NCBI GenBank assembly: GCA_025451845.1
Contig: JANWJS010000037.1
Location: 124,001-188,000 of the forward strand
Source of the DNA: Steroidobacteraceae bacterium
Lineage (GTDB): Bacteria; Pseudomonadota; Gammaproteobacteria; Steroidobacterales; Steroidobacteraceae
DNA: 64,000 nt
Reading direction: 5' to 3'
In this document: positions 1 through 64,000 of the stretch, piece after piece
How positions within the stretch are numbered: the first letter of the stretch is position 1
Layout of the letters: every line of letters begins with the position of its first letter
Made by a program: the position numbers and the translations under genes
Notes under the pieces: generated by a model
The model's database searches: none
Seen by the model: only the letters and a program-made list of their open reading frames with translations
Told to the model about the DNA's origin: nothing

Positions 1-393
1 ACCTTCCTGCAGCCCGATAATCCGATCGCCTACGGCTACCCGCGCTCGACCTACGTCTTTCGCCAGAACTACGCGCTCTACGCGATGCCCCGCCGCTGGC
101 TGCGGATGGCTTACTGCACCACATGCCTCGACGGCCCGATCGACACGAGCCACGTTGTGCTCGTCTGGGGTGGACCGCCGAATGAGCCATTCGTCGTGAG
201 CGGGCAGGCCTGGGGGGTCGACAACATCGTCGGCCGCCCCGCAATCTTCGATTTCCCGGTCGGTCACGGCCGCGTCGTCGCATTCAACTTCAACCCGATG
301 CATCGCGACATGAACCGCGGCGATCAGCGGATGCTGTGGAACTCGATCATCAACTGGCGCGCGCTCGTCGCGGGCGAGCCGCTGGCCAGGTAG
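1..393 (+). CDS. C-terminal part of M14-family zinc carboxypeptidase-like protein (5' end outside window)
   Basis: Open frame from window start; ends ...GRVVAFNFNPMHRDMNRGDQRMLWNSIINW, typical of large M14 peptidase C-termini. Confidence 0.6.
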   Translation, partial: TFLQPDNPIAYGYPRSTYVFRQNYALYAMPRRWLRMAYCTTCLDGPIDTSHVVLVWGGPPNEPFVVSGQAWGVDNIVGRPAIFDFPVGHGRVVAFNFNPMHRDMNRGDQRMLWNSIINWRALVAGEPLAR

Positions 394-395
394 GA

Positions 396-2018
396 TCAAC
401 GCTGCAGATAAGAGGTCAGTACATTCCTCGTCACGCGCTCTACCATCGGATCGCCCCGCAAGAGCGCCCCCACCCATTCACAGCTTCCGGCGTGGAACAC
501 TTCGCCCCGGCCGCGCGCGAAGCTGACGATCATCCCTGCGCCTCGCTTGACACGAGCCAGGGCCCGCTCGCCGTTGTCCCCGAGCAGCACCTCCGCCACG
601 TACTTCGCATCGTCATCGGAAAGGAATCGATCGTCGATGGGCACCGCCGTGCGCTCTTCCTGGAGAGACGACATACCGAGCGCCAGGATCTCCAATCCGG
701 GCGGTGCGCCGCTGGTCTCGGTCGGCTCCGGCAACCCGCCGCGGATCACATAGTCCAGGCCATCGACTTCGTACCCGAAAGCGTGGCCCTGCGCCCCGAG
801 CAAATCCCCGTAGCAAAGCCCGGTACCCGCAAAGGCCCAGTGCTCGGGCCGATAGACCGGGAATCCCCGCACGCCGCGCGGCGCGCAGCCGCCCCAGCCC
901 GCGTAGAGGCCACGGGTGGCGTTGAGGCCGAAGGTCGATGCTCCCGGGCGTCCGGTCTCAGGGGCCTCCCAACAACTGGTCGTGCGCGACGGGTCGGCGG
1001 ATCGGTACACGGGGTCCTCGGCCCGCGCCCGGTACTTGTAGCAGACCTGTGCCTTACCGGCTCTCTCGAGCCGGATCTGCCACATGAAATTCCCTGCGAA
1101 CCGCGCTACGTGTCCGCCGCGCTCGATGTAATGATCGACCGCATCGCGCATCTCCCAGGTCCAATACTCGTCATGCCCGACGAACACGACGCACGGGTAG
1201 CCATCGAGAATATCCGGGTTGAAATGCAGCTCGTGCTGGCTGGCGAGATCGACCGCAAAGCCTGCGCGCTCGGCCCAGCGCAGGAAATGCCGGTCATAGC
1301 TTGCCCAGCCGGCGGAAGCGTATTTGTTGGAGTAGTCGTTGGCCAGCGCCCACTCCAGGTGCGGATAGCGCACTCCCGCGCCCGGGGGTGGGCTCACCTC
1401 CAGCGGTACCCGCGGCGCGTCCTCCGGCAGAAGCGCGAAGCCGCGGCACCAGGGACGCTCGAGGCTCACGGTGGTCGCATACTCATTGTGCTTCGGTCCG
1501 GTGATGCCCTGGTAGTGATTGGATCCTCCCCACGTGTTGTAGGCAGTCCAAGTCGCCGAGGCCGCCACCTGCAGGATGCGATGCGCTTTGGCGCCGGCGA
1601 GCGGGCGGACTATGAAAACGTGGTGTGTGCTGAGCTCACCCTCGGTGCCCTGCGCCGTCAGCGTGATGCGATAGGCGCCGGAAGGCCAGTCCTCGGCGAC
1701 CCGGAACTCGAGCGAGGGTGTCCAGCCACACCCCGTCACGGAGCACTGCTCGGGCGTGTCCTGCCAGCGGGCACCGCGAATCTCCCGCTCGAGGATCGGA
1801 CGCGCGCTCGCACCATCGCGCACGATCTGGAGCCGATATGCCTCGACACTGGAGCATACGTACAGGCGCACGTTCGCTCCCGGCGGGTAGGCAATCGCAT
1901 CCGTGTAGCACCAGATCTCGCCCCGCTGGCCGTGCATGCCGGCTCGCTCATAGCGATGGCCGAAGACCGCCTCGCGCTGCTGCGCTGCCGTGAGGCCAAA
2001 ATCCGGAAATCGAGTCAT
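396..2018 (-). CDS. N,N-dimethylformamidase large (beta) subunit-like protein
   Basis: 540 aa; motifs YNTWGGSNHY, CVVFVGHDEYWTWEMRDAVDHYIERGGHVARFAGN typical of the DMFase C-terminal-like family. Confidence 0.75.
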   Translation of the reverse strand: MTRFPDFGLTAAQQREAVFGHRYERAGMHGQRGEIWCYTDAIAYPPGANVRLYVCSSVEAYRLQIVRDGASARPILEREIRGARWQDTPEQCSVTGCGWTPSLEFRVAEDWPSGAYRITLTAQGTEGELSTHHVFIVRPLAGAKAHRILQVAASATWTAYNTWGGSNHYQGITGPKHNEYATTVSLERPWCRGFALLPEDAPRVPLEVSPPPGAGVRYPHLEWALANDYSNKYASAGWASYDRHFLRWAERAGFAVDLASQHELHFNPDILDGYPCVVFVGHDEYWTWEMRDAVDHYIERGGHVARFAGNFMWQIRLERAGKAQVCYKYRARAEDPVYRSADPSRTTSCWEAPETGRPGASTFGLNATRGLYAGWGGCAPRGVRGFPVYRPEHWAFAGTGLCYGDLLGAQGHAFGYEVDGLDYVIRGGLPEPTETSGAPPGLEILALGMSSLQEERTAVPIDDRFLSDDDAKYVAEVLLGDNGERALARVKRGAGMIVSFARGRGEVFHAGSCEWVGALLRGDPMVERVTRNVLTSYLQR

Positions 2019-2071
2019 GGGTCCTCCCGCGCCACCCCCGTAACCGGCTCTCGCGGGAGCGCGTCCGGGGT

Positions 2072-3487
2072 ATGGTAGAGTCGATCGGCTGGTGTCTGCA
2101 GCAATTTCGGCGAGCGACCTTGGTCGAGCAGCACACGATCTACCAGATCCCGCTCGATGAGCGGCATGGCAGCGCAGGCCAGCTGTTCACGCTGTGGTTC
2201 GGCGCCAACCTCAACGTCCTCACCGTGGTCACCGGAGCTCTGGCGACCACGATCTTCCATCAGTCCTTTCTCGCCGGGGTGATCGCCATCCTGGTTGGAA
2301 ACCTGACCGGCACGGTCTTCATGGCGCTGCATGCGGCTCAGGGTCCGCGGCTCGGCGTGCCGCAGATGGTCCAGAGCCGCGGGCAGTTCGGCGCCAGGGG
2401 TGCCGGATTCGTGGTGGCGCTGGTTGCTTTCATGTACCTGGGATATGCGGGTACCGCCTTCGTGACGGGCGGGCAATCCCTGCACTTCATCCTTCCCGTG
2501 CTCGACCCCGAGGCAGCGATGGTCGGCATTGCGACTTTGAGCCTCGCGGGCGCGATCTGGGGCCACGATCTGATCCACTTCTGCACGCGCATGATGACTT
2601 ACGTCTCGGGCAGCGCGCTGCTGCTGTGTTATCTCTGGCTGCTGTTCATCACTCCGCTCCCGGGACACCTTCTCACCCAGGGCTCCTTCTCCGCGGTCGG
2701 CTTCTTCAAGATGGTCTCCATGGGCGCGCTGTGGCAGCTCGGCTATGCGCCTTATGTGTCCGACTACTCACGTTATCTGCCTCCGGAATCCGGGCCGCGC
2801 CAGGCATTCTGGGCCTGCTATTGGGGCACCGCGGCCGGGGGTGTGCTGCCGATGGTCCTCGGAGCGATGATCGGTCCTGCGGTCATCGGCGGTAACGTGA
2901 TCACCGCAATCGCGCATCTGGTCGGACCCGTGAGCTGGTGGATTACGCTGCTGCTCGCACCCGGTGTGGCGGTCGCCGGTGCGATCTGTCTCTACGGAGG
3001 CTCATTGGCGATCATCACATTGGGGCACACACTCGCCCCCCGTTGGCGTGTCACCCATCGTGCGCGCATTGCGCTCGCCTCGGGACTGTTCCTGCTGGCG
3101 CTCCTCATCAGCATGGCCGGCGCATCGAATTTCCTGGCTCTCTACAGCCGGTTCAACGAGCTGCTCCTGTACCTGCTCGTACCTTGGACTGCCGTGAATC
3201 TCATCGATTATTACCTGATCCGTTACGGCGACTACCACGTGCCGTCGTTTTTCGCCGCGGACGGCGGCGTATACGGCAATTACAACGTGACGGCTCTCGC
3301 CTGCTACCTGGTGGGAATCCTGGTACAGATCCCGTTCGTCGCGGTCGACTTCTACACCGGTCCTCTGGCGCGCGTGATCGGCGGCGTCGACCTCTCGTGG
3401 GTGGCGGGTATCGCCGTGGTCGCCCCGCTTTACTATTTCGCGATGCGCTCCCTGCAGCGCCCGCTATTGCCCGAGCGCGGTACCTGA
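2072..3487 (+). CDS. NCS1-family purine/cytosine permease
   Basis: 471 aa multi-TM; YQIPLDERHGSAGQLFTLWFGANLNVLTV, YVSDYSRYLP, NLIDYYLIRYGDYHV. Confidence 0.85.
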   Translation: MVESIGWCLQQFRRATLVEQHTIYQIPLDERHGSAGQLFTLWFGANLNVLTVVTGALATTIFHQSFLAGVIAILVGNLTGTVFMALHAAQGPRLGVPQMVQSRGQFGARGAGFVVALVAFMYLGYAGTAFVTGGQSLHFILPVLDPEAAMVGIATLSLAGAIWGHDLIHFCTRMMTYVSGSALLLCYLWLLFITPLPGHLLTQGSFSAVGFFKMVSMGALWQLGYAPYVSDYSRYLPPESGPRQAFWACYWGTAAGGVLPMVLGAMIGPAVIGGNVITAIAHLVGPVSWWITLLLAPGVAVAGAICLYGGSLAIITLGHTLAPRWRVTHRARIALASGLFLLALLISMAGASNFLALYSRFNELLLYLLVPWTAVNLIDYYLIRYGDYHVPSFFAADGGVYGNYNVTALACYLVGILVQIPFVAVDFYTGPLARVIGGVDLSWVAGIAVVAPLYYFAMRSLQRPLLPERGT

Positions 3488-3498
3488 GCACCAACAGC

Positions 3499-4866
3499 AT
3501 GATCGTCCGGCAACCATCGCAGCCGACGGACGGGCCTCCCGAGCGTGAGACCGTGCTGCACAGCTGGTGCGTCCAGACCGAATGGAATGCCCCAACCGTG
3601 GTCGGCGGCGAAGGTGCGCGGCTCTTTACCGCCGACGGACGCACGATCCTCGACATGTCGAGCCTCGCCGAATGTTCGAATCTCGGCCATCAGCATCCGC
3701 GTGTCGTCGCCGCGATTCGTGCACAGGCGCAGCAGCTTTGCTTCGTGACCAGCGCCTGGGGCGCCGAGCCGCGAGCCCGGCTTGCATCGCTGCTGCTCGA
3801 TGAGGCGGGCTGGCCGGGCGGTCGCGTGTTTTTCACCCTGGGTGGCGCCGATGCCAATGAACATGCCGTAAAGTTCGCGCGCGCAGCGAGCGGCAAGCCG
3901 CGCGGTTGGGTGATCACGCGCGAGCGCTCCTACCATGGGGCGAGCTACGCCGCGATGGCGCTGTCGGGAGATGCCCGCACCGCAGCGCAGGTCGACCCTG
4001 CATCGTTTCGCGTTCTGCGCGTGCCGCCTCCCTATGCCTACCGCTGTCCCTTCGGCACGGCGAGTGCAGCGGAATGCGCGGCCGCCGCCGTGCGCCACAT
4101 CGAGACAGCGATCGGAGAGCTCGGCGCGCGCAAAGTCGCGGCCGTCATGATGGAGCCGAACGCGGGTACCAACGGCATCGTCGCTCCCGATGAGTTCTGG
4201 CCGGCGCTGCGCGCGGCCACCCGGGCAGCCGGGACCTGGCTGATCGCCGATGAAGTGATGAGCGCCTTCGGCCGCTGTGGCGAGTGGTTTGCCTGGCAGC
4301 GCTACGGAGCTGATGCGCGCCCCGACGCGATGACGCTCGCCAAGGGCCTCACCGGCGCGCACCTGCCGCTCGGCGCCGTGGTGTTGAGTTCCGAGCTGGC
4401 GCGCGCTCTGGAGCCGCAGATGCTCATGACCGGCCTCACCTATTGCGGCCACCCGCTCGCCTGCGCCGCCGGGGTTGCGGCCATCGAGAGCTACCGCGAG
4501 GAGGCGCTGATCGAGCGCTCGCGCCGGCTCGGCGCCTGGATGCTGGAAGAACTCATGCGCCTGCAGACCCGACATGCCGCAATCGGTGAGGTGCGCGGGG
4601 GACATGGCCTCTTTGCCGTGGCCGAGCTGGTGAGCGACCGCCGCACGCGTGAGCCGCTCGCTCCGTGGCCGCAGCAGCACCGCTCCCTGGGGCGGCTGCT
4701 GGAACACGCGATGGATCGGGGCGTCTCGTTCGCCGCACGCGGCAATCTCTTGCTGCTGGCCCCGCCGCTCGTGATCAGCGAGCGCGAGCTCGCCGAGGCG
4801 CTCGCGCTGCTCGATGAGCTGCTCGGCGAGCTGACCTCGAATTTAGCCGGGGAGCACCGCATATGA
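3499..4866 (+). CDS. class III pyridoxal-phosphate aminotransferase
   Basis: Start set at MIVRQPSQ inside ORF 2938..4866; MEPNAGTNGIVAPDEFWPALR, LIADEVMSAFGRCGEWFAWQ, DAMTLAKGLTGAHLPLGAVV. Confidence 0.88.
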   Translation: MIVRQPSQPTDGPPERETVLHSWCVQTEWNAPTVVGGEGARLFTADGRTILDMSSLAECSNLGHQHPRVVAAIRAQAQQLCFVTSAWGAEPRARLASLLLDEAGWPGGRVFFTLGGADANEHAVKFARAASGKPRGWVITRERSYHGASYAAMALSGDARTAAQVDPASFRVLRVPPPYAYRCPFGTASAAECAAAAVRHIETAIGELGARKVAAVMMEPNAGTNGIVAPDEFWPALRAATRAAGTWLIADEVMSAFGRCGEWFAWQRYGADARPDAMTLAKGLTGAHLPLGAVVLSSELARALEPQMLMTGLTYCGHPLACAAGVAAIESYREEALIERSRRLGAWMLEELMRLQTRHAAIGEVRGGHGLFAVAELVSDRRTREPLAPWPQQHRSLGRLLEHAMDRGVSFAARGNLLLLAPPLVISERELAEALALLDELLGELTSNLAGEHRI

Positions 4867-6431
4867 CTTTCAAGCTCACCTACGCCACCATGTTCGATCC
4901 GCCCGAGGAGCTGCACACGCGCTTCGAGGCGGCAATGAAACGCGTCCTCGCGCAGCTCGGCGGCTCCTATCCCCTTTACATCGCTGGCGCCGACCGCACC
5001 GGCCCTGCCCTCCTCGAGAAACGCAACCCGGCCGATCAGGAGCAGCTCCTCGGCTGCTTCGCTGCGGCAAGCACCGCCGAGGCCGACGCGGCGCTCACCG
5101 CCGCGCATGGCGCATTCCCCTCCTGGAAGCGCACGCCGGCGCGGGTGCGCGCGCGGCTGCTGCGCCGGGTAGGCGAGCTGATTGCCGAGCGCGTCTACGA
5201 CATCGCCGCGGCACTCACCCTCGAGGTTGGAAAGAACCGCATGGAAGCGCTCGGAGAAGCGCAGGAGGCGGCGGACTTCTTCCAGACGTATTGCGATGAC
5301 TTCGAGCAGGCGGGTGCCTTCGAGCGGGCGTTGCCGGACGATCCGCTCAAGAGCCATGCTTCGCACAACCGCAGTGTGCTGAAGCCCTACGGCGCCTGGG
5401 TGGTGATCACCCCATTCAACTTCCCTATTGCGCTCGCTGCGGGCCCGGTGGCGGCGGCGCTGATCACCGGCAACACCGTCGTGCTGAAAGGCGCCACGGC
5501 GACGCCCTGGGCCGGACGGCTCCTGGCGGACTGCATCCGCGATGCGGGGATTCCGCCGGGCGCATTCAACTATCTTTCCGGCTCGAGTGCTGCGATCGGC
5601 GCGGCGCTCATCGACCATCCGCTCACTGCCGCGGTGACGTTCACAGGCTCCTTCGAGGTCGGCCGGCAGATTGCAGCGAAGCTCCAGGGCGGCGACTATC
5701 CCAGGCCCTGCATCGCCGAGATGGGTGGTAAGAACGCCTGCATCGTTACCTCAGGCGCGGATCTCGACCGTGCGGCGAGCGGAATCCTGCGCTCCGCCTT
5801 CGGCATGGGAGGCCAGAAATGCTCGGCCCTCTCCCGGTTGTATGTGGACCGTCAGGTCGCAGAGCCGCTCATCGCGAAGCTCCTCGGGCAGCTCGGCTCG
5901 CTCAACATCGGAGATCCGGCGGTACGCGGAAATTGGCTGGGCCCGGTGGCCGTGCAATCCGCGTACCAGGATTTCGCGCGTTTCGTGACTGAGCTTCGCG
6001 CGGGCGGCGCGCACCTGCTGGCGGGCGGCGATCAGCTCAAGGACGGTGCGCTGGCACGCGGCTTTTTCGTGCGCCCGACGCTCGCTGAGGCGCCGCTGTC
6101 GCATCCGCTGTGGCAGAAGGAAATGTTTCTGCCGATCCTCATGCTCCATCGCGTAACTTCGAGGGACGAGGCGATGCAGCTTGCCAACGCCTCACCGCTC
6201 GGACTGACAGCCGGCTTCTACGGCGCAAGCGATGAGGTCCCTTGGTTCCAGGAGCACATCGAGGCGGGCGTCACCTACGCCAATCGGCCGCAGGGCGCAA
6301 CGACGGGCGCGTGGCCGGGCTATCAGCCCTTTGGCGGCTGGAAAGGGTCGGGCACGACCGGCAAGGCCATCGCGTCGTTCTACTACCTGCCACAGTACCT
6401 GCGCGAGCAGTCACAGACCGTGGTGGAGTAG
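4863..6431 (+). CDS. aldehyde dehydrogenase, RocA/1-pyrroline-5-carboxylate dehydrogenase-like
   Basis: 522 aa; ITPFNFPIALAAGP, GGQKCSALSRLYV, TTGAWPGYQPFGGWKGSG...YYLPQYLREQSQT; ATGA overlap with upstream gene. Confidence 0.85.
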   Translation: MTFKLTYATMFDPPEELHTRFEAAMKRVLAQLGGSYPLYIAGADRTGPALLEKRNPADQEQLLGCFAAASTAEADAALTAAHGAFPSWKRTPARVRARLLRRVGELIAERVYDIAAALTLEVGKNRMEALGEAQEAADFFQTYCDDFEQAGAFERALPDDPLKSHASHNRSVLKPYGAWVVITPFNFPIALAAGPVAAALITGNTVVLKGATATPWAGRLLADCIRDAGIPPGAFNYLSGSSAAIGAALIDHPLTAAVTFTGSFEVGRQIAAKLQGGDYPRPCIAEMGGKNACIVTSGADLDRAASGILRSAFGMGGQKCSALSRLYVDRQVAEPLIAKLLGQLGSLNIGDPAVRGNWLGPVAVQSAYQDFARFVTELRAGGAHLLAGGDQLKDGALARGFFVRPTLAEAPLSHPLWQKEMFLPILMLHRVTSRDEAMQLANASPLGLTAGFYGASDEVPWFQEHIEAGVTYANRPQGATTGAWPGYQPFGGWKGSGTTGKAIASFYYLPQYLREQSQTVVE

Positions 6432-6437
6432 GAAACG

Positions 6438-7286
6438 ATGCAACTGCTGCCGCTGAAGGAGGCGATTGCAGCACATGTGCGCGATGGTGCGCGCGTGGCG
6501 CTCGAAGGATTCACCCATCTCATCCCGTTCGCCGCCGGACACGAGATCGTGCGCCAGGAGCGGCGCAATCTGCATTTGATCCGCATGACGCCCGATCTCA
6601 TCTACGATCAGCTGATCGGCATGGGCTGCGCATCGCAGCTCACCTTCTCTTGGGGTGGCAATCCTGGCGTCGGCTCGCTTCATCGTCTGCGTGATGCGGT
6701 GGAGCACGGCTGGCCACAGCCGCTCGCGCTCACCGAGTACACGCACGCGGAGCTCGCCCTCGGCTACCAGGCGGGCGCGAGCGGCATGACCTGCGGACTC
6801 ATGCTGCATCACACCGACACGGACCTCGATCGGGTGTCATCCTCGAGCCGCCGCACGCTGAGTTGCCCGTTCACCGGGCGGCCGCTCAAGGCGGTGCCGG
6901 CGATCCGTCCCGACGTCACGATCCTGCACGCGCAGCAGATCGACGCCGCCGGCAACGTATTGCTGCGGGGCATCATCGGTGCTGCGAAGGAAGCAGCGAT
7001 GGCAGCAGAGCGTCTCGTGGTCACGGTCGAGGAGCAGGTGGCGCGGCTCGACGCTGACATGAACGCCGTGGTGTTGCCCTCATGGCTGGTCACCGCGGCG
7101 AGCATCGTACCCGGCGGCGCGTGGCCATCCTACGCGCACAATCACTATCCACGGGACAATCGCTTCTATCTAGCCTGGGACGAGATCGCGCGCGAGCGCG
7201 GCGCCTTCACGGCGTGGATGGAGCGGCACGTGCTCGGCGTACGCGATCACGCGGAGCATTTGCGTCTGCTGGGGGTCGCTGCATGA
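6438..7286 (+). CDS. CoA-transferase subunit A (glutaconate CoA-transferase-like)
   Basis: DGARVALEGFTHLIPFAAGHEIVRQ; SWGGNPGVGSLHRLRDAVE; followed by subunit B. Confidence 0.82.
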   Translation: MQLLPLKEAIAAHVRDGARVALEGFTHLIPFAAGHEIVRQERRNLHLIRMTPDLIYDQLIGMGCASQLTFSWGGNPGVGSLHRLRDAVEHGWPQPLALTEYTHAELALGYQAGASGMTCGLMLHHTDTDLDRVSSSSRRTLSCPFTGRPLKAVPAIRPDVTILHAQQIDAAGNVLLRGIIGAAKEAAMAAERLVVTVEEQVARLDADMNAVVLPSWLVTAASIVPGGAWPSYAHNHYPRDNRFYLAWDEIARERGAFTAWMERHVLGVRDHAEHLRLLGVAA

Positions 7287-8086
7287 GCGCGAGCGACTAC
7301 ACACGGGACGAGATCATGACGGTTACCGCGGCGCGGCAGCTGCCGAACGGCGCGGTATGCTTCGTCGGCATCGGTCTGCCTAGTGCCGCCTGCAACCTGG
7401 CGCGCATGACTCACGCACCCGACCTCGTGCTGATCTACGAGTCCGGGACTGTCGGAACGCGCCCCACGGTGCTGCCGCTGTCGATCGGAGACGGCGAGCT
7501 CGCGGAAACGGCGACCTCGGTCGTGCCGCTGCCGGAGATCTTCGCGCATTATCTGCAACGCGGCCGCGTCGACTTCGGTTTCCTCGGCGCCGCGCAGATC
7601 GATCGCCATGCGAATCTGAACAGCACCGTGATCGGCGCTTATGCGCGGCCGAAAGTGCGCCTGCCGGGTGCCGGCGGCGCCCCTGAGATCGCCACCTTCG
7701 CGGGCGAGGTGCTCATCATCATGAAGCAGACTCCGCGCAGTTTCGTGCCGCGCCTGGACTTCCGCACCTCCTGCGGCTATCTCGCGGGCTCGGGCGCGCG
7801 CGCCGCAACGGGCTCCCCGGGCGCCGGTCCGCGCGCGGTGATCACCGACTTTGGCGTGCTGCGACCCGACCCGGACACTCACGAGCTCACACTGACCGCG
7901 CTCTACCCCGGTATCACCGTGGAAGCCGCACAGGCGGCGACCGGCTGGCCGCTGAAGATCGGCACCCGTCTCGAGACTCTGCCGGCACCCGACTCCGACG
8001 AGTTGCGTGTGCTGCGTGCACTACAGGCGAGCACGCGCCAAGCGCAGGCCCGTCCGGTCCGCATCACCCTGCCTGCCGCCATCTGA
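7283..8086 (+). CDS. CoA-transferase subunit B
   Basis: Start MSASDYTRDEIMTVTAARQLP (ATGA overlap with subunit A); CFVGIGLPSAACNLARMTHAPDLVLIYESGTVG. Confidence 0.85.
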   Translation: MSASDYTRDEIMTVTAARQLPNGAVCFVGIGLPSAACNLARMTHAPDLVLIYESGTVGTRPTVLPLSIGDGELAETATSVVPLPEIFAHYLQRGRVDFGFLGAAQIDRHANLNSTVIGAYARPKVRLPGAGGAPEIATFAGEVLIIMKQTPRSFVPRLDFRTSCGYLAGSGARAATGSPGAGPRAVITDFGVLRPDPDTHELTLTALYPGITVEAAQAATGWPLKIGTRLETLPAPDSDELRVLRALQASTRQAQARPVRITLPAAI

Positions 8087-8108
8087 ATATCCCGCCCGAG
8101 GAACCAAC

Positions 8109-9434
8109 ATGCCCTCACCGCACATCCGTACACCGCTTCCGGGCCCGAACGCACGGGCGCTCATCGCTCGCGACCGTCCGGTCACGACTCCTTCCTATCC
8201 GCGCGACTATCCCTTCGTAATGGCCAGGGGACGCGGCGCGGAAGTCTGGGACGTGGACGGCAACCGCTACCTCGACTTCATGAGCGGCATCGGTGTGTGC
8301 AGTACCGGCCATGCCCACCCGCAGGTGGTGCAAGCGATAAAAGATGCGGCCGACGATTTCCTGCACATCTCCTCGGACTACTGGCACGAGCGCATGACGC
8401 GGGTCGCGGAGAAGATCAACGCGCTCGATCCCATGCGCGAGCCGGTTCAGGTGCTGATGTGTCAGAGCGGCACCGAGTCGGTCGAAGGCGCCCTGAAGCT
8501 CGCGCGCTACGTCACCGGCCGGCCGCGATTCATCGGCTTTCTCGGAGGCTTCCACGGCCGCACCATGGGCTCGCTCGCCTTCACCTCGAGCAAGTACACC
8601 CAGCAGGCGGGTTTCTTCCCAACCATGCCCGGGGTGACACACGTCCCCTACCCCAACCCGTATCGGCCGCTGCTGGCAGGAGCCGACCAGGGCCAGGCGG
8701 TTCTCGACTACATCGAGAACGTGCTGTTCCAAACCAACCTGCCGGCGGCTGAGGTGGCAGCGATCCTGGTCGAACCCATCCAGGGCGAGGGTGGCTATCT
8801 GGTGCCGCCCGATAGCTTCCTTCCCGGGCTGCGCGCACTGTGCGACCGGCATGGGATCCTGCTGATCTTCGACGAAGTGCAGTGCGGCGTCGGGCGCAGC
8901 GGCCGGATGTTCGCCAGCCAGCATTGGGGGGTGTCGCCCGACATCATGACGCTTGCCAAAGGGCTCGCGTCCGGGCTCCCCATGGGCCTCGTCATTGCGC
9001 GCCGCGCGCTGATGGAGAAATGGAAACGCGGCGCCCACGGCAACACCTTCGGCGGCAACCCGCTGTGCTGCGCCGCCGCTCTCGCGACCCTCGATCTGGT
9101 CGAGCGCGAGTACGCTGACAACGCCGCGAAGGTCGGCGATTACTTCCTCGAGCGCCTGCGCGGCCTCGGGCAGCGCTTCGAGTGCATCGGCGAGGTGCGC
9201 GGCAAGGGACTGATGATCGGCGTGGAGCTAGTGACCGAGCGCTCGAGCCGCACTCCGGCGCGCGCCCTGTGCGAGGCGTTGCTGACGCGCGCGTTCCACA
9301 ATGGCCTCTTGCTGTTGTCGTGCGGCGTGAGCACCGTGCGCTTCATCCCGCCGCTCATGATTGACCGCAGCCACGTGGATGAAGCCATGGCCTTGATCGA
9401 ACTCTCGCTCAGGGAAGCGCTCGAGCAGTCCTGA
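8109..9434 (+). CDS. class III aminotransferase (4-aminobutyrate/acetylornithine aminotransferase family)
   Basis: Start MPSPHIRTPLPGPNAR; GTESVEGALKLAR, LLIFDEVQCGVGRSGRMFA, TLAKGLASGLPMG. Confidence 0.88.
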   Translation: MPSPHIRTPLPGPNARALIARDRPVTTPSYPRDYPFVMARGRGAEVWDVDGNRYLDFMSGIGVCSTGHAHPQVVQAIKDAADDFLHISSDYWHERMTRVAEKINALDPMREPVQVLMCQSGTESVEGALKLARYVTGRPRFIGFLGGFHGRTMGSLAFTSSKYTQQAGFFPTMPGVTHVPYPNPYRPLLAGADQGQAVLDYIENVLFQTNLPAAEVAAILVEPIQGEGGYLVPPDSFLPGLRALCDRHGILLIFDEVQCGVGRSGRMFASQHWGVSPDIMTLAKGLASGLPMGLVIARRALMEKWKRGAHGNTFGGNPLCCAAALATLDLVEREYADNAAKVGDYFLERLRGLGQRFECIGEVRGKGLMIGVELVTERSSRTPARALCEALLTRAFHNGLLLLSCGVSTVRFIPPLMIDRSHVDEAMALIELSLREALEQS

Positions 9435-9443
9435 GAGGCTCAT

Positions 9444-10781
9444 GTGAGCGGTGTAACGCCTGCAGCGACGAGGCCCCTGGGATTTCTCATGTGCACGGCG
9501 CTCGTCGTGGGCAACACGATCGGCATTGGTATCTTCATGCTGCCGGCGTCCCTCGCGCCCTACGGACTAAACTCTGTTGGCGCGTGGCTGATCACGGGGG
9601 CGGGTACTTTGATGGTGGCCTGGGTGTTCGCGGGGCTCGCTCGCACCTTTGCCGAAGACGATGGCCCCTACGCCTACACGCGACGAGCCTTCGGAGATCC
9701 CGCCGCATTTCTCATCATGTGGTGTTACTGGGTGAGCTGCTGGGTGACCAACGCGGCCATCGCTGTCGGCGTGGTCGGTTACCTGTCGGCATTCCTGCCG
9801 GTGCTGGCCGCGAGCCGGCCGCTTGCAGCGCTCACGGCCCTGGGATTGGTCTGGCTGTTCGTGCTGGTGAACCTGCGCGGCCTGCGCACCGCCGGCTGGG
9901 TGCAGGTCGCCAGTGCGGCGCTGAAGCTGCTGCCGCAGCTTGCCATCATCGCGCTCGGTGTCTGGCAGCTCTGGAGCCATCCGAGGGCATATCTCGCACA
10001 CGTACCCACTCCCCCCTTGTCCCTCGGATCACTGGTTAGCGCCTCCACCATTGCGCTCTTTGCCATGATCGGGGTGGAGTGCGCTGCAATCCCCGCCGGC
10101 AAGGCGCGCGATCCGGCGCGCACGGTGCCGCGCGCCACGTTCGCGGGAACCGCGCTGGTGGCGCTCATCTACATGCTCATCTGCGCGATTCCGCTGCTGC
10201 TCATTCCGCAGAGCGAGCTCGCTTCCTCCAGCGCACCCTTTGTGGACCTGCTCACTCGCTATCTCGGCAGCGGCTGCGGCAAGCTGCTCGCGGCGTTTAT
10301 CGTGGTGAGCGGACTCGGCGCACTCAACGGCTGGACGCTCGTGACCGGCGAGGTGGCGCAGAGCTGCGCGAGACACGGAAGCCTGCCGCCGTCGTTCGGG
10401 CGGCTCAATTCGCGCGGGGCTCCGAGCCGCTCCTTCCTGCTCGCCGGAGGGCTGGCGAGCCTCATGCTTCTCATGAACTACCAGGACTCGCTCGCCGGCG
10501 GATTCACCTTTCTCAGCGTGGTCGTCACGGCGGCAACCATCCCGCTGTATTTCGGCTGCGCGCTCGCGGTGCTGGTGCTGTGGCGGCGCGGGCGGGTGCC
10601 GCAACCTGGAGCACGCGAAGCACGCTGGATGGTCGCAGCGGCGCTGGCTGTGATCTATTGCGCCTGGACCTTCATCGGCATCGGCGCGAGGTCGCTCCTT
10701 TGGGCGCTTGCTCTCGGTCTTGCGGGGGTGCCGTGTTACTGGTGGTACGCGCGGGCGCAGCGTCTCACCACCGTACCCTGA
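9444..10781 (+). CDS. APC-superfamily amino acid permease (basic amino acid/polyamine antiporter-like)
   Basis: LGFLMCTALVVGNTIGIGIFMLPASLAPYG, multi-TM, 445 aa. Confidence 0.85.
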   Translation: MSGVTPAATRPLGFLMCTALVVGNTIGIGIFMLPASLAPYGLNSVGAWLITGAGTLMVAWVFAGLARTFAEDDGPYAYTRRAFGDPAAFLIMWCYWVSCWVTNAAIAVGVVGYLSAFLPVLAASRPLAALTALGLVWLFVLVNLRGLRTAGWVQVASAALKLLPQLAIIALGVWQLWSHPRAYLAHVPTPPLSLGSLVSASTIALFAMIGVECAAIPAGKARDPARTVPRATFAGTALVALIYMLICAIPLLLIPQSELASSSAPFVDLLTRYLGSGCGKLLAAFIVVSGLGALNGWTLVTGEVAQSCARHGSLPPSFGRLNSRGAPSRSFLLAGGLASLMLLMNYQDSLAGGFTFLSVVVTAATIPLYFGCALAVLVLWRRGRVPQPGAREARWMVAAALAVIYCAWTFIGIGARSLLWALALGLAGVPCYWWYARAQRLTTVP

Positions 10782-10973
10782 AGCATGGCACCGCGTCGTG
10801 CGTATTTAACGTCAACCAGGTCGACGCGCGGATTTGCAGCAGCTCTGGTGCGCGATGAAGCGAGGCCGCAGGAGTTGGCCGGATTCGACCCGGCCGCAGT
10901 CTCACCGGCGCGGTTTGCCGGCAGCTGAAGGCTATCAGCCTGCGTCTCTTGCGGCGCAGACGCTGTCGCGCGA

Positions 10974-12488
10974 CTAGACTTCGAACGCGACTCCCTGCGC
11001 CAGCGGTAAGCGCGATCCGTAGTTCACGGTCTGCGTCTGCCGGCGCATGTAGGCCTTCCAACTGTCGGACCCGGACTCGCGGCCGCCTCCGGTCTCCTTC
11101 TCGCCGCCGAAGGCCCCGCCGATCTCGGCGCCACTCGTGCCCATGTTGACATTCGCAATCCCGCAATCGGAACCGATAGCCGACAGAAATGTCTCGGACT
11201 CGCGCAGATTGTTCGTGAGAATGGAAGAAGAGAGCCCCTGCGGAACGTCCTGCAGCAGGTGCAGCGCGGTATCGAAGTCGCGATACTTCAGCACATAGAG
11301 GATTGGGGCAAACGTCTCGCGCCGCACCACTTCCGTCTGCGTCGGCATCTCGACCAGGGCAGGCTTGAGGTAGTAGCCCGGCCGCGGCAGCCGGGTGCCC
11401 CCGAATACCAGACCGCCCGAGTCTCGCACTTCGCGCAGGGTTGCTTCCATCACCTCGCAGGCCTCGTTGTCGATCAGAGGTCCCGCATGAATACCCGGGC
11501 TGCGCGGATCGCCGATTTCCAGCTTGCCATACGCACGCTTGAGCGCTGGGATGAGCTGATCGTAGACATCCTCATGGACGAGCAGGCGTCGCATCGTGGT
11601 GCACCGTTGGCCCGCCGTCCCTGTCGCGCCGAACGTGATGGCGCGCAGCGCAAGCCCGATGTCAGCAGATGGAGTCACGATGGTCGCTGCGTTGCCCCCC
11701 AGCTCGAGCAGGCTACGGCCGAAGCGCGCGGCGACTGCCATACCGATGGAGCGGCCCATCCGGGTGCTGCCGGTCGCCGAGATCAATGGCACGCGCGGAT
11801 CCTCCACCAACGTGCGGCCGGCTTCCACGTCACCGAGCAACAGCGCGCTCAAGCCCTGCGGCGCAGGCGCAAAGGCTTGGATCGTTTCGACCAGCAGCTC
11901 ATGGGCCGCGAGCGCTGCCAACGGAGCTTTTTCCGAGGGTTTCCAGAGAATGGAGTCGCCGCAGACGAGCGCCAGTGCGGCATTCCACGCCCAAACCGCC
12001 ACGGGGAAGTTGAATGCCGAGATGATCCCTACCGGGCCGATCGGGTGCCACGCCTCGCGCATGTGGTGATCGGCGCGCTCCGAGGCCATGGTCAATCCAT
12101 AGAGCTGCCGGGATAGACCGACGGCGAAGTCGCAGATGTCGATCATCTCCTGCACTTCGCCCATGCCCTCGGAGATGGGCTTGCCCACCTCCAGGGTGAC
12201 CAGGCGTCCGAGAGCACTCTTGTGCTCGCGCAACTTCTGTCCAAACAGGCGAACCAGCTCACCTCGCACGGGTGCCGGCACGGTGCGCCACGCCAGGAAC
12301 GCGTCGCGCGACGCGCCGATGGCCTTTTGCACATCCTGGAGAGAGGAACGGCGCACACCCGGCATCAGCGATTCGTCGATGGGCGATGCGAGCCGAAGAG
12401 CATCCGCGCCGGCCGGCGCCTCGATCTCCATCGCTTTCAACGCCGCGGCCGCATCCTCGCCAGCCGGGACTCGCACCTGATCGTCCAT
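10974..12488 (-). CDS. amaB: ALDH7-family dehydrogenase, L-piperidine-6-carboxylate/2-aminoadipate-6-semialdehyde dehydrogenase-like
   Basis: Start MDDQVRVPAGED; IISAFNFPVAVWAWNAALALVCGD, ELGGNAATIV, TAGQRCTTMRRLLVHEDVYD, GGAFGGEKETGGGRESGSDSWKAYMRRQTQTVNYG. Confidence 0.85.
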   Translation of the reverse strand: MDDQVRVPAGEDAAAALKAMEIEAPAGADALRLASPIDESLMPGVRRSSLQDVQKAIGASRDAFLAWRTVPAPVRGELVRLFGQKLREHKSALGRLVTLEVGKPISEGMGEVQEMIDICDFAVGLSRQLYGLTMASERADHHMREAWHPIGPVGIISAFNFPVAVWAWNAALALVCGDSILWKPSEKAPLAALAAHELLVETIQAFAPAPQGLSALLLGDVEAGRTLVEDPRVPLISATGSTRMGRSIGMAVAARFGRSLLELGGNAATIVTPSADIGLALRAITFGATGTAGQRCTTMRRLLVHEDVYDQLIPALKRAYGKLEIGDPRSPGIHAGPLIDNEACEVMEATLREVRDSGGLVFGGTRLPRPGYYLKPALVEMPTQTEVVRRETFAPILYVLKYRDFDTALHLLQDVPQGLSSSILTNNLRESETFLSAIGSDCGIANVNMGTSGAEIGGAFGGEKETGGGRESGSDSWKAYMRRQTQTVNYGSRLPLAQGVAFEV

Positions 12489-13663
12489 CAGGCTGCTCTG
12501 TCGGCCGCGAGCTGGTGGGTCGCGTAGGTAGCGCCGAACCGGTTTGCCAGGAACGCATCGAGCTGGATTTCTTCCTGGCGCACGAACCCGCGCGCCGGAA
12601 TTTTCCCGTGCGCAAGCAGATCCAGGACGGCGCAAATGCCGCTGGCGGTAGTGATCTGGATCGCGCTGCGGGGCACACCGTCGATCACGCGGCCGTAAAC
12701 TTTGTTAGCGTACGTCTCCTGCAGGAGGCGGCCCTGCTTCTGACCGCTGACGGTAACGAACACGAGCACGACGTCCTGCATAGTCCCGGGGATCGAGTGC
12801 TCGAGAATGTCCTTCAAAACCTCGGGCCGCTCGCCCAGGCGCAGGTCGTGGGTCAGCGCTTTCATGATGTCCCGATGGCCGGGGTAGCGCACCGTCCGAT
12901 AGTTCAGGGTACGGACCTTGCCGCTCAGAGTCTCGCACAGCGTGCCAAGCCCGCCCGATGTGTTGAATGCTTCGTAACGGACGCCGTCGATGGAGAATTC
13001 CTCGAGCTCCTCCAGTGGCGGCACTTCCCGCAGCACGCCGTCCACGATCGCCTCACACGGCCGCAGGTACTCGTTGATGACCCCGTCCGTGCTCCAGGTG
13101 AGATTATAGTTGAGGGCGTTCGAGGGGTACTGCGGCAGGGCGCCCACGCGCAGGCGCACGCAATCCAGGCTGTCGAAATGCTTGGCCAGATCGTAAGCGA
13201 CGATCGATATGAACCCGGGCGCAAGTCCACACTGCGGAATGAATGCGGTCGCAGCGTCTGCCGCCAGAGACTTCACCAGCCGAGTCGTCGCCACATCCTC
13301 GGTCAAATCGAGGTAGTGAACGCCAGCTTGCTTCGCCGCCCGGGCGATGTGGCTGGTGATGCTGTAGGGCGCGGCGCTCAGTACTGCAAACTGCCCGCGC
13401 ATCGCCTCGAGCAGATCTGCGGGTTGGGTGAGATCGAGCACCCGTGTCTCGATCGCAGCGCTCTGGGGCAGCCCCTCCAACTGACTGGCGGACCGGTCCA
13501 CCACGGTGACCCGGTAATCGCCCGTCGCGGCGAGCGAGCCGGCGATCATGCTGCCGATCTTGCCCGCACCCGCCAACAGAACCCGTTTGCTCGGCCTCGT
13601 CCCTGCGCCGAGCCCTTCGGGCTGGCTACCGCCGTCCAAAATCGTTCCAGACAATTTAGTCAT
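12488..13663 (-). CDS. saccharopine dehydrogenase family protein (saccharopine reductase- or lysine 6-dehydrogenase-like)
   Basis: Start MTKLSGTIL; RVLLAGAGKIGSMIAGSLAATGDYRVTVVDRS, GLAPGFISIVAYDLA; TGATG overlap with downstream ALDH. Confidence 0.85.
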   Translation of the reverse strand: MTKLSGTILDGGSQPEGLGAGTRPSKRVLLAGAGKIGSMIAGSLAATGDYRVTVVDRSASQLEGLPQSAAIETRVLDLTQPADLLEAMRGQFAVLSAAPYSITSHIARAAKQAGVHYLDLTEDVATTRLVKSLAADAATAFIPQCGLAPGFISIVAYDLAKHFDSLDCVRLRVGALPQYPSNALNYNLTWSTDGVINEYLRPCEAIVDGVLREVPPLEELEEFSIDGVRYEAFNTSGGLGTLCETLSGKVRTLNYRTVRYPGHRDIMKALTHDLRLGERPEVLKDILEHSIPGTMQDVVLVFVTVSGQKQGRLLQETYANKVYGRVIDGVPRSAIQITTASGICAVLDLLAHGKIPARGFVRQEEIQLDAFLANRFGATYATHQLAADRAA

Positions 13664-13760
13664 GGCTGTCCCCCAGGGAATGTTCCCGCCAGTGTGGCCT
13701 GCGGTGAGGTCCAGGTTGAAGTGGGCAACCTGTACAAGGTCTTTGCGGTAAACTGACAGA

Positions 13761-14225
13761 ATGTCTAGTGGAAAATACAATCTGTCGGATGACCTGGACC
13801 GCCGGCTCGTGGCTTTATTGCGCAAGGACGCCCGGACGCCGATCGCCCGGCTTTCGAAGTCGCTCGGTGTCTCGCGTGCCACCATCTATGCGCGGCTGCA
13901 GAAGCTCCAGCAGGGCGGTACGATCGAGGGGTACACCGTACGCCTGAACCCCGAGATCGAGCGTCGGCAGATCCGCGCGCATGTGCTGATCAAAGTGAGC
14001 GGCAAGCTCGCCCGAGCCACGGAAAGGCAGTTGCAGGCCATCCCCGAGATTGCGGCCTTGCACGCCATCAGCGGTGTCTATGACCTGATCGCCGAGCTCG
14101 AAGCCGCCAGCTCTGCGGAGCTCAATGAGCTGATCGACCGGATCGGGGAGCTGCAGGGTGTGGAGAAGACGACATCGTCGATCCTGCTCGCCACGAAGTG
14201 GTCGCGGCGGAACGCCACTAGCTGA
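13761..14225 (+). CDS. Lrp/AsnC family transcriptional regulator
   Basis: LDRRLVALLRKDARTPIARLSKSLGVSRATIYARLQKLQQGGTIEGYTVRL plus RAM-like C-terminus. Confidence 0.9.
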   Translation: MSSGKYNLSDDLDRRLVALLRKDARTPIARLSKSLGVSRATIYARLQKLQQGGTIEGYTVRLNPEIERRQIRAHVLIKVSGKLARATERQLQAIPEIAALHAISGVYDLIAELEAASSAELNELIDRIGELQGVEKTTSSILLATKWSRRNATS

Positions 14226-14270
14226 AGTCGACCCTGCCGAGGCACCCGATGTGAGATCGCGGATCACGGC

Positions 14271-15302
14271 TCAGGCGGCTGCGGTCATCTTGAAAATGCC
14301 CTGCGCATTGCCGGTATCGAACGCCAAGTCCAGCCGCGCCACGCCGGTCGCCGGATCGTGTACTCGCTCCCGTTGGATGAACTCGAAGAACGATCCTGGC
14401 ACGCTATGGCGGACGATACTGCCATCGAAGTCGATGAACTCGCGCTCGACGAGATCAGCCCGGTACGCCGTCTGACGCACCCGTCCGGAGCGGGAGATCT
14501 CGACGGTATCTTTCAGTGGGCGGCCCAATCGCCGCTGTTGGGAGACGAGAGCCTCAAGCAAGTGAACACGGTCGGTCGCGTGATTGAATGCGTTGCCTTC
14601 CGTTGCAATCCAGGCCATCTCCGGCGACTCGACCAACAGTACCTGGTAATCGCTGAGGCGGGGCGTCGCATGTTGGCGCCGGAAGCATGCGAGCAGCTCC
14701 GGCAGCAGCCTGCTTGCCTGATCGAACGGCAGCGCACCGCGCAGCTCGATGTCGTGCAGCGCGCCTTTCGCGAGCCCGGAAAGTGGGTCGCGGGATGATG
14801 CGGCAATGCGGGACACCGTCAGCTGAAATCCCGGAGAGAACCTTTCAGGGTGCAGCTCGCTGACAAAGAACTGCGGCAGGTCTTCAGGGAAATCGACGTG
14901 CGTATAGGAGCGGCCCGTCATGCCCAGCCGATCGAGCGGATAAACAGCACCCAACCTATACCCCAGCGGGAGCAACAGCCGCGTGATCGCGCGCCCACCA
15001 GCAGGCAAATCACCCATGCCGTCGAGGTCCACCGTCCGCAGCGCACCATGGTCGAATACGATTTGACGTCCTTGCGACACGTGCTCGTCGACGTACTGCT
15101 TGCCCGTCGGAACACGCATCAGCAGTTCGCGAACCAATGCCAGATTCAGCGCCTGCGCCAGGACAGCACGTGACACCTCCTCCCCGGCCTGTTCGAGAAT
15201 TGAAGCCGGTACACGAACGCTACGCAGCAGCCCCCTGCACTCCTCTGCAGAGCAGCACGTCGAAAGAAGCCGCTGCAGGGTATGTTTTTGCGAATTCGTC
15301 AT
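14271..15302 (-). CDS. hglS: DUF1338 protein, 2-oxoadipate dioxygenase/decarboxylase (HglS/YdcJ)-like
   Basis: Start MTNSQKHTL (alternative MRDIMTNSQ at 15314); RSYTHVDFPEDLPQFFVSELHPERFSPGFQ is characteristic. Confidence 0.8.
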   Translation of the reverse strand: MTNSQKHTLQRLLSTCCSAEECRGLLRSVRVPASILEQAGEEVSRAVLAQALNLALVRELLMRVPTGKQYVDEHVSQGRQIVFDHGALRTVDLDGMGDLPAGGRAITRLLLPLGYRLGAVYPLDRLGMTGRSYTHVDFPEDLPQFFVSELHPERFSPGFQLTVSRIAASSRDPLSGLAKGALHDIELRGALPFDQASRLLPELLACFRRQHATPRLSDYQVLLVESPEMAWIATEGNAFNHATDRVHLLEALVSQQRRLGRPLKDTVEISRSGRVRQTAYRADLVEREFIDFDGSIVRHSVPGSFFEFIQRERVHDPATGVARLDLAFDTGNAQGIFKMTAAA

Positions 15303-15425
15303 AATATCTCGCATCCTGATCCCGGTCGGGGCGCTCTGAGCATTATCGGAAGCTCTACGGCGCGGCCACAAACGATATAATGGGATGAGTTCATTACAAA
15401 TCCGCATATTCCTGAGGGTCCCCGT

Positions 15426-16307
15426 CTGCGCCGCCGCCTCCCCAAGCTTCTCGGTCTGCAAGCCTTCGAGGCCACCGCGCGCCTCGGCAGCGTTTCGAGA
15501 GCCGCGGCCGAGCTCTCGCTGACCCAAAGCGCGGTGAGCCGCCAACTGCAGGCATTGGAAGGCCAGCTGCGCGCGCAGCTCTTTCTCCGGTCCAAGAAGC
15601 GGCTGGTTCTCACCGAGGCTGGAGCGGGATACCTGCACGACATTCGCAGCGGTCTGGCGGTACTCGGCGATGCCACTGAGGCGCTGGTCTCGAGGCAAGG
15701 TCGTGGCGGTACCCTCAGGCTGGCTACGCTTCCGACCTTCGGCGCGAAGTGGCTGGTCCCCCGCTTGCCGCGGTTCTACGCGGATCATCCGCACGTCACC
15801 CTCGACCTGATTACCCGGCTCGCGCCTTTCGACTTCTCGATGGAGCAGTTGGACGGCGCCATTCACTTTGGCGGCGAGAATTGGTCGGGCGCCATTACCG
15901 AGTACCTGGGCAAGGAGGAGATGATCGTCGTCGGCGCTCCCTCTCTCGCCAGCCAGTGTCGCGCTCCAGCGGACGTAGTGCGGCTGCCGCTCCTGCAGAT
16001 CACCTCACGCGCCTTCTCCTGGCATACCTGGCTCGCCGCGGTGGGTCTCAGCGGCGCTACCGTCACTCCTTATCTGCAAGTCGAGACCTTCGCCATGGGC
16101 ATCGAGGCGGTTCGCGCCGGGCTCTGCGTTGGAATTCTGCCCAGCTTCTTCGTGACGGCTGAAATTGCCGCGGGCTCACTCACCGCCATCGGCCCGTCGG
16201 TCACCAGCGAGTCGGGCTACTACTTCGTTTATCCCGAACGCAAGCGAGACTACTATCCGCTGCAGGCCTTCACTCGCTGGATCAGGGAAGAGATCTCCCG
16301 CCAGTAA
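15426..16307 (+). CDS. LysR-family regulator (GcvA-like); 5' end ambiguous
   Basis: LRRRLPKLLGLQAFEATARLGSVSRAAAELSLTQSAVSRQLQALEGQL HTH in frame; no ATG/GTG/TTG in frame upstream of the HTH before a TAA at 15378-15380. Confidence 0.75.
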   Translation: MRRRLPKLLGLQAFEATARLGSVSRAAAELSLTQSAVSRQLQALEGQLRAQLFLRSKKRLVLTEAGAGYLHDIRSGLAVLGDATEALVSRQGRGGTLRLATLPTFGAKWLVPRLPRFYADHPHVTLDLITRLAPFDFSMEQLDGAIHFGGENWSGAITEYLGKEEMIVVGAPSLASQCRAPADVVRLPLLQITSRAFSWHTWLAAVGLSGATVTPYLQVETFAMGIEAVRAGLCVGILPSFFVTAEIAAGSLTAIGPSVTSESGYYFVYPERKRDYYPLQAFTRWIREEISRQ

Positions 16308-16343
16308 GGCACGCGGCTCATCGCCCCGGCCGGCCGGATTCTT

Positions 16344-17696
16344 TCAGTGTTTCGGCTCGGGAGTCACGACCGCTTCCACGGCGGCGGCGATTCCCAAGGT
16401 ACGACGATCACCGCCGTGAGGACCCATGAGCATCAGGCCCACCGGCGCGCTGCCGGCCTCGTGGCAGGGCACCGAAATGGCACAACGGTCCAAAAAATTC
16501 GTCACCGCCGTATTGTGCAGGGCCAGCTGATTGATCCGCACGTATTCCTCGTCCGACTCCAGGTCCTGCAGCAGCGGAGCAACGATCGGCGTCGTCGGCA
16601 TCAGAGCCGCGTCGAATTGCGTAAGCTGCCCGTCGACGCGGCGCTGCAAGTCTGCCCGTGCACGCACCAGATCGATATAGTCTGCAGCGCTCTGGTCGCG
16701 CGCGGACAGGATGCGCATGGACACGCGCGGGTCGAACTGAGGCCGCTGGGCTTCGAGGCGCTCACGATGCACCGCATAAGCTTCCGCGCCGGCGAAACCC
16801 CCCTTACGATTGATGCTGGGCAGCTCGTCGAGCTCTGCCAGCGGTATTTCAAAGATCTGCGCTCCCGCGCCGCGCAACTGACGGATGGCGCGCTCGAAGC
16901 TGCGCGCCACGTGCGACTCGAGGGAGTCCAGCACGTAGTGCGTCGGAACCGCGAATCGCCGCCCGCGCAGCTCCACGACATCGAGTGTATCCGTCGACTC
17001 ATCGGCGAGTATGGCATCGAGCGCGGCACAGCATGCGACGCTGCCCGCCAAGGGACCCACGGAATCCAGGGTCGGCGAAAGCGGGAATGCTCCGGAGGTA
17101 GGCACTCTGCGAGCCGTGGGCTTGAATCCCACGATGCCGCAAAATGCCGCGGGTATTCTGGTCGAGCCGCCGGTGTCAGTTCCCACCGCTCCATACGACA
17201 TCTCTTCGGTGATCGAAATCGCCGCACCCGATGACGACCCGCCCGGAGCTCGCCCCCTGTGCCTTTCGAAGGGATTCAGCGGTGTGCCATAGTGCGGATT
17301 CAACCCGAGCCCGGAGTAGGCGAACTCCGTCATGTTGGTACGCCCGATGGGAACGAACCCCGCCGCCCGCAACCGCGCCACGACCGCGCAGTCCTTGCTG
17401 GCTGGCGGCCCGCCGCGTAACAATTGCGAGCCTGCGGTGGTGACGTCCCCTGCCACATCGAAAAGATCCTTGATCGATACGGGGATACCCGCCCAACGGC
17501 TGCGTGTCACACCGTGCGCCCGAAGGCGGTCGTAATAGTCCGCTGCAGCTCGCGCCGATTCCGCGTGCACCTTGACGAAGGTGCGCAGCCCTTCTCCCTT
17601 GGGGTCGGCGATCCTGCTCAGACACTCCTCCACCAGCCGGCGACTCGTGCTCGCGCCGCCCTCCAGGTCGCGCGCGAGCTCAGCAAGGGTCTTCAT
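16344..17696 (-). CDS. amidase (amidase-signature family)
   Basis: GIPVSIKDLFDVAGDVTTAGSQ, APGGSSSGAAISI, GAVGTDTGGSTRIPAAFCGIVGFKPT. Confidence 0.9.
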   Translation of the reverse strand: MKTLAELARDLEGGASTSRRLVEECLSRIADPKGEGLRTFVKVHAESARAAADYYDRLRAHGVTRSRWAGIPVSIKDLFDVAGDVTTAGSQLLRGGPPASKDCAVVARLRAAGFVPIGRTNMTEFAYSGLGLNPHYGTPLNPFERHRGRAPGGSSSGAAISITEEMSYGAVGTDTGGSTRIPAAFCGIVGFKPTARRVPTSGAFPLSPTLDSVGPLAGSVACCAALDAILADESTDTLDVVELRGRRFAVPTHYVLDSLESHVARSFERAIRQLRGAGAQIFEIPLAELDELPSINRKGGFAGAEAYAVHRERLEAQRPQFDPRVSMRILSARDQSAADYIDLVRARADLQRRVDGQLTQFDAALMPTTPIVAPLLQDLESDEEYVRINQLALHNTAVTNFLDRCAISVPCHEAGSAPVGLMLMGPHGGDRRTLGIAAAVEAVVTPEPKH

Positions 17697-17711
17697 TCAG
17701 CCTCTCCAGGC

Positions 17712-19343
17712 TCATGAGGCGGTCTGCGCCTCTTCCATCCCGGCGGCCGGATCGGCGCCACTCGATGCCAGAGACTTCAGCCGATCGGCGCACGCCTGCG
17801 CGCTTGGCGCGCTCAGCCCGCTCTTGAGGGCCAGATGCAGGATGACGAGGCTGAAGGCCGCGAGAATCCACATCCCGGTAAAGAAGCCGAGCCTGCCTTG
17901 GCCGCCCATGCTGGCCGGACCGAAGTAGCTCACGATCCATATGCCCGCCAGATACGGGGCGACCCACCACGCCTGTCGCCAGCCCAGCTCGCTTGCCGGC
18001 TTGCGGACGATGAAATACCACGAGAGATAGACGACGGCATAGGCGAGCACGGCACCCAACATCCACTCGACCACCTCATAACCTGTCCAATAAATGATCC
18101 AGTTGGACGTGATGAACGTCACGGTTGCGAGCAGACCTGCCGCGCGCAGGCGAAACGGGCGGGGTGTTTGCGGCAGGACCGCGCGCAGGTGAAGCAAGGT
18201 CACGGGTGCCATGGCATAAGCCAGCACCATGATGAGCGAATCGGCGGATACGAGCTTCTGCCATGAGGGGAATGGAAAGAAGAAGACCACACCCACGGCA
18301 TAGGTGACGACGAGGCCGACCCACGGCACGCCGTGGCGGTTCAGGCGTACGACGTACTCCGGGGCACTGCCCATCTCGCCGGCAGCCATGATAATGCGCG
18401 GACTCGCGGTGACATAGATGAACGCCGTGCCCAGGGGCGACACGAAGGCGTCGGCGTACAGCACGACAGCCCACCAGAGCGCCCCCACACCGATGGCGAT
18501 GGCGGCGAGCGGCCCAAACATGCCGGTGAAGTGCAGGTGCTGCCAGCCGCCGCTGATGTCGCGCGGATCGAGTGCCGTGATAAACGAAACCTGCAAACCC
18601 ACATAGATCAGCATGCCGACCAGCACCGAGCCGATGAGCGCCAGGGGGATGTAGCGGCTGGGGTTGCGTGTCTCTCCCGCCAGGGAGATGGCCTGCTGGA
18701 AACCGAGGAAACTGAATACGATACCGGCCGTGGCCACGGCCGTGAAGACGCCGCTTGCCGGTACGCTGGCGGTCTGTGCCGCCATGTTGGCCGGATGGAA
18801 CGAATAGGCCATCAGGACGAAAATCGTTGCGATGGGGATGACCAGCTTCCACCAGGTGGCCACGCTGTTGATGGCAAGGACCCAGCGCACGGCCATGAAA
18901 TTGACGAGGACGACGGCCGCCAGGAGCAGCACGGCCCAGATCATGCCGACTTCGGTCAAGAGCCCGGTCCCCGGATAGATCAGCCCGGGCAGGTAGTTGT
19001 TGGTGTAGGTGAGCACCCCGGTCACCTCGATGGGAGGCACCAACACGAACGCGAGGAACAGGATCCAGCTCCAGATCCTGCCGGCCAAATCGCCATGACT
19101 CACGTGCGTCATGTGCACCATCGCCCCGGAATTGGGAAACATGGTCGCCAGTTCGGCAAACACGAAGGCCAGCAGCAGGATGGCGGCCGCCCCGATCATC
19201 CACGAAAAGACGCTCCAGGGCCCCGCCAGCACGGCAGCGTGCAGCGCACCGAACAGCCAGCCGGAACCGATGATGCTGCCCAGACTGGCGTATAGAAGCC
19301 CGATCACACCCACGTCACGCCTGAGTTTCGCCGGTCCCGCCAT
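17712..19343 (-). CDS. APC-family amino acid permease
   Basis: 543 aa; VGVIGLLYASLGSIIGSGWLFGALHAA, multi-TM. Confidence 0.85.
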   Translation of the reverse strand: MAGPAKLRRDVGVIGLLYASLGSIIGSGWLFGALHAAVLAGPWSVFSWMIGAAAILLLAFVFAELATMFPNSGAMVHMTHVSHGDLAGRIWSWILFLAFVLVPPIEVTGVLTYTNNYLPGLIYPGTGLLTEVGMIWAVLLLAAVVLVNFMAVRWVLAINSVATWWKLVIPIATIFVLMAYSFHPANMAAQTASVPASGVFTAVATAGIVFSFLGFQQAISLAGETRNPSRYIPLALIGSVLVGMLIYVGLQVSFITALDPRDISGGWQHLHFTGMFGPLAAIAIGVGALWWAVVLYADAFVSPLGTAFIYVTASPRIIMAAGEMGSAPEYVVRLNRHGVPWVGLVVTYAVGVVFFFPFPSWQKLVSADSLIMVLAYAMAPVTLLHLRAVLPQTPRPFRLRAAGLLATVTFITSNWIIYWTGYEVVEWMLGAVLAYAVVYLSWYFIVRKPASELGWRQAWWVAPYLAGIWIVSYFGPASMGGQGRLGFFTGMWILAAFSLVILHLALKSGLSAPSAQACADRLKSLASSGADPAAGMEEAQTAS

Positions 19344-19790
19344 CGGTCATCTCCCGTCTGCATGCGCCAATCGGAGTACGAGCCCGGGCCCAGGTTCCAA
19401 AGGGCCGGTCCAGCAGAAGAATACAGCGAAACCCCGATGAATATCCGGGCCCTCAGCCCGGGCGGGCGACTTTTGCGATAAATCCGGCCGGTGCGGGCGG
19501 CGCTCCCGGCCCCCTAATCCGCGGGGAGCAGTCCGGCGACGCGCGCCCGATCGACGAATCTGGCAGGCTGCTCCGCCGCACTCGTTCCGACCGGCAGGCC
19601 CGGCGCGGCAGATGCTCGTGATCACCCGGCAAACCCTCCGCTACGGCCCTCGATATCCCAAGCCAGAATCAATCGCCGGACATCGCCAGAGAACTACGCA
19701 TGATGCGCGTCGGATCACGACGCATCCTCAAGACGGAAAATCATGCAAACAAACACTCATCCTCTTGCGATCCTCTGCAGAGGCCATAAA

Positions 19791-20129
19791 ATGACTCTCA
19801 TGCGCCAGCGCGATTTCCAACATCACACCTACGCCGATTACCTCTTTTGGTCTGACACCAGCGGCAACGAGCTGATAGACGGTGTCGCCTATGTCAGAGA
19901 CCCGCCTTCGCCTTCTGCATTACACCAGGTATTCGTCGCCGAGCTCTGTCTCCAAATAGGCAATTTGCTCCGGGGCAAACCGAGTCGTGTCTACATCGCC
20001 CCTCTCGACGTCCGCTTACCGAAGGATGGCAGCGCCGATGATCAGATCGACACCGTAGTGCAACCCGATGTCTTCAGCGCCCGCGACCTGCGAAGGCTCG
20101 TCGATTGGGACAGCCTGCCGGCCACGTAA
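19791..20129 (+). pseudogene. truncated Uma2-family (DUF820) restriction-endonuclease-fold protein
   Basis: HTYADYLFWSDTSGNELIDGVAYV...APLDVRLPKDGSADDQIDTVVQPDV then early stop; C-terminal half with catalytic APDLVVEVLSP-type block absent. Confidence 0.65.
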
Positions 20130-20233
20130 GTCCTGAGCACCTGCAGGTCAGCAACGGGCGCCAACGCCCCAAGTACGCGCCACAACGCGACGCGTACCGC
20201 CGTGTTGTCCGGTTCGGACAGTAACGTCGCGCA

Positions 20234-20584
20234 TCAGGCGTGCGGCAGCGGCGCGTTGACACCGACCTGACGCCCATCGGGATCCGCGAGCAGCATCTGC
20301 AGAGCGGGCCAGTGCTGCTTCTCGAACGCGTGTATCACAGTCCCACTGGACGGCGGGGTGAACTGCTCTGCATCCTCTACCGCTATTGCCGGCACGATTT
20401 GCAGCGCATGTGCCTGCGGCCGCTCGGCGATGAAGAGATAGGGGCCGCCGGCCGGATGGCGCAGCCTACCCGAGTGATGATCCGTCTCGAACTCGAGCTC
20501 ATATCCGAGGCTTTTCCAGAACGCGACGGTCTTGCCCCAGTTGTGAGTCTCGATCAACCAACCTTCTATGCCTTCAGTCTTCAT
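20234..20584 (-). CDS. VOC/glyoxalase-superfamily protein
   Basis: [47 protein letters not shown]. Confidence 0.7.
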
Positions 20585-20742
20585 GCTTTCCTCCGGCTCC
20601 TTCGCTGCGCATCGAGATACGCGCGCAAGGCCGCCGCCACGATGGCAGACAGCGACTGCTCGGTCTCGACGGCATGATGCTTGACCTCCCGAATCATCTC
20701 GGTCGGCAAATACACATTGAATTGCTTGACGTCGCCGGGCAC
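20581..20742 (-). CDS. small ribbon-helix-helix (CopG-like) DNA-binding protein, GTG start
   Basis: Hand translation: (V/M)[56 protein letters not shown] overlap with VOC gene; missed by the ORF track because of length. Confidence 0.7.
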
Positions 20743-20767
20743 ACTAGGATGCTATCATCCTAGCGTG
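20740..20767. promoter_or_regulatory. inverted repeat, candidate RHH autoregulatory operator
   Basis: CACaCTAGGATG-ctat-CATCCTAGcGTG (12-bp arms, one mismatch) overlapping the RHH GTG start. Confidence 0.55.
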
Positions 20768-20952
20768 GAAGCCGTCAATCTGCTGCCGGCGAGCGCGGGT
20801 GTCAGCTCAAGGGACGGAATCGCATCGCGGCCGGCCGCCCGACCGCTCCGGGACATCCGCTGCCGGCCGTGCGGCTGATGATCTATTGAGGGTTCAACGA
20901 GAGGCACGCCTCCCGGTTGACTGCGAGCAACCTGTGGACCGTTGCGTTCCTG

Positions 20953-23232
20953 TCAAGGTTGGAAGTAATAGCTTCCCTTCAGAAAGAAGGTGCGCTGCTG
21001 GGGTATGAGCTGCTTATCGGCGGTCTCCTGATACCCTTCAGAGCTGCCGGCGTAGAAAACCGTCCAGGGGTTGATCTGATAGCCGATCAACCACTGCGTG
21101 GCGAGGGTGCCGGTACGGGGTGGAGGGGCCTGAGGGTACAGCCTCGTGTTATTACGGACATCCTGCCCCTGTCCGATGACATCCGCGAACAGGCGCGAGG
21201 TGAAATACCAGGCGACACGCAGATCGTAGACGTTTGCGGTGAAGAGCCGCGTCCCTGAGAGGCTGAGCTGTTCGTAGTCGTCCACTACGTTTATTTTGAG
21301 GTGTCTTCCGGGCTGGATATAAAGCGTGGTATTGACGGACAACAGCCCGGTCTTTCGTACGCCGAGGTAGTCCACGCCGTCACCCCCGACGACATCGACT
21401 TCTCCGTTCAGCCAACTAACCGGCTGAACGGTAGTATCCATTTCATACTGGTCGAGCGTAAAAGTCTTCCCCTGGTAATACTGCCGATCGCGCGTCGCAT
21501 AGACGAAAACCTGCGCCTGGTAGTTGGCGTGCAGTACGGTGTACAGCTTGACCTTGCGGTCGAGGTTGGCGCCCCCGTCCGTTGCCCGGGTCCAGTTTGA
21601 AATGGTGCCGAACCCGAAATTCTGCCACCAGTCATCATCCGGGGCATAGAAGTCGTATTCCCCCAGGAAGGCTCCCTGGTCATAGCCGACCTGCGGCAGA
21701 TACCCCAGGTCTGCTCGGAATCCCTCGGCGACATGGCTCAAGTTGAGCTCGAAGTTGTAATTGTGGCGGTTGCGGGCATAGTCGAGAGTCCAAAGATCGC
21801 CCTTGGCGGTACCCGGGGAGAACCCGAATGCGCTCGCTACCGCTTGCGGATAGTCCGTATTCGAAGCGCCTACGAGAGCGGTCAGGACATCGCTCGGATC
21901 GATCTGCCAATTGCCATCGGCAGCGTAGAGACCATTGTGGTACCCGCCACCGTCGCGGTCGGACGCGTAGACCCCGAAAGCGGACGCACCCACATCGCGT
22001 CGGTAACGCAGCAGCTCGTCACGGGTGCTGAAGTCGAACGATTGGCTGCTCGAGCTCTGCTGCCCGGGAAGCACGATGCTCGTAGCAGTGTCTTCGGTGG
22101 CCAGGCCGCCGATCTCATTGGCACCCACCTGACCGACGAGCTTCGTTGCGAAGCGCGGGTCCGTGATCGCCAGGGTGTCCACCAGCGTCCCCGAGGGCTG
22201 AAACGCGTCCGTGCTGAAGCGCAGGCTCGGAGTATTGAATACCTGGGTTCCCTGCTCGAAGAATGGACGATTCTCATGATAGAAGAGCGCGAACTGCCGG
22301 TTGGCGCTGAGCTGCAGCACATCGGGCGCGACCTGGGAGAAGTTAGGTTCCACCGTCGCGGACCATTCCAGATCGGGACGCAGGACCCAGCGCGCATCGA
22401 GGCTGGCCTTCAGGTTCGGTGATCCCTGCCGGAGTCCTTCAGTGTCACCTCGTTTCGAGTCGGTACGAATCACGGTGATCGCGGGGATCAGCTGGAAATC
22501 GGCCGAGCTCGCCTTGATGGGCGCCGCCGTGCTCACGGGCAGCATGCTGCACAGAGTACAGTTGCTGTCGTAGTTCAGCGGCTGGCTGAACAGCTGGTGG
22601 CGGATGTTACGCGGCCAGTTACGGAAGAATATGAGTCCCCAGCGCTGGGGAGCCGCGCTGTGCGGGAACTTGATGGAGGCAAGGGGTATTCTCATGACCA
22701 CCCGATAGCCGCGGGGGGTACGGGAGGCGTTGCAGCTCCACACCGCGTCCCACGATGAGTATTCGTTGTTCTGCTGCCGGAATGCGTCCCACTCCGTGCC
22801 CCCGGCCGTGCACATGAACTCGTACGCCCATTGCGTGTCGTTGAAAGGGCTCAGGAACACGCCGATGTAATCATCGGCGTAGCTGGCCATATCATCATGC
22901 TCGCGGTAGCGCAAGCCGATATCACCGGGGTGCGGGTCCTGGGCCTGGAAACGGACCCATAGAGCATCCGCGGTATAGCCTGCATCGACCTGCGTCGCTA
23001 CCGGCGCCGCAGTGTTGTGCCCCGGATTGATCTCATAGGCTATGGAGAAGTGCTCGGCGTGCTGCCAGGCGGCCGCAGCTGGCTTGCCGTTCTTCGCCAA
23101 CCAGGGCGTGAGATCGGGCATGACCGGCGTGGCGGCTTCGCCGGACGCCGCCAGCGCCGGCCGGGGCATTCCCGCGGCCACCATGAACATCCCGAGGAGC
23201 GCGAGCTCGAAGAGGCGCCGTGCCGGCATCAC
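20953..23232 (-). CDS. DUF5916-type protein with N-terminal CBM9-like domain (outer-membrane-like beta-barrel)
   Basis: 759 aa; signal peptide; DALWVRFQAQDPHP...DDYIGVFLSPFNDTQWAYEFMC, YRVVMRIPLASIKFP, WGLIFFRNWPR. Confidence 0.7.
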   Translation of the reverse strand: MMPARRLFELALLGMFMVAAGMPRPALAASGEAATPVMPDLTPWLAKNGKPAAAAWQHAEHFSIAYEINPGHNTAAPVATQVDAGYTADALWVRFQAQDPHPGDIGLRYREHDDMASYADDYIGVFLSPFNDTQWAYEFMCTAGGTEWDAFRQQNNEYSSWDAVWSCNASRTPRGYRVVMRIPLASIKFPHSAAPQRWGLIFFRNWPRNIRHQLFSQPLNYDSNCTLCSMLPVSTAAPIKASSADFQLIPAITVIRTDSKRGDTEGLRQGSPNLKASLDARWVLRPDLEWSATVEPNFSQVAPDVLQLSANRQFALFYHENRPFFEQGTQVFNTPSLRFSTDAFQPSGTLVDTLAITDPRFATKLVGQVGANEIGGLATEDTATSIVLPGQQSSSSQSFDFSTRDELLRYRRDVGASAFGVYASDRDGGGYHNGLYAADGNWQIDPSDVLTALVGASNTDYPQAVASAFGFSPGTAKGDLWTLDYARNRHNYNFELNLSHVAEGFRADLGYLPQVGYDQGAFLGEYDFYAPDDDWWQNFGFGTISNWTRATDGGANLDRKVKLYTVLHANYQAQVFVYATRDRQYYQGKTFTLDQYEMDTTVQPVSWLNGEVDVVGGDGVDYLGVRKTGLLSVNTTLYIQPGRHLKINVVDDYEQLSLSGTRLFTANVYDLRVAWYFTSRLFADVIGQGQDVRNNTRLYPQAPPPRTGTLATQWLIGYQINPWTVFYAGSSEGYQETADKQLIPQQRTFFLKGSYYFQP

Positions 23233-23336
23233 CGATTCACCATTGAGTTCATTCCCATCGTTTACGGGATTAGACTTCTGCTCCGCTCGATCGGTTTAAA
23301 CCGGCGTACTTCGCGACATCCCGGGGGGGGACTCCG

Positions 23337-25169
23337 ATGATTCGTGCAAAAGCCCTCGCGCTTGCGCTTGCCCTGGCGCCGTTCGCACCCATAGCCTTCG
23401 CAGCACCGCCCGATCCGGCGCAGGTAGGCCCCGGCTACGACGTCGAGATGAGCCGCTTGATCCCCATGCGGGACGGCGTGAAGCTGGAAGCTTGGATCTT
23501 CAAGCCGTCACACCTGGCATTGAAGGCGCCCGCGGTCCTGGAGCTGACGCAATACGATATCGACGGCGGGCGCGATCAGGACTTCAAGGCGTTCGTGCAG
23601 CGCGGCTATGTGTTCGTGCAGGTGGAAGTGCGGGCACGGGGCCGCTCCGGTGGCGAGAAGAGCGACAACATCGGCCTGCAGGTCGGGCGCGACGGCCACG
23701 ATGCGGTGGAATGGATCGCCGCGCAACCCTGGAGCGACGGGCATGTCTTCATGTATGGCGGCTCGTTCGTAGGCATGACGCAGTGGCGCACGGCGGCGCA
23801 ACTCCCGCCGCATCTCTCGGGAATCGCGCCTTACGTACCCATCTATCCCGGCTGGGACGTGCCCAACACGAACGGAATACCGCAAGCGTGGTCCGCAGTG
23901 ATCATGGGTTACGTCTCCGGCCGTACGCTGAATGACGATTTCATCCGTAGCGGCTACTGGCAGCAGAAGATGCTGGAGCATTACGCACGGCAAGCACCAT
24001 TCCGCAGGCTCGACGATGACATCGGCATCGCCCAGGACGACTGGTGGATGGAAGACCGCCGCGGCCGAAAACTATCCTTCATGAAGATGTGGCTCGATCA
24101 CGTGGGCGACGAGGCCTTCAATCTCGGCGCGGAGCCGAAGCCCGCGGAATTCGCCAGGATGAATTTTCCGGTGCTGACGGCGACCGGCTTCTTCGATGAC
24201 GATCAGCCGGGTGCGCTGCGCTACTACCGGCGGTTCCTGCGCCATGCCTCGGCCAAAGAGGCCGCTGACATTCTGCTCGTCATTGGACCCTGGGATCATC
24301 TGGGCACGCAGCATCCGCAAAAACTGATCGAGGGTCTGTCGATTCCCGACGCGGCCGTACTGGACATGAACAAGCTCCATGCCGACTGGTACGACTGGGT
24401 GCTGGGCCGCGGTCCGCGGCCTGCGCTGCTGCACGATCGCGTGACCTATTACATGATGGGCGCTAACGCGTGGCGCTCTGCGCACTCGCTTGACGGCGCT
24501 TCATCCGGTCAGAGTCTCGCGCTCTATCTCGAAGACCCCGCCGGTACGCCCAAGGACATCTTCCATTCCGGCGCCCTTTCACAGTTCAAACCTGCCGCGG
24601 AACCGCCGGCCAGCGTCGTCGACGATCCGCGCACCTTGCCGGAGCTGGCGGTTGCGCAGTATGCCGCCGACGAGGACCTGCTCAGTCAGTTCCGCGCCTA
24701 CGAGAAAGACGCACGGGTTTTCCATTCCGCGCCCTTGCCGCAAAGCATGGAGCTGGCGGGTCAGATGCGCCTGAACCTCATCGCACAGGCGGACACGCCC
24801 GACTTCGACTTGTGGGCGCAAGTGCAGATGGTCAGACCCGACGGCTCCGCCGTCACGCTCGGACAGGATATCCGGCGCGCCCGCTACCGCGACGGCTTCT
24901 TCAAGCAGGAGCTCTTGCAGCCGGGTCAGGCGGTCACGATCCCATTCACCTTCAACTGGATGGCATGGCGCGTTCCCGCCGGTGCACGCATCCGCCTCGT
25001 TCTGATGCCGCTCAATTCGCCGGACTACCAGAAGAATTACAACACCGGCGGCCGCATCGGTTACGAAGATCCTCAGAGCGCGCGCGTGGCGCACATCAAG
25101 CTGTTCCACGACGGTCGCCGTGCCAGCGTTCTCTTGCTGCCGCTGGCCGCTCCGACCCGCACGGATTAA
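23337..25169 (+). CDS. CocE/NonD family hydrolase (X-Pro dipeptidyl-peptidase-like)
   Basis: Signal peptide; MRDGVKLEAWIFKP, GHDAVEWIAAQPWSDGHVFMYGGSFVGMTQW, C-terminal jelly-roll. Confidence 0.88.
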   Translation: MIRAKALALALALAPFAPIAFAAPPDPAQVGPGYDVEMSRLIPMRDGVKLEAWIFKPSHLALKAPAVLELTQYDIDGGRDQDFKAFVQRGYVFVQVEVRARGRSGGEKSDNIGLQVGRDGHDAVEWIAAQPWSDGHVFMYGGSFVGMTQWRTAAQLPPHLSGIAPYVPIYPGWDVPNTNGIPQAWSAVIMGYVSGRTLNDDFIRSGYWQQKMLEHYARQAPFRRLDDDIGIAQDDWWMEDRRGRKLSFMKMWLDHVGDEAFNLGAEPKPAEFARMNFPVLTATGFFDDDQPGALRYYRRFLRHASAKEAADILLVIGPWDHLGTQHPQKLIEGLSIPDAAVLDMNKLHADWYDWVLGRGPRPALLHDRVTYYMMGANAWRSAHSLDGASSGQSLALYLEDPAGTPKDIFHSGALSQFKPAAEPPASVVDDPRTLPELAVAQYAADEDLLSQFRAYEKDARVFHSAPLPQSMELAGQMRLNLIAQADTPDFDLWAQVQMVRPDGSAVTLGQDIRRARYRDGFFKQELLQPGQAVTIPFTFNWMAWRVPAGARIRLVLMPLNSPDYQKNYNTGGRIGYEDPQSARVAHIKLFHDGRRASVLLLPLAAPTRTD

Positions 25170-25247
25170 CTCTTCGTAATCTCGTGCACGCCTATCCTCA
25201 CCGGCCGTTAGGGCGCTCTAAATCATCGCTGAATAGGGAGCCTCCCG

Positions 25248-26168
25248 ATGCCTGGTCCGACCTGGACGCGTCTCGCCTCGATCGAAGTCATCGCAATTGC
25301 TGCGGCCACCATCCTCCTTTCCGCCTGCGCGGCCCAGGTGCGGGTAGCGGCGCCGGTCCCGGAGGCCGTGGTCGGCGTGGATGTCGCGCCGCCTCCACTG
25401 CCGGTATACGTGCAGCCCCCCTGCCCGATGGCCGGGTGGATGTGGACACCCGGCTATTGGGGGTGGGCATCCGCGGGCTACTACTGGGTGCCGGGCACCT
25501 GGGTAGCGCCGCCGCGGATCGGGGTGCTCTGGACCCCCGGATATTGGGGTTTTGTCGGCAGGTCTTACGTCTGGCACGCCGGGTACTGGGGCCCGCACGT
25601 CGGATTCTACGGCGGAGTGCATTACGGCTTCGGCTATACCGGCGTCGGATTCGCGGGTGGACGCTGGGTCGGCGGCGCATTCGCCTACAACCGTAGTGTC
25701 ACGAATGTCAACATGACGGTCGTTCACAATACCTACAACGAGACCGTCGTCAACAATGTCAATGTGACGCGGGTGAGCTATAACGGCGGCACCGGTGGGC
25801 TCAGGACAATGCCGACCGCCCAGGATCGCGTTGCTGAGCGGGACCGGCACATCCAGCCGACCCCGCTACAGCGGCAGCATGTGCAGCAAGCACGGCGCAA
25901 TCCTGAACTGATGGCGAGCGCCAACCACGGGCACCCGGCGATCGCCGCGACATCCCGGCCAGGTGCGTTCAAGGGGTCGGGCCTCGTCCGTGCCCGCGGC
26001 GCCAACGGACGTGCGAACGGCCGCCCCGCCATGGCTGGTCAGCACATGAATCCGAGGCATGCCTCCCAGGCGAGGCACGGGGCACGCAGGCCGGCGGCCC
26101 AGCGCCCCAGGCCGCGGAAGCACGCGCCCGCGCGCCGAAACCAAATGCGCAGGTCTCAGAAGCATTGA
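25248..26168 (+). CDS. YXWGXW-repeat lipoprotein-like protein
   Basis: WTPGYWGWASAGYYWVPGTWV...LWTPGYWGF...WHAGYWGPHVGFYGG; LLSAC lipobox. Confidence 0.8.
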   Translation: MPGPTWTRLASIEVIAIAAATILLSACAAQVRVAAPVPEAVVGVDVAPPPLPVYVQPPCPMAGWMWTPGYWGWASAGYYWVPGTWVAPPRIGVLWTPGYWGFVGRSYVWHAGYWGPHVGFYGGVHYGFGYTGVGFAGGRWVGGAFAYNRSVTNVNMTVVHNTYNETVVNNVNVTRVSYNGGTGGLRTMPTAQDRVAERDRHIQPTPLQRQHVQQARRNPELMASANHGHPAIAATSRPGAFKGSGLVRARGANGRANGRPAMAGQHMNPRHASQARHGARRPAAQRPRPRKHAPARRNQMRRSQKH

Positions 26169-26301
26169 GCGCGGTGCCCGCAATCGAAGTCCGCCCACCG
26201 CGGTGACAGGGAATCACTCGGTCGGGCGGACTTGAGCTCACCGCCACTCCCGGCGAGACTGTGCCGGACCCGCGTTGCGGTCGTCTACGGTCCACCGACG
26301 C

Positions 26302-27018
26302 ATGCTCCTGGAACACATCCACTACTTCGCCGGCATCGTATTCATCGCGGTAGCAGCGCTGCTGCCGATCATCGATCCCTTCGCCGGAGCTCCCATCTAC
26401 CTCGCCATGACCTCGGGGCTGTCGCCGGAGGAGCGGGCCCGCACCGCGAAGCTCGTGGCGCTCAACAGCTTCGTGCTGCTGCTCGCATCCATCCTGATCG
26501 GCGCCTACGTTCTCGATTTCTTCGGGGTCTCCATTCCCGCCGTGCAGGTCGCGGGGGGCATCGTCGTCTGTGCGCTTGCGTGGTCGCTGCTCAATGGCCC
26601 GACCACGCCGGAAGTCTCCGCAGCGGCCACGCCGGCTCCGGACAGCCTCACCCAACGCGCCTTCTATCCCCTCACCATGCCGCTTACCGTCGGTCCCGGA
26701 TCGATATCCGTCGCGATCACTCTGGGCGCCAACCCGCCACGGGATCTGCGGGCGCTCTTGACCACGACTCTGGCTCACGTGGTCGGCGTGTTGATCACCG
26801 TCCTCGCAATTTACCTCTGCTATCGATATGCCGACCGGCTCGTAAGCCGGCTCGGAAAAACCGGTACCCAAATCATGATCCGGCTGACGGCATTCATCCT
26901 ACTGGCCATCGGCACCCAGATCATCTGGAACGGAGCGCGCACGATGCTCGATGGTGTAATCCATTCGGGCACCCCCACCACGCCTTCCATGTCCGTGCCG
27001 GCAGCGAGCGAGCGCTAG
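26302..27018 (+). CDS. MarC-family membrane protein
   Basis: ALLPIIDPFAGAPIYLAMTSGLSPEERARTAKLVALNSF; FYPLTMPLTVGPGSISVAITLGA. Confidence 0.85.
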   Translation: MLLEHIHYFAGIVFIAVAALLPIIDPFAGAPIYLAMTSGLSPEERARTAKLVALNSFVLLLASILIGAYVLDFFGVSIPAVQVAGGIVVCALAWSLLNGPTTPEVSAAATPAPDSLTQRAFYPLTMPLTVGPGSISVAITLGANPPRDLRALLTTTLAHVVGVLITVLAIYLCYRYADRLVSRLGKTGTQIMIRLTAFILLAIGTQIIWNGARTMLDGVIHSGTPTTPSMSVPAASER

Positions 27019-27641
27019 GGTTCGGCCGCTATGCCTCCCGGCGGCGGCAGAGCGCGTTGGGACGTCTCGGTGTGGTGACTCAGCTCGACGCCCGCATCCT
27101 CCGCGATAGTCTTGAAGTTCAGGTCTTTTTCGAGTGTCATCGCCGCAGCGGCTGACGAGACGTCGGTCGCCATGTCGGTGAATTGGAAGTCATCCAGATT
27201 GGTCACGGCATAAGCCGTCACGCTGGAGCCCGTTCCCACGATGAAGAAGGACAGGTTGCCCGGGCCTTGGAACGTCCTCTGAAATGGATGCTCGAGATCC
27301 CGCGGCGCAAGCGTCGCACGTGCTTGCGCAGTGAGCGGCGCGAGCAGAGCGGCGAGTGCTTTCTCGTCCGACACGCTGGCTTGCGCCTTGTACAACCGGT
27401 TGCCGCGATCCGTCGCATCGGCAGGTATCCACGAATCCGCTTGGGTGTCCTGGCATTCCAGCCAGGTCCAGACGTACTGGCTCACTTTCCTCGCGCGATC
27501 GGCTTTTTTCGGAAGCTCCTTCTTGCACGGCTCGGCCTGGAAGAATGCCTCCGATTCATCACATCGAGTGCTGGCCGCCTGGCCGGTGTGCTTGTCGGCG
27601 GCCAGGTGCATGCACGCGTACAGCAGGTATAAATGCAGCAT
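27015..27641 (-). CDS. hypothetical protein
   Basis: Start MLHLYLLYACMHLAA (alternative ATG 27683, TGATG-coupled to mltA); four conserved-looking Cys. Confidence 0.55.
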   Translation of the reverse strand: MLHLYLLYACMHLAADKHTGQAASTRCDESEAFFQAEPCKKELPKKADRARKVSQYVWTWLECQDTQADSWIPADATDRGNRLYKAQASVSDEKALAALLAPLTAQARATLAPRDLEHPFQRTFQGPGNLSFFIVGTGSSVTAYAVTNLDDFQFTDMATDVSSAAAAMTLEKDLNFKTIAEDAGVELSHHTETSQRALPPPGGIAAEP

Positions 27642-27682
27642 GTTTTTTGTCGCCTCTAGTTGGAATGGACACGACGGCCCCA

Positions 27683-28858
27683 TCACCCGCCTGGCAGCGG
27701 TTCCCCCTTCGGCCAGATGAGCCACGTCCGGCCCTGCTGCCGCATCTCGCCGGCCTGCGCCCCGGCTGCCGCGCCGATTCCCCAGAAGTAGTCGGCACGG
27801 ACCGAGCCGTGAATCGCGCCGCCGGTGTCCTGCGCGAACACGAGACGGTCGAGCGGCGCATTCGAGTTGGGGTAGGTCGTCGCCAGGAACACCGGCGCGC
27901 CGAGCGGTATCGCTGCAGTGTCCACGGCCACGGACCGGCCCGGTGTCAGGGGAACGCCGAGTGAGCCCTTGGGCCCGAGCGCCGGGTTGCCGAGCGGCTC
28001 TTCTTGGAAGAAGACGACGCTCGGATCCGCATCGAGCAGCTCCTGCAGCCGCTCGGGGTGGGCAAGGGCCCACTCGCGAATGGCCGGGACCGTCGCCTCT
28101 CCACGCTCGAGCTCACCGCGATCAACCAAGTACAGGCCGATGGAACGGTAGGGATAGCCGTTCTCGTCGGCGTAGTGCAACCGGATCGTCTCCCCGGAGG
28201 GCAGCTGCACCCGGCCCGACCCCTGCACCTCGAGGAAGAAAGCCGAGAGCGCGTCGCCGACCCAGACGATCGCGTGCGCATCGAGCCCGGGGTCGCGGTT
28301 AAGATCCGCCCGGCTGTAATACGGGACCACGCGGCGCCCCACGAGCCGCGCCCGGACTCGCTTACCGCGCAGCGCCGGATACTCCGACCCGAGATCCACC
28401 GTCAGCAGATCGGGAGGCGGCGCGTAGAGCGGTACATCGAATCCGCTCGACGGCGTACGCGCGCCATGAAGCAACGGCTCGAAATACCCCGTAACCAGCC
28501 CCGACGCATCGCTTCGGGAGCCGACCTGCTTCACGATCGCAAACGCCGCGAAGTTGTCCTCGAAGAACGCACGCACGTCTACCGGCGTCACAGGATGAGC
28601 ATCACGCGCGGCATCGCAGACGGCCTGCCAGCGCTGCCGGCGACCCGCCACATCACAGTTCGCCAGGAAGGCGGGCCAGACGTCCGACATCTCGTCGCTG
28701 TTCCATCCCGGCAGATCCGACCAGGAGGCGGGCACGTAGGCGGTGTGCGGAGCGGGCGGTGGCGGGGGCGGACAGGTGCTCGGCGTCGTAGAGCAGCCGC
28801 TGAGCAGGATTGCGCCCGCAAGAGCCACTCCCGCGAGCGGACGCGACCGAGACTTCAA
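27683..28858 (-). CDS. mltA: membrane-bound lytic murein transglycosylase A
   Basis: GLVTGYFEPLLHGAR...FDVPLYAPP, FLEVQGSGRVQLPSGETIRLHYADENGYPYRSIG, FAQDTGGAIHGSVRADYFWG; lipobox LLSGC; TTG start inferred. Confidence 0.88.
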   Translation of the reverse strand: MKSRSRPLAGVALAGAILLSGCSTTPSTCPPPPPPAPHTAYVPASWSDLPGWNSDEMSDVWPAFLANCDVAGRRQRWQAVCDAARDAHPVTPVDVRAFFEDNFAAFAIVKQVGSRSDASGLVTGYFEPLLHGARTPSSGFDVPLYAPPPDLLTVDLGSEYPALRGKRVRARLVGRRVVPYYSRADLNRDPGLDAHAIVWVGDALSAFFLEVQGSGRVQLPSGETIRLHYADENGYPYRSIGLYLVDRGELERGEATVPAIREWALAHPERLQELLDADPSVVFFQEEPLGNPALGPKGSLGVPLTPGRSVAVDTAAIPLGAPVFLATTYPNSNAPLDRLVFAQDTGGAIHGSVRADYFWGIGAAAGAQAGEMRQQGRTWLIWPKGEPLPGG

Positions 28859-29175
28859 GGTCGCCTGGCTCGCGAGTCGGTCGCGCTGGTGAGGCGCACG
28901 CGGCCGGAGGGACTGTTGGTGCCGGTCTTGCCTGGCCCGCGTCGTAGCATTATTTCTCCTTTGCGGCTGAAGCGGCCAGCGTAGAGCCTTCAGGAGCGCC
29001 CCACAAGCCCTCCGCCGCGCAAGGCGGCCGCGCGCCATTTTGCGGCGGCCCGACCGATCGATGCGATGGCGCCGCGCCGGTACGGGCCGCCGCTTCAAGC
29101 AGGACTCCCGAAGTCGCACTGAGGAAGTAAACTAGCCGCAAGAACACTGTCGGCGCGTTTGCGCTGTACCGGGGA

Positions 29176-31506
29176 GTGGCGATGTCAGTAGCGATAACGC
29201 GCAAATTCGCGGTGGCGATGAGTTGCCTGTCATTGACCTGTCTCGCGGCAGGCACGGCCATGCCGGAGTCGGCGAAGAGCCCGACGGGTTCTGACATTCT
29301 GGGTTTCACGCCGGACGGCGCCGCGCAGGAGCGCGACCTGGAACAGCGTTTCGACGCCCAGTTGAGCGCTCCCGAGATGCGCGAGTGGCTGCGGCAACTG
29401 TCCTCCCAGCCCAACCAGGTGGGCTCGCCGCACGACAAGGCGAATGCCGAATTCCTGCTGGCTGCGTTCCGCAAGTGGGGCTGGGACGCGCACATCGAGA
29501 CCTTCGATGTGCTCTATCCGACGCCGAAGCAGGAAATGGTCGAGATGACCGCGCCTACGACTTTCAGGGCGGCGTTGCATGAGCCGCCTGTGAATGGCGA
29601 TCGAACATCGATGCTCAGCGGCGCGCTGCCGCCATACAACGCGTACGGCGCCGACGGTGACGTGACTGCGCCTCTGGTCTATGTCAACTACGGCATGCCG
29701 GCCGACTACAAGGAATTGGCGCGCCGCGGCGTCAGCGTAGAGGGCCGGATCGTGATCGTGCGTTACGGCCAGGGCTGGCGCGGCCTCAAACCCAAGCTCG
29801 CCTACGAGCACGGCGCGGTCGGTTGCCTGATCTATTCCGATCCACGCGACGACGGCTATTTCAACGGCGACGCCTACCCCAAGGGCGGCTGGCGGCCGCC
29901 GGAGGGAGTGCAACGCGGGTCGGTAATGAACATGAACCTGTATCCCGGAGACCCGACGACACCCGGATACGGCTCGGTGCCGGGTGCGAAGCACTTGGCA
30001 GTCAAGGATGCCGCACCCATTCTCAAGATTCCGGTTCTGCCGATTTCGTATGCGGATGCGACGCCATTGCTGCAGGCGCTGGGTGGGCCGGTTGCACCGC
30101 CAAGCTGGCGTGGAGCGCTGCCTCTGACCTATCACATCGGACCGGGGCCCGCGGAAGTCCATCTGCTGGTGCAGTCCGACTGGAACCTGAAGGCGATCTA
30201 CGACGTGATCGCGGTACTGAGAGGCTCTACGGACGCGAACCAATGGGTGGTCCGCGGCAATCACCATGATGGCTGGGTATTCGGCGCCTGGGACCCGCTC
30301 GCGGGCACGATCGCCCTGATGGGAGAGGCCAAGGCGCTGGGAGCCCTGCATCGTCAAGGCTGGGTACCGAAGCGGACTCTCGTCTACGCGAGCTGGGACG
30401 CAGAGGAGCCGATGCTGATCGGCTCCACTGAGTGGGCGGAGACGCACGCCAAGGAGCTGCAAGACCACGCGGTGCTGTATCTCAACTCCGATACCAACGC
30501 GCGCGGCTTCCTCGCCGTCGGCGGCAGTCATTCATTGCAGCACATGGTCAATCAGGTCGCCGCCGGTGTGACCGACCCGGAAATGAAAGTCAGCGTGCAG
30601 CAACGCGAGCGGGCGTTCATCGAGGTCAACGGCACCGAGCCGAATGCCGACGCCGCGGACAAGGAGCTCGCCAGGCTCGCGGCCGCGGGCGGTGACGTGC
30701 CGATGAGTGCCCTCGGCTCCGGCTCGGATTTCAGCGCATTTCTGGATCACTTGGGGATAGCCACCCTCAACGTCGAATTCGGGGGAGAGGACGAGGATGC
30801 CGGCATCTACCATTCTCGCTACGACTCGTTCGATCACTTCACCCGTTTCGGCGATCCCACCTTTCAGTACGAAGTTGCGCTGGCGGAAGTTGCCGGCCAC
30901 ATCGCGCTGCGCGCCGCCGAGAGTCAAGTGTTGCCCATGCGGTTCGCCGATTTCAGCGCCACCCTGGACCGTTACGTTGCAGAATTGCACAAGGAATTGG
31001 ACGGCGCGCGCAAGGCGACCGAGCGGCAGCACGCACTGCTCGCCGCCGATGCGTACCGCCTCGCGGCCGATCCTGCTCGCCCGGTCGCGCCGCCCGAGCG
31101 CCTGTCCGACGTCCCCAACATCGATCTCACGCCGCTCGATCAGGCCGCGAAACGGTTGCAACAGAGCGCCAAATCGTATGAGGCGGCTTATGAGGCGCGC
31201 GCATCCGCGGGGCTGTCGATTCCGGCCGGGCGATTGCGCGAGATCAACATGCTGCTGGCAACCATGGAGCAGCGCCTGCTCGCCGCGGCTGGGTTGCCCG
31301 GGCGTTCCTGGTACAAGAACGTGATGCAGGCACCGGGCCAGCTGACCGGCTATGCGCCGAAGACGATCCCGGCGGTGCGTGAAGCCCTGGAGGGGCGCGA
31401 CTGGAGCGGCGCCGGCCGGTATGCGGTGAGCACTGCCCAGGTGCTCGACGCCTATCGCGCGCAACTCGACCGGCTCACGGCGCTGCTCAGCGCCACCGGA
31501 CGGTGA
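29176..31506 (+). CDS. M28-family metallopeptidase (glutamate carboxypeptidase II-like, PA domain)
   Basis: ANQWVVRGNHHDGWVFGAWDPLAGTIALM, YASWDAEEPMLIGSTEWAE, SGSDFSAFLDHLGI, YHSRYDSFDHF. Confidence 0.9.
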   Translation: MAMSVAITRKFAVAMSCLSLTCLAAGTAMPESAKSPTGSDILGFTPDGAAQERDLEQRFDAQLSAPEMREWLRQLSSQPNQVGSPHDKANAEFLLAAFRKWGWDAHIETFDVLYPTPKQEMVEMTAPTTFRAALHEPPVNGDRTSMLSGALPPYNAYGADGDVTAPLVYVNYGMPADYKELARRGVSVEGRIVIVRYGQGWRGLKPKLAYEHGAVGCLIYSDPRDDGYFNGDAYPKGGWRPPEGVQRGSVMNMNLYPGDPTTPGYGSVPGAKHLAVKDAAPILKIPVLPISYADATPLLQALGGPVAPPSWRGALPLTYHIGPGPAEVHLLVQSDWNLKAIYDVIAVLRGSTDANQWVVRGNHHDGWVFGAWDPLAGTIALMGEAKALGALHRQGWVPKRTLVYASWDAEEPMLIGSTEWAETHAKELQDHAVLYLNSDTNARGFLAVGGSHSLQHMVNQVAAGVTDPEMKVSVQQRERAFIEVNGTEPNADAADKELARLAAAGGDVPMSALGSGSDFSAFLDHLGIATLNVEFGGEDEDAGIYHSRYDSFDHFTRFGDPTFQYEVALAEVAGHIALRAAESQVLPMRFADFSATLDRYVAELHKELDGARKATERQHALLAADAYRLAADPARPVAPPERLSDVPNIDLTPLDQAAKRLQQSAKSYEAAYEARASAGLSIPAGRLREINMLLATMEQRLLAAAGLPGRSWYKNVMQAPGQLTGYAPKTIPAVREALEGRDWSGAGRYAVSTAQVLDAYRAQLDRLTALLSATGR

Positions 31507-31974
31507 TTATCGCGTTGGTAGCGGTACGGCAGTGGTGCGCTTGAGTTGCTCCATCGAGAACACTGCGCGCACTTCCGCGCAGCGCGTGGAGCTGATGAGG
31601 AGTTTGTAGACCTCGTCGTAACTGGCGACGTCCGCAAGCTGCAGTTTGAGCAGATAGTCGACGTCGCCGCTCGTGCGATGAAATTCGGTGACGGACGGAA
31701 TCGCCCGAACCGTGGCCGCGAAATGCTCGAACCATTCCTGCGAATGCTCGGCGGCGCGAATCAGGACGAACATCGTCAGTCCGGCACCTACCTTGCCCGC
31801 ATTGAGAAGTGCGACGCGTTTCTCGATGATGCCCGTATCCTGCAGGCGTTTGATCCGGTGCCAGCACGCGTTCGTGGAGAGGTGTACCCGCTCGGCAATT
31901 GCGGCCACCGACTGCGAGGCGTCCTCCTGCAGGAGGTCGAGGATGTGCAGATCCGTACCGTCTAGATCGGACAT
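31507..31974 (-). CDS. Lrp/AsnC family transcriptional regulator
   Basis: MSDLDGTDLHILDLLQEDASQSVAAIAERVHLSTNACWHRIKRLQDTGII. Confidence 0.9.
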   Translation of the reverse strand: MSDLDGTDLHILDLLQEDASQSVAAIAERVHLSTNACWHRIKRLQDTGIIEKRVALLNAGKVGAGLTMFVLIRAAEHSQEWFEHFAATVRAIPSVTEFHRTSGDVDYLLKLQLADVASYDEVYKLLISSTRCAEVRAVFSMEQLKRTTAVPLPTR

Positions 31975-31988
31975 GGGAAATTTTCCCA
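31974..31988. promoter_or_regulatory. 15-bp dyad TGGGAAA-T-TTTCCCA, candidate Lrp-type operator
   Basis: Perfect 7-bp arms overlapping the lrp start codon. Confidence 0.5.
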
Positions 31989-32078
31989 CCAAAAGCCCAA
32001 TGCTTAGTCTAAATGGAGAAGATATTCGATACCAGATGGACTATCTTTATTCCTATTGGTTATAAGCAGGGGCACCTG

Positions 32079-32321
32079 GTGTTCACCCGCCTATTCCTCG
32101 ACCACCCGCGATCGGTGGGAGAGTCCTATCTGAAGCATCAGCGCCACGCCTTCGGATTCGGGATTTCACTGCTGGGCGCAGCGCTGGCATGTCTCGTACA
32201 CGGGCTCGTGCCCGGACTGTTCGTTCGCACGGGCAGCGAGGCGATCACCCGCTTGCATGATCGGATGGTCGTCCACCGCACTGTGCGTAGCCGCGATCGG
32301 ATCGTAGCCGTTCGGACCTGA
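32079..32321 (+). CDS. DUF6356-like small membrane protein
   Basis: VFTRLFLDHPRSVGESYLKHQRHAFGFGISLLGAALACLVHGLVPGLF; GTG start (ORF 32013..32321). Confidence 0.55.
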   Translation: MFTRLFLDHPRSVGESYLKHQRHAFGFGISLLGAALACLVHGLVPGLFVRTGSEAITRLHDRMVVHRTVRSRDRIVAVRT

Positions 32322-32345
32322 GCTCTGCGCGTCCCGGCCAGCCTC

Positions 32346-33281
32346 TCAGACCCGGCGGCCGTAATACAGCGCAGAGACGTGCGTCGCTTCCGCGAAGAAT
32401 AGCCAACGCTCAGTGAGCAACCCCATGACCGCACACGCCAGGGCTACCGCCGTGGCGGCGCGCGGCAGGACCGAGAGACTGGCAAGAAGACACAGTCCGA
32501 GGGGAGCGCCGAAACCCAGCCCCAGCGCAATGCGCCGTAACCTTGCGCCGTGGCGGCGCGCAACAACAAATCCCATCTCGCGCAGTACGTAGTTCTCGGT
32601 GAAATGAGGGGCGTCCAAGGGCCTGACCTCCCTGTCTTTTGGCAAGCCAATGGCCGCGGCAAGGCTCGCAAGCGGCGTCTGGGCATCGACGTGGTGCCAG
32701 TAGGCGCGCTTCGCGATCAGTGCGGCCGCCGCCGCGGCAGCAGCAATGAGGTCTGCGGACCCTGTCGTTCCGAGCAGGACCGTGTCCAGCACAGCGAAGA
32801 GCAAGGCGCCGGAGAAGGCCGCGTAGATCAGATAATCGGGCGCGGTATGCGAGTTATGCCACTGCCGTATCGGCTTCAGACTCGCGTAGATCATCGCGGT
32901 GCAGAGCACGGTGGCAAGCGATGTCACCATCAGTGCCGCGCCGAGCAATCGGGTCACGATGCCGCCGTGATCCAAGCGTAGCGCGGCAGCCAAGAGGATT
33001 GCGACGGGATAGATGAGTACCGCCCCGACACCCTCGCGCGACAGCCAGGAGGATCGCCACTGGCTGAATGCGCGCCAGGCGCGATCCATCCGTCCCAGAT
33101 GCAGCAGCGACGCCGCGAGCCCGACGGATGCGAGGAAAAGGCCGACCGCAATGCCGGTGAGGGCAAAGTGCGGTTCCGCGGGCAGCAGACCCAGGGCAGT
33201 GTAGGCGCCCACCCATGCCAGCAGACCGAATGCGAATCCGGTCACTGTGGTAAGCAAGAGAATGGAGGCGGACGGCCTCAT
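32346..33281 (-). CDS. DmsC/NrfD-like membrane anchor subunit (SoeC-like)
   Basis: MRPSASILLLTTVTGFAFGLLAW..., multi-TM, third in operon with FeS and Mo subunits. Confidence 0.8.
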   Translation of the reverse strand: MRPSASILLLTTVTGFAFGLLAWVGAYTALGLLPAEPHFALTGIAVGLFLASVGLAASLLHLGRMDRAWRAFSQWRSSWLSREGVGAVLIYPVAILLAAALRLDHGGIVTRLLGAALMVTSLATVLCTAMIYASLKPIRQWHNSHTAPDYLIYAAFSGALLFAVLDTVLLGTTGSADLIAAAAAAAALIAKRAYWHHVDAQTPLASLAAAIGLPKDREVRPLDAPHFTENYVLREMGFVVARRHGARLRRIALGLGFGAPLGLCLLASLSVLPRAATAVALACAVMGLLTERWLFFAEATHVSALYYGRRV

Positions 33282-34018
33282 CGGCTGAGGGCCCGGTCCA
33301 GGAGCTTCAGTAGCGCGGCGCCGACGCCATCGCGCGCCTCCGCGGCGGCCTCGCGCGGCTCGGCTTTGATGGTGGCCGTGCGCGCGGGAAGATACTTGTT
33401 CGTGGGCCGGTAACCCAGCTCTTCCAGCAGGGTCTTGCCGCCGCGCGCCGCCACCAGCTTGGACACGCCGCTTTCGGGGTCGGCCAGATCGCCAAAATGG
33501 CGCGCGCGGGTCGGACAGGCCGCGACGCAAGCCGGTTCGCGCTCGGCTTCCGGCAGATTCGGGTCGTAGATGCGATCCACACACAGCGTGCACTTGCGCA
33601 TCACGCCGGCCTCTTCATCGAACTCGCGCGCGCCGTACGGACAGGCCCAGGAGCAGAGCTTGCAGCCGATGCAGATCTCAGGGTCGATGAGGACGATGCC
33701 ATCCTCTGCGCGCTTGTAAGAGGCGCCGGTGGGGCAAACCGTGACGCAGAGAGCATCCTCACAGTGCAGGCAGGAGCGCGGCAGGTTGATGGTGCGGGAG
33801 CACCCCTGCTCGGGAGCCTCGTACGAATGCACCCGGTTGTACCACACTCCGTCCGGCTCCGGCCCCTGCTTGTCGTAGTCCGGCAGAAGACCGGCTTCGC
33901 CGCCGCTGTTCCATTCCTTGCAGCTCACCGCGCAGGCATGACAACCGACACACGTGTCGAGGTCGATGACCAATCCCAGCTTCTTGGCGCCCGGGGGAAC
34001 CTTGGGCAACATGGTCAT
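33278..34018 (-). CDS. 4Fe-4S dicluster ferredoxin subunit (DmsB/SoeB-like)
   Basis: CVGCHACAVSCKEWN, CLHCEDALCVTVCPTGA, CIGCKLCSWACPYGA, CTLCVDRI. Confidence 0.9.
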   Translation of the reverse strand: MTMLPKVPPGAKKLGLVIDLDTCVGCHACAVSCKEWNSGGEAGLLPDYDKQGPEPDGVWYNRVHSYEAPEQGCSRTINLPRSCLHCEDALCVTVCPTGASYKRAEDGIVLIDPEICIGCKLCSWACPYGAREFDEEAGVMRKCTLCVDRIYDPNLPEAEREPACVAACPTRARHFGDLADPESGVSKLVAARGGKTLLEELGYRPTNKYLPARTATIKAEPREAAAEARDGVGAALLKLLDRALSR

Positions 34019-36798
34019 CGATCGACTCCTGAGTCCTGCCTGAGCCGCACCGGATTCGCGCCCAGCCGCGGAGCGACCTCCGCGAACACGTCCTCGCTGC
34101 AGCGCTCGATCGCGACGGTCACGTCAAACCAGGAGGCCTGGCCGGTCACCGGGTCGGAATTCGAGTGCCGTGCCTCATCGCCCTCCTGCGGCAGATATTC
34201 CGAGATGATGTGGTTGAGGAGGAATGCCCGGCGGAACTCCGGGGCGCCGTGCCGCAGCGCCCAGGCGCCGGCGCGCTTGCCGATCGCGTTCCACGTCCAG
34301 ACGGTGTCACGATTCATGCCGGTCATCGTGCGTACCTGACATTTGAGTTTTCCATTGCGGGAATGAACCCACACCCAATCCTCATCCTCGACTGCGAGTC
34401 GCGCCGCCAGGTCACGGTGCAGGTAGATGCGGTTCTGGGGAAGAATCTGCCGCAGCCAGGCATTCTGCGAGCCCCAGGAGTGGTACATCGCCATCGGCCT
34501 CTGGGTGATGGCGTGCAGCGGAAAGCGCTCGCGATCGCTCAACGCCTCTTCCAGGGGCACGTACCAGATGGGGAGAGGGTCGAAGAACTCGCCGATGCGC
34601 GCGCGCAGCCGCTGCGGCGGGCGGCGCTCGCCATGCCCTTCGGCCGCGAGGCGGAATCTCTGCAGTGTCTCGCAGTAAAGCTGCAGGACGATCTGTGAAT
34701 CATCGGCGATGAAGCCCATCGCCTTGGCGCCGGCGAGATATGCGCGGTTGGCATGCTTGTAGTAGAGCTGCTCCGGCGGCAGCTCATGCTTCCAATAGCC
34801 GCCATTTTCCACATAGCGCTCGAGCTGGTCCGCATTCGGCGATCCCTTAGCCGTAGCGCGGGCGTCCACACCGCGAAAGCCGGCCAACGGCCCGATGCCG
34901 GGTGCCCGCTCGTGCCGCACGATGTAATCGGCGTATGACGAGTAGAGCGGTTGGCCTCCAGCGTCCCCGAAATCCTCGAGGCCCAGCCGGCCGGCAAGCT
35001 CGATCAGCACATCCTGAAACGGCCGAACGTCGCGCGCGGGTTGCAGCACGGGCACGCGAATGGCATCCGCCGGTCCGTGCGCCGAGCCGATCGGCCGGTC
35101 CAGCAGCGAAATGCAGTCGTAGCGCTCCAGGTAAGTGGTGTCGGGCAACACCAGATCCGCGTACGCCACGGTCTCAGATGCGAAGGCGTCCGCCACGATG
35201 ACGAACGGAATGCGGTACTTGCCGTGCTCATCGCATTCGCTGAGCATCCGGGTGGTCTCGCCCGGGTTCATCGCGGAGTTCCACGCCATGTTGGCCATGA
35301 AGAGGAACAGCGTGTCGATTCCTGACGGCCCGGCCTCGAAGGCGCGGGCGATCGCCATGTGCATCAGCCCGTGAATGGCGAGCGGGGCTTCCCACGAGAA
35401 CGCCCGGTCGAGCCGTAGCGCCTCGCCCTGCTCGTCCACCAGAAGATCTTCGGGGCCGAGCGGGCATCCGAGCGGTGGCCCATCGAGCGGGCTACCGGGG
35501 CTCGTCGAGCGGCCTGGCGGCCCTCCGCACGGAATCGGCTTGGGATACGGCGACTTATAGCGCCAGGAGCCCGGAGTATCGATCGCGCCGAGCAGCATCT
35601 GCAATACATGCAGGGCGCGGCAGGTGTGAAAGCCGTTGGAATGGGCCGAGATGCCGCGCATGGCATGCATGGCCACCGGCCGCCCGGTCATCGTGGCATG
35701 TCGCCTGCCGCTCGTATCCGTCCAAGGCTGCTGGATCACCACTGGTTGGTTGAATGCCACCTCGGCGATCTCCGCGGCGATGCGCCGGATGTCGGCTGCA
35801 TCGATCCCGCAGCGGGCGGCAACCGCCTCCGGCGCGTACTCCTTGCGGGTGTAACGCCTGGCGAGGAGCTCGAATGCCGGCCGCGCTCGGCGCCCATCAG
35901 GGAGAGTGAATTCGCCTGCCAACGCCGGGTCGATCCCGGTCGCCGCTGCCTCCTGCAGTGAGTTGGAATTGCGATCGAACGAGAGCTCGCGACCGTTGCC
36001 GTCGCGAGCGATCAGGCCGTGGTCGGCTTCGCTGGGCGCATCGATGACCAGATGATGGGCGTTCGTATAACGGACGAGAAACTCGGTGTCGACCTCACCC
36101 GCCTGCAGCAAGCAGTGAATCAGCGCGAAAACCAGCAGACCGTCGGTACCCGGTCGGATCGCGACGAACTCGTCCGCGATCGCGGAGTAGCCGGTGCGCA
36201 CGGGATTGATCGAGATGATCTTGGCCCCGCGCTCCTTGAGCTTGCCGAGTCCGAGCTTGATCGGATTGGAGTCGTGGTCCTCCGCGACGCCGAAGAGCAG
36301 GAAGAGCCGCGCATGGTCCCAGTCCGGCTCACCGAACTCCCAGAACGCGCCCCCTGCCGTATAGAGCCCGGCGGCCGCCATGTTGACGGAGCAGAACCCG
36401 CCGTGCGCGGCATAGTTCATGGTGCCGAACATGCGGGCAAAGTGGCTGGTCAGCGCCTGCGACTGGTCGCGTCCCGTGAAGAATGCGAGGCGGTTGGGAT
36501 CGGCAGCGCGGATGGCGGCGAGCCGTCGAGTGACGATCTCCATGGCCTCGTCCCAGCAGATCGCGCGGAATCCCCCTGACCCGCGTGGACCGACGCGCGC
36601 GAGTGGGGTCGTCAGGCGCGCGGGAGAGATGGCCGTCATGATGCCGGCGGATCCCTTGGCGCAGAGCACACCCCGGTTCACGGGGTGATCGCGGTCGCCC
36701 TCGATGTAACGCAGCCTGCCATCCTCGAGGTGCACTTTGATGCCGCAACGGCAGGCGCACATGTAACACGTCGTTCGGGCAACCGTTTTCATTGCCAT
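34015..36798 (-). CDS. molybdopterin oxidoreductase catalytic subunit, DMSO-reductase family (SoeA-like)
   Basis: TTCYMCACRCGIKVHLEDGRLRYIEGDRDHPVNRGVLCAKGSAGI; no Tat signal; 927 aa. Confidence 0.87.
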   Translation of the reverse strand: MAMKTVARTTCYMCACRCGIKVHLEDGRLRYIEGDRDHPVNRGVLCAKGSAGIMTAISPARLTTPLARVGPRGSGGFRAICWDEAMEIVTRRLAAIRAADPNRLAFFTGRDQSQALTSHFARMFGTMNYAAHGGFCSVNMAAAGLYTAGGAFWEFGEPDWDHARLFLLFGVAEDHDSNPIKLGLGKLKERGAKIISINPVRTGYSAIADEFVAIRPGTDGLLVFALIHCLLQAGEVDTEFLVRYTNAHHLVIDAPSEADHGLIARDGNGRELSFDRNSNSLQEAAATGIDPALAGEFTLPDGRRARPAFELLARRYTRKEYAPEAVAARCGIDAADIRRIAAEIAEVAFNQPVVIQQPWTDTSGRRHATMTGRPVAMHAMRGISAHSNGFHTCRALHVLQMLLGAIDTPGSWRYKSPYPKPIPCGGPPGRSTSPGSPLDGPPLGCPLGPEDLLVDEQGEALRLDRAFSWEAPLAIHGLMHMAIARAFEAGPSGIDTLFLFMANMAWNSAMNPGETTRMLSECDEHGKYRIPFVIVADAFASETVAYADLVLPDTTYLERYDCISLLDRPIGSAHGPADAIRVPVLQPARDVRPFQDVLIELAGRLGLEDFGDAGGQPLYSSYADYIVRHERAPGIGPLAGFRGVDARATAKGSPNADQLERYVENGGYWKHELPPEQLYYKHANRAYLAGAKAMGFIADDSQIVLQLYCETLQRFRLAAEGHGERRPPQRLRARIGEFFDPLPIWYVPLEEALSDRERFPLHAITQRPMAMYHSWGSQNAWLRQILPQNRIYLHRDLAARLAVEDEDWVWVHSRNGKLKCQVRTMTGMNRDTVWTWNAIGKRAGAWALRHGAPEFRRAFLLNHIISEYLPQEGDEARHSNSDPVTGQASWFDVTVAIERCSEDVFAEVAPRLGANPVRLRQDSGVDR

Positions 36799-36859
36799 CC
36801 GGCCACCGGACTACGGAAACGTGCATGATGCGTCAAACACAGGTATCCATCCAATGCAA

Positions 36860-36879
36860 ATATGGCAGCCTAGCCATAT
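36860..36879. promoter_or_regulatory. dyad ATATGGC-N6-GCCATAT, candidate LysR operator
   Basis: Perfect 7-bp arms in the 92-bp divergent spacer. Confidence 0.45.
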
Positions 36880-36890
36880 ACTTAATGCAT

Positions 36891-37784
36891 ATGAACATCC
36901 ATCACCTCTCGATCTTCTTCACAGTGGCGGCGACCGGCAGCCTCACGGCGTCCGCCCGCAAACTGCACATTTCGCAGCCCGCGCTCTCGCGCGAGCTCAA
37001 GGTCTTCGAAGAGCGTCTCGGCGTCACTCTGTTCGAGCGGCATTCGCGGGGAATGCGGCTGACGCAGGCCGGTGAAGTCCTGACTCAGTATGCAAAACGG
37101 CTGTTCGAGCTCGAGCGCGCCGCGGAGACGGCGATGCGGGAGATCGCCGGCGGTCAACAGGGCCGCCTGGCGCTCGGCGCGAGCAATACGATCGGAACCT
37201 ACGTACTGCCGCGCGTTCTGGCCGCCTTCCGGCGAGCGCGACCCGAAGTTCACGTGACTCTGTTCGTGGGCAATACCGAGCAGGTATCCCAGGGAGTGGA
37301 CGACCTGCGGTTCATGCTGGGCTTCATCGAAGGACCGCTGCACTTCAAGGGATTGCGCGCCGCGGTCTTCCAGGAGGACGAGATCGTGCCGGTCGCCTCG
37401 CCCAGTCACCCGCTCTTCAGCAAGCGGCGGCTGACCGTCGGCGACCTGAGTGGCCAACCGCTGCTGGTGCGCGAGAGCGGCTCGGGAACGCGGGAAGTCA
37501 TTTGGGCGCGACTGCGCCGCTGGAAGTTCGAGCAGAATCCGACCATGGAGTTCGGCAACACCGAAGCACTGAAGCGGGCGGCAGTGCACGGCGGCGGAAT
37601 CGCCTGGCTGCCGCGTATCTGCATGCTGAGCGAGTTGCACGAAGATCTGCTGCGCGAGCTGCCGCTGCGGGATCTGCGGATAGTCAGGCCACTCATGGTA
37701 TTGAGCCGCGAGGGTGCGCCTGTGCAACCCGTGGCGGAAGGCTTTTTGCATCTTCTACGCGAAGGCGGCCGGCAGAGCGCTTGA
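36891..37784 (+). CDS. LysR-family transcriptional regulator
   Basis: MNIHHLSIFFTVAATGSLTASARKLHISQPALSRELKVFEERLGVTLFERHSRGM. Confidence 0.9.
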   Translation: MNIHHLSIFFTVAATGSLTASARKLHISQPALSRELKVFEERLGVTLFERHSRGMRLTQAGEVLTQYAKRLFELERAAETAMREIAGGQQGRLALGASNTIGTYVLPRVLAAFRRARPEVHVTLFVGNTEQVSQGVDDLRFMLGFIEGPLHFKGLRAAVFQEDEIVPVASPSHPLFSKRRLTVGDLSGQPLLVRESGSGTREVIWARLRRWKFEQNPTMEFGNTEALKRAAVHGGGIAWLPRICMLSELHEDLLRELPLRDLRIVRPLMVLSREGAPVQPVAEGFLHLLREGGRQSA

Positions 37785-37849
37785 GTGCCCGGACTGCGCC
37801 CGCGCGTGCACCTCCCTGATTGCGCGCGGCGCCGCCCGGCGCCGCTCGT

Positions 37850-38257
37850 TCACCAGAGGGTGAGGAGAACCCGTCGCTCGTGCGGTGTCGTGCGGTGCTC
37901 CCAGAGATAGATCCCCTGCCAGGTGCCGAGCTGCAGCTCGCCGGCGGCGACTGGAATCACGATGGAGCTGTGGGTGAGCATGGTGCGAATGTGAGCCGGC
38001 ATGTCGTCCGGCCCCTCTGTGTCGTGCTCGTAGCGCGGATCGCCATCCTGCACGAGGCGGCTCATGAAGGCCTCGAGGTCCCGGCGTACGCTCGAGTCCC
38101 AGTTTTCTCCGGCAAGTAACGACGCGCTCGTATGCGGCACGAAAACGTTGCACAGGCCGTCCGCCAGGCCGCTATCGTGCACGACGGACGCCACTTCCTT
38201 GGTGAGCTCCAGGAAGCCCCGCCCGCTCGTCCGCACTGTCAGCTCTCGTCGATGCAT
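37850..38257 (-). CDS. YjbQ/UPF0047 family protein (secondary thiamine-phosphate synthase-like)
   Basis: FVPHTSASLLAGENWD...LQLGTWQGIYLWEHRTTPHERRVLLTLW. Confidence 0.88.
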   Translation of the reverse strand: MHRRELTVRTSGRGFLELTKEVASVVHDSGLADGLCNVFVPHTSASLLAGENWDSSVRRDLEAFMSRLVQDGDPRYEHDTEGPDDMPAHIRTMLTHSSIVIPVAAGELQLGTWQGIYLWEHRTTPHERRVLLTLW

Positions 38258-38413
38258 TCCGCGCTCCTGGCCGCTTCCATGGCTCAAAAGTACACCCATC
38301 GAGAGCAGCTGCAAATCACCGGGATCAGGCCGCCGCGATCACGGCCCTGCTAAGATCCGAGGGCGAATAGCGGCAACTGTGCACTGCCGGTACAAGCGGA
38401 ACAAGGTGACTCG

Positions 38414-39172
38414 ATGCGAATCGACCTCAGCCAGGCGAGCGTGCTCGTCACCGGCGCCAGCCGGGGAATAGGCGCCGCGGCGGCCCGCTCGCTCGGGCAA
38501 GCGGGCGCACGCGTCGCCATTCACTACCGGGAGCACGGACAAGAGGCCGCCGCTCTCGCGCAGCAGATCGGTGCGTCCGCCGAGGTGTTCCAGGCTGATT
38601 TGTCCCAGGCAAAGGAATGCGCTGCGCTGTGGAGCGCGGTGATCACACGGTTCGGGCATGTGAATACCCTGGTCAACAATGCCGGGGTCGCAATCTCGTC
38701 CCCGCTGGAAGGCGCAACGGCAGATTGGCTGCAAGACTGGGAAACCACACTGGCGGTGAACCTTCGCGCTCCGGCCATTCTGGCCAAACTCGCGATCGAG
38801 CACTTTCGCGCTCGCGGCGGTGGACGGATCATCAACATCTCATCGCGCGCGGCCTTCCGCGGCGATCAGCCTCCCTATCTGGCGTATGCCGCCTCCAAGG
38901 GAGGTTTGGTCGCGCTGACGCGGTCCCTCGCCAGAGGCTTCGGGAAAGCCGGCATCGTCGCCTTCAACGTGGCGCCTGGATTCACGAGAACGGACATGGC
39001 GCAAGGCTTCCTCGATCAGTTCGGGGAAGACTACGCCACGAGCGACATTGCTCTGCAGCGATTGACCGAGCCCGACGACATCGCCCCGTTAATCGTCTTC
39101 CTCGCAAGCGGTCTCGCGGATCATTCGACCGGCTGCACGATCGACGTGAACGCCGGCTCCTACGTCCACTGA
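38414..39172 (+). CDS. SDR-family oxidoreductase
   Basis: LVTGASRGIGAAAARSLGQAGARVAIHYR, NNAGVAISSP, YAASKGGLVALTRSLA. Confidence 0.9.
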   Translation: MRIDLSQASVLVTGASRGIGAAAARSLGQAGARVAIHYREHGQEAAALAQQIGASAEVFQADLSQAKECAALWSAVITRFGHVNTLVNNAGVAISSPLEGATADWLQDWETTLAVNLRAPAILAKLAIEHFRARGGGRIINISSRAAFRGDQPPYLAYAASKGGLVALTRSLARGFGKAGIVAFNVAPGFTRTDMAQGFLDQFGEDYATSDIALQRLTEPDDIAPLIVFLASGLADHSTGCTIDVNAGSYVH

Positions 39173-39256
39173 ACGCCCACCGCGCGCTCACTTTCCATGC
39201 GGCATTCCAGTCGCCGGTCAACCCATTCCAACCATCGCCTCGGCGCAAGACTCGGG

Positions 39257-40858
39257 TCAGGCGATTGCGCGCGCGGCGCCCCCACCCGCTGGCGCCACTG
39301 CGGGCGCAGCGCCGCTCGACCGCGCGAGTCGATACCGCCCGATCAGATTCATCATGCTCGCCGCCTGCTCGCTCAGCGCCCGCGCAGCGGCCGTCGCCTC
39401 TTCGACCAGCGCCGCATTCTGCTGCGTGGTCGCATCCATCGAAGAAACGGCCCTGTTCACCTGCTCGATTCCCGAAGCCTGCTCGCGGCTCGAGTCGGCA
39501 ATCTCCGCCATGACGTCGGTGACTTTCTTCACGCGCGTCACGATCTCACCGAGCACTTTGCCGGACTCATCGACCAGCTTCGTTCCCTCATTCACCTTGC
39601 CCACCGAGTCCTGAATGAGCGCCTTGATCTCCTTGGCCGCTCCGGCGCTGCGCGAGGCGAGGTTGCGGACCTCCGATGCCACGACCGCGAAGCCCCGGCC
39701 CTGCTCGCCAGCTCGCGCCGCCTCCACGGCCGCATTGAGGGCCAGCAGATTCGTCTGGAAGGCGATTTCATCGATTACGCCGATGATTTCCGCGATCTTT
39801 CTGCTCGCTGCGCTGATCTCGCTCATCGCCGCCACGGCCGTACCCACCACGCTGCCGCCGCGCTCGGCCTGCTCGCGTGCCGCTACCGCCAGTTGGTTCG
39901 CCTGCACCGCGTTGTCTGCGTTGTTTTTCACCCTCGAGGTCATCTGTTCCATCGAGGAGGTCGTCTCCACGAGGCTCGACGCCTGCTCCTCAGTGCGCCT
40001 GCTCAAATCGAGGTTGCCGCGCGAGATCTCCTCGGCCCCTACTTGAACCGCGCGGCAGGTCTTCGTGAGGCCGGCAACGACGTCGCGCATCGCTTGGATC
40101 ATGGAATTGATCGAAGCGGCAAGTGCCTTGAAATCGCCTGACTTGTTCTCGACGCTCACCCGCGGTGTGAGGTCACCTTCCACGGCCCGGCCCACCACTG
40201 CCACCGTCTCTGCGACCGTGGTCGAGACGCTGTCGATCAACTCATTGATACTCTGCGCGAGCAGGAGGAGGTTGCCGGCCTTGCCCTCGATGGCAATGCG
40301 CCGATCGCTCGCACCGGCGAGAACCGCCTGGATGATCTCTCGGGATTCCCGCACGGCGCCATCCAGTGCCCGCGCCTGTGCGACCCGTGGCGTCATGTCG
40401 CGTCCTATTCCCACCAGGCCGGTCATCCTGCCGCCCGCATCGCGCAGCGGCACCTTCGTCGTCTCCAGGTGCATGAGGTTGCCGGACGGATCCCGGCATT
40501 CCTCCTCACGCGCGAGAAGCGGCTTGCCGGAGCGGATTACCGCCTGCTCGTCCTCGTAATAGAGAGTTGCCAGCTCCTTGGGATGGAAGTCGAAGTCGTT
40601 CTTGCCGAGCAGCTCGCCCGGAGTCTTCGCGCCCATGATGCGAGCGACCGCGACATTGGCCAGGAGGAAGCGTCCCTCGACGTCCTTCACGTAAATCAAA
40701 TCGGGAAGATTGTCGATGAGCGTTCGCAGCATCGCCCCGTCGCTGCTCGCGGCGGCGCTGTCCCGTCCGAGGCCCCATTTGCGCGCCAAGAAGTAAGCCG
40801 CGGCCCCTGCCGCCACCCCAAGCACGATGCTCGCTATCAAAACCACGTCATCAATCAT
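39257..40858 (-). CDS. methyl-accepting chemotaxis protein with PAS domain
   Basis: [58 protein letters not shown] block [25 protein letters not shown]. Confidence 0.92.
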
Positions 40859-41066
40859 CGGGCGTTCCCCCGACCCCCTTTTCTAGGGGTTCAAGGATTC
40901 CCGATCTGCTAACAGTTCGCCGAGACCGCTATCACGGGCAAACGCCGGAATTTCGTGATCCAAGTCTAAGGCCGAGCAGCCTGGCGGCCGCTGCAGCCTG
41001 CCGGGCGACTTCAGCCACGCCGGAACGGCGCAGAGGGAGCGAGCGCCAGCAAGCGACGCAGCAGTC

Positions 41067-42635
41067 TCAGTGCACTGCCACGACTGCAACAGACTTCGGC
41101 GGCAGCCGGAAGACGAGCCTCGCGCCTTTGCGTACGCCGTCGAAACGGGCCGGTGCGATGGCGTTGGGGTGCTCGAACGTGTTGTGGGCGTCCATGGCAT
41201 CCGCGGTCAGCACCGTGCCGCTGGCCGAATGCGCGTTGAAGCCCTCGATCTGTACCGACACCGTGGCTCCGTGGTGAGGGTCGATATTCACGAGCGCGAG
41301 GTGAATCGTGCCGGAGGAATCGCGCGCCGCGGTGGCATCGACCGCGGGCAACGCGGTCGTTCCGTACCGGTACGACGGCGTGTCGATCCTGACTGGCAGG
41401 TAGGTTGCATCCTGAAACGGCACATACATACGGAACACGTAATAGGTCGGCGTGAGCACCATCTTGGCCTGGCGCGTCAGGATCATGGCCTGCAGGACAT
41501 TGATCATCTGCGCGATGTTGGCCATGCGCACACGATCGGCGTGGCGCTCAAAGATGTTCAGCGAGATCGCCGCCACCATCGCATCGCGCAACGAGTTCTG
41601 CTGGTAGAGGAATCCGGGATGTGAGCCCGGCTCCTGGTCATACCATGCGCCCCACTCGTCGACGAAGAGAGCGACACGCTTTTGCGGGTCATACTTGTCC
41701 ATGATGGCCGAGTGGCGAGTAATGAACTCGTCGATTCGGGACGCCGCCTTCAACGTCGATGCCCATTGGTCCTCGCCAAATCCATAGGCGGCTCCCTTGT
41801 GCTTCCAGTTACCCGTTGGAATGGTGTAGTAGTGGAGCGACAGGGCATCAATCAGGTCGCCCGCCCTGGCCATCAGGACATCCGTCCAGTGGTAGTCGTC
41901 ATCGTGCGCACCGCTCGCAACCAACTCGATCCCCTCCGGCGCATGGTCCCTGACGAACGTGGCGTAACGCCGGAAGAGATCGGCGTAGTACTCGGGCCTC
42001 ATGTTGCCGCCGCAGCCCCAGGCTTCGTTGCCGATGCCGAAAAAAGGCAGCCGCCAAGGCTTGGCCCGTCCGTTCGCCCGCCGCAGTTGCGCGAACGTGC
42101 TCTGGGAGTCAGACGTGATGTATTCGGCCCAGTCCGCCATTTCCTGCGGAGAGCCGGAGCCGACATTTCCCGTCACGTAGGGATCGGCGCCGACGAGCTC
42201 GGCGAAGTCGAGGAATTCGTTGGTGCCGAAGGAGTCCGGCTCCAACACCCCGCCCCAATGCGTATTGACCCGCACCGGACGCTGTGCGCGCGGACCGATT
42301 CCATCACGCCAGTGGTAGTCGTCGGCAAAACATCCGCCCGGCCAACGGATCACCGGGACATGGAGCGCCTTCAGCGCCGCGAGCACATCGTTCCGATAGC
42401 CGTCCGTGTTGGGGATGGGAGAGCCGGTCCCTACCCAAACGCCACCGTAGATGCCGCGGCCGAGGTGCTCCGCGAATTGACCAAAGATATGGCGATCGAT
42501 CTTCGGCCCGGGCGCATTGGCGTGTACGGCCATCGAGACCGCTGCCTGACCAGCGGCACCCGCCGGCGCGATTGTCGTGAGGCCACAGAAGATCAGCGCC
42601 CAAGCGCTCATCATCGGCCGGGTGGGCTTGTTCAT
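41067..42635 (-). CDS. GH51 alpha-L-arabinofuranosidase
   Basis: [83 protein letters not shown]. Confidence 0.92.
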
Positions 42636-42692
42636 CGATCTCCCCTCATTGCAAGCGCGTTTCTCGCGTCAGTGACGCGGCGCAGGCCTCGA

Positions 42693-42706
42693 TGGTAGCG
42701 CTACCT
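42693..42706. promoter_or_regulatory. LacI-type palindrome TGGTAGCGCTACCT (xyl-box-like)
   Basis: GGTAGCGCTACC is a perfect 12-bp palindrome 58 bp upstream of the GH51 start. Confidence 0.55.
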
Positions 42707-42754
42707 AACGCCCCGCAGTATTGTCTTAGTTATTACTTCCTGTCAAGACGGCTG

Positions 42755-43612
42755 TCAATCGAACACGTGCCGCTCGGCGAGGAGGTCGTGAGTCTCGGGA
42801 TGCCGCCGCATGTACTGCACGACGAACGGGCAAAGCGGCACGACCTTCTCGCCCCGCTCGCGAACGAGCGCCAGCGCGCCCTTCACCAACGCAGCTCCGA
42901 TTCCTCCACCGCGCAGCGGCAGCGGTACTTCGGCATGTGTCATGATCACCTTGCGGCCGTCACGAAGATAATCGACGAAAGCGACCCCTCCCTCCACCTC
43001 CAGCTCGTAGCGCTGGCGAGCGGAATCATCGCGGACTGTCATCTTCATGGAAGCCTCCCCTTGGCGCTCAACCTGCGGCCCGGCAGTAAGCATTTTACGG
43101 CCCCGCACTCCCACCTGCCGAGGAAGCCCTCTGCGTCCGCCGCCGAATGGTTTGGCACTTCTAGCGTACGCTCCGGTGCGCGACGCTGATCGCCGCCTCA
43201 CCGGGATCCTGCCGATTCGGGGATCGCAGGCAAGGATGAGCTGGCAGGCCCGGATTGCAGCCGCCTCGAAATCAGGGTCGTCGGCCGGTAAAACCTGCCA
43301 CTGCGTCGGCGCTTGGCCGAAAACGTGGATCGATCGCATCCGCGGGAATTCCCGCCGCAGGCTCTCGTGATGCTCCACGGCGGTCGCCAGCCAGACACCG
43401 TTGTCGGCGCGCGATTTCTGTTTGTCGCGCAGGATGAGCACGATCTTGTCCTGCACGTACACGGCGAGGCATCCGAACATGGGCCGCGTAACCGGCGCCA
43501 GACGCGCAATCTCGTCCAGCACGAACTCGTGCGGAACGCCCTTGTCTCGCTTGGCGGCCAGGATGGCCTCGTCGAACGGGTGAGAAGCTTGGCGGCGATG
43601 GGCTTTCGACAT
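42755..43612 (-). CDS. continuous ORF: N-terminal TfoX-like domain followed by GNAT acetyltransferase domain (GNAT part can start at 43048)
   Basis: PFDEAILAAKRDKGVPHEFVLDEIARLAPVTRPMFGCLAVYV...; then MKMTVRDDSARQRYELEVEGGVAFVDYLRDG...LPLRGGGIGAALVKGALALVRERGEKVVPLCPFVVQYMRRHPE. Confidence 0.7.
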   Translation of the reverse strand: MSKAHRRQASHPFDEAILAAKRDKGVPHEFVLDEIARLAPVTRPMFGCLAVYVQDKIVLILRDKQKSRADNGVWLATAVEHHESLRREFPRMRSIHVFGQAPTQWQVLPADDPDFEAAAIRACQLILACDPRIGRIPVRRRSASRTGAYARSAKPFGGGRRGLPRQVGVRGRKMLTAGPQVERQGEASMKMTVRDDSARQRYELEVEGGVAFVDYLRDGRKVIMTHAEVPLPLRGGGIGAALVKGALALVRERGEKVVPLCPFVVQYMRRHPETHDLLAERHVFD

Positions 43613-43726
43613 GTGCTACGTCTCTGCGCTCGACGATAGCACTGCGCGATTCTCCGCGCTGCGATTCATGGCGGCCTCGAGCGAGGCGGCGGCCGCCTGG
43701 TTTTCAGGCGGCCGCCGGGATGATCC

Positions 43727-44803
43727 TTATTCGCTGATCGCAACACCGCTGAAAGCGGCAACACCGATCGGGCTCGAAACGGCTTTCGGCGTCAGATCAC
43801 CGTACCGATCGATCGCAAACACGGACACGTATCCGCTGCCATTCGCGGAGTAGATGACGGCCAGCCATTTCCGGTCTTGCGAGACCGTGATGTCGGTGGG
43901 TGCCCCGGGCAGCGGCACCGACTTGTAGAAGACCCCCCCCTTGGCGTCGCTGAAGAATATGGAGATGGCGTGTCCGGGGCTGTTGCCCGTGTACCAGGCG
44001 CTGCCGGGCCCCTTTGCCACCCAGCACGGCGCATTCGTGGGGTAGGACGGCGTCGGCCCGACGATCGGATACACGTTACGCTGCGCATCGACGATCGCAA
44101 AGCTGTCGGGGCTGTGGGCCGGCGTGAATCCGAGCACATCACCCCAGAATGCCGCGCCGAGCGGGGTATTGTTGGCGTCGGCCGGAAGCGCGACCGGAGC
44201 GACGGAGCCGCTCAGCGCACCCCAGCCTGTCAGACCGACCTGCTCGACTGACCCTGAGGTGAACGTGACGGCGCCCCACGTCCTTCCCACTGCGACCTGG
44301 GCGGCCGATCCATCGGGAAGATGTACGACTGCGCCGTCCAGCGCCCCCGACGGCCAGGAATGGCTCTCCACGCAGTTCGTGCCTGCGACGAAGAGCTGGT
44401 CACGGGTGAGCGCCACCGAGTCAGGCTTCAAACAGCCGGATGCGAGCTTGATGTGTCCCCTGACCTGAACGAAGTCCTCCTCCCGCACGAGCTCGCTGAC
44501 ACTGCCCGATCCGTAATTCGCCACGGCGCCGAACTCGCCCTTCATTTGCAGAATGCCGGCGTTACCGCTCGCGCCACCCCGACCGCCCGTGGGCAGACTC
44601 TGCACCAGGGAGAGCGCGGGCACGGACCCGGTTTCCAACTGATACACCAGCACTTGATTGCTCCCCGGATCATTCGTGCTCGTGAGTACGAGAACGCCGC
44701 GATCGGGCTCTGCGGCTGCGGCGAGACTCGCCGTGAGCAGCGAGGCGGCGAGCGTTACACCGCAGCGCCAAGTGAGCGATCGGGAGAGGTTTCGCAATTT
44801 CAT
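43727..44803 (-). CDS. secreted beta-propeller-like hypothetical protein
   Basis: Start MKLRNLSRSLTWRCGVTLAASLLTASLAAAAEP (signal peptide); repeated WGAVTF/YTGNSPGHAISIFF/DITVSQDRKWLAVIYSANGSGYVSVFAID blades. Confidence 0.6.
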   Translation of the reverse strand: MKLRNLSRSLTWRCGVTLAASLLTASLAAAAEPDRGVLVLTSTNDPGSNQVLVYQLETGSVPALSLVQSLPTGGRGGASGNAGILQMKGEFGAVANYGSGSVSELVREEDFVQVRGHIKLASGCLKPDSVALTRDQLFVAGTNCVESHSWPSGALDGAVVHLPDGSAAQVAVGRTWGAVTFTSGSVEQVGLTGWGALSGSVAPVALPADANNTPLGAAFWGDVLGFTPAHSPDSFAIVDAQRNVYPIVGPTPSYPTNAPCWVAKGPGSAWYTGNSPGHAISIFFSDAKGGVFYKSVPLPGAPTDITVSQDRKWLAVIYSANGSGYVSVFAIDRYGDLTPKAVSSPIGVAAFSGVAISE

Positions 44804-44844
44804 GGTCGTCTCCGTTCTTGAGGTTCGTTGGGGGAGGTCGGACG

Positions 44845-45031
44845 TCAATCGATAGGGGGCCGCGCAGCCCGCGGCTCCTTGCCCTTTGCCCGCAGCAGAA
44901 TCGAATCGAGCGCGAAGGGACCTGTGCCTCCGAGTGCGAGCGCGGCGAGACAGGCCAAATAGAGCAGGTCCGTCTCGGGCGCGCCGCAGGAATGCGGCGG
45001 GGCGCGTGCAGAGCTCGAGCAGCATATCCAT
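44845..45031 (-). pseudogene. DoxX-family remnant (C-terminal TM segment only)
   Basis: ETDLLYLACLAALALGGTGPFALDSILLRAKG resembles DoxX C-termini; remainder of the ~130-aa protein absent. Confidence 0.4.
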
Positions 45032-45041
45032 GCCGGGTTAC

Positions 45042-45067
45042 TTCGCACCCCGCCGGGAGGTGTTACA
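45042..45067 (-). promoter_or_regulatory. candidate ECF-sigma promoter TGTAAC-N16-CGAA
   Basis: Minus-strand TGTAAC ACCTCCCGGCGGGGTG CGAA; identical spacing and elements to 46355-46380. Confidence 0.6.
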
Positions 45068-45116
45068 GGCCCATGGATCCTTCCCGGATTGTGGTCTGCG
45101 GATCGCCCGCGTTAAA

Positions 45117-45707
45117 ATGAGGCGGCTCGCGCGCCGCGAGCGAGTCGACTCCCAAGTGCCGCAGCAGGATGAGACCGAAGAGCGCCTCCGGCCGCTGATG
45201 ATCCGCAGCCTGGAGGGGGATTCGGGCGCGCACCGGCAGCTCCTCGGCGTCCTCGGTCGGTACCTCAGAGGATACTTCGCCCGTCGCATCGGTACCGGCA
45301 CTGCCGAAGTCGAGGACCTCGTCCAGGAAACGCTCCTTGCAGTGCACTTGAAGCGCGACAGCTACGACCGATCTCTTCCATTCACGCCATGGGCGTATGC
45401 CCTGGCCCGTTACAAGCTGATCGATCATCTGCGCCGCCGCAGCCGGTCGATTCAAGTCCCCCTAGAGGATGCCGGCGCTCTCTTCGCGGCCGATGGTGCC
45501 GAGGAAGGCGCGCTGCGCATCGACCTCGACCGGCTGTTGCAACGTTTGCCCGACCGGCAACGAAGTCTCATCGAAGATGTGAAGCTGCAGGGCCTCTCCG
45601 TCGAGGAGGCTGCCCGGAAGCGCGGTGTGACCGCCGTGTCAGCGCGCGTCATGCTGCATCGAAGTCTCAAATGGCTGAATCAGGTCCTACGCGATGAGAA
45701 CGGCTGA
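45117..45707 (+). CDS. ECF-type RNA polymerase sigma factor
   Basis: Start MRRLARRERVDS; EVEDLVQETLLAVHLKRDSYDRSLPFTPWAYALARYKLIDHLRRR; LPDRQRSLIEDVKLQGLSVEEAARKRGVTAVSARVMLHRSLKWL. Confidence 0.9.
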   Translation: MRRLARRERVDSQVPQQDETEERLRPLMIRSLEGDSGAHRQLLGVLGRYLRGYFARRIGTGTAEVEDLVQETLLAVHLKRDSYDRSLPFTPWAYALARYKLIDHLRRRSRSIQVPLEDAGALFAADGAEEGALRIDLDRLLQRLPDRQRSLIEDVKLQGLSVEEAARKRGVTAVSARVMLHRSLKWLNQVLRDENG

Positions 45708-46332
45708 CCTCATAGAGCTGCTCGCATGCGATGTGCGGGCGACCCCACCAGGGGTCGTGAACAGAAGGCTGCTGGCGGCTCTGATCGCCGGCGGCGCCGT
45801 TACGTTGGCCATCGTCGCCCTGGGACTGCACTGCCAGCCGCTTCTGGTGGCCGCGCAACAGCCCTGGTTCTGGATGAAGGCCGCCTACACGGGCCTCCTC
45901 ACGCTGGCAGGCGCAGTCCTCGTGAAGCGCTTGTCCGTGCCGGGCGCGCGGGCAGGAGCGGCGCCACGGCTCGCAGCGCTGGTCATCCTGGCCATGCTCG
46001 CCCTGGGGGCGGGTCAGATTCTCTCCGCGACGCCGGGGGCGCGGCTCGCGCTGTGGTTGGGCCACACCTGGAAAGTTTGCTCGCCGCTCATTCTGCTGCT
46101 CGCGCTCCCGATCTACGCCGGCCTGGTCGCGGCCATTCGCAGGCTGGCGCCTACGCGCCCCGCGCTGGCGGGTACCGCGGCGGGTTTCACGGCCGGCACG
46201 CTCGCGGCAACCCTCTATGGCCTACACTGTCCGGAGCAGGCACCCGCTTTCGTGGCCACCTGGTATACGCTTGGAATCGCTGCCGCCACCGCCCTCGGCG
46301 CCATCACGGGGAGGCGCCTGCTGCGCTGGTGA
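45694..46332 (+). CDS. NrsF-like (DUF1109) anti-sigma factor
   Basis: MRTADLIELLACDVRATPPGVVNRRL..., six TM helices, GLHCPEQAPAFVATWYTLGIAAATALGAITGRRLLRW; overlaps sigma gene by 14 bp. Confidence 0.85.
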   Translation: MRTADLIELLACDVRATPPGVVNRRLLAALIAGGAVTLAIVALGLHCQPLLVAAQQPWFWMKAAYTGLLTLAGAVLVKRLSVPGARAGAAPRLAALVILAMLALGAGQILSATPGARLALWLGHTWKVCSPLILLLALPIYAGLVAAIRRLAPTRPALAGTAAGFTAGTLAATLYGLHCPEQAPAFVATWYTLGIAAATALGAITGRRLLRW

Positions 46333-46354
46333 GACGGGTCCTTTTCGCGCCCGG

Positions 46355-46380
46355 TGTAACAGCGCAGCGCTGGCAGCGAA
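46355..46380 (+). promoter_or_regulatory. candidate ECF-sigma promoter TGTAAC-N16-CGAA
   Basis: TGTAAC AGCGCAGCGCTGGCAG CGAA, upstream of the cytochrome b gene. Confidence 0.6.
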
Positions 46381-46395
46381 ATAGCCGGCGAGTGG

Positions 46396-47292
46396 GTGTC
46401 CAGCCCTCTTATGAACGAAGGTGATAAGATGCCGACTCCTTCCGCAGACGCCGTGCCCGAGGCCGAGACAGTAACCCACCGCGCCCGCCCGCGGCGGGAC
46501 GTCATTCATCGCCATGCCTGGCCGGTCCGCCTGACCCATTGGATCAACGCCCTGACGATCTTCATCATGGTCGGCAGCGGGCTCAACATCTTCAACGCGC
46601 ACCCACGACTGTACTGGGGACAGGCGGGAGCCGATTTCGATAAGCCCTTCCTTGCCCTCGGCGCCGTCCGGACGCCCGCGGGCCTGCGGGGTCGCACGAT
46701 CATAGGTCCCCTGAAGTTCGACACCACTGGCATCCTCGGCGTCTCGCAGGAGGACGGCGAGCAGACCACACGCGCCTGGCCTGATTGGGTGACACTCCCC
46801 AGCTACACCGACCTGGCGGATGCGCGTCACTGGCATTTCTTCTTCGCATGGGTCCTGGTCATCAACGGCGCGCTGTACCTGACGTGGAGTATCGTGAGCC
46901 GACACATCCAGCGGGACCTCTGGCCGACCGCGACCGACCTTCGTGCCATTCCGCGCTCCATCATCGATCACCTCAAACTCAAGCATCCCAAGGGCGAGGC
47001 TGCGAAGCGCTACAACGTGCTGCAACGGCTCGCCTATCTGGGGCTGGTGACACTCGCGGCCGGCATGGTTCTCACGGGTCTTTGCATGTCGCCGGGCTTC
47101 GATGCGTTCGCGCCCTGGCTGGTGACGGCACTCGGCGGGCGCCAGACCGCGCGCACCCTGCACTTCCTGTTCGCCGCCGCGATCGTGCTGTTCATCGCGG
47201 TGCACCTCATCGAGGTAGTGCTCGCCGGGCCGCTCAACGAAGTACGCTCGATGATCACCGGCCGCTATGCCGTCCCCGCGGAGCACGAGTGA
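46396..47292 (+). CDS. cytochrome b561-type membrane subunit
   Basis: HRHAWPVRLTHWINALTIFIMVGSGLNIFNAHPRLYWG; HWHFFFAWVLVINGALYLTW. Confidence 0.82.
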   Translation: MSSPLMNEGDKMPTPSADAVPEAETVTHRARPRRDVIHRHAWPVRLTHWINALTIFIMVGSGLNIFNAHPRLYWGQAGADFDKPFLALGAVRTPAGLRGRTIIGPLKFDTTGILGVSQEDGEQTTRAWPDWVTLPSYTDLADARHWHFFFAWVLVINGALYLTWSIVSRHIQRDLWPTATDLRAIPRSIIDHLKLKHPKGEAAKRYNVLQRLAYLGLVTLAAGMVLTGLCMSPGFDAFAPWLVTALGGRQTARTLHFLFAAAIVLFIAVHLIEVVLAGPLNEVRSMITGRYAVPAEHE

Positions 47293-47293
47293 C

Positions 47294-48097
47294 ATGCCGA
47301 TCATCACCCGCCGTCAGGCACTGATCACCAGCCTCGCAGGCAGCGGCCTGCTGCTCACCGGCTGCAGCAAGATTTTCCAGGCCGACTCTCTGACGGAGAG
47401 CGCGAGCTTCCAGCGCGTGCTCGCGGCCGCTCAGGCCTGGACGCGGGCCACGCAGCGCTTCCTGCTCGCGGGCGGCGAGATGGCGCGGGAATACAAGCCG
47501 TCCGATATCTCGCACTATTTCAAGCCCAACGGGACTTACCACCCAGGCGGTGCGGACTATGCACGGCACGTCGACGAAGGGTTTGTGAACTGGCGGTTGC
47601 GGATCGACGGCATGGTCAGGCACCCGTTGTCGTTGAGCGTCGCCGATCTTCGTCGGCTTCCCGCGCGAAGTCAGATCACGCGGCATGACTGCGTCGAGGG
47701 TTGGAGCGCCATCGGCGGCTGGACCGGCGTGCCGCTGGCACTGTTACTCAGAGCAGCGGGCGTGCGCGCCGGGGCGAAGTATGTGGTTTTCTACTGTGCC
47801 GACAACCTGGATGGAGAGGCCGCGAAGGGCGGCGAACAGAGTCCCGGCCAGTACTACGAAAGCGTCGGGCTGGTCGATGCGATGCACCCGCAAACGCTGA
47901 TAGCCTATGACATGAACGGTAAGCCGCTCGATGTGCCCCACGGAGCGCCGCTGCGGCTGCGCGTGGAGCGCCAGCTCGGCTACAAGATGGCGAAGTATGT
48001 GCAGCACATCCAGATCGTCGGCGATTTCCACGCCATCGCCGGCGGCCATGGCGGCTACTGGGAGGACCGCGGCTACGACTGGTATGCCGGAGTCTAG
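47294..48097 (+). CDS. Tat-exported YedY/sulfite-oxidase-family molybdoprotein
   Basis: Start MPIITRRQALITSLAGSGLLLTGC (RR motif and lipobox); RHDCVEGWSAIGGWTGVPLALLL Mo-ligand Cys block. Confidence 0.88.
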   Translation: MPIITRRQALITSLAGSGLLLTGCSKIFQADSLTESASFQRVLAAAQAWTRATQRFLLAGGEMAREYKPSDISHYFKPNGTYHPGGADYARHVDEGFVNWRLRIDGMVRHPLSLSVADLRRLPARSQITRHDCVEGWSAIGGWTGVPLALLLRAAGVRAGAKYVVFYCADNLDGEAAKGGEQSPGQYYESVGLVDAMHPQTLIAYDMNGKPLDVPHGAPLRLRVERQLGYKMAKYVQHIQIVGDFHAIAGGHGGYWEDRGYDWYAGV

Positions 48098-48182
48098 CAC
48101 CGGGTCGGCGGAAGCTTGAACCTCGGGCTCTGAGGGTTGATCCTTGGCGTGAGTCGCCCAACTCGATGCCGGATAAGGACCC

Positions 48183-48815
48183 ATGACCGTCACTCAAGCC
48201 CTCATCGCCTTCTGCATCGCCGCGGGTCTCCTGACCATTGCACCGGGCTTGGATACGGCGCTGGTGCTGCGCACCGCCGCGTCCGAGGGCCCGAAGGGCG
48301 CCGCACTCGCCAGCCTCGGAGTCGTGATGGGCTGCCTCACTTGGGGCGCTGCTGTGGCATTCGGGCTCGGCGCACTGCTGGCAGCCTCGCAGATAGCCTT
48401 CACCGCCCTCAAATGGGCGGGCGCGCTCTACCTTGTCTGGCTGGGCGTGAACCTCATTCTCAAGCCGCGCTCCCGTTTCGAGCTCGAGCTCGCGGGGCGA
48501 GTTGCCGCACCGAGTAGCCGCGGCTGGCTGGTGCGCGGATTCCTCACGAATCTCCTCAATCCCAAAGTCGGCGTGTTCTACGTTTCTTTCTTGCCGCAGT
48601 TCCTGCCGGCGCACGTGCCCGCCGGACCTTTCATTTTTCTGCTCGCCGCATTGCACGCATTGATGGGGCTCATGTGGTTCGCGCTGTTGATCACTGCGAC
48701 CCGCCCGGTCGCGCGCGCCTTGAAGCGCCCAGCAGTGGTCAGACGACTGGATCAGCTCACCGGCCTCGTATTCCTCGGCTTTGGGGTGAAGCTGGCGCTG
48801 GTCCGCCGGCCCTGA
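48183..48815 (+). CDS. LysE/RhtB-family exporter
   Basis: LLTIAPGLDTALVLRTAASEGPKGAALASLGVVMGC; GFLTNLLNPKVGVFYVSFLPQF. Confidence 0.9.
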   Translation: MTVTQALIAFCIAAGLLTIAPGLDTALVLRTAASEGPKGAALASLGVVMGCLTWGAAVAFGLGALLAASQIAFTALKWAGALYLVWLGVNLILKPRSRFELELAGRVAAPSSRGWLVRGFLTNLLNPKVGVFYVSFLPQFLPAHVPAGPFIFLLAALHALMGLMWFALLITATRPVARALKRPAVVRRLDQLTGLVFLGFGVKLALVRRP

Positions 48816-48828
48816 TGCGCTGAGCGGC

Positions 48829-48966
48829 TACTGATCTTCGAGCCGGAAGCTGATGCGAAACGCATAGCAGGAGCTCACCGGCTGGCCGCTTTCGGTCGTC
48901 GGCCGATCGTGGCCGGAGCCGGCGCTCGCCAGCCTGAGAGCACCTTGATCGATCAGCGCTGCGGAC
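48829..48966 (-). pseudogene. possible TonB C-terminal-domain remnant
   Basis: Hand translation ALIDQGALRLASAG...TTESGQPVSSCYAFRISFRLEDQ*. Confidence 0.25.
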
Positions 48967-48968
48967 AC

Positions 48969-49874
48969 TCACGCGAGGACCGAGTGATAGAGCGCCAGCA
49001 GCTTTGCCCAGGCTCGCTCGGCCTCGGGCCTGTTGTAGATCGGCTTGCCGTCATACTGAGGCATGTCGGGCACACACCAGCCGTGGATGGTGCCTGGATA
49101 CACTTCAATTTCGGCGGGCACGCGCGCTGCCGCGAACGCTTCGCGCAGCTTGTCCTTCGCATCGGGTTGCTTGGTATCGTCGCTGGCAGCCACCGCCAAG
49201 TACATGCGTGCCTTCATGCGGGGCACCAGCAGATGCGGGCTGTCGGGCCTGTCAGTCACGAGCCCTCCTCCGTGAAACGTCGCAGCGGCGCCGATCCTGT
49301 CGGGAACGTGGGCGGCCGTCCTGAAGACGAGCGGGCCACCCATGCAATAGCCGTGAGTGCCGAGCTTGCGCGTCCGATCGACTTGCGGCTGCGCGTGGAG
49401 AAACGCGATATGCGCTTGCGCATCCCTCTCGATCGCTCCGGGTACTCTGGTCGGTGCGGTCCACTGCTCAGCTTTCGCCCGATCCGCGGGATCGTCGAAC
49501 TTGAAGCTCGCGGCATCGACCACGAGCGGCGCGCGCGCGGTGCGATAGAACGGATTGGGCACCAACACCGCATATCCCTGGGCCGCGAGGCGCCTGCCGA
49601 TGGCGCGAAACGTCGGCCGCAGGCCGAAAATATCGGTCCAGATGAGGACGCCGGGGTGAGTACCTGCCGCGGGATGCAGATACACCGCATCGCATCGGCC
49701 ATCCGCAGTCGTCACCTCGACGTCCTTCTCGACGACCTCCCTCTCCGCCCCGACAGACACGCCCACGGCGGCGGCAAACCCGATGGCGGCGGAAGTTGCG
49801 ACGAATTCCCGCCGAGTCGGACCAGGCACCTTCGTCTCCAACGGATCACGATCGCTGCCGTTCATATCGATCAC
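48969..49874 (-). CDS. dienelactone hydrolase family protein, Tat-like N-terminus
   Basis: TRREFVATSAAIGFAAAVGVSVGA; GVLIWTDIFGLRPTFRAIGRRLAAQGYAVLVPNPFYR; GTHGYCMGGPLVFRTAA. Confidence 0.88.
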   Translation of the reverse strand: MIDMNGSDRDPLETKVPGPTRREFVATSAAIGFAAAVGVSVGAEREVVEKDVEVTTADGRCDAVYLHPAAGTHPGVLIWTDIFGLRPTFRAIGRRLAAQGYAVLVPNPFYRTARAPLVVDAASFKFDDPADRAKAEQWTAPTRVPGAIERDAQAHIAFLHAQPQVDRTRKLGTHGYCMGGPLVFRTAAHVPDRIGAAATFHGGGLVTDRPDSPHLLVPRMKARMYLAVAASDDTKQPDAKDKLREAFAAARVPAEIEVYPGTIHGWCVPDMPQYDGKPIYNRPEAERAWAKLLALYHSVLA

Positions 49875-49925
49875 CCCGCTGACCCCTCATGGCGCAATCC
49901 CTTATTGTCGCGCTCAAGCTCGCTC

Positions 49926-50103
49926 GCTACCCCGCGGCTCGCGGATGATACAGCGGAATCCGAGATGAGAGGTCGGGCTGTCGACAGGCTGCGGGAATTT
50001 TCGCGGCAGACGACAACGCCGGCAATAGTTGGGCGCGCGAGCCGCCCTTCGCCACGTTGCGCCCGACGTGTAGGTTCGGAGTCGGCAGCTCATAACTCTC
50101 CTC
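49926..50103 (-). pseudogene. frameshifted C-terminal remnant of formylglycine-generating enzyme (FGE/SUMF1) family
   Basis: Hand translation in two frames: SYELPTPNLHVGRNVAKGGS / RAPNYCRRCRLPRKFPQPVDSPTSHLGFRCIIREPRG. Confidence 0.6.
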
Positions 50104-50554
50104 CCCTCCCTCCGCCGCAGCCCAGCGTCGGGGATGCAATTGGGCGGATACGGCCGACCGGTGAGGCACCCTCATAGCCGTCGGCAAGCGTGTTCTGCGA
50201 GGGGAACTCCCCCTGCCAGTCATCGACCGTCATGCGGCGCGAGCTCATCCCCAAGCCCGGTCTCATCGGCACCTCCGGCGATTGCCGAGCATGTGGGTGT
50301 GCGCTCGCCGTGTGAGATGATGCTCCACTCAGGTATATTCTGCGGGCGCCTGGGTCCTGGCACACCGGCGCACGCCTTCCGGGAGCCATGGCGGGTGAGC
50401 TTCCTCACCGGCGCTTACTCCCATGCCACCGCCTGGAGCGTTAACCGAAGTTGATTGCAACCGCAGGCTGGATCGCAGTCAGGCACGAAGGTTGCGCACC
50501 CATCCGACCGGGGACCCACCGCACCGCCGAACCCGTACTGATCAATACCCAATA

Positions 50555-52480
50555 ATGACATTCGATCGCGGCGCCGAAGACGACCATCACCCCCCGCGGG
50601 AGCCAGAGACTTTCGAAGTCACGCTGAAATGCATAGGCGATGCCGTCATCGTGACCGACGTTGCCGGACGCGTGACATTCCTCAACTCGGTGGCCGAACA
50701 GGTCACGGGCTGGTCCTCGGCCGATGCCAGGAATCAGCCCTTCGAGAGAATCTTCCACATCGTCAACGAGCACACCGGCAAACCGGTGGAGCATCCGGTC
50801 GCCAAGGTCCTGGAAACCGGCGGCATCGTCGGGCTTGCCAACCACACCGTTCTCATCGCTCGGGACGGGCGGCGCATTCCGATCGACGACAGCGGCTCGC
50901 CCGTCCGGCTCGCGAACGGGAAACTCATCGGAATCGTCGTGGTCTTCCGCGACGTCACCCAGCGTAAGCGCGCCGAGCACGCCCGCGCGTGGCTGGCCGC
51001 CCTCGTCGAGTCCTCGGACGATGCCATAGCCAGCAAGACGCTCGACGGCATCGTGACCTCGTGGAATCCGGCCGCGGCCCGCCTCTTCGGCTACGCGCCC
51101 GAGGAGATCACCGGCAAGCCGATCACGACCATCATTCCCTTGGAGCTTCAAGCCGAGGAGGCTGAGATACTCGCGCGCTTGCGCCGCGGCGAGCGGGTGG
51201 ATCACTTCGAGACCGTGCGCGTCACCAAGGATGGGCGTCGCATCGATGTGTCGCTCACCATCTCACCGATCAGGGGCGCGGACGGTGAGATCATCGGCGC
51301 GTCCAAGATCGTGCGCGACATCACCGAGCGCAGGCGGGCCGAGCGCCTGCTGCGCGAGGCGGACCGGCAGAAGGACGAGTTCCTGGCGACATTGGCTCAC
51401 GAGCTGAGAAACCCGCTGGCGCCGATCTGCGCCGCCGCGGAGCTGCTCAAGCACGCGAAGACCCTGGCCCCCGAGCTTCGGGCGGCAACTGCCATTCTCG
51501 AGCGGCAGGCGCGGCACATGACGCATCTCGTCGATGACCTTCTCGACATGTCGCGCATCACGAGCGGCCGCATCCGGCTGCAACCGGAGCCGCTCGAGCT
51601 CACGGAGCTCCTGAAGAGCGTCATCGAGACGTATCGGCAATCCGCAGAGACGGCGCGACATCAAGTCAGCTTCGCCGCCTCGGGTGTCCCGATCTACGCG
51701 AGCGCCGATCGCATCCGGCTGACTCAAGTCGTATCGAACATTCTTCATAACGCGGTCAAGTACACACCGCCGGGAGGAAGGATCGAGGTCGCGCTGCATA
51801 CGCACAACCGGCACGCAATCATCTCCATTCGCGACAACGGCATGGGAATTCCGCCGGAAATGCTGGAGCACATCTTCGAGCCCTTCGCCCAGCTCGACCG
51901 CTCTTACGAGCGGGCCGACGGCGGACTCGGAATCGGACTGACGCTGGCCAAGAGGCTCATCGAGCTCCATCAGGGCCGCATCGAGGCCAGAAGCGCAGGC
52001 CGCGGCAAGGGGACCGAGTTCCTCATCCATCTGCCCGTGGTCGCTGCGGCGCCCGCGAAACCTGCGAGCGCTCCGCGCAAGCACGCCGAATTTGCGGGCA
52101 GCTGTCGGGTGCTCATCGCGGATGACAATCACGATGCGGCGGTGAGTCTCAGCATGCTGCTGCAATCGATGGGCCACGACACTCGCGTCGTCCACGATGG
52201 CATCGAGGCCCTGGAGGAAGCCGAGGTCTTCCGCCCCGATGTCGTGCTGCTCGACATCGGCATGCCGAGGCTCGATGGTTACGAGACGGCCCGCAAGATC
52301 GCCAGCCGTCCCTGGGCGCAGGCCACGCAGATCGTGGCCGTGACCGGCTGGGGGCAGGAGACGGACCGGCAGCGCGCGCGCGAGGCCGGGTTCCACCGGC
52401 ATCTGGTCAAGCCCGTGGACTTCAACGCACTGCGCGAGCTCATTGGATGCGAAGACCGGCCCGACTCGGTCTCACGATGA
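50555..52480 (+). CDS. hybrid sensor histidine kinase/response regulator with tandem PAS domains
   Basis: PAS blocks; FLATLAHELRNPLAPICAAAELL (H-box), DNGMGIPPEMLEHIFEPFAQLDRS, receiver RVLIADDNHDAAVSLSMLLQSMGH...VVLLDIGMPRLDGYE. Confidence 0.92.
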   Translation: MTFDRGAEDDHHPPREPETFEVTLKCIGDAVIVTDVAGRVTFLNSVAEQVTGWSSADARNQPFERIFHIVNEHTGKPVEHPVAKVLETGGIVGLANHTVLIARDGRRIPIDDSGSPVRLANGKLIGIVVVFRDVTQRKRAEHARAWLAALVESSDDAIASKTLDGIVTSWNPAAARLFGYAPEEITGKPITTIIPLELQAEEAEILARLRRGERVDHFETVRVTKDGRRIDVSLTISPIRGADGEIIGASKIVRDITERRRAERLLREADRQKDEFLATLAHELRNPLAPICAAAELLKHAKTLAPELRAATAILERQARHMTHLVDDLLDMSRITSGRIRLQPEPLELTELLKSVIETYRQSAETARHQVSFAASGVPIYASADRIRLTQVVSNILHNAVKYTPPGGRIEVALHTHNRHAIISIRDNGMGIPPEMLEHIFEPFAQLDRSYERADGGLGIGLTLAKRLIELHQGRIEARSAGRGKGTEFLIHLPVVAAAPAKPASAPRKHAEFAGSCRVLIADDNHDAAVSLSMLLQSMGHDTRVVHDGIEALEEAEVFRPDVVLLDIGMPRLDGYETARKIASRPWAQATQIVAVTGWGQETDRQRAREAGFHRHLVKPVDFNALRELIGCEDRPDSVSR

Positions 52481-52496
52481 ATCCTGCGTCAGCTCG

Positions 52497-53108
52497 CTAC
52501 TCGTTGGCATTGAACGCAATGCAGATGCGCGGCTCGTCGCCCTCATGCGGCTCGACGTAATGCTCCATCCAGCAGGGGAATAGCACGAGGAGACCCGTGC
52601 TCGGCTTCAGGCGAACGTCGGCGTGCCCATTGGGGACGGGGCCCTTGACGATTCCGTGGAGCACGCCCGCACGGGGGTCTCGAAAACAGAGCGCGCCCGA
52701 GCCCGTGGGGACTTTGAGGTAGAAACTCCCGGAGAGAAGCGAGCCCTCGTGCATGTGCAGGAAGTTGAAGCCCCCGCGGTCGTGCAGGTTGACCCACGAC
52801 TGCACTTGCAACAGCTGACTTCCTCGGCCCATTTCACCCAGCGCGGTCGCGCATGCCGAATGGACGGCCTGCCGTAAAGGAGCCCAAACGGGCCGCTCGA
52901 GAACATCCATTTCGTTGCTGTTCCAACCGCTGCGGTTGGTCCGACCCGCAGGCGCCGGGCTTGCGGCGCGCAGCGCAAGCACCCAACTCGTCCATTCCGC
53001 GAAGCGCGGCTGCAGCGCATCGAGAGGAGCCTGCCAGATCCGGGTCGGAAAGAGATCGTAGGACTGCAGTGAGGGAGTCGATATCTCGCCCATCGTCTCG
53101 GCCCTCAT
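52497..53108 (-). CDS. putative 2OG-Fe(II) oxygenase (TIGR02466-like)
   Basis: SWVNLHDRGGFNFLHMHEGSLLSGSFYLKVP...STGLLVLFPCWMEHYVEPHEGDEPRICIAFN. Confidence 0.8.
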   Translation of the reverse strand: MRAETMGEISTPSLQSYDLFPTRIWQAPLDALQPRFAEWTSWVLALRAASPAPAGRTNRSGWNSNEMDVLERPVWAPLRQAVHSACATALGEMGRGSQLLQVQSWVNLHDRGGFNFLHMHEGSLLSGSFYLKVPTGSGALCFRDPRAGVLHGIVKGPVPNGHADVRLKPSTGLLVLFPCWMEHYVEPHEGDEPRICIAFNANE

Positions 53109-55390
53109 CGTAGTCCGCTGAGGTGCGCCACACCTGTCGGATCGCGTAGTACGCGGATGGTCAGCCGCCGCCCGCGGAACGTGACATTACGCAGAGTGAG
53201 TGAGACCCATCCGGACGGCAATGCGGGAGGATACGCGGCGACGAGCCCCGTTGCGCGAATCCTGAGCCCGGTGAGCCCATAGATCAGACTCTGCAGGTAC
53301 GACCCGGAACCCGTGAGGAACGGGCCGACCTCGTTGCTCGCGGTCTCGGTGCACGCATCATACGGCGATTTAAGGGTGCCGCCGGTCTCGAACAGCTTGG
53401 CCCACGCGGCCGCCTGCGCGCCGAGATCCGCCTCGTCCGCGGCCGAAACCCGCGGCAGGATGCCCATGCTGACCTCGCCGACCGAGCTCGCCGCGTCCCG
53501 CTGTATGGCGTGGCGGTAGTCACTCTGTCGCAATGCGCGCGGCATCTGGAAATCAAGGGCCGGCAGGAAGAGCAGCGCCACCGGCCCGCCGCCGAAATCC
53601 TCGCCGTGGGTCGTCACCGAAGGGGCGAATGCCAGGTGATACTGCCCGTTCGGCGCCATCGGGATGTATAGCCCGTGCGCGACGTGACTCCAGTCGGCAT
53701 CCGGCTGTGCGCCGATCACTTTGGCGGCGGCGACAGCAAAATCGAGCGCCTTGGCCGCACCGAGATTGGTGAACGTATCGTCGGGAATGTCGGCGTTCGA
53801 CTCCGCAACCGAGGTGACGTGCAGGATGTCGTAGCGCCTGCGGCTCGCATCGTACGTCGCGCGGCTCGCCCAGAAGCGGGCCACTTCACGGATCACAGGC
53901 CAACCGTGCGCGCGCAGCCAGCTGCGATCGAGCGTTGCGAGGTAATACTGCCATTGGGCGATGGCCACTTCCGAATTGACGTGGTTCTCACTTTTGGAGA
54001 GGAGGTCTGCCGAGTGCGGTATCTGCTCGGTGCCCTTCTGCGGGTCCGACTCCCACGGAAACATGGCGCCCCGGTATCCGTACTGGCGCGCGCGTCCACG
54101 CGCCGCCGCGAGGGTGCGCTCACGAAAGGCCAGGATGGATTGCGCGCGTCGCGGATGGAGGAGCAGCAACGCAGGGAACATCCAGGTATCGCTGTCCCAG
54201 AAGACGTGGCCGGCGTAGCAGAGCGTCAGCCCGCAGGGTCCGGTGGCCCACGCCGTGTCAGGAGCGACGCTCGCAAGCAGGTAGTAGAGCTGCGCGTGCG
54301 CGACCTGCTGCGCCCGCGGATCGCCTTTGATCAGGATGTCCGATTGCCAGAGCGCTTGCCACGCCGCGCGCTGCGCGCTCGCCAGCTCTTCGAACCCCTG
54401 CATGCGCGCCTGACGCGCGAGTGTGAGATCTTCCGCCGCGCCGCCGCCCCAGCCCGAGCGCGACAGCGCAACGAACTTGCTGAAATCGTAGGTATGGCCC
54501 TTCGCAACGCGCAGGGTCACATCGAGCGCCAGGCGATCCGCGGCGCGGCTCACACTGACTTGGGCCCCATGCGCCTGCAGCGGCAATGCGATCGCCGCCG
54601 CCATCGCCATCGGCAGCCCGTTCTCGGCCTTACCCGCCAGCGACAATGTCAGCGTGCGCGCGTCACCGCTTGTCGCGGTGACCTCCGTGTAGCCCGGATA
54701 CCAGAGAGCGGCGCGGTCCGCAGTGGCCGGCGGATGCGGTTGCAGCGCGATACCGCGGGCCGCGAGCGCCTGGTCCTGCTCGGGTCCGGTCCACCGGCCG
54801 AGCGGCAGCCTCGGCGTGTGCTGTCGCCACAAGGTCAGGGGGAAAGACACGCGAACCCAACCGTCATACTCCGGAGTCAGCGCGAGACGAGTCACCGCAA
54901 GATGCGGCGAGGACTCACTGACGAACGTAATGACCTGCACCGCGGTCTGCCGTCCCTGATCGCTGTAGGAGTATCGGGTGGTCAGTATGCCCGCGCGCAT
55001 GTCGAGCATCTGGCGATAGTCGGCAAAACGGGCGGCGTTCAGAGGCCCTTCGTTGAGCCAGTCATCCTGCGGGCCGGCGCGGCGCGGCGCGAAGTCGATT
55101 GCGGTCCAGCCGGGCACGAGTGCCGGACGCGAGATGTCTCCGGGGCGGTAATCCATCAGGCCCACCAGATAGGTCTGCGCGGGCCCGGTGCCGCGTGGTG
55201 TGGTCTGGGTCGCGATATACCCGTTGCCGAGCAGCCCGGGGAAATAATCGGGCAATTGCTCGAGCCCAGTGCTCAACTGGAAGCTCGCGTCGGTCGCCTG
55301 CCCCGCGGCCACGACCGGGAGCAGCAGCGCGCAGAGAAAGACGTACGCGACATTTGTCATCGGGGGAAAGCGGCTGCCGGGATCTCTCAT
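53105..55390 (-). CDS. secreted GH65-family-like glycoside hydrolase/phosphorylase
   Basis: LLGNGYIATQ, GHVFWDSDTWMFPALLLLHPRRAQSIL.FRERTLAAARGRARQYGYRGAMFPWES, SENHVNSEVAIAQWQYY. Confidence 0.82.
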   Translation of the reverse strand: MRDPGSRFPPMTNVAYVFLCALLLPVVAAGQATDASFQLSTGLEQLPDYFPGLLGNGYIATQTTPRGTGPAQTYLVGLMDYRPGDISRPALVPGWTAIDFAPRRAGPQDDWLNEGPLNAARFADYRQMLDMRAGILTTRYSYSDQGRQTAVQVITFVSESSPHLAVTRLALTPEYDGWVRVSFPLTLWRQHTPRLPLGRWTGPEQDQALAARGIALQPHPPATADRAALWYPGYTEVTATSGDARTLTLSLAGKAENGLPMAMAAAIALPLQAHGAQVSVSRAADRLALDVTLRVAKGHTYDFSKFVALSRSGWGGGAAEDLTLARQARMQGFEELASAQRAAWQALWQSDILIKGDPRAQQVAHAQLYYLLASVAPDTAWATGPCGLTLCYAGHVFWDSDTWMFPALLLLHPRRAQSILAFRERTLAAARGRARQYGYRGAMFPWESDPQKGTEQIPHSADLLSKSENHVNSEVAIAQWQYYLATLDRSWLRAHGWPVIREVARFWASRATYDASRRRYDILHVTSVAESNADIPDDTFTNLGAAKALDFAVAAAKVIGAQPDADWSHVAHGLYIPMAPNGQYHLAFAPSVTTHGEDFGGGPVALLFLPALDFQMPRALRQSDYRHAIQRDAASSVGEVSMGILPRVSAADEADLGAQAAAWAKLFETGGTLKSPYDACTETASNEVGPFLTGSGSYLQSLIYGLTGLRIRATGLVAAYPPALPSGWVSLTLRNVTFRGRRLTIRVLRDPTGVAHLSGLR

Positions 55391-57522
55391 CGCGCGGATC
55401 CGGTCAGCGCCGGCTGTGGGCCCCCAGACAACGGCCAGCGGAGCCCATGAGATACGGACGTAACCGGCGCGAGACGCGGCGGCCTGACTGCCAGATACAC
55501 CGTGCTCCAGAGCTGCGCGGCGTTGGACTCATCAGCGTCCGCCGCGGACGAGCCAAACGGCCGCAGCTGGTAGCGGCCGGCCTCGTACGACCACGACCAA
55601 AGCTCCGCATTCTGCATGGAGCGGGTGGCCTCGATCCCGGACCACAAGACTCGCTGCGCCTTGACGAGATCGGCGCGCACGCCAGCGGGAAGGTCGTGCC
55701 TTTCGAGCTGGTGCGCCAGCCCCGCGGCGAAGAGCGCCTGCTGCCAGGACCAGACGACCGTGCCGTGGTAGGCGTTGCGGCTGAAGAGCTTCTGCAGCGC
55801 GGGCGCACAGAAAACCGGGTTTGCAACCACCATGCCGACGCCCGTCATCAGCCCTGCGGGAAACGGACGCATCAGCGCGGAGACGATGTCATCCAGGGCT
55901 TGCGGCTCGGGGTCCGCGAAGAGCAGTAGAAATCCCTCGTCCGAGTGCATGACCGGGATCGGCTCGCCCGCTGCCGACAGCGACAGGGCATGAAAGCGCA
56001 GGGCTCCGCGACCCAACGCGGCGAGCGCCGGCTGCGACGGCACGTCCTGCGAGTCGGCATAGATCTCGATCGCATTGGCGGCCACGGAGTGGCTCAGGGT
56101 CACCGCAAAGAGCGGCGGGGCCTGCTCGCGCCAGACCTGCGCCATCCGCGCCGCGCCGGCAAAGAGCGTGCGGTCGGGCGCGGTCAGATAAGGCGACAGG
56201 AGACCGCTGCCGGCCAACCGGGCGGCGGCGGAAAGAGCTGCCGGAACCAACACAGCGTTGACATCGTAGGGATAGCGCCCGCCGCCGAGACCAGTCCCGC
56301 TGTCCCGCCAATCGCCGACGATCTCCCCGGGCTTGAGGCCGATGAGGTGCGCGACGATGGGCGCTTTGGCAAAGGCCTCCGCGCCTTGCACGACGTAGCG
56401 CAGGTTCTGCACGAGTGCGGCGCCGCGCGTGCCGCGGCGCTCCGACGGCCCGCCGACAATCGCCGCAAGAAAAGCGGCCGAGCGCGCCCGGGCATCGGGC
56501 TGCAGGATCCAGTCTGCGGCGAGCGGCGCGAGCAGGTAGTCCTCGTCGATCATCTTGTAGTCATATACCGGCGCCGCCGAGCGCGACCCATCCGCCTTCA
56601 TGTGCTCGAGCACCGCCCCCTCGCCGATGTCCTCTTCATGCGCCACCTCGCCCTGAGGCGAGAGGCGCGCGAGCACGGAGTCGAGCCCGTCCTCGACCGC
56701 ACTCGGACTCAGGACCGGGAGCAGCAAAGTGGTGCTCATCAGGGTATCGCGGCCGAAGTAAGTATCGAACCGCCAGGAGCCGGCGAGGAGCTTCTCGCGA
56801 TACGCGAGAAAGGCGAGCGTCTCGCGTGCGCCGCGATCCGCTGCGGAGGAGTTGCGCAGCAGCTCGTGTCCGGCGAGCGGAACGAGCGGCGGCTCGCCCG
56901 TGAGGCCCGTGACCCGAAGGTCGATCGCTCCGCCCGCTCCCGCGAATATGCGCCTCCCGTGGATCCGGCCGTCCAGCACGTCGATCTGCAGCCGGTATCC
57001 TGCTGCGCCGTCGAGCCTATCGCGAGTCCACGTGAAGGTATGCCCCTTTAGGGACGGCGCCACGATGATGTCCTCGGGTAAGGTTCCGAGCGATTGATAG
57101 TCGCGCAGCACGCGGACGCTGGAGAGCACCGCTTGGTGGATGTCGAGCTCCCGAGCCGCGAGCGTCACCTCGGCCGAAATTCCGTACAACGTTCTACCCT
57201 TCCTGTCCCGCTCCTGGTCGCGCTGCGGCGTGCCGTGAATCTTCCAGGCCGCATTGCCGAACTGATGTCCGAACCAGAGACCGACGCCGCTGTTGCCGGC
57301 AGGGAAAGCGATGAGGATGCGCGGCACCGGTCCGGAGCGCAGCACCAGATGGGCAGAGACAGGTCCCTGCCGCAGGAAATAATTGAGGATCCGGCCTTCG
57401 CGCACCTGGAAGGCGAGCTGTGGCTTTGCCGCTGACGGCGAGGCGGCCGCTGGAAGCACCGGAAGGAGCAAGCAAGCGGCCGACGCGGCCCGCAGGATCA
57501 GAGAGGCTCGTGACTGATTCAT
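55387..57522 (-). CDS. secreted putative glycosidase, possibly six-hairpin fold
   Basis: Start MNQSRASLILRAASAACLLLPVLPAAASP; WRFDTYFGRDTLMSTTLLLPVLSPSAVEDGLDSVLARLSPQGEVAHEEDIGEGAV; coupled to GH65-like gene. Confidence 0.5.
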   Translation of the reverse strand: MNQSRASLILRAASAACLLLPVLPAAASPSAAKPQLAFQVREGRILNYFLRQGPVSAHLVLRSGPVPRILIAFPAGNSGVGLWFGHQFGNAAWKIHGTPQRDQERDRKGRTLYGISAEVTLAARELDIHQAVLSSVRVLRDYQSLGTLPEDIIVAPSLKGHTFTWTRDRLDGAAGYRLQIDVLDGRIHGRRIFAGAGGAIDLRVTGLTGEPPLVPLAGHELLRNSSAADRGARETLAFLAYREKLLAGSWRFDTYFGRDTLMSTTLLLPVLSPSAVEDGLDSVLARLSPQGEVAHEEDIGEGAVLEHMKADGSRSAAPVYDYKMIDEDYLLAPLAADWILQPDARARSAAFLAAIVGGPSERRGTRGAALVQNLRYVVQGAEAFAKAPIVAHLIGLKPGEIVGDWRDSGTGLGGGRYPYDVNAVLVPAALSAAARLAGSGLLSPYLTAPDRTLFAGAARMAQVWREQAPPLFAVTLSHSVAANAIEIYADSQDVPSQPALAALGRGALRFHALSLSAAGEPIPVMHSDEGFLLLFADPEPQALDDIVSALMRPFPAGLMTGVGMVVANPVFCAPALQKLFSRNAYHGTVVWSWQQALFAAGLAHQLERHDLPAGVRADLVKAQRVLWSGIEATRSMQNAELWSWSYEAGRYQLRPFGSSAADADESNAAQLWSTVYLAVRPPRLAPVTSVSHGLRWPLSGGPQPALTGSAR

Positions 57523-57649
57523 GGGCGGACGCAGCCTCTGCCGGCTTGTGGCGAATCGGCGACTTATAGCTTGTTCACTCGCCGTCGTCACGCACGTCGG
57601 CAATCCCGATGGCATGGCCACGCCAATCCCGTGCCGCGTGAAAATTTCG

Positions 57650-57662
57650 TTGCGATTCGCAA
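57650..57662. promoter_or_regulatory. palindrome TTGCGA-t-TCGCAA in divergent intergenic region
   Basis: Perfect 6-bp arms with 1-bp centre. Confidence 0.35.
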
Positions 57663-57872
57663 TGGCGGAGTTCCGCGGCTCAAACGTCTTCCTCAGGGAT
57701 GACTGCTCGATCCATACCGGTCGTTTCCGAGAAGCGCGCCGCCGCAGACTCAGCTCAGGCTGCGCGCCTCGAAGACGTTGCGATCGCGCAACAACCGCTT
57801 CCGGACGAGGGTCGTCACTGCACTGAGTCTCGCCGCCTGCAGCAGGCGGCACTTCGAATTGGGGGAATTTGC

Positions 57873-60464
57873 ATGAGAGTCAAAGCCAAGAAATCGCCCC
57901 GCGGGGGCGCCCATCCCTCCCGGGCCCTCGGGTCCGTCCATCCCAACACCGTGGCGGCCGTCGTCGCCGGGATTCTCGGTGCGGGCGGCCTTGCCGTGAC
58001 CGGAAGCGCTCGTGCGCAGACTGCGCCGCCACCGGCGGCTGCTCCCACGACCGCGCAGATGGGAATGACGACTACCCAGAGCCTCCAGGAAGTCGTCGTC
58101 ACAGCCACGGCGACCGCAGTGAAAAAGCTGGACGCGAGCTACAACATCGTAACGGCGTCCATGCAGCAGATTGCCATGGCGAACCCCGGAAGTGCAGCCG
58201 AAATCTACAAACTCTCGCCTGGCGTGTGGCCGGAAGCATCCGGCGGACCGACCGGCGTCAACATCGACGTGGCCGGCTTTCCCTTGGGCGGCGGCGATTC
58301 CCCGTATTTCACCACCATGCTCGAGGGCCTGCCCCTCTACGGCTCCCCTTTTCTGTCCTTCATGGATAACAGCTCGCTGATACGGATGGATGACACGGTC
58401 GATCGCGTCGAGATCGTCCAGGGCGGCCCCGCCGCAATCTTCGGCCCGGGCCAGCCGGGTGCGACGGCAAACTTCATCCTGCGAACCGGCAAGGACAAAC
58501 AGGTTGGATCGATCGGCGTCACCTACGGCTCCGAAGGAGAGGAGCGCATCGATGCGTTCGAGAGCGGCAAGGTGGCTGACGGCTGGTACGGCAGCATCGG
58601 CGGCTATTACATGCAATCCGATGGTGTGCGCGACCCGCAGTATCTGGGCTTCGTCGAAGGGCAGCTGACGGCCACCCTGAAGCATGATCTCGACCACGGG
58701 TCGATCCTGTTCTGGGCCAGAACCCTGCATGCCCATGATATGTGGGTCGCCGACTTTCCTTATACCGTGAACGGCGGCTCGGTCGACACCTATCCCGGCT
58801 TCGATCAGCTCAATTCCACCTACAACAGCAAGCAGCTCCAGAATTTCCAGGTGCCGGATCCCGCGTGTAACTGCTTCCAGAACGACGACATCAGCGCGGG
58901 CCGTGGCGCGCAGCTGAATTATTTCGGTTCGCAGCTCAAGGAGGCGTTCGGCGACGGCTGGTCGATCAGCAACGACTTGATATTCGACGGCGGGCTCGTC
59001 CCGACGTACGCGCTGGTCAACAATGGCAATCCCCAGACGCTGACGTCGTTCATCGCCGCGTTGACCTTGCCCAGCCCCCTGACCGCGGGCATGGTGCAGG
59101 CCGCCTATCCCAACGGTCAGGCAGTGAATCCCAACCAGAGCGTGGTCACCGAGCAGGTGTGGGACGTGCAGAAGAAGATCGTGAGCGTCATCGATGAATT
59201 TCGCCTGAACAAGGATCTTGGCTTCGGTAACACCCTGACCGGCGGGGTGTATTTGGCCCACTACACCATGAACGACAACTGGTCGTTGAGCTCCAACGTG
59301 CTGATTACCAATCAGCCGAACGCGGCGCCGATCATCCTGTCCGCCGCCACGGGCGGCAATGTCTACCAGGTCACCAGCCCTCAGGGCATCGAGAATGCCA
59401 ACGGGGGCTACTACATCCTGCAGAACGGCCGCGCCACGAACATCGCCCCCTATATCTCCGACTCTTGGAAGATCAATCGTTGGCTGTTCGATGCCGGGCT
59501 GCGCGTCGAGCACATCAACCTGGATCAGGAGACAACCAATACCTCGAACGTTCAGCTGGGCACCAAGTACGACCTGTGGGACAACGCGGTCACCTTGCCC
59601 AACGGTACGTGGTCGCACGGCGATGAAAACAACACCATTCCGACGTTCTCCGTGGGCGCAAATTACGAATTCAACGATCATATGAGCGCCTATGTGCGCA
59701 TCAATAATGGTGTGCTTTTCGAGAACTTCGACGATGTCCGTTGCAACAACGGCGGGTGCCCGAACAGAACGCCTCTGCAGACGGTGCGCAACTACGAGTT
59801 CGGCTTCAAGATTCAGAACCGCTGGACGTACATCGACGCGTCGATTTACGACAAGACCTTCAAGGGAATTGCGTATACACCCACGAACATCCAGGACGTG
59901 CCGATCGGCCCGGCTTCCGTCTACGATTCTTCCTCGGTGGGCGGCCGCCTCGATGGCAGCGTGACTCCCTTCGCTGCCAGCGATAACCAACCCCTGAGCA
60001 CCTTCAAGATCGACGTCAATGGCATCTACGAAAGAGCCCATTACACGGACTTCGTGGGCTGCTACCTATACCAGAACATCCAAGGTCAGACGGTCTGCGG
60101 CTCGGCGAACGGCAACCAGCTCGCGCGTCTGCCGAAGTTTCAGTTCCGGGTGACACCGAGCGACACGCAGTCCTTCGCCTGGGGCTCACTGACCGAGCAA
60201 TTGACGTACGAGAGCATCGGTCGGCGCTTCCAGGACAGCACGAACCTGACGCCGTTGCCCGCTTATTACGACCTGGCTTTCGGCGTCGATGCGTTTATCG
60301 GAGAGAGCTTCGAGCTGCGGGTGCTCGGCTCGAACATCACCAACCAGCTCGGGTTGACCGAGGGTAATGCCCGGTTCGGCGGCAACACTGTGCAGAATAA
60401 CGTCGGTTTCGGACGTTCGATCCTTGGTCGTGAAGTCAACGTAACAGCCAAGTACTACTGGTAA
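57873..60464 (+). CDS. TonB-dependent receptor
   Basis: Start MRVKAKKSPRGG; signal region; SLQEVVVTATA TonB box, plug DRVEIVQGGPAAIFGPGQPGATANFILRTG, C-terminal NVTAKYYW. Confidence 0.92.
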   Translation: MRVKAKKSPRGGAHPSRALGSVHPNTVAAVVAGILGAGGLAVTGSARAQTAPPPAAAPTTAQMGMTTTQSLQEVVVTATATAVKKLDASYNIVTASMQQIAMANPGSAAEIYKLSPGVWPEASGGPTGVNIDVAGFPLGGGDSPYFTTMLEGLPLYGSPFLSFMDNSSLIRMDDTVDRVEIVQGGPAAIFGPGQPGATANFILRTGKDKQVGSIGVTYGSEGEERIDAFESGKVADGWYGSIGGYYMQSDGVRDPQYLGFVEGQLTATLKHDLDHGSILFWARTLHAHDMWVADFPYTVNGGSVDTYPGFDQLNSTYNSKQLQNFQVPDPACNCFQNDDISAGRGAQLNYFGSQLKEAFGDGWSISNDLIFDGGLVPTYALVNNGNPQTLTSFIAALTLPSPLTAGMVQAAYPNGQAVNPNQSVVTEQVWDVQKKIVSVIDEFRLNKDLGFGNTLTGGVYLAHYTMNDNWSLSSNVLITNQPNAAPIILSAATGGNVYQVTSPQGIENANGGYYILQNGRATNIAPYISDSWKINRWLFDAGLRVEHINLDQETTNTSNVQLGTKYDLWDNAVTLPNGTWSHGDENNTIPTFSVGANYEFNDHMSAYVRINNGVLFENFDDVRCNNGGCPNRTPLQTVRNYEFGFKIQNRWTYIDASIYDKTFKGIAYTPTNIQDVPIGPASVYDSSSVGGRLDGSVTPFAASDNQPLSTFKIDVNGIYERAHYTDFVGCYLYQNIQGQTVCGSANGNQLARLPKFQFRVTPSDTQSFAWGSLTEQLTYESIGRRFQDSTNLTPLPAYYDLAFGVDAFIGESFELRVLGSNITNQLGLTEGNARFGGNTVQNNVGFGRSILGREVNVTAKYYW

Positions 60465-60482
60465 CGTTGCGGAGACTCCCTC

Positions 60483-60502
60483 CCCTCACGGCGGCGTGAG
60501 GG
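60483..60502. terminator. hairpin CCCTCACG-gcgg-CGTGAGGG
   Basis: 8-bp perfect stem just after the TBDR stop; no T-run. Confidence 0.45.
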
Positions 60503-60505
60503 AAC

Positions 60506-60540
60506 AGCGGCGGCGCTCTTCCCCCGAGAGCGCCGCCGCT
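60506..60540. terminator. 14-bp perfect hairpin AGCGGCGGCGCTCT-tcccccg-AGAGCGCCGCCGCT
   Basis: Second hairpin in tandem; no T-run. Confidence 0.5.
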
Positions 60541-60572
60541 CGCTTCAGGAAGCGCCGTCCACGACCCGCTGC

Positions 60573-62468
60573 GTGCCGGCTCCTTCCGTGCGAGAATCAG
60601 CAGCTCGCTTCTGCGATGCTGCTTCGATTTACGGGGGTTCACCTCGAGTGTCTGTTCCCGCTTCAGTTCTCGAAGCGATGCGCGCCATCAGCGCCCTGCT
60701 CCAGGCGGGAGAATTTCGCGCTGCACATGAGCGTCTCGAGGGCATTGCCGCGGCCAATCCGACCTTCGTGGAGGGCCTGCGGCTACTGGCGGGCACGAAG
60801 CTCGCCCTGGGGGATGCGCGGGCTGCGGAGACACTGCTGCGGCGCGCTCTCGAGCTCGATCCCGGCTGGACGGCGACGCACACGACCCTCGGAGAGCTGC
60901 TGCTGGCGAGCGGCCGCGGCGGCGAAGCCGAGATCGTGCTGCAGCACGCCATCGAGGGTGCCCGAGCCGATCCACGCGCGGCCCTCGTGCTGGCCCGTTA
61001 CTACAACGATACCGGACGGGCGGAACGGGCCCTGGCAGTCGCCGCGCCGTTTTGCGCGCCGGGCCGGTGGGAGCCCGAGCTCGCCACGCAACATGTCACG
61101 GCGCTCATCGCGCTCGGCCGGCAGGCAGAAGCCCTGTCCTTCTATGGCAAAGTCGCCGGCGCGGAGCCGGCCAACCCTGGGGCCGCCCAGCCCCTCGCGC
61201 TCGCGCTCAACGCGCTCGGCCGCCATGAGGAAGCCGGGCAGATCGCTCACCGCGCTCTGGCGCGCGGCTTCAGGACTCCAACACTCTGCCTGACGTACGC
61301 CAGGAGCCTCATGGCGACAGGGGCCAACGAGCGAGCGGAGATCGCCTTGCGCGACTGCCTCCGCCTCGAGCCGCGGCTCATCGAAGCGCATAGCAGCCTC
61401 GCCCAGCTCATCTGGATGCGTACCGGCGATCTCGCCGAGGCGACCGCGGCGCTCGAGCAAGCGTTGCGCACGTTTGCCGGTGATGATGCGCTCCGGGCCA
61501 CCAAGGCGGCCATCCTGCAGGGGGCGGGAGACGCGCGGGCCGCCTTCGATTGTCTCGTGCCGCGAGTCGAGCGCCCCGACGCGCCACCCCTGCTGCTGGT
61601 ACGCGCGGGACTCTCGGCGCTCGATTTCGATCCGGCCCAGGCGCTCTCGCTCGCGCAGCGGGCGCTGCGGGCCATGCCGAACAACGGCGTGGCGCGCAGC
61701 CTGCTCGCGGCCGCGCAACTCGGAGTCGGTGATGCCCGGGCGGCGCTGCAGGAATGCGAAGCGTTACAGCCGTCGGCGCCGGACGATCAGTATCTGATTG
61801 CATTGCGGGCGACGGCATTGCGCCTGCTGGGCGATGAACGCTATGCGCAGCTCTGTGACTACCATCATCTCGTTTTGCCGCTCGCCATCGAGCCGCCGCT
61901 GCCCTGGCAGGATCTCGCAAGCTTCCTCGCCGACGTGGTGGCGAGTCTCAACCGCCTGCACGATCCCAACGGCCACGCGCTTCTCTTCCAATCGCTGCGC
62001 CAGGGCACCGAAACGACTCAGGACCTGACGCGCAGCCCCGATACCGCGATGCGCGGCCTATTCCAGGCCTTCGCCGCGCCCATCGCGCGCTACCTCGAGC
62101 ACATCGGGCGGGGCACCGACCCCCTGCGGCGCCGCAATGGTGGCCGCTGGCGCTTCCATGGCAGCTGGTCGGTTCGTCTGCGTAACCGCGGCTTTCACAT
62201 GAGTCACGTCCATCCGCGGGGCTGGATCTCCTCCGCTTTCTATGTGGAGCTGCCGGACATCATGGCGGAGGGCCGCACGGATCAAGGCATACTCACCTTC
62301 GGTAAACCCGGCATCCTGACGACGCCGGCGCTGGAAGCCGAATACTCGGTGCGCCCGGCTGCGGGAATGTTGGTTCTCTTCCCGTCATACTTCTGGCACG
62401 GCACCGTCCCATTCGAGAGCCCGCAGTCCCGCCTCACCGTCGCTTTCGATGCGGTGCCTGCGAAGTGA
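60573..62468 (+). CDS. TPR-repeat protein with C-terminal 2OG-Fe(II) oxygenase domain
   Basis: TPR-like EARALELDPGWTATHTTLGELLLASGR...; C-term HMSHVHPRGWISSAFYVELP...GMLVLFPSYFWHGTVPFESPQSRLTVAFD; start uncertain. Confidence 0.8.
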   Translation: MPAPSVRESAARFCDAASIYGGSPRVSVPASVLEAMRAISALLQAGEFRAAHERLEGIAAANPTFVEGLRLLAGTKLALGDARAAETLLRRALELDPGWTATHTTLGELLLASGRGGEAEIVLQHAIEGARADPRAALVLARYYNDTGRAERALAVAAPFCAPGRWEPELATQHVTALIALGRQAEALSFYGKVAGAEPANPGAAQPLALALNALGRHEEAGQIAHRALARGFRTPTLCLTYARSLMATGANERAEIALRDCLRLEPRLIEAHSSLAQLIWMRTGDLAEATAALEQALRTFAGDDALRATKAAILQGAGDARAAFDCLVPRVERPDAPPLLLVRAGLSALDFDPAQALSLAQRALRAMPNNGVARSLLAAAQLGVGDARAALQECEALQPSAPDDQYLIALRATALRLLGDERYAQLCDYHHLVLPLAIEPPLPWQDLASFLADVVASLNRLHDPNGHALLFQSLRQGTETTQDLTRSPDTAMRGLFQAFAAPIARYLEHIGRGTDPLRRRNGGRWRFHGSWSVRLRNRGFHMSHVHPRGWISSAFYVELPDIMAEGRTDQGILTFGKPGILTTPALEAEYSVRPAAGMLVLFPSYFWHGTVPFESPQSRLTVAFDAVPAK

Positions 62469-62560
62469 CACGCGAAATGCGGTTCTCACCGAAGTCGTGG
62501 CGTTCTCACGACGAAGCGGCCTGCCTCGCGCGCACGACAGCGGTCGTGTAGGCTTCGGGC

Positions 62561-63535
62561 ATGGCAACCACAGCCGCTCTCGCCGGATGGCAGTGGACCG
62601 AGCTCCGGCGCATCACGGCGCTCGGTGAGCCTCTGCTGGAGCTGCAACCCGTGGATAACGGCAGCGTCCACCTCGCGTTCGGCGGCGACGTCGCCAACTC
62701 CATGATCTGCCTCTGCAGAATACTGGGCGCAGGGGCAAAGCGGATTTCGCTGGTCACCGCGCTCGGTGACAGCAGCTACTCCGCGTGGCTGCGGGAGGGG
62801 TTGTGCCGCGAGGGAATCAACGTCATCGAGCCATCACTCGCAGGCGAGCCCGGCATCTACGGACTCCCCCTCGGGCCCGAGGGCGGTCCCGGCTTCTCGT
62901 ACTGGCGGGCGAGCTCAGCCGCGCGCGCCTTCCTGCAGTCCGCCGATCTCGGGCGGTTAGAAGAGCTGCTCGGCGACTCGCAGCTTCTTCTCGTCACCGG
63001 AATCACACTCGCCCTCTGCTCCAGCGCGAGCTTCGAACACCTCTGCCGCTGGGTGGATCGGCACCGCGACGGCTGCCGGGTCGTATTCGATTGCAACTTC
63101 CGCAGGAAGCTGTGGGACAGCGAGACGCAGGCGCGCGAGCGGATCGGCAAGTTCGAGCGGTTGGCTGCAGTCATCGCGACGGGCGGCGAGGATGAGAGGA
63201 CGCTCTGGGGCGCCGAAAGCACGGCGCAGATCATCGAGCGCGTGAGCCGTCTCTCGGCCGAATATCTGATCCGCGGCGGACCTGCCGGGTGCTGGGTCGG
63301 ATTGGGAGGCGAATGTCAGCATGTCCCGACCGAGCCCCTGACGGTCATCGGCGATACCGCGGGCGCGGGAGACGCGCACCTCGCCGGCTACATGGCCGCC
63401 AGAGTTTCGGGGCGCGGCAGAGCGGAGGCCGCCGCCTATGCGAACAAAGCCGCCGCAGTCATCGTCGGCCAGCGCGGCTCGGTGCCGAAAGAAGACGCCA
63501 GGTTCCCCCCGCTGACTGCTGCGGCGCCTGGATAG
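62561..63535 (+). CDS. PfkB-family sugar kinase (2-keto-3-deoxygluconate kinase-like)
   Basis: GGDVANSMICLCRILGAGAKRISLVTALGDSSYSAWLREGL; DTAGAGDAHLAGYMAARVSG. Confidence 0.85.
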   Translation: MATTAALAGWQWTELRRITALGEPLLELQPVDNGSVHLAFGGDVANSMICLCRILGAGAKRISLVTALGDSSYSAWLREGLCREGINVIEPSLAGEPGIYGLPLGPEGGPGFSYWRASSAARAFLQSADLGRLEELLGDSQLLLVTGITLALCSSASFEHLCRWVDRHRDGCRVVFDCNFRRKLWDSETQARERIGKFERLAAVIATGGEDERTLWGAESTAQIIERVSRLSAEYLIRGGPAGCWVGLGGECQHVPTEPLTVIGDTAGAGDAHLAGYMAARVSGRGRAEAAAYANKAAAVIVGQRGSVPKEDARFPPLTAAAPG

Positions 63536-63644
63536 GGTCGCCCGGTACATCCAAAGTCGTGCGCCGTTTGTCGTTTGCGCCGCTCTTGGGACGTCTCCAG
63601 GGTGAGGCGCCGCACCGGGTGGCGCCATCTGAACGGAGCCAGCA

Positions 63645-63989
63645 ATGAAATACGCGCTTTTGATCTACGAAGACGAGAATCAGTACGGTCCCGACAAGGC
63701 GGGCCCCCGCGTGCAGGAAGTCGCGTCCAGGCACATGACCTTCTCCCAGGGGCTCGGCACCAAGCGCGTGGGCGGCGCGGGACTCAAGGGCACGGCGACG
63801 GCAACCACGGTGCATACCAAGGGCGGCAAGAAGACCGTGCACGACGGTCCTTTCGCCGAGGCACGGGAGCAGCTCGGGGGACTCTATCTCGTCGAGGTGG
63901 CGAGCCTGGATGAGGCCATCGAGATCGCCAAGGGTATTCCCCTCGCGCAGGACGGCGCGATTGAGGTCCGCCCCCTCCTCGGTCCGTGA
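63645..63989 (+). CDS. YCII-related (DGPF) domain protein
   Basis: MKYALLIYEDENQYG...VHDGPFAEAREQLGGLYLVEVASLDEAIEIAKGIP...GAIEVRPL. Confidence 0.85.
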   Translation: MKYALLIYEDENQYGPDKAGPRVQEVASRHMTFSQGLGTKRVGGAGLKGTATATTVHTKGGKKTVHDGPFAEAREQLGGLYLVEVASLDEAIEIAKGIPLAQDGAIEVRPLLGP

Positions 63990-64000
63990 CGAGCGGACTC

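Follow-up and report, generated by a model that had tools for sequence, protein, structure and literature searches.

Outward-facing TGTAAC-N16-CGAA promoters predicted on either side of an ECF16-type sigma/NrsF pair in a Steroidobacteraceae genome

The sigma/NrsF pair and its neighbours

The window (the whole 64,000-nt stretch of DNA that was analysed) contains two exact matches to TGTAAC-N16-CGAA, which point outward from a pair of genes for an ECF sigma factor and an NrsF-family anti-sigma factor. The features of the locus are given below, where G185, G193, G197 and G422 denote genomes of the same genus.

43727-44803, minus strand: gene for a secreted, probably beta-propeller protein, 78-84% identical to the G185 and G422 proteins
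44845-45031, minus strand: DoxX remnant, with an internal deletion of about 109 codons and a frame change relative to the intact G197 DoxX
45042-45067, minus strand: predicted promoter of ECF16 type, TGTAAC-N16-CGAA, directed towards the DoxX remnant and propeller gene; conserved in G197, G185 and G422
45089-45118, plus strand: TTGTGG-N18-TAAAAT, tentatively read as a housekeeping promoter for the sigma gene; conserved in five genomes
45156-45707, plus strand: gene for an ECF sigma factor of ECF16 type (Pfam Sigma70_r2/r4_2, NCBIfam), its GTG start assigned from upstream conservation
45694-46332, plus strand: gene for an NrsF-family anti-sigma factor (PF06532, 200 bits) with Cys129 and Cys179
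46355-46380, plus strand: predicted ECF16-type promoter TGTAAC-N16-CGAA facing the cytochrome b/molybdoprotein pair; also kept in G193, ahead of the same gene pair
46411-47292, plus strand: gene for a cytochrome b561-type membrane protein (PF01292), starting at 46411 or 46429
47294-48097, plus strand: gene for a YedY/MsrP-like molybdoprotein (PF00174, Oxidored_molyb) with an RR-type, lipobox-like N-terminus (by eye)

The sigma factor matched PF04542 and PF08281 and consists of regions 2 and 4 only. The adjoining NrsF protein, the sole copy found in the genome, matched PF06532 over its full length, scored 166 bits against the NCBIfam equivalog NF042994, under its strict cut-off of 300, and carried its two cysteines at the same positions as OsrA and AbcS. 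These matches bore out the ECF sigma/NrsF pair that the initial annotation had placed between the two motifs. The target promoters are of the ECF16 form (T/C)GTAAC-N16/17-CGAA, and on sequence, anti-sigma cysteines, promoter and neighbourhood we class the pair as ECF16 (SigF/NrsF). Before the sigma gene itself an ECF16-type promoter was absent, the best sense match in the window having mismatches at 4 of 10 positions, and the same was true of the four congeners; such a promoter is common but not universal in ECF16, and many of the relatives surveyed carry one. All five genomes of the clade share instead the sequence TTGTGG-N18-TA(A/G)AAT at this place. A housekeeping promoter may lie here; the window version, TTGTGG-N18-TAAAAT, did not pass a consensus promoter scan. 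Scans of the window for tRNA genes and Rfam families gave no matches.

On the plus strand, the promoter lies directly before a PF01292 gene followed by a PF00174 gene, just as the initial annotation had described. The best solved relative of the molybdoprotein was 1XDQ, with which the conserved cysteine of its CVE-WS motif aligned. It belongs to the same fold family (PF00174) as the MsrP catalytic subunit but scored 99 bits against NF003767, where the cut-off is 207, and its partner is a PF01292 cytochrome b561 that failed the test for an MsrQ-type heme membrane protein. As the pair is not MsrPQ by the tests applied, methionine sulfoxide chemistry is something that we infer for it; its probable task is to reduce, beyond the cytoplasm, methionine sulfoxide or some oxidised compound like it.

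On the minus strand, what is left of DoxX corresponds to residues 1-18 and 128-166 of the intact 168-aa G197 homologue, in two frames, so that about 109 codons have been lost, and the 187 nt of this remnant separate the promoter from the start of the propeller gene. Note that the propeller gene shares its reading frame with the start of the remnant, positions 43727-45031 forming one stop-free open frame of 434 codons. The propeller protein had no family match above threshold, its G185 homologue had a weak Lactonase match only, and a structure model was unusable (pLDDT 37.5). In G185 and G422 a peptidase S46 gene (Pfam-tested in L038) lies downstream of the propeller gene, at L038 3186-5345 (minus strand) and L115 3824-5926 (plus strand), and may be co-transcribed with it; none was seen beside the propeller gene in the window.

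Frequency, conservation and spacing of the motif

Both matches were confirmed exactly where the initial annotation had reported them, one on each strand and each with a 16-nt spacer, and its judgement that two such matches were improbable by chance held up: in 100 dinucleotide shuffles of the window the mean was 0.04 matches, and no shuffle had two. The genome-wide scan that it had named as a check gave a divided answer. Over the whole genome (4,398,083 b) there were four exact matches, and two for the reversed control pattern; the two matches outside the locus (L001 and L002) fall within coding genes, dioxygenase-like and hemB-like as named from reading of their translations. A widened motif, with any base before GTAAC and a spacer of 16 or 17, occurred 22 times, the reversed control 39 times. 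As the widened motif was not above its reversed control, genome-wide frequency is by itself insufficient for the case, and we rejected the counts as proof of a regulon. On raw counts, then, the motif is no commoner than expected, the outcome that was to have told against the initial claim, but position and gene content support it, and it is these that carry the case for the promoters. We conclude that both sequences are almost certainly promoters of the adjacent stress sigma factor, as judged from sequence.

The locus is present in five genomes of the genus including that of the window, and in the other four the sigma factor is 88-94% identical; a contig search with NrsF found one locus, with gene positions as in G193. 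Since the genomes of close congeners resemble one another, agreement among them does not count as fully independent. When the minus-strand promoter of the window was aligned with those of G197, G185 and G422, all 10 motif columns were invariant, whereas the spacer was invariant in 6 of 16 columns and variable in 10 (Fisher P 0.0026, indicative only, as the sequences are related). What lies behind this promoter differs among the genomes. In G197 it stands about 10 nt before an intact DoxX gene, with the propeller gene absent from the locus; in G185 and G422 it is directly before the propeller gene; in G193 its -35 box has been deleted and the propeller gene is also broken. Together with the window, the congeners present DoxX intact, a DoxX remnant with the propeller gene, the propeller gene alone, and promoter and propeller gene both damaged, a series which suggests a way for a promoter to survive the loss of its gene and come to serve a different one. 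Placement of the minus-strand promoter before the DoxX remnant and propeller gene was right, but the propeller gene seems to have come to this promoter secondarily; in G197 the promoter would drive an intact DoxX.

We counted NGTAAC-Nx-CGAA within 3 kb of the sigma gene at about 70 NrsF-type loci. Spacers of 17 (n=45) and 16 (n=22) predominated, every other spacing from 10 to 24 occurred 0-4 times, and the reversed control was flat at 0-4; duplicate or near-duplicate loci in the sample (L036 and L039, for example) mean that these counts are not independent. A search for NrsF in plasmids by tblastn did not retrieve S. meliloti EcfR7. At G672:C23:19584-20966 two NrsF-family genes stand in tandem, about 100 nt apart. 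The Caulobacter SigF consensus is GTAACC-N16-CGAA (PMC3511200), which the initial annotation had named as similar. The comparison is right as to family but was off by one in register: GTAACC-N16-CGAA is the same as GTAAC-N17-CGAA, and the spacer in the window is shorter than this by one base. In Sinorhizobium meliloti, promoters mapped by their 5' ends and counted in the same way have N17 at SMb20530 and N16 at rpoE7 (PMC6180224). Since N16 has been mapped there and is frequent in the survey, it is ordinary for ECF16, and we rejected it as a new spacing class.

Candidate targets away from the locus

In a wider search we allowed C at the first position and a spacer of 17. One candidate site, C37:27237-27263, lies 61 nt before a gene for an exported MsrA; another, C27:28521-28546, lies 20 nt before a gene for a Tat-signal MsrB, which is followed by one for an exported MsrA (signals in both cases by eye). 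That 2 of the 10 non-local matches precede any of three msr units gave a value of 5e-8 in a rough calculation, or 2e-5 with 60 units counted, for a motif that had in part been widened post hoc. There was no support for conservation of the msrBA site, which is absent from G422, the genome with the sole close msrB orthologue. On sequence, the regulon is probably not just local but extends to these exported MsrA and MsrB/MsrA genes. The local regulon of the initial annotation thus stands as regards outward promoters flanking a SigF/NrsF pair, but its confinement to the locus is improbable.

Similar sites occur before related genes elsewhere in the genus. G185 has one before an MsrP gene that scores above the NCBIfam cut-off and none before its cytochrome b/molybdoprotein paralogues; G193 has one before a partial MsrP gene; in G422 a site with CGTA instead of CGAA precedes the cytochrome b/molybdoprotein pair. 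A CGTA site in G197 and an N17-CGAA site in G186 each precede a Met-rich secreted peptide with the cytochrome b/molybdoprotein genes. The G197 peptide (L222, G197:C202, 1032-1436, minus strand) has 135 aa, 15% methionine and MGHGS/MSHGS-type repeats. In G186 (L116, G186:C75, 3300-9500) the N17 site is 0.8 kb from a 67-68% identical sigma gene, which lies near a probable transposase gene and has no detectable NrsF. At L245 (G197:C143:13511), a glutathione-transferase-family gene has CGTAAC-N17-CGAA 26 nt upstream; this may be a further target or a chance match.

DUF692, DUF2282 and DoxX genes had been expected among the targets of a SigF-like factor. In the window genome the DUF692 (MNIO) maturase, PF05114, had no match, and of the DoxX gene of the bufferin cluster only the deleted, frame-shifted remnant was found in the window. 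The expectation was realised in part in a congener, where the DUF692 gene does lie behind such a promoter: in G422 (L220, G422:C85:12585), TGTAAC-N17-CGTA precedes DUF2282 and a BufB-type maturase gene. This bufferin operon is probably controlled by the same sigma factor.

Proposed switch and comparison with known systems

We consider it very probable that the locus works as a stress switch of the ECF16 (SigF/NrsF) type, with outward promoters, distant sites, and molybdoprotein/cytochrome and exported Msr targets. In this proposal the motif, gene identities, site conservation and co-occurrence with sigma/NrsF come from the present analysis; sigma recognition, the release mechanism and the class of inducer are taken from studied relatives. 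NrsF would hold the sigma factor at the membrane in an inactive state, for which Cys129 would be needed, until Cys179 was acted on by an oxidant or a thiol-binding metal and the sigma factor was released. Once free, it would transcribe from the TGTAAC-N16-CGAA sites on either side of the sigma/NrsF operon, and also from a small number of (T/C)GTAAC-N16/17-CGAA sites farther away. The plus-strand promoter would yield the b cytochrome and the YedY/MsrP-like molybdoprotein, with probable reduction of methionine sulfoxide or a similar compound, and the distant targets would probably contribute exported MsrA and MsrB. The minus-strand promoter, which would drive DoxX in a congener, here has the secreted propeller gene behind it, DoxX having decayed. 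Gene content points to the extracytoplasmic repair of oxidised methionine, and the function is most likely oxidant-induced periplasmic methionine-sulfoxide repair.

Three other readings were weighed. That the two sites are a chance coincidence finds some support in the widened motif, which genome-wide is no commoner than its reverse, but the local expectation of 0.04, conservation in orthologues and the family-wide N16/N17 peak beside NrsF make it exceedingly improbable. A stronger case can be made that only the plus-strand promoter functions, the minus-strand site being a leftover of decayed DoxX and the propeller gene being expressed from elsewhere: DoxX is broken in the window, its 187-nt remnant intervenes, and the G197 promoter serves DoxX at a locus that lacks the propeller gene. 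Yet the site is exact in the window, in G185 and G422 the propeller gene follows it directly, and in G193, where it was lost, the propeller gene is broken too. We regard this reading as unlikely.

The regulon might also be concerned mainly with defence against metals (copper, chromate), like Caulobacter SigF and the bufferins, with methionine repair as a side branch. Caulobacter SigF responds to chromate and cadmium (PMC3511200), G422 has its bufferin operon behind TGTAAC-N17-CGTA, and the G197 DoxX resembles HvfX, below cut-off. As DUF692 is absent from the genome, DoxX is broken, and those candidate targets that remain intact encode redox and Msr enzymes, we judge this improbable, and prefer the oxidant-responsive switch with methionine repair. 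More tentatively, we suggest as a possible though rather doubtful history that this ECF16 clade lost autoregulation, its sigma gene coming under a housekeeping promoter, and that the propeller gene took over the decaying DoxX promoter to become a new exported effector. The proposed switch would place a secreted, probably beta-propeller protein and a cytochrome b/molybdoprotein pair under defined, testable control, and would connect ECF16 with exported methionine sulfoxide reductases in a genus that is represented here by genome assemblies only.

One of the closest parallels is BcrS/AbcS with bcrXQP of Brucella melitensis (PMC8315932), which shares an ECF16 sigma factor, an NrsF-family anti-sigma factor, TGTAAC/GCGAA promoters and an adjacent target operon encoding a YedY/MsrP-type enzyme with its membrane partner; BcrS responds to HOCl, and a Met-rich peptide and MsrQP are under its control. 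Brucella has the Met-rich peptide, an MsrQ-type partner, N17 and an autoregulatory promoter, whereas at the window locus the partner is a PF01292 cytochrome, the spacing is N16, no Met-rich peptide was seen, and there is no ECF16 promoter before the sigma gene. SigF/NrsF of Caulobacter crescentus (PMC3511200) is likewise a sigma-NrsF operon with GTAAC/CGAA promoters and YedY-type and DoxX targets, SigF controlling a YedY-type gene and DUF2282/DUF692 operons; it differs in its GTAAC-N17 spacing, in having DUF2282/DUF692/DUF2063/DoxX operons as main targets, and in the SigF-type promoter at sigF. Bradyrhizobium EcfF/OsrA (PMC3420878) has in common the ECF16 class, the Cys129/Cys179 anti-sigma factor, in which Cys179 is required for the oxidant response and Cys129 for holding the sigma factor, and a small regulon with methionine sulfoxide reductases, which EcfF controls in response to H2O2; but it is autoregulated, its targets are scattered over the genome, and the -10 element of its consensus is degenerate. 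Sinorhizobium meliloti RpoE7/EcfR7 (PMC6180224) combines N16 and N17 promoters in one system and has a divergent target operon, but DUF692/DUF2063 are among its targets and the N16 promoter is that of the sigma gene itself. The same arrangement as in the window recurs in Caballeronia grimmiae and Sphingomonas paeninsulae, which have sigma-DUF1109 pairs with N17 motifs on both strands, next to cytochrome b/molybdoprotein/MXKDX genes or to DUF2282-DoxX and DUF692 (genes according to public-record annotation). We conclude that the locus is a well-supported new example of an already known system, and not a new kind.
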